Assembly: GCA_902566805.1 (NCBI GenBank)
Contig: CACFKJ010000005.1
Span: forward strand, 1-41,434
Direction: 5' to 3'
DNA: 41,434 nt
Source: an uncultured Pelagibacteraceae bacterium
Lineage (GTDB): Bacteria; Pseudomonadota; Alphaproteobacteria; Pelagibacterales; Pelagibacteraceae
Shown here in pieces: positions 1 to 41,434 of the stretch. The translations under genes and the position numbers were made by a program. The notes beneath the pieces were generated by a model. The model saw only the letters and a program-made list of their open reading frames with translations, did not search any database and had not been told where the DNA came from. Position 1 is the stretch's first letter. The number at the start of each line of letters is the position of its first letter.

Positions 1-23
1 TCTTTTAGTTTAGAGAGAAATTT

Positions 24-650
24 TTAAGGGCTAAGTAAAGATTTTTCCCATTTACCATTTTCTAATTTCAAATATATTAATCTTTGATGAATTCTATTTT
101 TACCATCTAACCAAAATTCATATCTAAAAGGATCAAGTCTCCAACCAGACCAATGTGGTGGTCTTGGAACATTATTTTTATCAGGAAATTTTTTTTTAAA
201 TTCCTCAATTTTTTCATTCAATTGTTCTCTTTTTTCTAATTTTGAAGATTGTTTTGAAGCCCATGCTCCAATTTTACTTAGATAATCTCTTGAGTTATAA
301 TATACGTCAGCTTCTTTATCAGAAACTTTTAATATTTTTCCAGTAATTCTTATTTGTCTCAATAAACTTTTCCAGTGAAAACACATTGATGCAACGGGAT
401 TTATTTTAATTTCATTACTTTTTTGGCTTTCAAGATTCGTATAAATTACAAATCCATTTTTATTATATTCTTTCAACAAAACCATCCTTACTGATGGTAC
501 ACCTTTTTTATCGGAAGTTGCTAAAGCTAAGGCATTGTGATCATTTAACTCGCTTTTATAAGCTTCATTGAACCATTCTTTAAAAAGATCAATAGGATCG
601 TTTAAATCCTTGAAACAAATATCTAAACCTAGTGAGTTTTTTTGATTCAT
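24..650 (-). CDS. pdxH: pyridoxamine 5'-phosphate oxidase
   Basis: FMN-dependent oxidase converting pyridoxamine or pyridoxine 5'-phosphate to pyridoxal 5'-phosphate in vitamin B6 synthesis or salvage. At 208 residues it has the family's usual length. Seen: an N-terminal [10 protein letters not shown] stretch, RMVLLKEY near residue 55 (FMN/substrate region), RQIRITGKI near residue 100, and the C-terminal signature [11 protein letters not shown] followed by NRIHQRL. It is divergent from aroC, whose start lies 33 bases beyond the pdxH ATG, so the two promoters must be packed into this gap. No other B6 gene is in the window. The family assignment is secure. Confidence 0.95.
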
Positions 651-670
651 AATTTCAACAAAATAATTTA

Positions 671-676
671 TATAAT
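671..676 (+). promoter_or_regulatory. putative -10 box of aroC (leaderless start)
   Basis: A perfect TATAAT lies 7 bases before the aroC ATG, so transcription would be expected to begin at or next to the start codon. No good -35 hexamer sits at the right spacing, and AT-rich DNA yields TATAAT by chance, so this is moderate evidence only. Confidence 0.4.
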
Positions 677-683
677 ATATTTA

Positions 684-1769
684 ATGTCATTTAATACATT
701 TGGAAAGATATTTCGCTTCACAACATGGGGAGAGTCGCATGGCCCGGCCATAGGGTGCGTGGTCGATGGATGTCCTCCTAATATAAGTATTAACGAAAAG
801 GATATTCAGGCAGAACTTAATAAAAGAAAACCTGGTCAATCAAAATTCACTACACAAAGAAAAGAAGATGACAAAGTGAATATACTCTCAGGTGTATTTG
901 AGGGAAAAACTACCGGAACACCAATTTCAATGATTATTTATAATAAAGATATGAAATCAAGAGATTATGAAACAATAAAAAATAAATTTAGACCTGGTCA
1001 TGCTGACTACACATATTTTAAAAAATATGGAATTAGAGATTATAGGGGAGGTGGGAGACAATCAGCAAGAGAAACAGCCTCAAGAGTAGCTGCAGGAGCT
1101 GTAGCAAAAAAGGTTTTAGAAAATAAAATTGGTAAAAAATATAAAGTTGTTGGTGCTGTTACGCATCTTGGTATACTTGGTTGTGATACAAAAAATTGGA
1201 ATGATAAATTTATTTCGAAAAATCCTTTGTTTTGCCCCGATAAGTCAATTTTAACACTTTGGGAAAAATATCTTTTAAGTATTAGAAAAGCTGGTTCATC
1301 TTGTGGTGCTGTTATTGAAGTAAGAGCTAAAGGAGTTCCGATTGGTTTAGGAGCGCCAATTTACTCAAAATTAGATATGGATCTTGCTTCAGCAATGATG
1401 AGTATAAATGCCGTAAAGGGTGTAAATATTGGATCAGGAATGAGCTCAGCTCAATTAACAGGAGAAGAAAATTCTGATGAAATTTTTAGAAACAGAAAAA
1501 GAATAAATTTTAAATCAAACAATGCAGGCGGAATACTAGGTGGTATTTCATCTGGCCAAGATATAATAGTTTCTTTTGCGGTTAAACCAACCTCATCAAT
1601 TCTTTCAAAACGTCAAACTATTGATAAGTTCGGTAAAAATACTTCAATATCGGTTAGAGGAAGACATGATCCATGTGTTGGTATTAGGGCAGTGCCAATA
1701 GGAGAAGCAATGATGCATTGTGTAATTTTGGATCATTACTTAATGAACAATGCTCAATGTGGAAGTTAA
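684..1769 (+). CDS. aroC: chorismate synthase
   Basis: Converts 5-enolpyruvylshikimate-3-phosphate to chorismate, the last shikimate-pathway step; needs reduced FMN. The 361-residue protein carries the family signatures GESHGPAIG at the N-terminus, [29 protein letters not shown] and [12 protein letters not shown]. The ORF track begins at 642, but the family starts at [20 protein letters not shown], so I take the ATG at 684; the 14 extra residues (IIYIIYLM-type) are translated AT-rich leader. A TATAAT box at 671-676 ends 7 bases before this ATG and no Shine-Dalgarno is visible, so the mRNA may be leaderless. Its stop TAA overlaps the dxs stop in a shared TTAA. Confidence 0.96.
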
Positions 1770-3679
1770 TTAGTTTTTTTTATTACAATTTTTGAATTTA
1801 AAGTATCTAAAATTTTAGTTTCGATGCTAGAAGAGTCAAGTCCTGCATATTTATACATTAAATCGGGATTATTATGATCAATAAATCTATCAGGCAATAT
1901 CATTGATCTAAATTTTAAATTATTATCTAACAAATTTTTTTCACTAAGTAATTGACTAACATGTGAACCAAAACCTCCTATCGATCCTTCTTCTATAGTA
2001 ATCATAGCTTCATGGTCTACTGCTAATTGCCATATCAATTTTTCATCTAATGGTTTTGCAAATCTTGCGTCAATCAAAGTTAAGTTAATTCCTTTTTTCG
2101 CAATTTTTTCTTGAGCAATTAAACATTCATTTAATCTTGCACCAAAATTTAGTAATACTATATTTTTACCCTCTTTAATAATTCTAGACTTTCCAATTTC
2201 TATTTTTTCATTAATGCTAGGTAAATTTACACCTATTCCATTTCCCCTTGGATACCTAAAAGCAGAAGGTCTATCATTGATATCTACAGAAGTATTAATC
2301 ATTCTTACCAATTCAGCTTCATCGCTTGGCGCCATTACTATAAAATTGGGTAATGTTGATAAATAGGTTATATCAAATGAACCCGCATGTGTTGGTCCAT
2401 CAGCTCCAACCAAGCCTGCTCTATCTATAGCAAATCTAACTGGTAAGCTTTGAATTGCTACGTCATGCACGACTTGATCATATGCTCTTTGAAGAAATGT
2501 TGAATAAATTGCTGCATACGGTTTATAACCTTCAGTTGCAAGTCCAGCAGCAAAAGTAACAGCATGCTGCTCCGCAATACCTACATCAAACGTTCTTTCA
2601 GGAAATTTACTTCCAAAAACATCCATTCCAGTTCCAGACGGCATTGCGGCTGTAATTCCTAAAATTTTACTGTCTTTTTCTGCATGTTTTACAAGTGTAT
2701 TTGCAAATACTTTTGTATAAGCTGGTATATTAGATTTAGATTTTTCTTGAATTCCAGTATTTATATTAAATTTAGAAACTCCATGAAATTTATCAGCTGA
2801 TTTTTCTGCAAATTCATATCCTTTTCCTTTTTCAGTTTTTATATGGACCATAATCGGTCCTTCATAATTAATATCCTTTGCATTTTTTAAAACCGATACA
2901 AGAGAGTCAATATCATGTCCATCAATTGGCCCAATGTAATAAAATCCCATTGAACTAAACAATGTACCACCTGTAACTGCAGATCTTAAAAAATCCTCGG
3001 CTTTACCTGCTTTCTTGCTAAACCTTTTCGAAAATGAAGAAATAATTAATTTTATTGTTTCTCTGAAGCTAAAATAAATTTTTGTAGATAAAATTTTAGC
3101 AAGATATGCTCTCATCGCACCTACCGGTTTTGAAATAGACATATCGTTATCATTTAAAATAACAATCATCTTAGTTTTACTTGTTCCAGCATTATTCATA
3201 GCCTCGTAAGCCATTCCTGCACTCATTGCTCCATCTCCTATCACAGCAATGACACTATCTGATTTATTAGAAAGTTTATTTGCAACAGCTATACCTAAAG
3301 CTGAAGATATAGATGTCGAACTATGTGCTGCACCAAATGGATCATACTCACTTTCTGATCTTTTGGTAAATCCAGATAATCCTTCACCTTTTCTTAATGT
3401 TCTAATTTTATCTTTTCTTCCAGTTAAAATTTTATGGGGATATGACTGATGTCCTACATCCCAAATTAATTTATCATTTGGTGTATTAAATATGTAATGT
3501 AAAGCAACAGTAAGTTCTACGACACCTAATCCAGCACCTAGATGACCTCCTGTTTCAGAAACAGCATCTATCATTTCTTGTCTTACTTCGTCAGCCAATT
3601 TTTTTAACTTTGATTGAGATAGTTTTTTTATATCACTTGGAAAGTTAATATCATCTAAGTATACGTATTTGTTTTTCAC
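1766..3679 (-). CDS. dxs: 1-deoxy-D-xylulose-5-phosphate synthase
   Basis: Thiamine-diphosphate enzyme joining pyruvate and glyceraldehyde 3-phosphate, the first step of the MEP isoprenoid pathway. At 637 residues it is full length. Seen: [19 protein letters not shown] near residue 45, [15 protein letters not shown], the ThDP motif [18 protein letters not shown] from residue 148, and C-terminal [15 protein letters not shown] and FRYPRGNG. The start is GTG; the bases GTGA combine the dxs start and the ispA stop, so the upstream prenyl-synthase gene is translationally coupled to it. Order xseB-ispA-dxs is a classic proteobacterial isoprenoid operon. The 3' end overlaps the convergent aroC gene. 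Confidence 0.97.
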
Positions 3680-4545
3680 TTGGTTCTTTCTAAAATAAAA
3701 TTAATTGTTTCTTTTAAATCTTTTGATTTATCTCCAAACATATTTAACTTTTTAAATATACTCATTTTTAATTTATTTCCAAATTTAATTGTATTTTTAT
3801 AACCTAATAGTTTTATAAGGGTTGCTTTTCCTTTTTTTTGATCTTTTTTAGTCTTTTTACCCGCCTGTTTACTATTTCCTTTATAATCAATTATGTCATC
3901 AGCAATTTGGAATAAAAGCCCTATGTCTGAGCCAATTTTATCAAATTTGAGCAAATATTTATTTTTATTTTTTATAATTAGTGACGCCATGCAACAAAAA
4001 CTAAATAATTTTCCAGTTTTCTCGATTTGCATATTTATTATTTTATGTAATGGAATCTTTTTTTTCTCAAAATTTAAATCCGAATATTGCCCACCAGCAA
4101 TACCTGAATGACCTGAGCATTCAGAAATTTTTTTAATTAATTCTACTTTTGATTTTTCGTTTATATTTAAATTTTTACTACTTAATATTTCAAAAGCTAA
4201 AGTTAATAAAGAATTACCAGCTAATATTGCCGTGGACTCTCCAAATTTTCTGTGAGTAGATAATTTTCCTCTCCTCATATTATCATTATCCATACACGGA
4301 AGATCGTCATGAATTAATGAATATGCGTGTATACATTCTACTGCAGCTCCTACCTGGATTAATTGTGAATAATTTACTTTAAAGATTTTTCCAATATCTA
4401 TAATTATTTTTGATCTAATTTTTTTACCACCTGGAAATAAACTATATTTAATTGGTTTTATCAAATCTGTTTTTTTTTGATTTTTTAAAAATTTTAACAA
4501 AAACGAATTTGTATTTTTAGCTATTTTATCAAGTTTTTTTTTCAT
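3676..4545 (-). CDS. ispA: polyprenyl (farnesyl/geranyl) diphosphate synthase
   Basis: Class I trans-prenyltransferase condensing isopentenyl diphosphate with allylic diphosphates, normally to farnesyl diphosphate. Seen in 289 residues: [11 protein letters not shown] (substrate-binding GGKR-like motif), the first Asp-rich motif DDLPCMDND, and the second Asp-rich motif [11 protein letters not shown]. It overlaps xseB by 17 bases upstream and dxs by 4 bases downstream, the standard xseB-ispA-dxs arrangement. Chain length cannot be read with certainty from sequence, but operon context favours farnesyl diphosphate. Very rich in Lys and Asn, like its neighbours. Confidence 0.93.
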
Positions 4546-4780
4546 CTTTTTTTTTTAAAATATTAAAAATTTTATCTTTAGTTTTATTAGAAATTATTTT
4601 GGAATTATTTTGGAATTTTTTTTCAATTAAATTATTTAATTTAATGAGTTTTTGATATTCATTAATTGAGTTTTCAAGATTTTTTTCATTTTCAAGTTTA
4701 TAAATAATATTTTGTGCCAATTCTGTAAGATCGTCAATAGATTTAGAATCAATATCCTCTAGTAAATTTTTTTCTTTCAT
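4529..4780 (-). CDS. xseB: exodeoxyribonuclease VII small subunit
   Basis: Small subunit of ExoVII, which with XseA degrades single-stranded DNA. The 83-residue protein is the usual length, with the family pattern DDLTELAQNIIYKLENEKN in the first half, where a short helical hairpin carries conserved Leu residues, and a lysine-rich tail. It overlaps ispA by 17 bases, which is the typical location of xseB. The large subunit xseA is not in this window. Divergent from the Sua5 gene across 20 bases. Confidence 0.85.
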   Translation of the reverse strand: MKEKNLLEDIDSKSIDDLTELAQNIIYKLENEKNLENSINEYQKLIKLNNLIEKKFQNNSKIISNKTKDKIFNILKKKDEKKT

Positions 4781-4800
4781 ATAATAGTTGGTATTATTAC

Positions 4801-5733
4801 ATGAAAATTAATCTTTCAAATATTAAAAAATCTAAATTCTATTTAGATAAAAATGAATGTATTGGTATTCCTACAGAAACTGTATATGGATTGGCTGCAA
4901 ACGCTTATTCTCAAAAAGCAACATCAAAAATTTTTAGATTAAAAAAAAGACCTAAAAAAAATCCCCTAATTGTTCATTATTATGATTTGAAAATGCTTAA
5001 AAATGATTGTGAATTTAATAATGATTTTTTAAAATTGTACAAAAAATTTTCTCCTGGTCCAATCACTTTCGTTTTAAAATTAAAAAAAAATAGTAAAATT
5101 TCAAAAAATGTAACTAATAAAAAAAAAACTTTAGCAGTTAGATTTCCAAAACATCCTGTTTCGAGAAAACTTTTAAAATTATTAAAATATCCTCTTGCTG
5201 CACCTAGTGCAAATATATCAACCAAGATAAGTCCTGTCTCAAGCAAAGATGTTAAAGATGAATTTGGCAAAAAAATTAAATTTGTTCTTGATGGAGGAAG
5301 CTCAAAAATTGGATTGGAGTCAACTATAGTTGGATTGATAAATGGTACTCAAATTTTAAGACTAGGAGGTATTGAAATAAAAAAAATTAATAAAGTACTT
5401 AAAACTAATTTAAAATATAAACCAAAAAATAAAACTTTAAATGTTCCTGGTCAGTTTAAAACCCATTATTCACCAGGAATTCCTATTAGAATGAATGCTA
5501 ATACACCAAGACCCGGTGAGGCATTTATATTAATTAAAAAAAGAAAATCATCTGATAGAAATTTTTATTATTTGAGTAAAAAAAATAATCTTAAAGAAGC
5601 TGCAAAAAATTTGTATAAAACACTAAGAATGATTAAAAATAAAAAATTTAAAAAAATTGCTATTGAAAAAATTCCTAATATAGGTTTCGGCGAAGCAATA
5701 AATGATAGAATATCAAGAGCTTCAAAAGTCTAA
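4801..5733 (+). CDS. L-threonylcarbamoyladenylate synthase (Sua5 type)
   Basis: Makes threonylcarbamoyl-AMP from threonine, bicarbonate and ATP for the universal tRNA t6A37 modification. Seen: N-terminal YrdC domain with IGIPTETVYGLAANAYS near residue 21, KRPKKNPLIVHYY, LAVRFPKHP and LAAPSANIS, then a linker with GQFKTHYSPGIP leading into a C-terminal Sua5 domain. At 310 residues it is the long Sua5 form and not the short TsaC form. Its last base is the first base of the ABC ATPase start codon (TAATG), so it begins a three-gene plus-strand unit. The other t6A genes (tsaB, tsaD, tsaE) are elsewhere. Confidence 0.93.
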   Translation: MKINLSNIKKSKFYLDKNECIGIPTETVYGLAANAYSQKATSKIFRLKKRPKKNPLIVHYYDLKMLKNDCEFNNDFLKLYKKFSPGPITFVLKLKKNSKISKNVTNKKKTLAVRFPKHPVSRKLLKLLKYPLAAPSANISTKISPVSSKDVKDEFGKKIKFVLDGGSSKIGLESTIVGLINGTQILRLGGIEIKKINKVLKTNLKYKPKNKTLNVPGQFKTHYSPGIPIRMNANTPRPGEAFILIKKRKSSDRNFYYLSKKNNLKEAAKNLYKTLRMIKNKKFKKIAIEKIPNIGFGEAINDRISRASKV

Positions 5734-6455
5734 TGAAAAATCTAGTAGAAGTTAAAAACTTAAAAAAAAATTATGGTTTAAAGGAAGCAGTAAAAAATAT
5801 TTCATTTAGTATCAAAGAAAATGAAATTTTGGGATTGCTTGGGCCAAATGGATCAGGAAAAACAACCACAATAGGAATGCTGCTTGGATTGCTAAAACCT
5901 ACCAATGGAGAAATTCTTGTCGATGGGAAAAAAATTGAAGATAATAGAATAGAAATACTTAAAAAAATAAATTTTATTTCACCTTATATTGAGCTACCAA
6001 AAAAACTTACAGTAAAGCAAAATCTAATTGTATATTGTAAATTATACAATGTATTAAATATAAAAAAAAGAATTGAGTATCTTGTAGAAAAATTAAAATT
6101 AGAAGATTTACTGAATAATGTTACTGGAGAATTATCCTCAGGACAAAAAAATAGAGTAAGTCTTGCTAAAGCATTAATAAACAATCCTTCTGTTTTATTT
6201 TTAGATGAGCCAACAGCCTCTCTCGATCCAGAAATAGGAGATTATGTTAGAAGTTTTTTAGAAAGTTATAAAAAAGAAAAAAAAATTTCAATTTTGTTAG
6301 CCTCTCATAATATGAGCGAAGTAACAAGATTATGTAAAAAAGTACTAATGATGAAAGATGGAATTATAATAGATGAAGGTGTTCCTGAAGAATTAATTAA
6401 AAAACATGGAAGAAAAAATTTAGAGGAAGTTTTTTTAAAACTTTCAAGGAATTAA
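5733..6455 (+). CDS. ABC-2 type exporter, ATP-binding protein
   Basis: ATPase subunit of an ABC exporter. Seen in 240 residues: Walker A GPNGSGKTT (residues 37-45), signature LSSGQKNRVSLAKAL, Walker B LFLDEPTASLDP and the H-loop ILLASHNMSE. The sequence type (DrrA/NodI-like) and the permease encoded one base downstream make this a two-gene ABC-2 exporter. Substrate cannot be inferred from sequence; related systems move polysaccharides, lipids or small toxic molecules. Coupled to the preceding Sua5 gene by a TAATG overlap. Confidence 0.92.
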   Translation: MKNLVEVKNLKKNYGLKEAVKNISFSIKENEILGLLGPNGSGKTTTIGMLLGLLKPTNGEILVDGKKIEDNRIEILKKINFISPYIELPKKLTVKQNLIVYCKLYNVLNIKKRIEYLVEKLKLEDLLNNVTGELSSGQKNRVSLAKALINNPSVLFLDEPTASLDPEIGDYVRSFLESYKKEKKISILLASHNMSEVTRLCKKVLMMKDGIIIDEGVPEELIKKHGRKNLEEVFLKLSRN

Positions 6456-6456
6456 G

Positions 6457-7248
6457 ATGAGTTTTATAAGAATATATGGTCTTTTTTTGAGACATTTTTA
6501 TTTAATTACTAGATCATTTCCAAGAATTTTAGATTTAATTTATTGGCCATCAATACAAATAACATTGTGGGGTTTTATATCAAATTTTTTCGCTTCACAT
6601 ACAACTTACTATAATAATGCAGTAGGTGTAATTTTAACTTGTGCTATTTTGTACGATTTTCTTTTTCGAACTAGTATTGGATTTAATATGCTATTTTTAG
6701 AGGAAATATGGAGTAGAAATTTTACAAATTTATTTATTGCGCCAATTAAAATTAGTGAAATAATTATATCTTTAATTTCTACTGCTTTAATTAGAGCCCT
6801 AATAGGATTAGTGCCAGCAATTTTATTAACATCCCCTCTTTTTGGAATTTCAATATTAGATTTGGGTATTCATTTATTTTTTTTATTCTTAAGTTTGTAT
6901 TTATTTGGGATTACCTTAGGAATTTTAGTTTCAGCAGGACTTTTAAGATTTGGTCCCTCTTTTGAAAATATAGCATGGTCAACAATGTTTTTATTGGCCC
7001 CATTCGGATGCATATATTACCCTATAGAGATTTTACCAGATTTTTTTAAGACAGTCGCTTATATGCTTCCTCTGGTCTATATATTTGAAGAGGCGAGAAA
7101 TATACTTATAAATAATTCAGTTAATTTTGAAAATATACTTAATGCGTTTTATTTGAATGGGGTTTATTTAATTATAGCAATATCATTATTTTATTATTCC
7201 TTCAGTAAAGCTCGTAAAAAGGGGACATTAATTAACATTGGAGAATAA
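6457..7248 (+). CDS. ABC-2 type exporter, permease
   Basis: Membrane subunit partnering the ATPase upstream. The 263-residue protein shows about six hydrophobic segments (for example ILDLIYWPSIQITLWGFI, IGLVPAILLTSPLFGISILD, LFFLFLSLYLFGITLGILVS and the last near its C-terminus), and the amphipathic stretch PIEILPDFFKTVAYMLPL that is typical of ABC-2 (NodJ/YadH-like) permeases. The gene ends 2 bases before the 3' end of the oppositely oriented tRNA-Arg gene. Export substrate unknown. Confidence 0.88.
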   Translation: MSFIRIYGLFLRHFYLITRSFPRILDLIYWPSIQITLWGFISNFFASHTTYYNNAVGVILTCAILYDFLFRTSIGFNMLFLEEIWSRNFTNLFIAPIKISEIIISLISTALIRALIGLVPAILLTSPLFGISILDLGIHLFFLFLSLYLFGITLGILVSAGLLRFGPSFENIAWSTMFLLAPFGCIYYPIEILPDFFKTVAYMLPLVYIFEEARNILINNSVNFENILNAFYLNGVYLIIAISLFYYSFSKARKKGTLINIGE

Positions 7249-7250
7249 AT

Positions 7251-7327
7251 TGGTGCGTCCGCAAGGAGTCGAACCCTGAACCTCCAGAGCCGAAATCTGG
7301 CGCTCTATCCAGTTGAGCTACGGACGC
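7251..7327 (-). tRNA. tRNA-Arg (anticodon TCG)
   Basis: On the minus strand GCGTCCG opens the acceptor stem and pairs with CGGACGC, followed by A and an encoded CCA (TGGT on the plus strand). The D-arm TAGCTCAACTGGATAGAGC, anticodon arm CCAGA-TTTCGGC-TCTGG and T-arm GGTTCGACTCC are all visible. Loop positions 34-36 read TCG, giving tRNA-Arg for CGA and other CGN codons. Length is 77 bases including CCA. It lies tail to tail with the ABC permease and divergent from rluD. Confidence 0.96.
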
Positions 7328-7350
7328 ATATAGTATTAATATTATAGTTT

Positions 7351-8331
7351 ATGAAAAATATCATTAATTTAATTGTAAATGAAAATGAGATTAATCAAAG
7401 AATTGACACTTACATTGCAAATAAAGAGAGAACTTTAAGTAGAACAAAAGTTAAAAATTTAATTATTAATAAAAATTTGAAACTTAATAATGTAATAGTA
7501 GACGATCCATCAAAAAAAGTTTCTAAAGATGACTGTATTATTTTAAAATTACCAGAGATAAAAAAAGAAACTCTCAAACCATTGGATTATAATTTAAACA
7601 TTCAATTTGAAGATGATGACTTAATTGTAATTGATAAATCATCTGGTATATCTATTCATCCCGGTGCAGGAAATTATGATAATACAATTGTTAATGCTTT
7701 AATAAATCTTAAGGATAGAAAATTTTCAAATATAAATGGAGAGTTAAGACCTGGAATTGTTCATAGAATAGATAAAGATACATCTGGGTTAATTGTTGTT
7801 GCAAAAAATAATTATGCTCATGAGGCACTTTCTAGACAATTTACAAAACATTCAATTACTAGAGTTTATCAAGCGTTAGTGTGGGGCAAGCTGAGACCGC
7901 AAAAAGGTAAAATTGAAACACTTATTAAAAGAAGTTCAAAAAATAGACAGTTGATGGAGGTAGGTATTTCAAAAGGAAAAAATGCAGTTACAAATTATAA
8001 AACTTTAGAAATATTCGAAAATAATAAGGTCCCTACATTAAGTCTTGTAGAATGTAAACTTGAAACAGGAAGAACTCATCAAATAAGAGTACACATGAGC
8101 TATAGGTCAAATAATATTGTTGGAGATCAAAAATATAAAAAAAAATATAAAAAAATTAAGAATATCGATGAAGATTTAAGAAATTTAATTGTAAATTTAG
8201 ATCGACAATTTTTACACGCAAAAATACTAGGATTTGTTCACCCAAACACAGAAAAATATTTAGAATTTGAATCAAAATTACCAAACGAGCTTGAAAATAT
8301 ATTAAAAAAGTTAAGAAATACTGTAAAATAA
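7351..8331 (+). CDS. rluD: RluA-family 23S rRNA pseudouridine synthase (RluD-like)
   Basis: Isomerises specific uridines of large-subunit rRNA. The 326-residue protein has an N-terminal S4 RNA-binding domain (residues ~10-75, with QRIDTYIANK and SRTKVKNLI) and a PSI catalytic domain with DLIVIDKSSGISIHPGAG, the catalytic-Asp motif GIVHRIDKDTSGL and ETGRTHQIRVHM. S4 plus this motif set matches RluC/RluD. The position directly before rpoH favours RluD, the usual alphaproteobacterial neighbour, but target uridines are inferred. It starts 23 bases after the divergent tRNA-Arg. Confidence 0.9.
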   Translation: MKNIINLIVNENEINQRIDTYIANKERTLSRTKVKNLIINKNLKLNNVIVDDPSKKVSKDDCIILKLPEIKKETLKPLDYNLNIQFEDDDLIVIDKSSGISIHPGAGNYDNTIVNALINLKDRKFSNINGELRPGIVHRIDKDTSGLIVVAKNNYAHEALSRQFTKHSITRVYQALVWGKLRPQKGKIETLIKRSSKNRQLMEVGISKGKNAVTNYKTLEIFENNKVPTLSLVECKLETGRTHQIRVHMSYRSNNIVGDQKYKKKYKKIKNIDEDLRNLIVNLDRQFLHAKILGFVHPNTEKYLEFESKLPNELENILKKLRNTVK

Positions 8332-8374
8332 AAACATTGTAAAATTAAGTTTATTTATTAAATAAGTAACCAAT

Positions 8375-9262
8375 ATGAATACAATTAACTATAATTTGCC
8401 AGCTCTTTCAGAGGGTGGTCTTGGTGCTTACCTGGCACAAATTAAAAAATTTCCTATACTTGACGCTGAAGAAGAATACATGTTGGCAAAAAATTGGAAA
8501 GAAACCGGTAATCTCAAATCAGCAGAAAAGTTAGTTACTAGTCATCTTAGATTGGTTGCAAAAATAGCAATGGGTTATAAAGGTTACGGTCTTCCAGTAA
8601 ATGAAATGATTTCAGAAGGTAATATTGGTTTAATGCAGGCTGTTAAAAAATTTGAACCTGAAAAGGGTTTCAGATTGGCTACTTATGCTATGTGGTGGAT
8701 TAAAGCTTCTATTCAAGAATATATTTTAAGATCTTGGAGTTTAGTAAAAATAGGAACTACAACAGCACAGAAAAAATTATTTTTTAATCTTAAAAAGATT
8801 AAAAATCAAATATCTCCAAAAACTGAAGGGGATTTAAAAGATGAGCATGTTTCGGAAATTGCAAGAAAACTTGATGTAAGTAAGGATGAAGTTGTTTCAA
8901 TGAATAGAAGATTGTCAGGAAAAGAACATTCATTAAATGCTCCTATAGGAGAAGATGGTGATCAGTGGCAAGATTGGATAGTTGATAAGGAAATGGATCA
9001 AGAACTTAAATTTGCCCAAAATGAAGAATTGGAACAGAGAAAAGATTTATTACAAGACTCTATTAAAATCTTAAATGATAGAGAAAGACAAATTCTTTAC
9101 TCGAGAAGGCTTACCGATGAACCCTCAACACTTGAGGAGCTCAGCAAAAAATATAAAATTAGCAGAGAGCGAATTAGACAAATTGAAAACAAAGCTTTTG
9201 AGAAATTGCAAAAGCATATGTTGAATTCCGCTAAATCAAAAAACCTTTTGCCTGCTAACTAG
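8375..9262 (+). CDS. rpoH: RNA polymerase sigma-32 (heat-shock) factor
   Basis: Group 3 sigma factor directing heat-shock transcription. Seen in 295 residues: region 2 with [32 protein letters not shown] and [20 protein letters not shown]; the RpoH box [10 protein letters not shown] (residues ~132-141), which separates it from RpoD; and region 4 [21 protein letters not shown]. The reading frame ends in CTAG shared with the convergent purA stop. The product is degraded by FtsH in other proteobacteria, and ftsH lies about 4.5 kb away in this window. No obvious -35/-10 pair stood out in the 43-base upstream gap. Confidence 0.95.
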
Positions 9263-10551
9263 AAATTAAAAGGATCCTCGATCAAAATAGTATCATTTCT
9301 TTCTGGGCTAGTAGAAATACTTGAAATTTTAACTCCAATAAATTTTTCAACTTCTTTTAAATATTTTTGTGCATTAATTGGTAAATTTTTAAAATCTTTA
9401 ATTCCTTGTGTGGAAGTTTTCCATCCTTCAAAGGTTTTGTAAATCGGTTTTATTTTTAGTTGATCCTCTAAAGTTGAAGGTAAATAGTCAATTTTGTTTC
9501 CATTTAAATCATAAGCTATACACATTTTTATGTTATCTAATTCATCTAATACATCTAACTTAGTTAAAGCTATTCCGTTTATTCCTGAGATTCTAATAGA
9601 TTGTCTTACTAATACACCGTCTAACCATCCACATCTTCTTTTTCTACTTGTTACTGTTCCAAATTCCTTTCCTATATTTCCTAAATGCTCACCGATTTGA
9701 TCCTTCAACTCTGTTGGAAAGGGACCCTCTCCGACTCTTGTCGTATATGCTTTGGTAATTCCCAAAATATAATTAATTGAATTTGGTCCACAGCCAGATC
9801 CAGTTGCTGCAGATGAAGCAACGGTATTTGAAGATGTCACGTATGGATAAGTTCCATGATCTACATCAAGTAAAACACCTTGCGCTCCTTCAAAAAGAAT
9901 TTTTTTTTCTTTTGATCTATATTCATCTATTATTTTCCAGACTGGTTGTGCATATTTTAAAATTTCTGGCGCAACTTTAAGTAAGTCTTTTTTAAGATTA
10001 TCATTTTGAAAAATTTGTTTACCCATACCTTTTCTTATTAAATTATGGTGACTTAGTGCGTTCGCCAATCTGTTTTCTAAATTCTTTTCAGAAGCTAAAT
10101 CCATAAGTCTAATTCCTCTTCTTCCTACTTTGTCTTCATAAGCAGGTCCTATACCTCTTCTTGTAGTACCAATCTTTTCTTTTTTTGCTAAATCTTCTCT
10201 CATCTCATCCATTTCTTTATGAAATGGTAATATTAAATTTGCAGTTTCGGATATAATTAAATTTTTTGGTGTTACCTCGACTCCTTTTGATTTAATTTCC
10301 TTTATTTCTTCTAATAAAGCCCAAGGATCTATTACTACTCCATTTCCTATAATTGATATTTTGTTTTTTCTTACTATCCCTGATGGTAAAAGTCGTAGTT
10401 TGTAAGTAGTTCCATCTATTACTAATGTATGACCGGCGTTATGACCTCCTTGAAATCTTATTATAATATCAGCTTTGTTTGAAAGCCAATCGACAATTTT
10501 ACCTTTTCCTTCATCGCCCCATTGGGATCCTATAACTGCAACATTTTTCAT
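9259..10551 (-). CDS. purA: adenylosuccinate synthetase
   Basis: GTP-dependent ligation of IMP and aspartate to adenylosuccinate, the first committed step to AMP. The 430-residue length is standard. Seen: [16 protein letters not shown] at the N-terminus (catalytic Asp in the P-loop), [53 protein letters not shown] and [11 protein letters not shown]. It is the last gene of the long minus-strand run; its ATG overlaps the thiD stop (ATGA) and its stop codon overlaps that of rpoH. Confidence 0.97.
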
Positions 10552-11360
10552 CTAAACTTTTTATTTATATTTATTGTATTTAAATGGTTAATTGGCCCAA
10601 ACCCCTTTCCATATTTTGGGGCTGTGCCAATAGCATGGTTAACATATTTGATTGCCATCTCACAAGATTTCTTTAATGTTTTTCCACACGAATAATAAGT
10701 AGCAATTGCACTTGAAAGAGTACATCCTGTTCCATGGGTATTTTTTGTATAAATTTTTTTATTATTAAAAAATTTAATTTCTTTTTTGTTCAAAAAAATA
10801 TCATACATAATATCTGAATTTAGATGACCACCTTTTATTAAGACATTTTTTGCTCCCAAATCTAATAATTTTTTTGCTGAATAAATCATATCGTTAGAAT
10901 TTTTAATTTTAATTTTTGTTAAAGTTTCTGCTTCTGGAATATTTGGAGTAATTAAAGTTGCTATTTTTATCATTTTTTTTTTTAGTATTTTTATTGATTT
11001 ATCATTTATTAATTTCTTACCTCCTTTTGCGACCATAACTGGATCTAAAATTATTTTTTTTACATTAATTTTATTCAGTGATTTTAAAACTGCATTAATA
11101 GTACCTTCAGAGTGCAACATTCCAATTTTGATCGCATCAGGTCTTATGTCTATAGACGTAAATTCTATTTGTTTTGAAATTTCTTTAGGTGAAATTGATA
11201 TTATAGAAGATACTCCAGTAGTATTTTGAGAAGTAATTGCTGTTACAGCAGTCATTGCATAAGATCCTAATGATGTTACAGTTTTTATATCTGCTTGAAT
11301 GCCTGCGCCACCAGAAGAATCTGATCCTGCAATGATTAAAACTTTTGATTTAGCTTTCAC
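10548..11360 (-). CDS. thiD: hydroxymethylpyrimidine / phosphomethylpyrimidine kinase
   Basis: Phosphorylates HMP and HMP-phosphate to HMP-PP for thiamine synthesis. Seen in 270 residues: [19 protein letters not shown] at the N-terminus (pyrimidine site), [41 protein letters not shown] and the ribokinase anion hole [11 protein letters not shown]. It stands apart from thiE (30196) and is coupled to purA by a 4-base overlap. SAR11 bacteria are known to lack ThiC and depend on an external pyrimidine precursor; ThiD would be the entry point for it. Absence of thiC cannot be judged from this window. Confidence 0.95.
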
Positions 11361-11361
11361 T

Positions 11362-12693
11362 TTATTTTATAGAATTTTTAACTAAATTTATACATTTTGA
11401 TAATAAAATTCTATTGTCTGACTCTCCCATAATTCTAATTTTTGGTTCTGTACCTGATTTTCGAACTAACATCCTGCCATTATTTTTTATTAATTTAGAG
11501 GCAAAATAGATTGCTTTTTTACATTTTTTTGAATTAATTATTGATTTATCTTTTACTAAAACATTTTCAAGTATTTGTGGAGTTGGTCTGAAACTATTAA
11601 ATAAATCGCTAGCTTTTTTACCTTTTCTCATTGAAAATAAAACTTCCAACGCAACTAATAAACCATCTCCTGTAGTTGCAAATTTACCAAGTATTATATG
11701 CCCAGATTGTTCTCCACCTAAATTATATTTTTTTTTTTGCATTTTTTCTTTAACATACCTATCTCCAACTTTTGCTCTTAAAAAATTTATTTTTTTACTT
11801 TTTAAAAATTTTTGTAATCCGTAGTTTGACATCAATGTTCCTATAACACCTCCTTTTAATATTTTTTTTCTTTTCCATCTACTAGCTAGCATTGCAATAA
11901 TTTGGTCACCATCAATTATTTTTCCCTTTTGATCACACAAAATGATTCTATCTGCGTCACCATCAAGAGCTATACCTAAATTTACTCTACGTTTTTTAAC
12001 TAATGATTTAATTTTTTTTGGAAATGTGGATCCACAATTATCATTTATATTCATTCCATTGGGTGATGTTCCAACATCGAAAACCTTTGCTCCTAATGAT
12101 TTTAAAAGTTTGGGGCCAGATTTGTAGCCAGCTCCATTCGCACAATCAATAGCAATTTTGATACCTTTTAAGCTAAAATTTTTGGGAAAATTTTTTTTCA
12201 AAATTTCAATATATTTATCATTTGCGTTCTCTAGTCTCTTAACTCTTCCAAGTGCTTTTGGTTTAGCAAAATTTTTTATTATCTTTGAATCGATTAGTTT
12301 TTCAATTTTCTTTTCTATATTATCTGATAATTTTAAACCATCTGGTCCAAATAATTTTAGCCCATTATCATAATAAGGATTGTGAGATGCTGTGATCATA
12401 ATTCCCATATTTGCTCTCATTTTTTTTGTAAGCATGGCTAAGCCATTGGTAGGAAGAGGTCCTAATGTGTAAACGTGCATACCAGCAGAAGTCAAACCTG
12501 ATACTAAAGCAGGTTCTAAAGTATAACCAGATAATCTGGTGTCTTTAGCAATTATTGCTGTTTGTTTATTTTTTCTTAAATTTTTAAAATAAGTTCCTGC
12601 AGCAAGTCCGAATTTAAAAAACATTTCTCCATTTATGTTTCCCTTATTGACTTCTCCTCTTATTCCATCAGTGCCGAAATATTTTTTAGACAT
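11362..12693 (-). CDS. glmM: phosphoglucosamine mutase
   Basis: Interconverts glucosamine-6-phosphate and glucosamine-1-phosphate on the route to UDP-GlcNAc for peptidoglycan and LPS. At 443 residues it is full length. Seen: KYFGTDGIRG at the N-terminus, the phosphoserine loop TASHNPYYDNGLK (Ser103), the metal-binding DGDADR loop, GGEQSGHII and the C-terminal phosphate loop RKSGTEPKIR. It follows folP with one base of overlap and is 1 base before thiD, the widespread ftsH-folP-glmM order. Confidence 0.97.
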   Translation of the reverse strand: MSKKYFGTDGIRGEVNKGNINGEMFFKFGLAAGTYFKNLRKNKQTAIIAKDTRLSGYTLEPALVSGLTSAGMHVYTLGPLPTNGLAMLTKKMRANMGIMITASHNPYYDNGLKLFGPDGLKLSDNIEKKIEKLIDSKIIKNFAKPKALGRVKRLENANDKYIEILKKNFPKNFSLKGIKIAIDCANGAGYKSGPKLLKSLGAKVFDVGTSPNGMNINDNCGSTFPKKIKSLVKKRRVNLGIALDGDADRIILCDQKGKIIDGDQIIAMLASRWKRKKILKGGVIGTLMSNYGLQKFLKSKKINFLRAKVGDRYVKEKMQKKKYNLGGEQSGHIILGKFATTGDGLLVALEVLFSMRKGKKASDLFNSFRPTPQILENVLVKDKSIINSKKCKKAIYFASKLIKNNGRMLVRKSGTEPKIRIMGESDNRILLSKCINLVKNSIK

Positions 12694-13745
12694 TATATAA
12701 ATTTTAATGCTTTAAAAACTTTTATACTTTGATTAATCTCATTGACATCGTGAACTCTTAAAATTTGAACTCCTTGCATCATTGCATATAAACTGGAGGA
12801 TATTGTTCCTCCCAATCTTTCTTTACTATCATTGTTTTTAGATAAATCTTTAATAAACCTCTTTCTTGATATGCCTAACATTATAGGAAAACCTAATGAG
12901 TGGAAAATAGAAATATTACGTAAAAGAGTAATATTATGTTTCAAGTTTTTACCAAACCCTATACCGGGATCTAGGATAATGTTTTCATGTTTTATTCCAT
13001 TTAATTTAATTTTTTCTATTTTTTTTTCAAAATAATCGTAAATATCTAAAATTATATTTTTATACTTTGGGTTATTTTGCATATTTTTAGGATTTCCCTT
13101 CATATGATGAATTACAAAAGGGATTTTTGTTTTTTTTAAAATATTAAGTGTATTTGAGTCATAACTTAAACCAGACACATCATTTATTAAATTTACTTTA
13201 TAATCGATTCCTTTTTTCATAATCCAACTTTTTCTTGTATCGAGAGAAATAATTTTTTTTAAATTCATCAATTTTTTTAATGTGCTGCTAATTCTGTTCC
13301 ATTCTTTTTTTTTATCTATTTCTTCACTTCCAGGTCTAGTAGACTCTCCTCCTACATCTAAAATTTTACATCCCTTAGTAATTAAATATTTTGCGTGATT
13401 AAAACCTTTATTTTTTTTATTATATTTGCCACCATCTGAAAAACTATCAGGTGTTAAATTTAATACTCCCATTAAAATTGGGATATCAGAAAAATTTAAA
13501 CCTTTAAATTTTTTTTTCTTTGTAATTTCTTTTAAATCTTTTTTTATTTTTTTTTTAAGTGAAGGATTTAATAAGTTTATTTTTTTTATGTGGATTTTTT
13601 TGATTTTTTTTCTTGTAATAATTTCTATACTGTCAAAAGACAATAGATTACTATTACTTATAGGAAGCGCAGTCTTATTTAAAACTTTTTCAACTGATTT
13701 TCTACCATAATAAAAATTACACGCCCTAGTGTAATATTTTTGCAT
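12693..13745 (-). CDS. folP: dihydropteroate synthase
   Basis: Condenses p-aminobenzoate with 6-hydroxymethyl-7,8-dihydropterin pyrophosphate in folate synthesis. The catalytic TIM barrel starts near residue 88: PILMGVLNLTPDSFSDGG, DVGGESTRPGSEEI, NDVSGLSYD, FVIHHMKGNPKNMQ, ILDPGIGFGKN and ISRKRFI. At 350 residues it is about 70-80 longer than E. coli FolP. The N-terminal extension (YYTRACNFYYGRKSVEK and so on) resembles the leader of other alphaproteobacterial FolP proteins and is lysine-rich here. It sits between ftsH and glmM. Confidence 0.94.
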   Translation of the reverse strand: MQKYYTRACNFYYGRKSVEKVLNKTALPISNSNLLSFDSIEIITRKKIKKIHIKKINLLNPSLKKKIKKDLKEITKKKKFKGLNFSDIPILMGVLNLTPDSFSDGGKYNKKNKGFNHAKYLITKGCKILDVGGESTRPGSEEIDKKKEWNRISSTLKKLMNLKKIISLDTRKSWIMKKGIDYKVNLINDVSGLSYDSNTLNILKKTKIPFVIHHMKGNPKNMQNNPKYKNIILDIYDYFEKKIEKIKLNGIKHENIILDPGIGFGKNLKHNITLLRNISIFHSLGFPIMLGISRKRFIKDLSKNNDSKERLGGTISSSLYAMMQGVQILRVHDVNEINQSIKVFKALKFI

Positions 13746-13751
13746 TCTTGC

Positions 13752-15644
13752 TTAATGAACAATTTTGGGTTTTAATCCAATTGATCCTAGAGCAGAACTT
13801 TGATCATCTTCTTCTACTTTAAGTTCTTCTTTTTTATCTGGATAAATATTTTTATTTACTAAATTTTCTATTTCTTCACCTGTTAAAGTTTCATAAGTAA
13901 GAAGCGCTTTAGCAAGTTTATGCAGATCATCGATTTTTTCTGTTAATACTTTTTTTGCTCTTTCATAGCCTTTTTCAACAAATTTTCTTATTTCGACATC
14001 AACTTTTTTTGCAGTTTCTTCCGACATGTTTTGTGTTCTAGCAACTGAACGACCTAAAAATACCTCTTCTTCATTTTCTCCATAAGCAACAGGTCCAAGT
14101 TCTTTACTAAGTCCAGCTCTCATAACCATTGCTCTTGCTCTTTTTGTTGCTTGTTCTATATCGCTTGTTGCGCCCGTAGTAACTTTATCTTCACCAAAAA
14201 TTAGTTCTTCAGCAACTCTACCACCCATTGCTATTGCCATTTGAGCATGAAGTTGTTCTCTAGTTTGAGACACTTCATCTTTTTCTGGCAACTGCATTAC
14301 CATACCCAATGCTCTTCCTCTCGGGATTATTGTTGCTTTATGAATTGGATAGGCTGCTTTCTCATTAATAGTTACTATTGCATGACCTGCTTCATGATAT
14401 GCCGTTAATTTTTTCTCATCCTCTGTCATAATCATCGATCTTCTTTCTGCTCCCATCATAACTTTATCTTTTGCTTCTTCAAATTCTTGATTAGTTACAA
14501 TTCTTTTATTTTTTCTAGCAGCAAGTAAGGCTGATTCATTAACTAAATTAGCTAAGTCAGCTCCTGAAAATCCTGGTGTACCTCTTGCTATTGTTCTTAA
14601 TTTAATATCAGGAGACATTGAAATTTTTTTTGAGTGAACTTTTAATATTTTTTCTCTACCAATTATATCAGGGAGCGAAACTACAACCTGTCTATCAAAT
14701 CTTCCAGGTCTTAATAATGCTGGATCCAATACGTCAGGTCTGTTGGTGGCTGCGATAATTATAACTCCTTCGTTAGTATCAAATCCATCCATCTCGACCA
14801 AAAGTTGATTTAAAGTTTGTTCTCTTTCATCATTTCCTCCTCCAAGACCTGCGCCTCTACTTCTGCCAACAGCATCAATTTCATCTATAAAAATAATACA
14901 AGGAGAATGTTTTTTTCCTTGTTCAAACATATCTCTTACTCTTGATGCTCCAACACCGACAAACATCTCAACAAAATCTGATCCCGATATGGTAAAGAAA
15001 GGAACATCAGCCTCACCTGCAATTGCTCTTGCCAGTAAAGTTTTTCCTGTACCCGGAGGTCCAACTAACAAACAACCTCTTGGTATTTTTCCACCAAGTC
15101 TACTAAATTTTCTAGGATCTTTTAAAAATTCTACAACCTCTTCTACTTCCTCTTTAGCTTCTTCAACTCCAGCAACATCATTAAATGTAATTTTACCTTT
15201 AAGCTCATTCATCATTTTAGCTTTAGATCTACCAAATCCCATTGCGCCACCTTTGCCGCCTTGCATTTGTCTCATAAAAAATATCCAAACAGCTATAAGT
15301 AATAACATTGGGAACCACGAAAGAAGGACGCCTAAAAGCGAAGGCATTTTTTCTTCAATTGGTGCAGCAGATATACTTACACCTTTTGAAGATAATTTTT
15401 CTATTAAATTTGGATCATTTGGTGAATATGTTGTGAATATCTTTCCATCAGACATTATGCCCTTAATATTATTTCCTTGTATTTCAACTTCCACAACTCT
15501 ACCATTATCAACCTCAGATAAAAATTGAGAGAATATTATATTATTTTTTTGGCTGATATTTCCTTGCGGATTTTTAAACATATTGTACAGGCCAATAGTT
15601 AAAAAAACTATTATTGCCCACATAGCTAAATTTTTAAAATTCAT
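13752..15644 (-). CDS. ftsH: ATP-dependent zinc metalloprotease FtsH
   Basis: Membrane AAA+ protease for quality control of membrane proteins and regulated proteolysis. The 630-residue protein shows TM1 (residues ~5-22), a periplasmic FtsH-ext domain, TM2 (~105-124), Walker A GPPGTGKT (195-202), Walker [13 protein letters not shown], the second region of homology [18 protein letters not shown] and the zinc site HEAGH. It precedes folP by 6 bases. A candidate promoter lies in the tilS-ftsH gap, so ftsH may be expressed separately from the upstream cpoB-tilS pair. Confidence 0.98.
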
Positions 15645-15657
15645 TACTATAAATTAA

Positions 15658-15685
15658 GAATTATTCTGCATTAAACAAGTGTCAA
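15658..15685 (-). promoter_or_regulatory. putative ftsH promoter
   Basis: On the minus strand TTGACA (15680-15685) is followed after 16 bases by TAATTC (15658-15663), ending about 13 bases before the ftsH ATG. The -35 is consensus, the -10 is weak. It is the only consensus -35 I noticed in the 53-base tilS-ftsH gap. No sigma-32 consensus is evident. Confidence 0.42.
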
Positions 15686-15697
15686 TTTAGTACAATT

Positions 15698-16759
15698 TCA
15701 CTTTTTTTGACGATTTTCACTATAAATAATTAATGAATTATTGACTTTTTCAATAATGCAGCCAGATAAAGTCGATTTTTTGAATTTTCTTTCTTCAATT
15801 TCAGATAATATTTGATCAATTTTTTTACCTCTAGCTGCATAATATTTGCCTCCTACTTTTTTTAATAAGTAAGAAAAAGATCTAAAAACTACCTCGTGCG
15901 GCTGTTCAAAAAAATTTGGATTTAAAATAAATCCATTATAATTTTTCAAGTAACTTGAGTTTAATTTGATGTTTTGATTTTTATAATATCTTAATGAATT
16001 ATCTGCATCACTTAAATTTTTGATGGTCTGTGTAAGTTTTTTTTCATCAAATCCCTCTAGTTTTAATTCATTTAATAAATTTCTTATTCTAGTTCTTGTG
16101 AAAGTTGTATTTTTATTAGTTGGATCTTTAAGATAGTTTTTAAAAACTTTCTTTGATAAGAAAATTAGATCATTTTTTTTTAGCTCTAATAAAGGTCTCA
16201 TGATTATTACTTTGCCATTTTTTTCAATTACTTTTTTTTTATCAAAAGAAACTAGACCTTTTAATCCAGACCCTCTTATTAGTCTTATAATAAAATTTTC
16301 ATATAAATCGTCTATATGATGAGCAATTAAAATATTTATAAAATTATTTTTTAAAGCATATTTAAATATAAGATCATACCTATTTTTTCTTGAAACTGAT
16401 TGTATATTTGATTTCGGCTTTCTGCCTTTCCACACAAGAATATTACAATTGATGTTAAATTTTTTGAGTTGATGCTTTAATTCATTAGCCTCATCTGATG
16501 AAGTATTTCTTAACTTATGATCAATATGAACGAATTTTACATTAGAATTATTTAATATGGAGTAGCACTTAGATAAATACGTAAGAGCCAAACTATCAGG
16601 CCCACCTGATAAAGCGACTAAAAATTTATTATTTTTGGACTTATTTGTAATTACTGATTTTTCAAAAATATTATAAATTTTTTTTACTTTTGGATCTGTA
16701 AGATGTCTTAATATTTTTTTATGTATTATCTTTTTTGCATTCAAACTTTTTTTCTTCAT
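15698..16759 (-). CDS. tilS: tRNA(Ile)-lysidine synthetase
   Basis: ATP-dependent modification of C34 of tRNA-Ile(CAU) to lysidine, so that it reads AUA. Seen: PP-loop SGGPDS (residues 51-56), VHIDHKLR, and HHIDDLYENFIIRLIRGSGLKGL. The 353 residues cover the catalytic domain and a shortened C-terminal part. It overlaps the end of cpoB by 41 bases at the annotated ATG; no closer ATG exists before the PP-loop, and a TTG five codons later is an alternative. AUA codons are very frequent in this AT-rich genome, so the enzyme should be essential. Order ybgF-tilS-ftsH is conserved in proteobacteria. Confidence 0.94.
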   Translation of the reverse strand: MKKKSLNAKKIIHKKILRHLTDPKVKKIYNIFEKSVITNKSKNNKFLVALSGGPDSLALTYLSKCYSILNNSNVKFVHIDHKLRNTSSDEANELKHQLKKFNINCNILVWKGRKPKSNIQSVSRKNRYDLIFKYALKNNFINILIAHHIDDLYENFIIRLIRGSGLKGLVSFDKKKVIEKNGKVIIMRPLLELKKNDLIFLSKKVFKNYLKDPTNKNTTFTRTRIRNLLNELKLEGFDEKKLTQTIKNLSDADNSLRYYKNQNIKLNSSYLKNYNGFILNPNFFEQPHEVVFRSFSYLLKKVGGKYYAARGKKIDQILSEIEERKFKKSTLSGCIIEKVNNSLIIYSENRQKK

Positions 16760-17708
16760 ATTTAGCTTTTTGAAGAACAGATTGATTAGCTTCAGGATAC
16801 TGTTTTTTAACTCCTGAGATCATTAAACAACCTTGATCTTTTTCTCCAATTTGCACTAATGATACTCCAAGTTTTAATAAATTTACAGGTGCCTTTTCAC
16901 TTTTTGGATATTTTTGATAACCCTCTAAATACGCTGAAGCAGCATCAGTATAAAGTTGTCTTATTCTAAATGTTTCAGCATACCAATATTGAGCACTACC
17001 AGCTAAATCATGATTTGGATTTGTAACCACAAATTCTCTAAATGCTCTTTCTGCTGTATTGTAATCTCCAACCTTTAAAAAACTTGTAGAAAATTCATAT
17101 TGTTTTTCAGGAGTAGTATCGGGTAATATTTTTTCTTCTGCTTCAAATTGTTCCGTTACAATTGTTGAAGTTGCATCAACAGAGACTGTTTCTTGATTTT
17201 CAAGTTTAGTTTCGTTGTCTTTATAAGATATTGCTCCTAAATCTTGTGGTTCTGAAGATCCTGGTAATATATTTTCTTCATTTTGAATATTTGAAGATAC
17301 AGCTTTATTTTCTAATTTATCATTTATATTTTTATTTTCTAATTGCTGAAATCTTAGTTGATTATCTGCTTGAACTTTACTTAATCTAGTTGATAACTTA
17401 TCTAATTTAAAATTAATTTCCTCAAATCTATTTGTAAGTTCTTTAAATTGAGACTCTATTTCTGATAATTTAAGCAAATGTCTAGTTAAAACTTCTTCCG
17501 AGTTCTGATCAATATTTTCTAATGATTGATCTTCACTTTCTCTTAATTCAAAATTATCCGAATAAACTGCTTTTTCTAAAGTTTTTAAATCCTTTTGAAT
17601 CAGTTTGATAATTTCATTTACATTGTGATCGTCTGAAAAAACTTTTGTATTAAAAATAATTAAACAAAAAACTAAGAAAAAAAAATTAAATTTATTTAAA
17701 TTTTTCAT
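16719..17708 (-). CDS. cpoB: Tol-Pal-associated periplasmic TPR protein CpoB/YbgF
   Basis: Periplasmic protein that coordinates Tol-Pal constriction with peptidoglycan synthesis. Seen in 329 residues: a signal peptide (hydrophobic FNFFFLVFCLIIFNTKVF then SDDHN), an N-terminal coiled-coil region (LSEIESQFKELTNRFEEIN, residues ~75-120), an acidic Ser/Glu-rich linker, and C-terminal TPRs starting near 205 (YEFSTSFLKVGDYNTAERAF and YWYAETFRIRQLYTDAASAY). It lies just beyond pal, but a strong terminator separates them and a TATAAT box precedes cpoB, so it is probably expressed on its own with tilS. Confidence 0.93.
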   Translation of the reverse strand: MKNLNKFNFFFLVFCLIIFNTKVFSDDHNVNEIIKLIQKDLKTLEKAVYSDNFELRESEDQSLENIDQNSEEVLTRHLLKLSEIESQFKELTNRFEEINFKLDKLSTRLSKVQADNQLRFQQLENKNINDKLENKAVSSNIQNEENILPGSSEPQDLGAISYKDNETKLENQETVSVDATSTIVTEQFEAEEKILPDTTPEKQYEFSTSFLKVGDYNTAERAFREFVVTNPNHDLAGSAQYWYAETFRIRQLYTDAASAYLEGYQKYPKSEKAPVNLLKLGVSLVQIGEKDQGCLMISGVKKQYPEANQSVLQKAKYEEKKFECKKDNT

Positions 17709-17722
17709 TATTTTTATTTGTA

Positions 17723-17728
17723 ATTATA
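17723..17728 (-). promoter_or_regulatory. putative -10 box of cpoB
   Basis: A perfect TATAAT on the minus strand ends 14 bases before the cpoB ATG and just after the U-tract of the pal terminator. No clear -35 is visible at 16-18 bases, so the call rests on the -10 and on the need to restart transcription after the terminator. Confidence 0.42.
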
Positions 17729-17736
17729 ATGATGGC

Positions 17737-17777
17737 AAAAAAAAGACCCTGAAAAATTTTAAATTTTCAGGGTCTTT
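17737..17777 (-). terminator. Rho-independent terminator of the tol-pal operon
   Basis: On the minus strand, just after the pal stop, GACCCTGAAAA is followed by a short AT loop and TTTTCAGGGTC, then a run of eight T. This is an 11-base-pair stem (17745-17774) with a GC-rich foot and a canonical U-tract. It is the clearest intrinsic terminator I saw in the window. Confidence 0.92.
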
Positions 17778-17792
17778 AAATACGTTTTATTT

Positions 17793-18275
17793 TTAGTTAG
17801 CTTTTACTGTTACTGATCTTCTATTTTTCGACCATGCTAAAGGATCCGATCCTGAGTCTACTGGTCTCTCTTTACCGTAGCTAATTACTGAAATTCTACT
17901 TGAAGAAATTCCATAAGTCATCAGATAGTCTTTTACTGCGTTGGCTCTTCTTTCACCTAACGCTAAGTTATATTCTCTAGTTCCTCTTTCATCTGCGTGA
18001 CCTTCTACAACAACATTAATACTAGAATTTTTTCTTAACCAAGCAGCCTGTTTTCTTAAAGTATCTCTTGATTTAGTTGTTAAAATTGATTCATTAGTTG
18101 CAAAGAAAACTCTATCAGGTACTCCTGATGCCAAATATTTTACCGTGTCAGTGCCTGTATATACATCTCCTTGCATCTGAGAGTCATCAACTTTTTTTTG
18201 AGTTGCACACGCTGAAAGCACTAAGCTTAGCATAAGTGCCAGAAAAGTGTTTTTATAGACTTTTATTAAATTCAT
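17793..18275 (-). CDS. pal: peptidoglycan-associated lipoprotein Pal
   Basis: Outer-membrane lipoprotein that binds peptidoglycan and TolB. Seen: lipoprotein signal with lipobox LSAC (LALMLSLVLSAC), then an OmpA-like domain with VVEGHADERGTREYNLALGE and RANAVKDYL. At 160 residues it is typical. The upstream sequence AAGGAGCAGTA before the ATG is a good Shine-Dalgarno. It closes the tolQ-R-A-B-pal unit and is followed by a strong terminator. The base composition is less AT-biased than neighbours, consistent with high expression. Confidence 0.97.
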   Translation of the reverse strand: MNLIKVYKNTFLALMLSLVLSACATQKKVDDSQMQGDVYTGTDTVKYLASGVPDRVFFATNESILTTKSRDTLRKQAAWLRKNSSINVVVEGHADERGTREYNLALGERRANAVKDYLMTYGISSSRISVISYGKERPVDSGSDPLAWSKNRRSVTVKAN

Positions 18276-18366
18276 TACTGCTCCTTAAATCTTATTTGTT
18301 GAACTTTTTCTCACACATGAATAGATCTTTCAAGCTTAAAAATCAATAGTAATTGTTGAATTTTTA

Positions 18367-19719
18367 TCAATTGCTCAACAAAGATGACCAAGATGGGTCT
18401 GAAGCATCGGTTTCTGTCTCAACTAATCTCTCATTATATCCTGTTAAATCAATTGACCACAGTTTTGCAGAAAATCCTTCTCCTTTTTTATTCGATTTTG
18501 TCTCTCTGTAAAAAATAAGAACCCTTCCGTTAGGAGACCATGACGGAGCCTCTTGATAATAATTCTCTGTTAACAATCTTTCACCTTTTCCGTCTTTTCT
18601 CATAACTCCAATATAAAATTTTCCCTTGTGCAATTTAGTAAAGGCAATTAAATCTCCTCTTGGAGACCAGACAGGTGTTCCGTAAAGTCCTTTTCCAAAC
18701 GATACTCTTTTTACATTTGTCCCGTCGTTTTTCATTACATAAATTTGTTGATATCCACTTCTGTCAGAATTAAATGTAATATATTTTCCATCGGGTGAAT
18801 ATGACGGCGAGGTATCTATAGATGGATGGTTGGTAATTCTTTCTACAACTCTGTTTTCCAAATCCATCGTATAAATGTCTGAATTTCCATCTTTAGCAAA
18901 ACTCATAATTATTTTTTTTCCATCTGGTGAAAATCTTGGAGCAAATGTCATTCCTGGAAAATCTCCAACTACTTCTTGAATGCCTGTTTCAATATCTAAT
19001 AAATATACCCTTGGTAAATTTCGAAAATAGGATAAATAAGTTACCATTTGATTTGTTGGATTAAATCTAGGAGTTAAAACTAATTCATTACCTAAAGTTA
19101 GGTATTTTGTATTGTGACCATCTTGATCCATGATTGCCAATTTTTTTACTCTTTGTGTTTTAGGTCCTTTTTCAGATACATATATAATTCTTGTATCGAA
19201 ATATCCTTTTTCTCCAGTTAATCTTTCATAAACTTTATCTGTAATTATATGACCAACTCTTCTCCAATTTTTTGGCACTGTTGTAAAAGCTAACGCCATC
19301 ATTTCTTTCGCAGCAAGAACATCCCATAATCTAAATTCTACTCTCAATTTTTCTTCCTTAAGAATTACTTTTCCAGTTATTAAAGCCTGGGCTTTGATCA
19401 AAGCCCAATCTTCAAATCTAGGTTTCAGATGTGCAATATCTGGCTTTTGAAGGAAAGCATCTTTATTTAATGGATTAAATAATCCTGAGGTTCTAAGATT
19501 GTTTTCTACAACTTTAGAAATTTCTAATCCTAGATTTTTTATATTCAATTCACTATTTAATGAAGAAGCTGAGTCACTATCAGTAGCTAAAGGAGACACA
19601 GCTATTGGTAAAGGGTTAAGGTTACCTCTTGTAATATCAACTTCTATTAATGAAAATGCTTTAGAGGGTAGCAAAATTAGTAAAAACAATAATATTATAG
19701 TTTTAAATTTTTTCATCAT
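18367..19719 (-). CDS. tolB: Tol-Pal system translocation protein TolB
   Basis: Periplasmic beta-propeller that links TolA and Pal during outer-membrane constriction. The 450-residue protein has a signal peptide ([16 protein letters not shown]), an N-terminal TolB_N domain with [13 protein letters not shown] and [12 protein letters not shown], and WD/PD40 propeller blades: [51 protein letters not shown] and [14 protein letters not shown]. It overlaps tolA by 4 bases. A 91-base gap to pal contains an imperfect direct repeat (TTGTTGAA-like) of unknown meaning. Confidence 0.97.
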
Positions 19720-20528
19720 CCCTCTAACATTTCTCTTGCATCAAAATTCAATTGCATATCTTTCCATCTTTCATAGCCAGTTGTTGGCACTCTTAATGGC
19801 TGACACAACTGTATAGCTCTAAGTGCGCTTTCTGCCAATACTTTAAAAAAGCCTTGACCCGGCATATTCATTCTTGCGTGATCAAGAATTTCAGTTTTTG
19901 TAACAGTGCCATCAGGTTTAAGTTTTAATTTTATCCTTACGAGTAAATTTTCATTATAAGGTAATCCTAATGGTATACTCCAACAACCAAAAATTTGAGC
20001 TTTTAAAGCATCTTCCTCACTTAAAGTAAGACCAGATAAATTCATGGTTTTGTCATCAGATTGGGTTACTAATTTTGATTTTTTACTTGATTCCGCTATT
20101 TCTTCTTTTGATTTATCAATTAATGCTGCAATTGAGTCTGGGTCAAATATTTCATCTTTTTCAAATTCAGATACTTGCTTCACTTCATTTTCTATTGTTT
20201 CAGGATTTTGCTTTTTTTCCTCAATTTCTTTAATTTTCTCAGTTTTTTGATCAGGCAAAGGAATTGCATCTGGTTTTTCTTTTTTAACTTTTTTTGGCGG
20301 CGCTTGTTCAGAAACTAATTTTTGTTCCTCTTTTTTTTTAACATCTTGAATTATTTTTTTAGCTTTAGGCGCGTAAGGAATATTTGTTTTATCCATTATT
20401 TGTATTAATTCCACTGATATTATTGGAGGAAGCTCTATAGGTTTTTTTGTTATAAAAGGTAGGCTCATAGTAGCTATTAAAATTATTCCTAAATGAAGAA
20501 CAGATGATGCAATAATATTTTTGTACAA
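19716..20528 (-). CDS. tolA: cell envelope protein TolA (TonB-like)
   Basis: Inner-membrane protein that transmits the TolQR proton-motive work to TolB and Pal. Seen in 270 residues: one N-terminal membrane segment ([19 protein letters not shown]), a Lys/Glu/Pro-rich periplasmic stalk (residues ~55-150), and a C-terminal domain with [20 protein letters not shown] and a [15 protein letters not shown] end, typical of alphaproteobacterial TolA. The stalk is short compared with E. coli TolA. It lies one base from tolR. Confidence 0.92.
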
Positions 20529-20529
20529 T

Positions 20530-20946
20530 TTATCTCTCTTTATATGGTTCAGAGATCAAAGCAACTTTAGTAAAGCCTGATCCTGATAGCATTCCCATAA
20601 TTTCAAGAACTCTTCCATAATTTATAGTTTTGTCTCCTCTTACGTAAATTCTAGTATCAGTTCTATTTTTAGAAACTGCTAGAATTTTTGCAATAATTTT
20701 ATCGTATTCAATTTTTGACTCTTGTATAAAAATTTCTCCTTTGGCATTAATTGATAAAGTCAAAGGTTCTTGCTCCTCTGGTAAAGAGTCTGCTGAGCTT
20801 TCTGGAAGATCTACCTGAACTCCAACTGTCAATAAGGGAGCTGTTACCATAAAGATAATTAACAATACTAACATCACATCTACAAATGGAGTAACATTTA
20901 TTTCACTCATTGGTTCCCTTAGTGAACGTTTAAATTTAAAAGCCAT
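20530..20946 (-). CDS. tolR: Tol-Pal biopolymer transporter TolR
   Basis: ExbD/TolR-family subunit of the TolQR proton channel. Seen in 138 residues: SEINVTPFVDVMLVLLIIFMVTAP, with the protonatable Asp in the single membrane helix (residues ~18-40), followed by a periplasmic domain with SINAKGEIFI and IYVRGDKTINYGRVLEIM. Separated from tolQ by 2 bases and from tolA by 1 base. Confidence 0.97.
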   Translation of the reverse strand: MAFKFKRSLREPMSEINVTPFVDVMLVLLIIFMVTAPLLTVGVQVDLPESSADSLPEEQEPLTLSINAKGEIFIQESKIEYDKIIAKILAVSKNRTDTRIYVRGDKTINYGRVLEIMGMLSGSGFTKVALISEPYKER

Positions 20947-20948
20947 TT

Positions 20949-21623
20949 TTAAATAATTGATATAAATCTTTTTGAAAAATTTTCTAATTTTTGAGAATAT
21001 TTTCTTGAGTCACTACTAAATTTATTAAATGCTACAACTGCAGGTATTGCTGCAAGAAGTCCCAATGCTGTTGCAAATAATGCTTCCGCAATCCCTGGGG
21101 CTACAATTGCTAAACTAGTATTTCTTGAAATTGCTATAGACTGAAATGAATTCATTATGCCCCACACAGTACCAAAAAGTCCGATGAACGGAGCCGTCGA
21201 ACCGACAGTTGCAAGAAAAGTATAATTTTTATCAATTACATTCATTTGTTTTTCAATATTTACTTCTAATATACTTGATAGTCTTTCTGATAAATTGGAT
21301 TTAGATCTAGATTTTATAACAACTTGCATTGTATTTTTAAATACGTTTGCCATTGGATCGTTTATATTTGCAGGTAAATTATTATAAAATGTTTCCGCAG
21401 ATTTAGATTTCCAAAATTTTTCTTCAAACTCTTCAGAACTCTTATTAATTTTATGAAATAATCTTATTTTTTCAATTATAATTGCCCAAGAGAATATTGA
21501 TGCAGCAATTAATATTATTATTACAGACTTAACTATTATATCCGCTCTAACAAATAGCTTAAAAATCGAAAAATCTGCACTACTTGCAAGACCTACTGCC
21601 TGTGTTCCAATCTCTGCTTCCAT
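20949..21623 (-). CDS. tolQ: Tol-Pal biopolymer transporter TolQ
   Basis: MotA/TolQ/ExbB-family proton channel subunit. Seen in 224 residues: three membrane helices (around residues 28-52, 130-155 and 170-192), the family motif FLATVGSTAPFIGLFGTVWG, and GIAEALFATALGLLAAIPAV. It is the first of the tol genes, 54 bases downstream of the RuvC-like gene; ybgC, often found before tolQ, is absent here. Confidence 0.97.
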   Translation of the reverse strand: MEAEIGTQAVGLASSADFSIFKLFVRADIIVKSVIIILIAASIFSWAIIIEKIRLFHKINKSSEEFEEKFWKSKSAETFYNNLPANINDPMANVFKNTMQVVIKSRSKSNLSERLSSILEVNIEKQMNVIDKNYTFLATVGSTAPFIGLFGTVWGIMNSFQSIAISRNTSLAIVAPGIAEALFATALGLLAAIPAVVAFNKFSSDSRKYSQKLENFSKRFISII

Positions 21624-21677
21624 GAATTAGGTTTCACACTAAAATGTGTCATCAATTTGACTTAAAAAATATTAAGT

Positions 21678-22172
21678 TTAATCATTTTTTTGGTAAGTAT
21701 TGTGAAAAAAACTAGCAATTAGAATTGCATCTGCTTTATTAGCATCTTTTTTTTTTGATAAATTCGATGATATATAAGGAAATATTTCAATTGCTTTTGT
21801 CCGGCTTGCGTCTTTTTCTGACTTTATTAATCCAAAATATTTTTTCCATTTTACTGGTCTTATATAATAGGTGGGCAATTGCATTGCAGAACAAATACCT
21901 TTGATAACTCCAAATGATTGTCCAAAATTAAACATACTGGTTACACCTTGACCTGGCATAGCTGAAACTTGCTCTATTACAACATATATGTTTTTTTTTG
22001 ATAAATTTTCAATTCTTTTAAATATTTCATTATAAATTTGTGTTCCATTAACTTGTCTTTTATTCTTTTTTCCATCTGCCATTGTGGGCATTTCGATAAT
22101 TTCTTTAACTTCTCCATTTTCAAAAAAACAAATAGCGCCTGAGATTCCTGGATCTATACCAATTATCAACAT
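21678..22172 (-). CDS. RuvC-like (phage-type) Holliday junction resolvase
   Basis: RNase H-fold nuclease of the RuvC superfamily. Seen in 164 residues: IIGIDPGISGAICF with Asp7, VVIEQVSAMPGQGVTSMFNF with Glu67, and KADAILIASFF with Asp148; these match the acidic active site. The sequence IEQVSAMPGQGVTSMFNFGQSFG is, in shorter form (AMPGQGVTSMFNFG), characteristic of the phage-type RuvC-like family and unlike classical cellular RuvC, which has GxRxTGWG after the first Asp. It sits exactly where alphaproteobacteria keep ruvC-ruvA-ruvB, between yebC and tolQ, but ruvA and ruvB are missing. Likely cleaves four-way junctions; partner motor unknown. Confidence 0.82.
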   Translation of the reverse strand: MLIIGIDPGISGAICFFENGEVKEIIEMPTMADGKKNKRQVNGTQIYNEIFKRIENLSKKNIYVVIEQVSAMPGQGVTSMFNFGQSFGVIKGICSAMQLPTYYIRPVKWKKYFGLIKSEKDASRTKAIEIFPYISSNLSKKKDANKADAILIASFFHNTYQKND

Positions 22173-22180
22173 TAAATTAT

Positions 22181-22897
22181 TTAAACCTTAATATTTGAAT
22201 ATACATTTTGTACATCTTCATCATCTGTTAAATTATCTAAAAAATTAATTATATCTTCTTTTTCTTGTTTTTTTACCTCCAAATATAAAACTGGAACCCA
22301 TTCTATACCCGTAGATAGAAAATTATTTAAATGTTTTTCTAGATTTTTTTTTACATTATATATGTGATTTTTATCGCAATGTATTTCATGAAAACTGTTG
22401 TTAGATTTGCACTCATTTGCTCCTGACTCTATTGCTAATTCAAAAATTTTGTCATCAGAAATTTCTGATTTTTCAATTTTAATTATACCAATTTGACTAA
22501 AATTATGTGATGCCGATCCCTGAGTTCCCAAAGTACCTCCTGATTTTTGAAAAATTGTTCTTAAATTTGATGCCGTTCTATTTTTATTATCAGTAAGAGT
22601 TTCTACAACTACTGCAACTTTATTTGGTCCAAATCCCTCATACCTTATATTTTCAAAATTATGACCCATATTATTTTCAGACTTATCAATCGCCCTTTTA
22701 ATATTTTCTTTAGGCATATTTGCTGATCTCGCAGATTGTATAGCCGATCTAAGTCTTGGGTTCATCTCTGGATCTTTATCCCCAAGCTTTGCAGCTACAG
22801 TTATTTCTTTAGAAATTTTAGTAAAGATTTTGGATTTTTGTTTATCAGCTCTATCCTTTTTATGTTTAATTCCTGCCCAATGAGAATGTCCAGCCAT
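22181..22897 (-). CDS. yebC: YebC/TACO1 family translation or regulatory factor
   Basis: 238-residue YebC family protein. Seen: MAGHSHWAGIKHKKDRADKQ at the start, FTKISKEITVAAKLG, ARSANMPKENIKRAID, YEGFGPNKVAVVVETLTDN and KSGGTLGTQGSASHNF. Formerly treated as a transcription regulator; family members have more recently been linked to relief of ribosome stalling at prolines, like EF-P, which is also encoded in this window (30807). It sits 8 bases upstream of the RuvC-like gene, the canonical yebC-ruvC order. Confidence 0.95.
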   Translation of the reverse strand: MAGHSHWAGIKHKKDRADKQKSKIFTKISKEITVAAKLGDKDPEMNPRLRSAIQSARSANMPKENIKRAIDKSENNMGHNFENIRYEGFGPNKVAVVVETLTDNKNRTASNLRTIFQKSGGTLGTQGSASHNFSQIGIIKIEKSEISDDKIFELAIESGANECKSNNSFHEIHCDKNHIYNVKKNLEKHLNNFLSTGIEWVPVLYLEVKKQEKEDIINFLDNLTDDEDVQNVYSNIKV

Positions 22898-22900
22898 AAT

Positions 22901-23707
22901 CTAAAGAGTATTTTTTAAATTACTTCCTCTTATTATGTTTTCAATATTTTTTGCAAATCCTGACGAGATATCGCAATCAACTATAGCTCCACACAATGTA
23001 GCATCTCCTTCTGCGGGAAAATGTTTTTTTGAATCTTTTTTCAAAAAACGATTTAACGAGTTTTGCTTGTTCATTCCAATCACAGAATCATAGTCTCCAC
23101 ACATTCCTGCGTCAGTTAAATAAGCTGTGCCTTTTTTTAAAATTCTAGCATCATTTGTTGGGATATGAGTATGAGTCCCTACTACAAATGTTGCATTACC
23201 ATCGAACAAAAAACCCATTGCGGTTTTTTCACTTGTTATTTCGGCATGAAGATCAACGATTAAAAAATCATAGTTTTTTTTTAAACTATTTGTTTTTAAA
23301 AAATTATTCGCTTTTTCAAAAACATCTTCACTTTTTTTCATAAATACATTACCCATTAAATTTAATACTCCAACCTTATAACCATTTTTTGAGTTATAGA
23401 TTCTGAAACCTTTGCCAGGTGAAGGCTCTATAAGATTAGCTGGTCTTAAAAGTTTAATTTCTTTTTCGATATAATTCGCAGTTTCTTTTTGATCCCAAAC
23501 ATGATTACCAGTAGTTATAACATCTACACCAGAATTAAATAAATCTTTTGAAATATTTTCTGTAATTCCTACCCCTTGATCAGCTGCATTTTCACCATTA
23601 ACAACACAAAAATCTATTTTTTTTTCTAAAATTATTTTGGGTAAATTCTCCTTTATTGCTTCGCACCCAGTTTTACCAACTATATCACCTAAAAATAAAA
23701 TTTTCAT
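22901..23707 (-). CDS. ymdB: YmdB-family metallophosphoesterase
   Basis: Calcineurin-like phosphoesterase of the TIGR00282/YmdB family, whose characterised members hydrolyse 2',3'-cyclic nucleotides. Seen in 268 residues: LFLGDIVGKTGCEAI, VVNGENAADQGVGIT, ITTGNHVWDQKE, DLHAEITSEKTAMGF and VVGTHTHIPTNDARIL, which supply the metal-binding Asp, Asn and His residues. Its start overlaps the fau stop (ATGA), and yebC follows after 3 bases. The biological substrate in alphaproteobacteria is not known. Confidence 0.92.
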   Translation of the reverse strand: MKILFLGDIVGKTGCEAIKENLPKIILEKKIDFCVVNGENAADQGVGITENISKDLFNSGVDVITTGNHVWDQKETANYIEKEIKLLRPANLIEPSPGKGFRIYNSKNGYKVGVLNLMGNVFMKKSEDVFEKANNFLKTNSLKKNYDFLIVDLHAEITSEKTAMGFLFDGNATFVVGTHTHIPTNDARILKKGTAYLTDAGMCGDYDSVIGMNKQNSLNRFLKKDSKKHFPAEGDATLCGAIVDCDISSGFAKNIENIIRGSNLKNTL

Positions 23708-24249
23708 CTCAATATATGTTTTTCAGTAATTATAAGATCTAACTTCCTATCATATTTATTATTTGGAACTCTAGATATTTTTTGACTACTATGAGCAAGG
23801 CCAATTAATAATGTTTTTTTTTTTACTAATATTTTTTCTATATATCTATCGTAATATCCGCCCCCATAACCTAATCTATATAATCTTTTGTCAAATGCTA
23901 CCATTGGAACGATTAAAATATCTGGATATACAATTTTTTCTTTCTCAGGCTCAGGTATTCCATACTTATTTATATTTAAAATATTGTTAAAAGACCATTT
24001 ATAAAAATCCATAGTGTTGTTTGGGCCTATAACAGGTAATGAAATATTTATATTTTTATTTTCAAGTTTGTTTAACAAATCTAAATCATCAACTTCGTTA
24101 TTCACTGGGAAATATCCACCTATAATTTTTTTTTTCAAATTAAAATTTTTAAATAATTTTAAAATTTTATTTTTAGGTATAATGCTGGAATTTATAACTT
24201 TTAATCTTCGTTTTTTAATTATTTTTTTTCTTAATATTGATTTCAACAC
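23704..24249 (-). CDS. 5-formyltetrahydrofolate cyclo-ligase
   Basis: Converts 5-formyl-THF to 5,10-methenyl-THF using ATP (YgfA/Fau family). Seen in 181 residues: GGYFPVNNEVDDLDLLNKL, ISLPVIGP, a PEPEKEKIV motif after KYGIPEP, and the C-terminal VAFDKRLYRLGYGGGYYDRYI followed by IGLAHSSQ. Its position after zapA is the conserved zapA-ygfA neighbourhood. In many bacteria the 6S RNA gene lies between the two; here they are separated by only 5 bases, so it is not present at this site. Confidence 0.93.
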   Translation of the reverse strand: MLKSILRKKIIKKRRLKVINSSIIPKNKILKLFKNFNLKKKIIGGYFPVNNEVDDLDLLNKLENKNINISLPVIGPNNTMDFYKWSFNNILNINKYGIPEPEKEKIVYPDILIVPMVAFDKRLYRLGYGGGYYDRYIEKILVKKKTLLIGLAHSSQKISRVPNNKYDRKLDLIITEKHILR

Positions 24250-24254
24250 AAATA

Positions 24255-24701
24255 TTATTGTACAGAATTATCTGCACTAGCTTTCTTTAGAAAATTTTCT
24301 ATTTCATTAGTGGTAGTATCAATTAATTTTTCATATTGATCTTTGTTTTGATCTATTTCATTTTTTAAATTATTTTGCTCACTGCTTAGTCTTTTTATCT
24401 CTCCTTCTTTCTTTTTTTTATATTCATATACTAAATTTTTTAATTCTTTAAATTTAGAGGTAAGACTATTGAGCTCTTTTATTTTTTCATCTATTTTTTT
24501 TTTTGTTTCAAAATATTCATCCATTGTTGTGATTGTGGTAATTAATAAGAGTTTACTTTCCCCTATATTTCCTAGTGACTTTTTAAGATTATCAAATTTT
24601 TCATTAAGATGTATCGAGAGTTCTTGCAAATGCTCTTCCTGCCCATCCTCACAAGATAGAAGAAATTCTTTTCCATTAAATATTATATTTACATTTGCCA
24701 T
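24255..24701 (-). CDS. zapA: cell division protein ZapA
   Basis: Stabiliser of FtsZ filaments. The N-terminal ZapA domain shows VNIIFNGKEFLLSCEDGQEE and LSIHLNEKFDNL, then KLLLITTITTMDEYFETKKK, followed by a long coiled coil to residue 148. Standard ZapA is about 100 residues, so the C-terminal coil is extended. It overlaps the upstream coiled-coil gene by 13 bases and leads into fau. The pairing of zapA with an upstream coiled-coil protein matches the ZapA-ZauP pair of Caulobacter. Confidence 0.88.
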   Translation of the reverse strand: MANVNIIFNGKEFLLSCEDGQEEHLQELSIHLNEKFDNLKKSLGNIGESKLLLITTITTMDEYFETKKKIDEKIKELNSLTSKFKELKNLVYEYKKKKEGEIKRLSSEQNNLKNEIDQNKDQYEKLIDTTTNEIENFLKKASADNSVQ

Positions 24702-25012
24702 TTATCTATTTCTTGTAAAAGAGTATCCGTTTCTTGATTTAATTCATCTATTTTTTCTGAAATTTCTATTTCTTTTTTATTCTCCAAATTATTTTTTTTT
24801 GTTATTTCGTCAAGTTTTGTATTTATAATATTATACTCATCTTTTAATTTAGAATATTTTTCTTCGATGGATTTTTTTTCAATTTCTAATTGATTTTTTT
24901 GGACGCTAATAATTCTTATATTTTCTCTCAATGTAGAATTCTCTGGATTTAAAAGATTTAATCTTGAGAGAGCGTCAGTTAATTTTTTTTCTTTTTCATT
25001 AATACTTTTCAT
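24689..25012 (-). CDS. coiled-coil protein upstream of zapA (ZauP candidate)
   Basis: 107 residues, almost entirely predicted alpha-helical coiled coil rich in Glu, Lys, Leu and Ile (KKLTDALSRLNLLNP at the start, then heptads such as KLDEITKKNNLENKKEI to the C-terminus). No membrane segment or catalytic motif. In Caulobacter, ZauP is a coiled-coil protein encoded just upstream of zapA that helps ZapA to focus the Z-ring; gene position, size and fold type here fit, but coiled coils have too little specific sequence to prove homology by eye. It starts the 15.7-kb minus-strand run, divergent from tkt. Confidence 0.72.
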   Translation of the reverse strand: MKSINEKEKKLTDALSRLNLLNPENSTLRENIRIISVQKNQLEIEKKSIEEKYSKLKDEYNIINTKLDEITKKNNLENKKEIEISEKIDELNQETDTLLQEIDKWQM

Positions 25013-25066
25013 ATATATATATGTATATTATTAAATTGAGTCTTCTAAGTCTAGATAGGATAATTT

Positions 25067-27004
25067 TTGAACAAACAGATTAAAGATTTATCAAATGCAT
25101 TAAGATTTCTTTCAATTGATGCTGTAGAAAGGGCCAATTCTGGTCATCCAGGAATGCCTATGGGAATGGCAGATGTAGTAACTGTTCTATTTAAATATTT
25201 TTTAAAATTTGATCCAAAAAATCCAAATTGGATAAACAGGGACAGATTCGTGCTTTCAGCGGGCCATGGATCAATGCTTCTTTATTCTTTATTATATTTA
25301 ACTGGTTATAAGAGCATAAAACTTAAAGATATAAAAAATTTCAGACAATTAAACTCGATTTGCGCAGGTCATCCAGAATATATTCCTAATTCTGGAATAG
25401 AAACAACTACAGGTCCACTTGGTCAGGGCATAGCAAATTCAATAGGCTTTGCTATATCTGAAGAAATTCTAAAAAATAGATTAGGAAAAAAGAAAATAAA
25501 TCATAAAACTTACGTATTAGCTGGAGATGGATGTTTAATGGAAGGTATCAGTCATGAAGCTTTAAGTTTAGCTGGACACTTAAAATTAAAAAATTTAATT
25601 TTATTATTTGATAACAACAATATATCAATAGATGGTCCAACAAATCTTGCTGTCTCTGATGATAATAGAAAAAGATTTAAAAGTTACGGATGGAATTATC
25701 TTCAAGTTAATGGGCATGATGTTAAGCAAATTTATAGAGCTATAAAAAAATCACAAAGTTCTAAAAGGCCTACTTGTATTTCTTGTAAAACAATTATTGG
25801 TTATGGTTCTCCAAATAAATCAAATTCCTCATCCGTGCATGGAAGTCCTTTGGGCAAAGGTGAGATAAGTTTGGTTAGAAAAAAATTAAAATGGAGATAT
25901 AAACCATTCGAAATTCCAAAAAATATTTTGAGTGCATGGAGAAATGTTGGAAATATTGCTTCTAAAAATGCTAAAAAACAAAAAATTTTACTCAAAAGCA
26001 ATAATTATTTAAAAAGAATATCTAAAATAGTTAAATCTGAGAAAGAAAAATTTTTTAAAAATCCTGAAAATATTGCCACAAGAAAATCATCTGAAAAAAT
26101 ATTAAATGTATTAACAAAATCTATTAAAGAACTTATCGGAGGGTCAGCTGACTTGGCTGGATCAAATAATACAAAAACTAAAAATCATAGAATTATCAAA
26201 CCTGGTAATTTTGATGGCAATTATATTCATTACGGAGTTAGAGAACACGCGATGTGTGGAGCTATGAATGGACTTGCTATGCATGGTAATTTAATACCTT
26301 ACGGGGGAACCTTTTTAATTTTCAGTGACTACTGTAAACCATCAATAAGATTATCAGCATTTATGAAGCAAAGGGTAATCTATGTAATGACTCACGATTC
26401 AATAGGCTTAGGAGAAGATGGGCCTACACATCAACCTGTAGAACAACTTACAGGATTAAGGGCCATACCTAATTTAAATGTTTTTAGACCAGCAGATACA
26501 ATTGAAACTTACGAATGTTGGGAGTTGGCTTTAATTAATAAAAACACTCCTAGTGTATTAGCTTTAACGAGACAAAAAACAAATTTAACTAATAATAAAT
26601 TTTCAAAAGAAAATAATTGTTCTAAAGGTGCTTATGAAATTTATAGATCAAAGAATATTATAAAATTAACTATATTTGCAAGTGGATCTGAGGTAAATTT
26701 AGCAAAAGAAGTAAGTCATAAATTGGCCACACAAAATATTTATTCAAAAGTTATATCAGTGCCGTGCCAAGAAATATTTGATAAACAGCCTGCAAGTTAT
26801 AAGAAAAAAATAATAAATGAGACAAAATACAAGATATCAATCGAAGCTGGATCGACAGATTGTTGGAATAAATATATAGGTCAACATGGAATTAGTTTTG
26901 GTTTAAATGATTTTGGAAAAAGTGCTCCTTATAAAGATGTTTATGAACACTTTGGATTAACAGCTGATAAAATTATAAAAAAAATAAAAAAGTTAATTAA
27001 ATAA
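25067..27004 (+). CDS. tkt: transketolase
   Basis: Thiamine-diphosphate enzyme moving two-carbon units between sugar phosphates. The 645-residue protein shows SIDAVERANSGHPGMPMGMAD, the ThDP motif GDGCLMEGISHEALSLAGHL ending at DNNNISIDG, and GVREHAMCGAMNGLA, with THDSIGLGEDGPTHQPVEQL in the Pyr domain. The start is TTG: it gives an N-terminus (NKQIKDLSNALRFLSIDAV) matching the family, and AGGA lies 6 bases upstream. First gene of tkt-gap-pgk-fba, with 3-base spacing to gap. Confidence 0.96.
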   Translation: MNKQIKDLSNALRFLSIDAVERANSGHPGMPMGMADVVTVLFKYFLKFDPKNPNWINRDRFVLSAGHGSMLLYSLLYLTGYKSIKLKDIKNFRQLNSICAGHPEYIPNSGIETTTGPLGQGIANSIGFAISEEILKNRLGKKKINHKTYVLAGDGCLMEGISHEALSLAGHLKLKNLILLFDNNNISIDGPTNLAVSDDNRKRFKSYGWNYLQVNGHDVKQIYRAIKKSQSSKRPTCISCKTIIGYGSPNKSNSSSVHGSPLGKGEISLVRKKLKWRYKPFEIPKNILSAWRNVGNIASKNAKKQKILLKSNNYLKRISKIVKSEKEKFFKNPENIATRKSSEKILNVLTKSIKELIGGSADLAGSNNTKTKNHRIIKPGNFDGNYIHYGVREHAMCGAMNGLAMHGNLIPYGGTFLIFSDYCKPSIRLSAFMKQRVIYVMTHDSIGLGEDGPTHQPVEQLTGLRAIPNLNVFRPADTIETYECWELALINKNTPSVLALTRQKTNLTNNKFSKENNCSKGAYEIYRSKNIIKLTIFASGSEVNLAKEVSHKLATQNIYSKVISVPCQEIFDKQPASYKKKIINETKYKISIEAGSTDCWNKYIGQHGISFGLNDFGKSAPYKDVYEHFGLTADKIIKKIKKLIK

Positions 27005-27007
27005 GTA

Positions 27008-28012
27008 ATGACAGTTAAAATTGGAATAAATGGCCTAGGCAGAATTGGGAGAATGGTTATAAGATCTATTATTGAAAATAAATACAACAATATTAAGATT
27101 AAACATATAAATAATAGGACAAATTCTGAAACAAGTAGTCAGTTATTAAAATACGATTCTATCCACGGAAAATTTAATGCAAAAATAAGCTCTGATGAAA
27201 AAAATATATTTATTGATAAAAATAAAATAAGTTTTTCTCAAGAAACAGATATAAATAAAATTAATTGGAAAAAATATGGTGTAGACATCGTTCTAGAATG
27301 TACTGGAAAAAATAACTCAAAAGAAAAATCCATACATCATATAAATAATGGAGCAAAAAAAGTTATTGTTTCGGCACCCTGTAAAAATGCAGACAAAACA
27401 ATTGTATATGGAGTAAATCATAAAAAGTTAACAAAATATGATTTAATTATTTCAGCCGCATCATGTACTACCAACTGTCTCGCTCCTGTTGTAAATGTTT
27501 TAAATAATGAATTCGAAATACAAAATGGTTTTATGACAACGATTCATTCATACACAACTGATCAAAGATTATTGGACAATTCTCATAAAGATTTAAGAAG
27601 AGCTAGATCTGCGGGACAATCCATAGTTCCAACTTCTACAGGAGCTTCAAAGGCAATTGGCGATATTATACCAGAACTAAAAGGCAAGCTTGAAGGCGTG
27701 GCCATGAGAGTTCCAACACCTAATGTTTCGTTAGTTGATTTAGTATTTATGTCAAAAAAAAATTTAACATTAAATAAAGTAAACAATTGTTTTAAAAAAG
27801 CATCAATTAAAGATTTGAAAAATGTGCTCGATACTACTTCGGAAAAACTTGTTTCTATTGACTTTAATCATAACCCAAATTCAGCAATAGTAGATTTATC
27901 TTTAACCAGCATTATTGGTAATAGAATGGGAAAAGTTTCTGCATGGTATGACAATGAATGGGGATTTGCATCAAGAATGTGTGATTTGGCAAAATATGTT
28001 CATAAAATTTAA
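27008..28012 (+). CDS. gap: type I glyceraldehyde-3-phosphate dehydrogenase
   Basis: Interconverts glyceraldehyde-3-phosphate and 1,3-bisphosphoglycerate. The 334-residue protein shows the Rossmann start KIGINGLGRIGRMVIRS, catalytic SCTTNCLAPV, HSYTTDQRLLD, RRARSAGQSIVPTSTGA and the C-terminal WYDNEWGFASRM. At the end of beta-strand 2 it has INNRTN, where NAD-specific enzymes have an Asp (IND); Asn-Arg there is compatible with NADP use, as in gluconeogenic GapB enzymes. That is an inference from one position. Flanked by tkt and pgk with 3- and 6-base gaps. Confidence 0.96.
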   Translation: MTVKIGINGLGRIGRMVIRSIIENKYNNIKIKHINNRTNSETSSQLLKYDSIHGKFNAKISSDEKNIFIDKNKISFSQETDINKINWKKYGVDIVLECTGKNNSKEKSIHHINNGAKKVIVSAPCKNADKTIVYGVNHKKLTKYDLIISAASCTTNCLAPVVNVLNNEFEIQNGFMTTIHSYTTDQRLLDNSHKDLRRARSAGQSIVPTSTGASKAIGDIIPELKGKLEGVAMRVPTPNVSLVDLVFMSKKNLTLNKVNNCFKKASIKDLKNVLDTTSEKLVSIDFNHNPNSAIVDLSLTSIIGNRMGKVSAWYDNEWGFASRMCDLAKYVHKI

Positions 28013-28018
28013 AATTTT

Positions 28019-29209
28019 ATGAAAATAATTTCAGACCAAAATTTAAATCTAAAAGGTAAAAAAGTTTTACTCAGGGTAGATCTAAATGTCCCTATGAAAA
28101 ATGGAGCAATAACTGAAACATCTAGAATAGAAAAAATTATCCCCACAATAAAATTTTTATTAGAAAAACAAGCAAAAATAATAATTTTATCTCATATTGG
28201 GAGACCTAAAGGGAATGTAGTTAAAGGAATGTCTTTAGAGCCAATTTCTAAAAAATTGAGTTCTTTAATAAATAAAGAAGTAATTTTTAATAATAAAACA
28301 GTTGATCAAGTTAAAATCTCAGATGTTGAGAACATTAAAAATTGTTCGATAATGATGCTAGAAAATATCCGTTTCAATAAAGGTGAAGAAACTAATGATG
28401 AAAGATTTGCAAAAGATATTTCAAAATTAGGTGATATCTTTGTAAATGATGCTTTCTCTGTTTCTCATAGGTCCCACGCTTCTGTAGAAAGAGTAACCAA
28501 ATTTATACCATCATTTTATGGATTACAAATCTCTGAAGAAATAAAAGCACTGAAAAGAATAACTTCTGAAATAAAAAAACCAATTACACTTATAATAGGC
28601 GGTTCAAAAATTTCTACTAAAATAAGAATAATAAATAATCTTATAAAAAAATTTAATAATATAATTATTGTTGGAGGTATGGCTAATACTTTATTGAAAC
28701 ATACGGGTTCAAATATAGGTAAGTCAATATGTGAACATGATTGTGCAGATTTGATTAAAGAAATTTTAAAAAATTCTGAAAAATATAATTGTTCAATTAC
28801 TTATCCTAAAGATGTTGTGGTCTCTAAAAGTTTAGAAGGTAGTGGAAAAAACAAAGATATAAATGATGTAGAAAAAGATGATATAATTTTAGATATAGGT
28901 ATGAAAACAATAGATAATATTAAAAAAATTATCGATGATACAAATACAGTTTTATGGAATGGTCCCGCAGGATACTTTGAAAATCCAAATTTTCAAAACG
29001 GAACAAGTAAAATTTTAGAAATAATTTCAAATAAAACAAAAAATGATAAGATTTTTTCTGTAGCAGGAGGAGGCGAAACAGTAGCAGCAATAAAAAAATT
29101 TAATAAATTAAATTCATTTACATTTGTTTCAACTGCTGGTGGAGCTTTTTTAGAATATCTTGAAGGAAAAACTTTACCTGGTATAAAAGCATTAAATAAA
29201 AATGTCTGA
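28019..29209 (+). CDS. pgk: phosphoglycerate kinase
   Basis: Reversible phosphoryl transfer between 1,3-bisphosphoglycerate and ADP. At 396 residues it is standard. Seen: KKVLLRVDLNVPMKNG, LSHIGRPKG, ENIRFNKGEE, NDAFSVSHRSHASV, ILIIGGSK-type GGSKISTKI, WNGPAGYFE and the nucleotide site VAGGGETVAAI followed by STAGGAFLEYLEG. It overlaps fba by 8 bases, implying translational coupling. Confidence 0.97.
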   Translation: MKIISDQNLNLKGKKVLLRVDLNVPMKNGAITETSRIEKIIPTIKFLLEKQAKIIILSHIGRPKGNVVKGMSLEPISKKLSSLINKEVIFNNKTVDQVKISDVENIKNCSIMMLENIRFNKGEETNDERFAKDISKLGDIFVNDAFSVSHRSHASVERVTKFIPSFYGLQISEEIKALKRITSEIKKPITLIIGGSKISTKIRIINNLIKKFNNIIIVGGMANTLLKHTGSNIGKSICEHDCADLIKEILKNSEKYNCSITYPKDVVVSKSLEGSGKNKDINDVEKDDIILDIGMKTIDNIKKIIDDTNTVLWNGPAGYFENPNFQNGTSKILEIISNKTKNDKIFSVAGGGETVAAIKKFNKLNSFTFVSTAGGAFLEYLEGKTLPGIKALNKNV

Positions 29210-30209
29210 ACTAAATAATATAGCGCTAAAAATTTCTAGTAATGGAAAAGGAATCTTGGCAGCAGATGAAAGTACTTCAACTATGACTAAAAGACTTCAA
29301 AGTGTTGGAGTAGAGTCAAGTTCAGAAAGTAGACTCAAATTTAGACATACACTATTTTCTTCTGAAAGCATGAAGAAGTGCATTGGGGGCGTTATACTTT
29401 ATGACGAAACAATCCGTCAATTGTACAATTCAAAAAATATTCCTGAAATAATTTTGGCAACTGGTGCATTACCAGGAATTAAAGTTGATACCGGAGCAAA
29501 AATTTTAGCGAATTCTTCAGAAGAAAAAATTACTGAAGGTCTTGATGGTTTAAGAGAAAGACTAAAAGAATATTACAAGTTAGGAGCCAGATTTACAAAA
29601 TGGCGTGGTGTTTATATTATTTCGAAAAACTACCCAAGTGAATTGGCGAAAACTTCAAATGCACATGCTTTGGCAAGATATTCTGCTCTGGCACAAGAGT
29701 GTGGAATGGTTCCTATTGTCGAGCCTGAAGTATTAATGGATGGAAATCATACAGCAGAGGATTGTATGAGCATTACCGCTGATGTTTTAAAAAAATGTTT
29801 TGATGAATTGATACAAAGTAAAATTGACTTAAAAGGAATAGTTTTAAAACCAAATATGATTTTGCCTGGATCAAATTCTAAGCAAAAAATATCAACTCAA
29901 GAAATTGCTGAAATGACTCTAGAATGCCTAAAAAAAAATGTTCCAAAAGACGTTCCAAGTGTAGCCTTTCTATCCGGAGGGCAGTCTGAAGAAGAGGCAA
30001 CCAAAAACTTAAATACTATAAGTAAAATAAATAATACAAATTTTTCAATGACTTTTTCATATGGAAGAGCTCTTCAGCAAAGTGCTCTAAAATACTGGTC
30101 TAAAAATCAAGACGATATCGAAGGCACACAAAAAATTTTTGATCATAGAGCTAATATGTGCAGTTTGGCTTCTAAAGGTAAATGGACAGAGGATATTGAA
30201 AAAAAATAA
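29202..30209 (+). CDS. class I fructose-bisphosphate aldolase
   Basis: Metal-independent (Schiff-base) aldolase interconverting fructose-1,6-bisphosphate and triose phosphates. Seen in 335 residues: GILAADESTSTMTKRL at the N-terminus, ILYDETIRQ, GARFTKWRGVY with a Lys, PIVEPEVLMDG, the Schiff-base Lys region GIVLKPNMILPGS and LSGGQSEEEATKNLN. This is the eukaryote-like class I type, common in alphaproteobacteria. Together with tkt-gap-pgk it can run gluconeogenesis and triose supply to dxs. The downstream thiE start lies inside its last codons. Confidence 0.95.
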   Translation: MSELNNIALKISSNGKGILAADESTSTMTKRLQSVGVESSSESRLKFRHTLFSSESMKKCIGGVILYDETIRQLYNSKNIPEIILATGALPGIKVDTGAKILANSSEEKITEGLDGLRERLKEYYKLGARFTKWRGVYIISKNYPSELAKTSNAHALARYSALAQECGMVPIVEPEVLMDGNHTAEDCMSITADVLKKCFDELIQSKIDLKGIVLKPNMILPGSNSKQKISTQEIAEMTLECLKKNVPKDVPSVAFLSGGQSEEEATKNLNTISKINNTNFSMTFSYGRALQQSALKYWSKNQDDIEGTQKIFDHRANMCSLASKGKWTEDIEKK

Positions 30210-30810
30210 AAAATTTATATATCTTATTTCACCACCAATTATTAAAAAAAATATTTTTTTTAAAGACTTAAATCTTGTTCTAAAAACAAAAAAAATATCT
30301 CATTTTCAATTAAGATTAAAAAAAAAAAATTTGAATGAGCTTGTTTCAATTGGAAAAAAAATAAGAAAAATTTGCAGGAATAACAATGTTAAGCTAATAA
30401 TTAATGATCAACCTTTAGCTGCAAAGAAGATAGGTGCAGATGGGTGTCATTTAGGTCAAAATGACGGCTCGATTAAAAATGCTAGAAAAATCTTAATAAA
30501 TAAAACTATTGGTGTTACTTGCCATAACTCAATAAAATTGATCAAAAAAGCATTAAAAGAAGGTGCTGATTATATCGCAATTGGAGCATTCTATTCAACA
30601 AAAACAAAAAAAACAAAATATAAGGCTTCAGTAAATCTTTTATTAAAAGCCAAAAAAATCACAAAAAAACCAATAGTTGTGATAGGTGGTATAAATTCAA
30701 TTAATTATAAAAAACTTTTATTGAATAAAGCTAACTTTTTGGCTATCTCAGGTTACGTTTGGAAAAATAAAAAACTTAACCCTGTTGAAGCAATAAGAAA
30801 AATAAAATGA
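30196..30810 (+). CDS. thiE: thiamine-phosphate synthase
   Basis: Joins HMP-PP and thiazole phosphate to thiamine monophosphate. Seen: QLRLKKKN (substrate loop), LIINDQPLAAKKIGADGCHLGQND, GVTCHNS, ADYIAIGAFYSTKTK with the pyrophosphate site, and VVIGGINS. The ORF track starts at 30139 and would overlap fba by 71 bases with residues unlike the family; the in-frame TTG at 30196, preceded by AGAGGA, gives LKKNKKFIYLISPP and a 14-base overlap, and a length of about 204 residues, which is typical. Start choice is moderately sure; function is secure. Followed by efp with a 4-base overlap. Confidence 0.88.
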   Translation: MKKNKKFIYLISPPIIKKNIFFKDLNLVLKTKKISHFQLRLKKKNLNELVSIGKKIRKICRNNNVKLIINDQPLAAKKIGADGCHLGQNDGSIKNARKILINKTIGVTCHNSIKLIKKALKEGADYIAIGAFYSTKTKKTKYKASVNLLLKAKKITKKPIVVIGGINSINYKKLLLNKANFLAISGYVWKNKKLNPVEAIRKIK

Positions 30811-31367
30811 AAATATCAGCTAACGAGATAAAACCTGGAATGCTAATCGAATACAAGAATGATCTTTGGGAGGTTGTAAAAACCCAGCACGTAAAACCTG
30901 GAAAAGGTGGGGCCTTTAATCAAGTTGAAATGAAAAATCTAAATAAAAATACTAAACTCAATGAAAGATTTAGATCTAATGAAACAATTGAAAAAGCTCA
31001 AGTTGAAGAAGTAAAATATTCTTATCTTTACAGTGACAATGAAAATTATTTTTTTATGGATACTAAAACATTTGAACAAATGCCTATAAGTAAAAAAATT
31101 TTGGGAAAAAAAGGAAATTTTCTTACCGAAAATTTAGAAGTCTCTATTAGTATATATGATGAAAAACCAATTTCAGTCGAACTTCCAAATCAAATAACTT
31201 GTAAAGTTGAAAAAACTGATGTTGCTTTAAAAGGCCAAACTGTATCATCATCTTACAAACCTGCTATACTTGAAAATGGTGTAAAAATTCAGGTACCTCC
31301 TTTTATAGAAAGCGATGATGAAATCATTGTTGATACAAGAACAATAGAATATATAAAAAAAAAATAG
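30807..31367 (+). CDS. efp: translation elongation factor P
   Basis: Relieves ribosome stalling at polyproline stretches. Seen in 186 residues: SANEIKPGMLIEYKNDLWEV, the KOW-like domain loop HVKPGKGGAFNQVE with Lys33 at the position that is post-translationally modified in many bacteria, SYLYSDNENYFFMDT, and the C-terminal domain end VPPFIESDDEIIVDTRT. The first ATG overlaps the thiE stop (ATGA). No EpmA/EpmB modification genes are nearby, so the modification state of Lys33 is unknown. Confidence 0.97.
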   Translation: MKISANEIKPGMLIEYKNDLWEVVKTQHVKPGKGGAFNQVEMKNLNKNTKLNERFRSNETIEKAQVEEVKYSYLYSDNENYFFMDTKTFEQMPISKKILGKKGNFLTENLEVSISIYDEKPISVELPNQITCKVEKTDVALKGQTVSSSYKPAILENGVKIQVPPFIESDDEIIVDTRTIEYIKKK

Positions 31368-31369
31368 AA

Positions 31370-32110
31370 ATGAATTCGATTTCAGCAAATCTAAATATTA
31401 TGATAAAAGCTGCAGAAAAAGCCTCTAAAATATTAATTAGAGATTTTGGTGAGGTAGAAAAACTACAAGTATCAGTTAAAGGACCTTCCGATTTTGTGTC
31501 TAATGCTGATTTCAAAGCAGAAAAAATAATTATAGAAGAATTAAATAAATCTAGGAAAAAATTCTCTATAATTAGTGAGGAAACAGGAACTATTAAAAAT
31601 TCAGATGAAAAAAACTATTGGATAGTAGATCCAATAGATGGAACTAATAATTTTTTACATGGAATTCCTCATTTTGCTATCTCTATTGCTCATAAATACA
31701 AAGATGAGATAATTTCAGGTGTAATATTTGATCCTATTAAAAATGAAATGTTTTATGCTGAAAAAAATAATGGAGCCTATTTTAATAATCAAAGAATAAG
31801 AGTTTCTAAAAAAAAAAATATTACTGATTGTCTCTTTGCGACGGGAGGAAAAAAAAGAATATACAAAGATTTAAAAACTAGAGAAACTGGTAGCGCTGCT
31901 CTCGATTTAGCCTACGTGGCAGCCGGAAGGTTTGATGGTTACTTTCAAAACAACTTGAATTTATGGGATATAGCTGCGGGAATCATTTTAGTAGTGGAAT
32001 CTGGAGGTAAAATTTCAAATTTAGATTTATCAATTATAGAAAATATCAAAATTATTGCAGCCTCAAACTCTATAAATGAAAAAATGCTTGAAAAGCTTAA
32101 TAACTTTTAA
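31370..32110 (+). CDS. suhB: inositol monophosphatase family protein (SuhB-like)
   Basis: Mg2+-dependent phosphatase of the IMPase family. Seen in 246 residues: ISEETG with metal-binding Glu, the signature [38 protein letters not shown] and the second motif [16 protein letters not shown]. SuhB in E. coli also acts in rRNA transcription antitermination; placement between efp and rpmE among translation genes is the usual alphaproteobacterial order. Two bases separate it from efp. Substrate in vivo is uncertain. Confidence 0.92.
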
Positions 32111-32138
32111 TTGTTTTTCAAATTTCTTTTGCTATAAG
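32111..32138 (+). promoter_or_regulatory. putative rpmE promoter
   Basis: TTGTTT (32111-32116), 16 bases, then TATAAG (32133-32138), placed directly after the suhB stop. The -10 ends 7 bases before the rpmE ATG, so the start of transcription would coincide with the start codon. No Shine-Dalgarno is present in between (TCCCCTT). Confidence 0.55.
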
Positions 32139-32145
32139 TCCCCTT

Positions 32146-32376
32146 ATGAAAAAAAAAATTCATCCAAACTACCATAAAATAAAAGTGGAAATGACAGATG
32201 GAACTCAGTTTGAAACTAAATCGACTTGGGGTGCTGAAGGGGAAGTATTAAAATTAGAGATTGATCCAAAATCTCATGCAGCATGGACAGGTGGAAAACA
32301 AAAACTTTTAGACAAAGGTAGAGTTAGTAAGTTTAATAAAAAATTTCAAAATTTTAGGTCAGAGAAAAAAAATTAA
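32146..32376 (+). CDS. rpmE: 50S ribosomal protein bL31
   Basis: 76-residue large-subunit protein. Seen: [56 protein letters not shown], the normal alphaproteobacterial pattern. It lacks the CxxC zinc motif, so it is the C-minus, zinc-independent form. There is no ribosome-binding site and a -10 box ends 7 bases upstream, so it may be translated from a leaderless mRNA. Its last base is the first base of the next start codon (TAATG). Confidence 0.95.
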
Positions 32377-32948
32377 TGTCAAACGCGCCTCTTATGCCAA
32401 TGGCTACTGCTGTATGGTTGGTTGAAAATACAACTTTAACTTTTAAACAAATAGCAAATTTCTGCAAGATGCACGAAGTTGAAGTGCAGGGTATTGCGGA
32501 TGGTGAAGTTGCCAAAGGTATTGTTGGGTACAACCCTATTATGTCTGGACAGTTAACAAGAGAAGAAATTGAACTATCTTCAAAAGATGAAAATAGACCC
32601 CTTAATATAAAAACTTATAACCTAAAAATTGAAAATGAAGAAAAAAAAATAAAAAAATATGTACCACTTTCAAAAAGACAAGATAAACCAGACTCTGCTT
32701 TATGGCTTATAAAACAACATTCTATTTTAAAAGACTCACAAATTGCAAAATTGGTTGGTATAACAAAAAATTCTGTAACTTCGATAAGAAGTAAAAATTA
32801 TTGGAACTTCAACAATTTAAATCCTAAAGATCCAGTTGCTATGGGGTTGTTTTCTCAAAAAGATTTGGTTGAAGCTATTGAAAAAGCAGAAAGAAGAATT
32901 AAAAGAGAAAAAAAACAGAAAGAAAAAGAAAAAATAGCTGCTCAGTAA
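32376..32948 (+). CDS. trcR: DUF1013 family protein, cell-cycle transcriptional regulator TrcR-like
   Basis: 190-residue member of the DUF1013 family, found almost only in alphaproteobacteria; the Caulobacter member TrcR is reported as an RNA-polymerase-associated cell-cycle regulator. Seen: MPMATAVWLVENTTLTFKQI at the N-terminus, FCKMHEVEVQGIADGEVAKG and GYNPIMSGQLTREEIE, then a C-terminal helix-turn-helix-like part, DSALWLIKQHSILKDSQIAK followed by VGITKNSVTSIRS, and a Lys/Glu-rich tail. It is coupled to rpmE by a one-base overlap, so a growth-linked ribosomal promoter would drive it. Targets in this organism are unknown. Confidence 0.85.
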   Translation: MSNAPLMPMATAVWLVENTTLTFKQIANFCKMHEVEVQGIADGEVAKGIVGYNPIMSGQLTREEIELSSKDENRPLNIKTYNLKIENEEKKIKKYVPLSKRQDKPDSALWLIKQHSILKDSQIAKLVGITKNSVTSIRSKNYWNFNNLNPKDPVAMGLFSQKDLVEAIEKAERRIKREKKQKEKEKIAAQ

Positions 32949-32964
32949 TAAATGTTTATTCTAA

Positions 32965-32993
32965 TAGACAAATAAATACTAAAATGCTATTTA
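32965..32993 (+). promoter_or_regulatory. putative rpsU promoter
   Basis: TAGACA (32965-32970), 17 bases, TATTTA (32988-32993), giving a predicted transcription start near 33000. The Shine-Dalgarno GGAGGT at 33005-33010 would then be almost at the mRNA 5' end. Confidence 0.5.
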
Positions 32994-33004
32994 AACTCTT
33001 TTTT

Positions 33005-33010
33005 GGAGGT
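33005..33010 (+). promoter_or_regulatory. strong Shine-Dalgarno of rpsU (decides the start)
   Basis: GGAGGT is fully complementary to ACCUCC at the 16S rRNA 3' end. It lies inside the reading frame proposed by the ORF track (TTG at 33003), which is impossible for a start it must serve, and 4 bases before an in-frame ATT at 33015. Confidence 0.7.
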
Positions 33011-33014
33011 ATTT

Positions 33015-33209
33015 ATTAAAATAGAGGTAAAAGATAACAACGTTGAACAAGCTTTGAGAGTTCTCAAAAAGAAACTTCAAAGAGATGGTTTTTTTAAAAT
33101 AATTAAATTAAAAAATACTTACGAAAAACCTTCTGAGAAGAAGAAAAGAATTTTACAAGAAAATATTAAAAGAGTTAAAAAATTAAATAAATTAAAAAAC
33201 AGAATATAA
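33015..33209 (+). CDS. rpsU: 30S ribosomal protein bS21 (probable ATT start)
   Basis: Small-subunit protein at the mRNA exit/anti-SD region. The sequence KIEVKDNNVEQALRVLKKK, LQRDGFFKIIKLKNTYEKPS followed by a basic tail is clear bS21. The ORF track begins at TTG 33003, but the Shine-Dalgarno GGAGGT overlaps that codon. Alphaproteobacterial bS21 proteins begin MxVxVRDNNV; aligned on V-K/R-DNNV, their first Met falls on the ATT codon at 33015, five bases after GGAGG. The 64-residue product then has normal length. AUU initiation is known for infC in E. coli. Family certain, start inferred. Alternatives: TTG 33003 or ATA 33021. Confidence 0.88.
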   Translation: MKIEVKDNNVEQALRVLKKKLQRDGFFKIIKLKNTYEKPSEKKKRILQENIKRVKKLNKLKNRI

Positions 33210-33215
33210 GTTAAT

Positions 33216-33797
33216 CTATATTTTTTTATTTTTTACAGCCTCAATTAAATACTGCAAAATTATATGCATCAATACATGATGCGAGTCTTCAGAAATTCCA
33301 TAATTCATAGCTTTTACATGTACTGATATGCTTGAGTTTTTATTTAAGTACCCGCCTTTAAATCCGCTAAATCCAATAGTTTTAATTTTTTTTTTTTTAG
33401 CAAATTTTAAAACTTCTTTTATATTCTCTGAATTTCCTGATGAACTAATAATTAATAATATATCACCTTTTTTATATAAAGATTCAATTTGATATTTAAA
33501 AATGTACTTATAATTCATATCATTCGAAATTGCGGTGATAGTTTCAATACTATTTGATAAACTTACAACTTTAGGACTAAATTTTGATCTCTGTCTAAAA
33601 TATTTTAAAAAATCACAAACATAATGATTTGCAATTGCTGCTGAGCCACCATTTCCACAAACATAAATAGTTTTACCTTTTTTAATTACATCAATTATTA
33701 GTTTTGATGCTAAATTCAAATTTTTAATATTAATATTTGTGATTGCGTTACTAAGATTATTTGTATATTTTTTAAAAAAAGTATTTAAATTACTCAT
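33216..33797 (-). CDS. gmhA: SIS-domain sugar isomerase (phosphoheptose isomerase-like)
   Basis: 193-residue SIS-domain protein resembling sedoheptulose-7-phosphate isomerase, the first step of ADP-heptose synthesis. Seen: IYVCGNGGSAAIANHYVCDF (sugar-phosphate loop), DILLIISSSGNSENIKEVL and the C-terminal EDSHHVLMHIILQYLIEAV with the GmhA-like active-site Glu and His. No other heptose gene is near, so the substrate could be another sugar phosphate. It lies convergent to rpsU (6-base gap) and divergent from the initiator tRNA. An isolated surface-sugar gene among translation genes is slightly unusual. Confidence 0.82.
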   Translation of the reverse strand: MSNLNTFFKKYTNNLSNAITNINIKNLNLASKLIIDVIKKGKTIYVCGNGGSAAIANHYVCDFLKYFRQRSKFSPKVVSLSNSIETITAISNDMNYKYIFKYQIESLYKKGDILLIISSSGNSENIKEVLKFAKKKKIKTIGFSGFKGGYLNKNSSISVHVKAMNYGISEDSHHVLMHIILQYLIEAVKNKKI

Positions 33798-33869
33798 AAT
33801 ATAAAATAAGCAAAAAATAGGAAAAAAGCTAACTAAAAATTTTTTTCTTTATTAGTCATTAATTTTATG

Positions 33870-33875
33870 TATAAG
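33870..33875 (+). promoter_or_regulatory. putative -10 box of tRNA-fMet
   Basis: TATAAG ends 9 bases before the first base of the tRNA, close to the spacing expected for a short-leader tRNA transcript. No convincing -35 lies at 16-18 bases, where the DNA is T-rich. Confidence 0.35.
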
Positions 33876-33884
33876 TGCTTTCAT

Positions 33885-33961
33885 CGCGGGGTGGAGCAGC
33901 CTGGTAGCTCGCAAGGCTCATAACCTTGAGGTCGGCGGTTCAAATCCGTCCCCCGCAACCA
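33885..33961 (+). tRNA. initiator tRNA-fMet (anticodon CAT)
   Basis: 77 bases with encoded CCA. The acceptor starts CGCGGGG and ends CCCCGCAACCA, so position 1 is C opposite A72, the unpaired end that marks bacterial initiator tRNA. The anticodon arm is CAAGG-CTCATAA-CCTTG, with anticodon CAT, and the T-arm contains GGTTCAAATCC. The usual three consecutive G:C pairs (29-31/39-41) are here A29:U41, G30:C40, G31:C39. The 3' end is 3 bases from the end of the convergent pntB gene. Confidence 0.98.
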
Positions 33962-33964
33962 AAA

Positions 33965-35362
33965 TTATAAATTTTTTGTTATTTCCTCAGTCATTTTTTT
34001 CGCATCATCAAACAACATAAGAGTATTTTCCTTATAAAATAATTCATTATCTATACCCGCATATCCAGGCGATAAACTTCTTTTTACAAATAAAACAGAT
34101 TTACATTTTTCTACATCCAAAACGGGCATTCCATATATTGGGCTTTGAGGGTCAGTTTTTGCAACAGGGTTGGTTACATCATTAGCTCCTATTACAAATG
34201 CAACGTCTGCATTTGCAAAATCATTATTTATTTCATCTAATTCAAAAACTTCATCATAAGGAACATTGGCTTCAGCAAGCAAAACATTCATATGTCCTGG
34301 CATTCTTCCTGCCACGGGATGAATTGCATATGACACTTTAATATCATTTTTTTTAAGAGTATCTACCATCTCTCTTAAAGCATGTTGAGCCTGTGCCACT
34401 GCCATTCCATATCCAGGGACAATTATAACTGATGAGGCATTTTTCATTAAGAATGCTGCATCATCTGCATTTCCACTTTTAACAGGTCTTTGATCTTTAT
34501 TTTTTAATTCTGAAGATTGTTCTGAGGCTCCAAATCCACCTAATATTACGCTAAAAAAAGATCGATTCATACCTTTGCACATTATGTAAGATAAAATTGC
34601 TCCAGAAGATCCAACAAGAGCTCCTGTTATAATTAATGCGGTATTTTCTAAAGTAAATCCAATCCCCGCAGCTGCCCATCCAGAGTAAGAATTTAACATA
34701 GAAATTACAACTGGCATGTCTGCACCACCTATCGGAATAATTAATAATATTCCAATTAAAAGAGAGATTGCAATTATGCACCAAAAAAGAAGTTCGGACT
34801 GCAGTTTACAAAGATAAAAAATTATTACTACGATTGACAAACCTAATAATAAATTAATTAAATGTTGACCAACAAAAGTAATTGGTGAGCCTGACATTAT
34901 CCCCCTGAGTTTTAAAAAAGCAATAATCGAACCTGTAAAAGTTATTGCTCCAATTGAAGCTCCCAATGACATTTCAATTAAACTTGCAATTTTAATGGCA
35001 CCTATCGAGCCTAAATTAAAAATCTCAGGATTCAAAAATGCAGATATAGCAACAAATACTGCCGCCAATCCAACTAAGCTATGAAATCCAGCTACTAATT
35101 CGGGCATGGCTGTCATTGGTATTTTAAATGCAATGAATGCTCCTATTGATCCACCAATTAAAAAAAATATTAATAGATATAAAAATCCTGTTGAAAAATT
35201 TCCAATTGATAACAATGTAACAGTTATTGCTATTAACATGCCCAAAATTCCAAAAAAATTACCTTGTCTAGAAGTTTCGGGAGAAGATAAGCCTCGAAGA
35301 GCTAAAATGAATAGCACACCTGAAATCAAATAAAAAATAGCAGATAAATTTGCTGATATCAT
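33965..35362 (-). CDS. pntB: NAD(P) transhydrogenase subunit beta
   Basis: Proton-translocating transhydrogenase, NADP(H)-binding and membrane subunit. The 465-residue protein has about eight or nine hydrophobic segments in the first 270 residues and a C-terminal dIII domain with VIIVPGYGMAVAQAQHALRE, YAIHPVAGRMPGHMNVLLAE, VAFVIGANDVTNPVA and KRSLSPGYAGIDNELF. With pntAA and pntAB it forms the three-subunit alphaproteobacterial enzyme that uses the proton gradient to make NADPH from NADH. Overlaps pntAB by 4 bases. Confidence 0.97.
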   Translation of the reverse strand: MISANLSAIFYLISGVLFILALRGLSSPETSRQGNFFGILGMLIAITVTLLSIGNFSTGFLYLLIFFLIGGSIGAFIAFKIPMTAMPELVAGFHSLVGLAAVFVAISAFLNPEIFNLGSIGAIKIASLIEMSLGASIGAITFTGSIIAFLKLRGIMSGSPITFVGQHLINLLLGLSIVVIIFYLCKLQSELLFWCIIAISLLIGILLIIPIGGADMPVVISMLNSYSGWAAAGIGFTLENTALIITGALVGSSGAILSYIMCKGMNRSFFSVILGGFGASEQSSELKNKDQRPVKSGNADDAAFLMKNASSVIIVPGYGMAVAQAQHALREMVDTLKKNDIKVSYAIHPVAGRMPGHMNVLLAEANVPYDEVFELDEINNDFANADVAFVIGANDVTNPVAKTDPQSPIYGMPVLDVEKCKSVLFVKRSLSPGYAGIDNELFYKENTLMLFDDAKKMTEEITKNL

Positions 35363-35670
35363 TTTTTTCCCTTCTTTTTCTTTTTGTACATGGCTAACAT
35401 TCTTTGTGTAACTAAAAATCCTCCGAAAATATTCACTGCAGCCAAGACTATTGCCATGTATCCAAATATATTAGCCTTATCAAAAATATTTTCTGAACTA
35501 CCTGCTAAAGCAGCAATAATGGCTCCCACAATAATTACAGATGAAATTGCATTCGTTACTGACATTAAGGGTGTATGTAGAGAAGGTGTAACACTCCATA
35601 CGACATAATATCCAACAAAAATTGAGAGAATAAAAATGCTAAGTCTAAATATAAAAGGGTCTATTTCCAT
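35359..35670 (-). CDS. pntAB: NAD(P) transhydrogenase subunit alpha, membrane part
   Basis: 103-residue membrane part of the alpha subunit. Seen: FIFRLSIFILSIFVGYYVVW, SVTPSLHTPLMSVTNAISSV (conserved polar residues in the membrane), GAIIAALAGSS and VNIFGGFLVTQRMLAMYKKK. In E. coli this is fused to the NAD domain; here the split form is used. It shares one base with pntAA and four with pntB. Confidence 0.95.
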   Translation of the reverse strand: MEIDPFIFRLSIFILSIFVGYYVVWSVTPSLHTPLMSVTNAISSVIIVGAIIAALAGSSENIFDKANIFGYMAIVLAAVNIFGGFLVTQRMLAMYKKKKKGKK

Positions 35671-36758
35671 TATTTTATTAAAGTTTTTTCAATTATTTCA
35701 TCTTTTAAATTAATATTAATTTTTTTATTTTCCTTATCATATAAATTTCCAACAAAATTAAATAAATTTTTTGCATATAAGCTCGACGCAGAAACTGGTA
35801 AGCTATTTAAAATATTTGACTCTCCTAAAATTTTGACTCCATTTTTATCAATTATTTCATCAGCTTTTGTAAAAACGGTATTTCCACCCTGAACTGCTGC
35901 TAGGTCATAAATTATTGAACCTTTTTGCATGTTATTAATCATATTTTCTTTAATAATAATTGGAGATTTTTTACCCGGTATTAAAGCAGTACAAATAACA
36001 ATATCAATTTTTTTTAATGTTTCACTTAATAATTCTTCTTGTTTTTTTTTAAAATCTTCTGATGCTTCTTTTGCATACCCCCCATCTGTTTCAAGATTTT
36101 CTCCTCCCTCAACTGTTAAAAATTTTCCACCTAAACTTTCCACTTGTTCTTTTGAAGCGGCCCTAACATCAGTTGCATATACAATTGCTCCCATTCGTTT
36201 AGCAGTTGCTATTGCTTGTAACCCAGCAACTCCAGCACCAACTACCAATACTTTTGCTGCCGGAACCGTACCTGCGGCTGTCATCATCATCGGAATAGCT
36301 TTTTCAAAATTAGAAAAAGACTCGATTACTGCCTTATATCCAGCAAGATTTGCTTGTGAGGAAAGAACATCCATAGATTGTGCTCTTGTAATTCTAGGTA
36401 ATAATTCTAATGAAAATAAATTTATTTTTTTTTTAGCTAGGTTTTTTAATTTTTCATTATTTATATGAGGATTTAAAATACCTACAATATTTTGATTTTG
36501 TTTTAATAACAGAAGATTGTCATCTGATAATAATCCCAACTGAATAATTAAATCAGAATTAGAAATTATTTCTTTATCATCTTTAGATATTGTGGCTCCG
36601 CAATCTTTATAAATTTTATCGTTAATTCCTAAATGTTCCCCATAATTTTCTGATAATAACAATTCAAAACCTAAGTCTATATATTTCTTTGCAACATCTG
36701 GTGTAATTGCAATTCTTTTTTCAATTTTTTGATTTTCTAAAATCGAAACGATTCTCAT
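35670..36758 (-). CDS. pntAA: NAD(P) transhydrogenase subunit alpha, NAD-binding part
   Basis: 362-residue soluble dI domain, related to alanine dehydrogenase. Seen: EKRIAITPDVAKKYIDLGFE at the N-terminus, the Rossmann motif VLVVGAGVAGLQAIATAKRM, VYATDVRAASKEQVESLGG and TALIPGKKSPIII. First gene of pntAA-pntAB-pntB. The 121-base upstream gap contains an inverted repeat TAGAAC-N7-GTTCTA (36789-36807). Confidence 0.96.
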   Translation of the reverse strand: MRIVSILENQKIEKRIAITPDVAKKYIDLGFELLLSENYGEHLGINDKIYKDCGATISKDDKEIISNSDLIIQLGLLSDDNLLLLKQNQNIVGILNPHINNEKLKNLAKKKINLFSLELLPRITRAQSMDVLSSQANLAGYKAVIESFSNFEKAIPMMMTAAGTVPAAKVLVVGAGVAGLQAIATAKRMGAIVYATDVRAASKEQVESLGGKFLTVEGGENLETDGGYAKEASEDFKKKQEELLSETLKKIDIVICTALIPGKKSPIIIKENMINNMQKGSIIYDLAAVQGGNTVFTKADEIIDKNGVKILGESNILNSLPVSASSLYAKNLFNFVGNLYDKENKKININLKDEIIEKTLIK

Positions 36759-36788
36759 ATTAAAATTTTATAACAGAAATAGAGGTAT

Positions 36789-36807
36789 TAGAACTAAAAT
36801 TGTTCTA
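36789..36807. repeat. inverted repeat upstream of pntAA
   Basis: TAGAAC-TAAAATT-GTTCTA, a perfect 6+6 inverted repeat with a 7-base centre, lies in the pntAA-rpmJ gap about 31 bases upstream of the pntAA ATG. It could be an operator for pntAA or a weak hairpin after rpmJ; it has no U-tract, so a terminator is unlikely. Function unknown. Confidence 0.4.
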
Positions 36808-36879
36808 CAGCGACAGTTCCTCGCAATATAAATTTTCTTATTAAAACCTTATTTATAGGATTTCGTGTGCATACAAAAA

Positions 36880-37005
36880 TTATTTTTGTCTTGCTTTAAA
36901 TTTTGGATTTTTTTTATTTATAATATAAACTCTACCCCTTCTTCTAACCATTTTTGAATTAAGGTCTCTTTTTTTTAAAGATTTTAATGAGCTTTTTATT
37001 TTCAT
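36880..37005 (-). CDS. rpmJ: 50S ribosomal protein bL36
   Basis: Short 41-residue gene absent from the ORF track. Minus-strand translation from the ATG at 37003-37005 reads [18 protein letters not shown], then [20 protein letters not shown], then RQK and TAA. This matches the alphaproteobacterial bL36 pattern (MKVRNSLKSLK...RRKGRVYVINK...YKARQ), the zinc-free type. It begins 3 bases after the epimerase stop codon, so it appears to be co-transcribed with it and perhaps with 5S rRNA. Confidence 0.94.
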
Positions 37006-37008
37006 AAA

Positions 37009-37890
37009 TTAATTGTCTGTAATAAACGAAGTTATGTAATCTTTCAAATTTATTTTTCCATATTTCTTAATAACCTTGTTATTTAAAGACATATTTGTCA
37101 AAGCTGACGCATATCGCTCGCCAGGCCTAGCTTTAAGAAACACTATATTTTTTCCAAACATCTTAGCTACTTCTTTTACTGAATAAGATTTTTTGTGAGA
37201 AATGCTATAATGTCTATTTTTATTTTTTTTCCATGCCTCATAACAAACTTTCACAGTATCGCTTACATGAGTAAATCTTCTAGTTTGAGTTCCAGGTTTC
37301 ACAACAGTTAATGGTTTGTTTTTAATAAACTTATCCTCAAAAATTCCAATTACTGTTGCCATTTCACCAGTCTTTATATGTCTTGGTCCATAAACATTAT
37401 AAAAATAAATTATTTCATACTTGAATTTAAACCATTTTTTTAAATTTTCTAATAATTCTAAATTTTTTGACTTGGTAAAAGAATAAGGAGAAAGATTTTT
37501 ATCACTTCCTTTGTTTCCTAGACTAGCTGAAGTTGCGGAATAAATAAGTTTTATTTTATTATCTAAACAAAATTTAAAAACTGCCTTTGTTCCAATTGAA
37601 TTTGAGTCATAGCATTCATCAAATTTTTTGAAACTTTGATAAATTCTAGCAAATTCTCCAAAGTGAAACAATGAATGAATATTTTTTTTATATTTATTTA
37701 ATATGTTATCAATATTGGCAGTATTACCTTTTATATATTTGACTCTAGAATTTTTAATATGATTTTTTTTGGAACCAGTAGAATAATTATCAAAACTAAT
37801 AATTTGTTTTTTAGTTTTTTTAAGCAAAAGTTCAATTAGATTTGAGCCTATAAAACCGACACCACCAGTTACTAATATGACATTTTTCAT
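37009..37890 (-). CDS. NAD-dependent epimerase/dehydratase (extended SDR, sugar nucleotide)
   Basis: 293-residue UDP-sugar epimerase-like protein. Seen: the Rossmann start LVTGGVGFIGSNLIELLLK, FDNYSTGSKKNH, SATSASLGNKG with the catalytic Ser region, the catalytic YSFTK (YxxxK), FYNVYGPRHIKTGEMATVIG and RRFTHVSDTVKVCYEAW. Closest in style to GalE/WbpP-like enzymes, but substrate is not deducible. The ATG lies 11 bases downstream of the 5S rRNA 3' end with no visible terminator and no Shine-Dalgarno; rpmJ follows after 3 bases. Its Lys-rich, AT-rich composition is like the flanking accessory region. Probably a surface-polysaccharide gene. Confidence 0.85.
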   Translation of the reverse strand: MKNVILVTGGVGFIGSNLIELLLKKTKKQIISFDNYSTGSKKNHIKNSRVKYIKGNTANIDNILNKYKKNIHSLFHFGEFARIYQSFKKFDECYDSNSIGTKAVFKFCLDNKIKLIYSATSASLGNKGSDKNLSPYSFTKSKNLELLENLKKWFKFKYEIIYFYNVYGPRHIKTGEMATVIGIFEDKFIKNKPLTVVKPGTQTRRFTHVSDTVKVCYEAWKKNKNRHYSISHKKSYSVKEVAKMFGKNIVFLKARPGERYASALTNMSLNNKVIKKYGKINLKDYITSFITDN

Positions 37891-37901
37891 CTGGGTTTAA
37901 A

Positions 37902-38017
37902 GCCTGGCAACGTCCTACTCTTCCATATCTTAAGATAAAGTACCATCGGCGCAGAAAGGCTTGACTTCCGAGTTCGGAATGGGATCGGGTATTACCCTTT
38001 CGCAATAATCACCAGGC
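37902..38017 (-). rRNA. rrf: 5S ribosomal RNA
   Basis: Minus-strand sequence begins GCCTGGTGATTATTGCG and ends with CCAGGC, closing helix I. It contains the diagnostic CCCATTCCGAACTCGGAAGT loop and GCGCCGATGGTACT, about 116 bases in all. No 16S or 23S is in the window. It has its own promoter just upstream. In SAR11 the 5S gene is known to lie apart from 16S-23S, with hypervariable region 2 between them. Ends are set from helix I and may be off by a base or two. Confidence 0.97.
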
Positions 38018-38023
38018 GCATCC

Positions 38024-38052
38024 TATATATATAGCAGTAAAAGAATTGTCAA
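38024..38052 (-). promoter_or_regulatory. consensus promoter of the 5S rRNA gene
   Basis: On the minus strand TTGACA (38047-38052), exactly 17 bases, then TATATA (38024-38029). Seven bases beyond the -10 lies position 38017, the predicted mature 5' end of 5S rRNA. The -35 and spacing are perfect. This is the best promoter I saw in the window. Confidence 0.85.
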
Positions 38053-38142
38053 ATAATTATAATATTTGATTATTCCCCAAAAACTTATACAAAATCTTTA
38101 TTAAAACCATCTTTACAATTAGTTTATACAATTTTTAAATTA

Positions 38143-39264
38143 TCAATCTTTTAATATAATAGTTTTGTAAAGTTTTTCGGACACCAACTTATAACCAAGT
38201 TTTGATAAATGACCTCCGTTAGGAGAGTAAAACTTTAATTTTTTAAAATTTATACTTTCTTCAAAAGTAACAAGTGAAAGCCCTTCTTGAGCTAAATAAT
38301 TCTGAAGAGAATTTTTATAATCTTCATAAAAATATTGTGGATCCCAATAATTGCTTGCTCTTATGAGTGCAAATATAGGTTTACATTTAATAGCTTTACA
38401 TGTTTCAATTACATCATTGACCAAAGATTTATTATAACCTAATAAATTATTCTTAAATATTATATTGCTTAAAAATTTTCTCACATTTGGTAAAAAAAGG
38501 TATTTTTTTATTTTAAATAAAAATTCATTTAGTTTAGTATAATTTGAATTTTTTGAATATTCATATAAGTTTGACTTTAAATCTTTATTTAAATTTTCAA
38601 ATCTTTTTGAAGGTCTAAGCTCATTGTCAAAAATATTAAAATAATATTTTGGTTCTATTATATTTTCATAATCATTAAAAATACTATATTTATCTAAAAG
38701 AGTATTATCATTCTGATATAAGAGAATTATTAAGTATTTTGGATTTATTTTTTTAGTAAAAACTTTATTTAAAATTTTATAATTTAAAGGGCTGTATCCT
38801 GGTATAGATAAATTTAAAGTTTTAATATTTTTTTCAGTTAGTAAATGTGAAATGGTAAATTTGTCATCAACACATGCTCCGGCCGCAAACGAATCTCCTA
38901 TTAATATAGCCTCTATTTCAGAAATATTTTTCCAGATTTCATCCTTATTTCTAAATCCAAATCGATCAGATTTAAATATTTTTTTACCATATCCTTCATT
39001 GCAAAATATATTTGAAGTATATGGCAAAGTACCAAGTGGTATTAAATTAGCATCCTGTATTGTTTTTTTTATTTTTTTATTTGATTGTAAAACTTGAAAA
39101 TTAATAAAATCTATATCTGGTCTGATAAGTTCCTTTTGTGCATTAAAATAGTTTTTATTATATTTTGATATTCTTGGTAATATTATATCCAAAATAACTA
39201 ATGTAAGATAAGATATAATAATAATTATAATTGCTAATAAAAAAAAAAATAGACTTTTTTTCAT
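38143..39264 (-). CDS. membrane-anchored SGNH/GDSL hydrolase-like protein
   Basis: 373 residues: one N-terminal membrane helix (residues ~4-28) and an extracytoplasmic SGNH fold. Seen: AILIGDSFAAGAC (catalytic Ser125), LNLSIPGYSP (Gly), ILLYQNDNTLLD (Asn) and YSPNGGHLSKLGYKLV (His352). The usual block V DxxH is NxxH here, so the catalytic Asp is replaced by Asn. Relatives act as esterases or O-acetyl transferases/esterases on polysaccharides. It lies upstream of 5S rRNA in the presumed hypervariable region; substrate unknown. Confidence 0.8.
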   Translation of the reverse strand: MKKSLFFFLLAIIIIIISYLTLVILDIILPRISKYNKNYFNAQKELIRPDIDFINFQVLQSNKKIKKTIQDANLIPLGTLPYTSNIFCNEGYGKKIFKSDRFGFRNKDEIWKNISEIEAILIGDSFAAGACVDDKFTISHLLTEKNIKTLNLSIPGYSPLNYKILNKVFTKKINPKYLIILLYQNDNTLLDKYSIFNDYENIIEPKYYFNIFDNELRPSKRFENLNKDLKSNLYEYSKNSNYTKLNEFLFKIKKYLFLPNVRKFLSNIIFKNNLLGYNKSLVNDVIETCKAIKCKPIFALIRASNYWDPQYFYEDYKNSLQNYLAQEGLSLVTFEESINFKKLKFYSPNGGHLSKLGYKLVSEKLYKTIILKD

Positions 39265-39327
39265 ATAAAAATATTTAATTACATAACTTAAAGAAATTTA
39301 ATAATTCCTAAATTAATATTAATAAGA

Positions 39328-40665
39328 TTAATTACTTATAATACACAATGAAGCTGAACCTTTCCAGTAATCTTCTACACTTAATAAAAAATTATTATAA
39401 GACAATGAATACTTTAAGTCTCTAATTCTTTTTCCAACGTATATTTTTTCATAATAAATAATTTTTTTATGATCATCTGACATTCTTGTCCTATAAATAC
39501 TTGCGCCCCATAAAGAAGATATAAGAAAATTATTTTTCCAAAATTCATTAAATTTTTTTGGAACAGGTATTATTTCAGAAATTCCTATTGATGGTATAAA
39601 AGAAAATATTGGTTCTTCAAATCCATATTTTTTATGGTTATCACTATAATTCAAGTCATCATTAATTGGTTCACTATATTTATATCCATACGAACTTATT
39701 GGCCATCCATAGTTTTTTCCCTTTTGAATTAAATTTATTTCATCTCCACCTCTGGGCCCATGTTCAGTTGATATAATTATCTGTTTGGCATTGTCTACAA
39801 ATAACCCTTGGGCATTTCTATGGCCATAACTAAATATTTCATATTCATTTTTATCTTTTAAATATAATGTTTTACCAAAAATAGAATTTTCTTTTTGAGA
39901 ATTTCCTGTTGGTATATTACCCATAGTGTCAGAGGTTGTTACTAAAAAACCATTATAATTGTTAAACTTAATTGGTTGTATTCTTCCAGCCCATATTTTT
40001 TCTGAACATTCTTTGCTAAAAAAATAATCCTTAAAAATTAACTCTTTAGATGAAGGTTTGATTTCTGCAAATGAAATTTTTAAATTAGAACATTTTTTTT
40101 TGTCATTCCAAAAAACATGGGAGATATATAAATTATTCTCATATATAAGGCTATCTAAAATTTTAGTAGTGACTAAATTTGTTTTAATTATTTTTACATC
40201 TTTTAAAGTCAGTTTTGTATTCTCATTAAGAGTTTTTAAACTTGTTTTATAAAATTCTCCATTTTTTATTGAAAATAAAATATTTTCTTTATCAATAAAA
40301 TCAATTAACGAATAATTTATACCTGACGGTCTATATTTATTAGCATAACTTTCTACTGTAAAAATTTTTTCAGACCTTATGAAATCTAGTTTTACAAATT
40401 TATATTTAAGTTTTTTTGAAAAAGTATCTGGTAAAAAGGAAGTATTATAGTCATTTAAAATTGCTCTGTGATCAACTTTATTAAATAATATTTTGTTTAA
40501 AGCTTTAATTTTATCTGGCGTGAAATTATTATAAACTAAAATTAATTTATGATATAAAGGTCTAAATAACTTTTTGTAGTTTTGATTATTTATCAAAATA
40601 AATGTTGAAATAAGTAAAAATATTAATATAAATTTTAAATAACTTTTTTTTAAATTTTTAAACAT
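39328..40665 (-). CDS. membrane-anchored PQQ-dependent sugar dehydrogenase-fold protein
   Basis: Six-bladed propeller of the glucose/sorbosone dehydrogenase family (PF07995 type). Seen: an N-terminal membrane segment (FILIFLLISTFILI), YGHRNAQGLFVD, STEHGPRGGDEINLI and GKNYGWPISSYG, the strongest family motifs. The HxGGR motif with the catalytic His is replaced by IWAGR, so redox activity is doubtful. The ORF track starts at 40698, but that start runs into the divergent gene; the internal ATG at 40665 (MFKNLKKSYLKF) directly precedes the membrane helix and has AAAGG upstream. About 445 residues. Probably envelope-located, binding or acting on a sugar. Confidence 0.8.
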   Translation of the reverse strand: MFKNLKKSYLKFILIFLLISTFILINNQNYKKLFRPLYHKLILVYNNFTPDKIKALNKILFNKVDHRAILNDYNTSFLPDTFSKKLKYKFVKLDFIRSEKIFTVESYANKYRPSGINYSLIDFIDKENILFSIKNGEFYKTSLKTLNENTKLTLKDVKIIKTNLVTTKILDSLIYENNLYISHVFWNDKKKCSNLKISFAEIKPSSKELIFKDYFFSKECSEKIWAGRIQPIKFNNYNGFLVTTSDTMGNIPTGNSQKENSIFGKTLYLKDKNEYEIFSYGHRNAQGLFVDNAKQIIISTEHGPRGGDEINLIQKGKNYGWPISSYGYKYSEPINDDLNYSDNHKKYGFEEPIFSFIPSIGISEIIPVPKKFNEFWKNNFLISSLWGASIYRTRMSDDHKKIIYYEKIYVGKRIRDLKYSLSYNNFLLSVEDYWKGSASLCIISN

Positions 40666-40671
40666 AAAGCA

Positions 40672-41424
40672 ATGGCCTTTCTTAAAAAAATCAAACAACT
40701 AATTAAACCTTTTGTGCCTCCTATTCTCACTGGAAAACTTCCTTATTATAAATTAAAAGGAGATATTTTAGACATTTTTAATATTAACATTTTTGAATAT
40801 GAAAATAAATCATTTAATAGAATAGCTTTCATTAATTATGCTATAAACAGATATGAATTTGAAAAGTGTAAATATTTAGAAATAGGTGTATTACACAAAG
40901 AGGTATTTGACTCAATCCCTTTGCTTGAACTAAATAAATATGGAGTCGATCCAGTTATGGGTGGAAATTTTAAAATGACTTCTGATGAATTTTTTCAAAA
41001 TATAGAAAAAGATCTAAAATTTGATGTTGTTTTTATCGATGGATTGCATACCTATAAACAATGTCAAAACGATGTACTTAATTCATTAAATTTTTTAAAT
41101 GAAGATGGTGTAATTTTTATTCATGATTTGCTTCCACGGAATCATTTAGAAGGGCACAGCAAAAAACAAGCGACGACTTTTTGGCATGGTGAGATATGGA
41201 AAGTGGCCGTTGAGATAAATGATCACCCTGATTTATTATTAAAAATAGCAAATATTGATAAAGGAGTTGGAATAGTTAAAAAAAAAAAACAATATTCGTC
41301 ATATAAAAAAAATGATGATTTAAAGTCAAAAAGTTTTGATGATTTTATTAATATATATAAAAATCAGTTAGACATTGTTGACTCTTATAAAGCATTTGAA
41401 TTTATAAAAAAAACGCCTAATTAA
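40672..41424 (+). CDS. class I SAM-dependent methyltransferase-like protein
   Basis: 250 residues resembling the Methyltransf_24-type family found in glycan clusters. Seen: KYLEIGVLHKEVF (shortened motif I without the GxGxG glycines), YGVDPVMGG (post-I Asp), FDVVFIDGLHTYKQCQNDV and GVIFIHDLLPRNH. The C-terminus is Lys-rich and the gene is complete (TAA at 41422-41424). Only 6 bases separate its ATG from the internal ATG of the divergent dehydrogenase-like gene, so promoters must overlap coding sequence. The acceptor is unknown; a surface sugar is the likely target given the location. Confidence 0.78.
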   Translation: MAFLKKIKQLIKPFVPPILTGKLPYYKLKGDILDIFNINIFEYENKSFNRIAFINYAINRYEFEKCKYLEIGVLHKEVFDSIPLLELNKYGVDPVMGGNFKMTSDEFFQNIEKDLKFDVVFIDGLHTYKQCQNDVLNSLNFLNEDGVIFIHDLLPRNHLEGHSKKQATTFWHGEIWKVAVEINDHPDLLLKIANIDKGVGIVKKKKQYSSYKKNDDLKSKSFDDFINIYKNQLDIVDSYKAFEFIKKTPN

Positions 41425-41434
41425 ATTCCTTTAA

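Follow-up and report, generated by a model that had tools for sequence, protein, structure and literature searches.

A predicted phage-type Holliday junction resolvase occupies the ruv locus of SAR11 bacteria that lack RuvABC

RuvABC is the standard machine for untangling recombining DNA, and the canonical full order of its chromosomal cluster is yebC-ruvC-ruvA-ruvB-ybgC-tolQ. SAR11 bacteria, the most abundant in the ocean, are known for high recombination. RuvAB has been considered near universal, ruv genes have been said to move little between lineages, and a 2005 survey reported 2 of 117 species with RecA but without RuvAB (PMC1193525). Phage RuvC-like enzymes can work without RuvAB, because the RuvC of phage bIL67 alone restores UV resistance to Escherichia coli lacking ruvABC; enzymes of this kind also cut forks and flaps (PMC3864405). 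For the chloroplast resolvase MOC1, a catalytic tetrad (D116, D118, E175, and E258) and two base-reading residues (Y180 and D183) have been described in NtMOC1 (PMC7078210), and a lysine of ZmMOC1 (K229; PMC11183143) was used here for residue mapping.

The window analyzed here is a stretch of 41,434 nucleotides in contig 5 of a Pelagibacteraceae (SAR11) draft assembly (901 kb, 74% complete). We find that its ruv slot, between yebC and tolQ, holds the intact 164-residue frame that the initial annotation had described as a RuvC-fold protein; coordinates, strand, start, and flanks are confirmed, the latter with Pfam (Table 1). The end of yebC is 8 bases from this gene and the start of tolQ 54 bases away, the adjoining genes are housekeeping genes, and the GC content is 0.285 for the gene and 0.282 for the window. 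The closest named relatives are from Pelagibacteraceae (top, AG-439-G19 with 93% identity). Regarding ybgC, the gene lies between the resolvase and tolQ in some Pelagibacteraceae genera (L083, L084, L086, L088, and L090) and has been lost from this position in the genus of the window.

Table 1. Features of the ruv slot in the window and in other RuvA-less lineages (predicted functions)
Feature	Sequence	Position	Strand	Remark
MOC1/phage-type RuvC-fold Holliday junction resolvase (predicted)	window	21678..22172	-	ATG start, 164 aa
yebC (TACO1/YebC), upstream neighbor of the ruv slot	window	22181..22897	-	Pfam PF01709, 4.8e-50
tolQ, downstream neighbor, marks where the former ruvC-ruvA-ruvB(-ybgC) segment ended	window	20949..21623	-	Pfam PF01618, 3.7e-37
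Gap of 54 bases, ancestral place of ruvA, ruvB, and ybgC	window	21624..21677	.	too short for all three
f2 slot resolvase	L096	1027-1401
f2 slot resolvase	L097	1030-1401
f2 slot resolvase	L098	2318-2698
f2 slot resolvase	L099	1020-1400
f2 slot resolvase	L101	2317-2700
f2 slot resolvase	L102	1012-1395
G370 MOC1-type slot protein	L188	1474-1974
G288 slot resolvase, between yebC and tolQ	L366	1782-2150		longest frame shares bases with the end of yebC
G305 slot resolvase	L469	7436-7942		followed by tilS, ftsH

The 164-aa protein has no match to the Pfam RuvC model (PF02075) and scores 19.8 bits with the NCBIfam RuvC model (NF000711), below its cut-off of 163. It matches the profile of PHROG 1770 (Holliday junction resolvase) at 5e-36 over residues 1–160, and its best solved relative is chloroplast MOC1 (4e-14 with the single sequence and 1.3e-27 by profile). 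An AlphaFold2 model of the protein, built with 18 sequences, has a mean pLDDT of 90.6; a Foldseek search with this model returns MOC1-junction complexes at the top (TM 0.86, rmsd 2.2), with RuvCs at TM 0.50–0.66. Judged by family and by modeled fold, the slot protein is a predicted phage/MOC1-type resolvase and not a cellular RuvC.

Residues D7, E67, and D148, which had been singled out as intact from the window alone, align to the catalytic D116, E175, and E258 of NtMOC1, and in 18 relatives the first two are invariant and D148 nearly so. Three of the 4 acids of the MOC1 tetrad are aligned, while D118 corresponds to Gly9, and a Gly at this position is also found in most phage relatives and in RuvC. 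The phage-type motif reported earlier is likewise present, as AMPGQGVTSMFNFG at residues 71–84. By alignment to MOC1 (K229 of ZmMOC1), K110/K111 would lie near the scissile phosphate, and a base-recognition loop is predicted at about residues 69–80, where Y180 of MOC1 becomes M72 and the cytosine-reading D183 becomes Q75. Because these loop residues differ, MOC1-like cytosine reading is not expected, and the sequence preference of the SAR11 resolvase probably departs from that of MOC1, as far as an alignment can tell.

RuvABC itself is missing from every genome of the order that was searched. The RuvC model PF02075 has no match in the source genome or in any of 118 genomes of the order, and neither RuvA (TIGR00084) nor RuvB (TIGR00635) exceeds its cut-off in any of 98 genomes of the order; as positive controls, the RuvA, RuvB, and RuvC models are each over cut-off in 8–10 of 14 control genomes. 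The initial annotation had held that ruvA and ruvB are missing and not displaced nearby, and this absence now extends order-wide; a ruvA and ruvB elsewhere in the genome together with a second, classical ruvC, which would have refuted its reading, were sought and not found. Sub-cut-off RuvB matches are seen in every genome, the best reaching 34.5 against a cut-off of 299 bits, and are not true RuvB; the frames concerned are of lengths consistent with DnaX, ClpX, Lon, and other AAA+ proteins. The RuvA matches are HhH stretches of 29–32 residues, probably from RecR. The absence of RuvABC in the order is unusual, because 349 of the 386 genomes of the class carry RuvA. The other 37, about a tenth, either lack RuvA or stay below its cut-off, and many of them are 0.6–2 Mb in size.

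Full-length RecG-like proteins are found in all 27 other Pelagibacteraceae genomes searched (600–649 bits, just under the cut-off of 659) and also in most of the sister family, f2, with none found in the source assembly itself (74% complete). Of the earlier proposal of a resolvase that acts alone or with RecG after the loss of RuvAB, the genome-wide search upholds the absence of RuvA and RuvB, and the presence of RecG in the other genomes of the family but not in the source assembly; stand-alone action is inferred.

The local view of the initial annotation can be extended to the whole family, in which the resolvase is a core gene. It is present in 71 of 77 Pelagibacteraceae genomes from 6 genera, closed single-contig ones included, and the 6 misses look like assembly gaps—i.e. 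4 of these genomes lack yebC too and the other 2 have yebC cut short. Of 80 named Pelagibacteraceae loci, 78 show the arrangement yebC-resolvase-tolQ. Because several genera retain ybgC beside the resolvase, the gene sits exactly in the place of ruvC-ruvA-ruvB. In the window's genus, yebC and the resolvase gene mostly abut or overlap by 1–4 bases (78 loci), and this overlap suggests that the resolvase is translationally coupled to yebC. Purifying selection is stronger on the resolvase (dN/dS = 0.063) than on tolQ (0.084) and yebC (0.109).

Analyses of other lineages reveal that in all 5 RuvA-less lineages examined (Pelagibacteraceae, f2, and the alphaproteobacterial families G370, G288, and G305) yebC is directly followed by a gene for a phage-type resolvase; most other RuvA-less slots of the class were outside this sample. 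In f2, a sister family in the same order, RuvA, RuvB, RuvC, and the MOC1-type protein are all absent, and the yebC-tolQ slot holds a conserved PD-(D/E)XK, Hjc-like protein of 123–127 aa with the motif E14...D50...E60-x-K62, whose residues are invariant. This protein exceeds the cut-off of PF24608 (PDDEXK_15; 31–34 bits, cut-off 27), matches PHROG 244 (Holliday junction resolvase) at about 1e-20, and remains under the cut-off of the archaeal Hjc family PF01870 (12.8–16.6 bits, cut-off 21.1). It is found in 37 of 41 f2 genomes vs 0 of 77 Pelagibacteraceae genomes, and marine viral contigs commonly encode it. Its AlphaFold2 model (pLDDT 48) is too poor for the fold to be judged. Matches of its profile in the PDB, to designed helical proteins, were spurious.

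Outside Pelagibacteraceae, the MOC1-type profile matches only 5 of 381 genomes of the class. Three of these matches look like mobile-element copies, and 1 is a true RuvC in a yebC-ruvC-ruvA-ruvB cluster (L191), where the canonical order is read directly. The fifth match is in G370, a distant family with a genome of 1.2 Mb and no RuvA, where a MOC1-type protein takes the second place in a yebC-X-ybgC-tolQ arrangement. The slot of G288 (1.41 Mb, one contig) encodes a protein of 110–122 aa with phage relatives at 43% and a 3.5e-8 match to PHROG 2002 (Holliday junction resolvase), and G305 has a 168-aa PDDEXK_15 protein after yebC (2.3e-21; phage relatives at 44%). RuvA, RuvB, and RuvC were not found in G305 by tblastn (1.26 Mb). 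A tblastn search of the same 1.26 Mb did not find the tol genes or pal either.

The 3 PD-(D/E)XK slot proteins (f2, G288, and G305) have no meaningful pairwise similarity, and the PD-(D/E)XK and RNase H folds are unrelated; for both reasons, several replacements are needed. More than once, RuvABC has given way in situ to phage-type resolvases, with 2 or more unrelated folds among them; their junction cleavage and stand-alone action are inferred. More broadly, we consider it likely that in streamlined alphaproteobacteria one phage-type resolvase has repeatedly come to stand where the whole of RuvABC was encoded, with at least 2 unrelated folds and probably at least 4 events. The ruv locus would then act as a cassette in which resolvases are exchanged, and resolution without RuvAB but with help from RecG would be normal in the ocean's most abundant bacteria.

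A tree of 71 rows, 14 of which are Pelagibacteraceae resolvases, recovers these 14 as a single clade (98/94) within a phage-type group that is separated from RuvC by a 100/100 branch. Forcing the clade to join alphaproteobacterial RuvC, for which one sequence was used, is 66 log units worse and is rejected (p-AU 0.0009). A placement inside normal alphaproteobacterial RuvC, the other result that would have refuted the initial reading, was likewise looked for and not obtained. The initial annotation had left it at a cellular RuvC "replaced or diverged", a core idea that the placement supports, and replacement is the favored form of it because the grouping with alphaproteobacterial RuvC is rejected. 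By comparison, a RuvC root attached to the Pelagibacteraceae resolvases is only 1.7 log units worse and is not rejected (p-AU 0.425). Because this attachment is unsettled, transfer of the gene from phage to host is favored but not proven, and the phage donor is inferred; no donor phage is identified, since the nearest phage sequences are only 45–47% identical to the SAR11 protein. Direct kinship between the SAR11 protein and MOC1 of plants is absent from the best tree and not rejected (p-AU 0.157), and an acquisition shared with the G370 slot protein is also not rejected (p-AU 0.078).

As an alternative, the slot protein could descend vertically from an ordinary RuvC that lost all recognizable likeness once RuvAB was gone, with phages taking up such genes later. 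The gene occupies the ruvC position and the tree does not resolve where RuvC attaches, both of which suit this idea; however, its sequence is far nearer the phage/MOC1 type (5e-36) than RuvC (19.8 bits, cut-off 163), the modeled fold is also nearer MOC1, the grouping with alphaproteobacterial RuvC is rejected, and the slot is evidently refillable, with proteins of unrelated fold in sister lineages. We think such divergence very unlikely. The phage-type sequence might also suggest a recent prophage remnant or an assembly artefact, an origin that is refuted by the family-wide distribution: closed single-contig genomes carry the gene, its neighbors are the same in 78 of 80 loci and are housekeeping genes, and it is GC-adapted and under purifying selection, which leaves this origin a negligible chance.

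A further possibility concerns function—i.e. that the protein is an RNase H-like nuclease unrelated to recombination, or one acting on forks or flaps, and that junctions are resolved by a YqgF/RuvX-type enzyme (we have no YqgF data) or by RecG alone. The activity of phage RuvC-like enzymes on forks and flaps speaks for it, but among solved structures its closest relatives are enzymes dedicated to junction resolution, and in 4 other RuvA-less lineages this slot encodes proteins annotated or modeled as Holliday junction resolvases. Because those lineages keep resolvases there, the best explanation is that the position adjoining yebC supplies the resolvase, and we give the other function only a slim chance.

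We regard it as highly probable that the ruvCAB segment was displaced in place in the Pelagibacteraceae ancestor by a phage-derived MOC1-type resolvase that acts as a motor-free homodimer, with RecG left for branch migration. Direct support comes from the family, fold, conserved active site, synteny, RuvABC absence, purifying selection, and recurrent slot refilling, whereas junction cleavage, RuvAB independence, the RecG partnership, and a phage as donor are inferred, without biochemistry. Specifically, ruvC-ruvA-ruvB of a yebC-ruvCAB-ybgC-tolQRAB-pal cluster would have been replaced in situ by the RNase H-fold enzyme, whose gene probably belongs to the yebC operon in expression. The homodimer would most likely bind four-way junctions without a RuvAB motor, the loop at about residues 69–80 would flip bases at the crossover, and D7, E67, and D148 would make 2 symmetric metal-dependent nicks. 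Branch migration would fall to spontaneous movement and to RecG, the remaining known junction motor in Pelagibacteraceae.

A whole order that includes SAR11 is thus without RuvA, RuvB, and RuvC, and SAR11 relies instead on a phage-type resolvase whose cleavage is inferred. That phage enzymes unrelated to each other have refilled the slot again and again amounts to a natural experiment, which suggests that the cutting step cannot be lost and that the motor can. It makes testable a long-standing question, namely whether a dedicated RuvAB motor is required for bacterial recombination in vivo, and the link with MOC1 may help explain the origin of organelle resolvases. We found no account of such a replacement in the SAR11/Pelagibacter literature on RuvC, RuvABC, RuvB, and the Holliday junction; subscription papers were outside this scope, and an earlier mention is possible. 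The enzyme family is known; as far as checked, no earlier description covers the repeated, in-place substitution of phage-type resolvases for the ruv locus.

Compared with known systems, the SAR11 protein shares with chloroplast MOC1 (PDB 6JRF, 6KVO, and 8KFR) its fold over 162 aligned columns (TM 0.86), the catalytic acids, and the WK(K/S/A) lysine. MOC1 is a resolvase that needs no partner to cut junctions in vitro, whereas cleavage by the SAR11 protein is only inferred; the two are 25–29% identical and differ at D118 (Gly9, as in RuvC), D183 (Gln75), and Y180 (Met72), and the SAR11 gene is bacterial, chromosomal, and in the ruv slot. The phage resolvases of PHROG 1770 (e.g. epsilon15 p24, Planktothrix phage PaV-LD, and Stenotrophomonas phage Bhz63) belong to the same family by profile, with 39–43% identity over most of the length and an AMPGQG(V/T)(T/S)SMF-like motif common to several of them and the SAR11 protein. 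In contrast to these, the SAR11 gene is core and chromosomal across the family, lies beside yebC, and forms its own clade. Cellular RuvC (E. coli and alphaproteobacterial) has in common with it the place after yebC, the RNase H fold, and the D7/E/D acids, but the SAR11 protein is recognized by neither the Pfam nor the NCBIfam model of RuvC, reaches TM 0.50–0.66 only, and sits in a genome without RuvA and RuvB. RecU in Firmicutes is likewise a nonorthologous replacement of RuvC by another resolvase (PMC1193525); however, RuvAB is kept alongside RecU, whose gene rarely lies near ruvAB and stands outside the ruvC slot, whereas in SAR11 RuvAB is lost and the replacement is in place.
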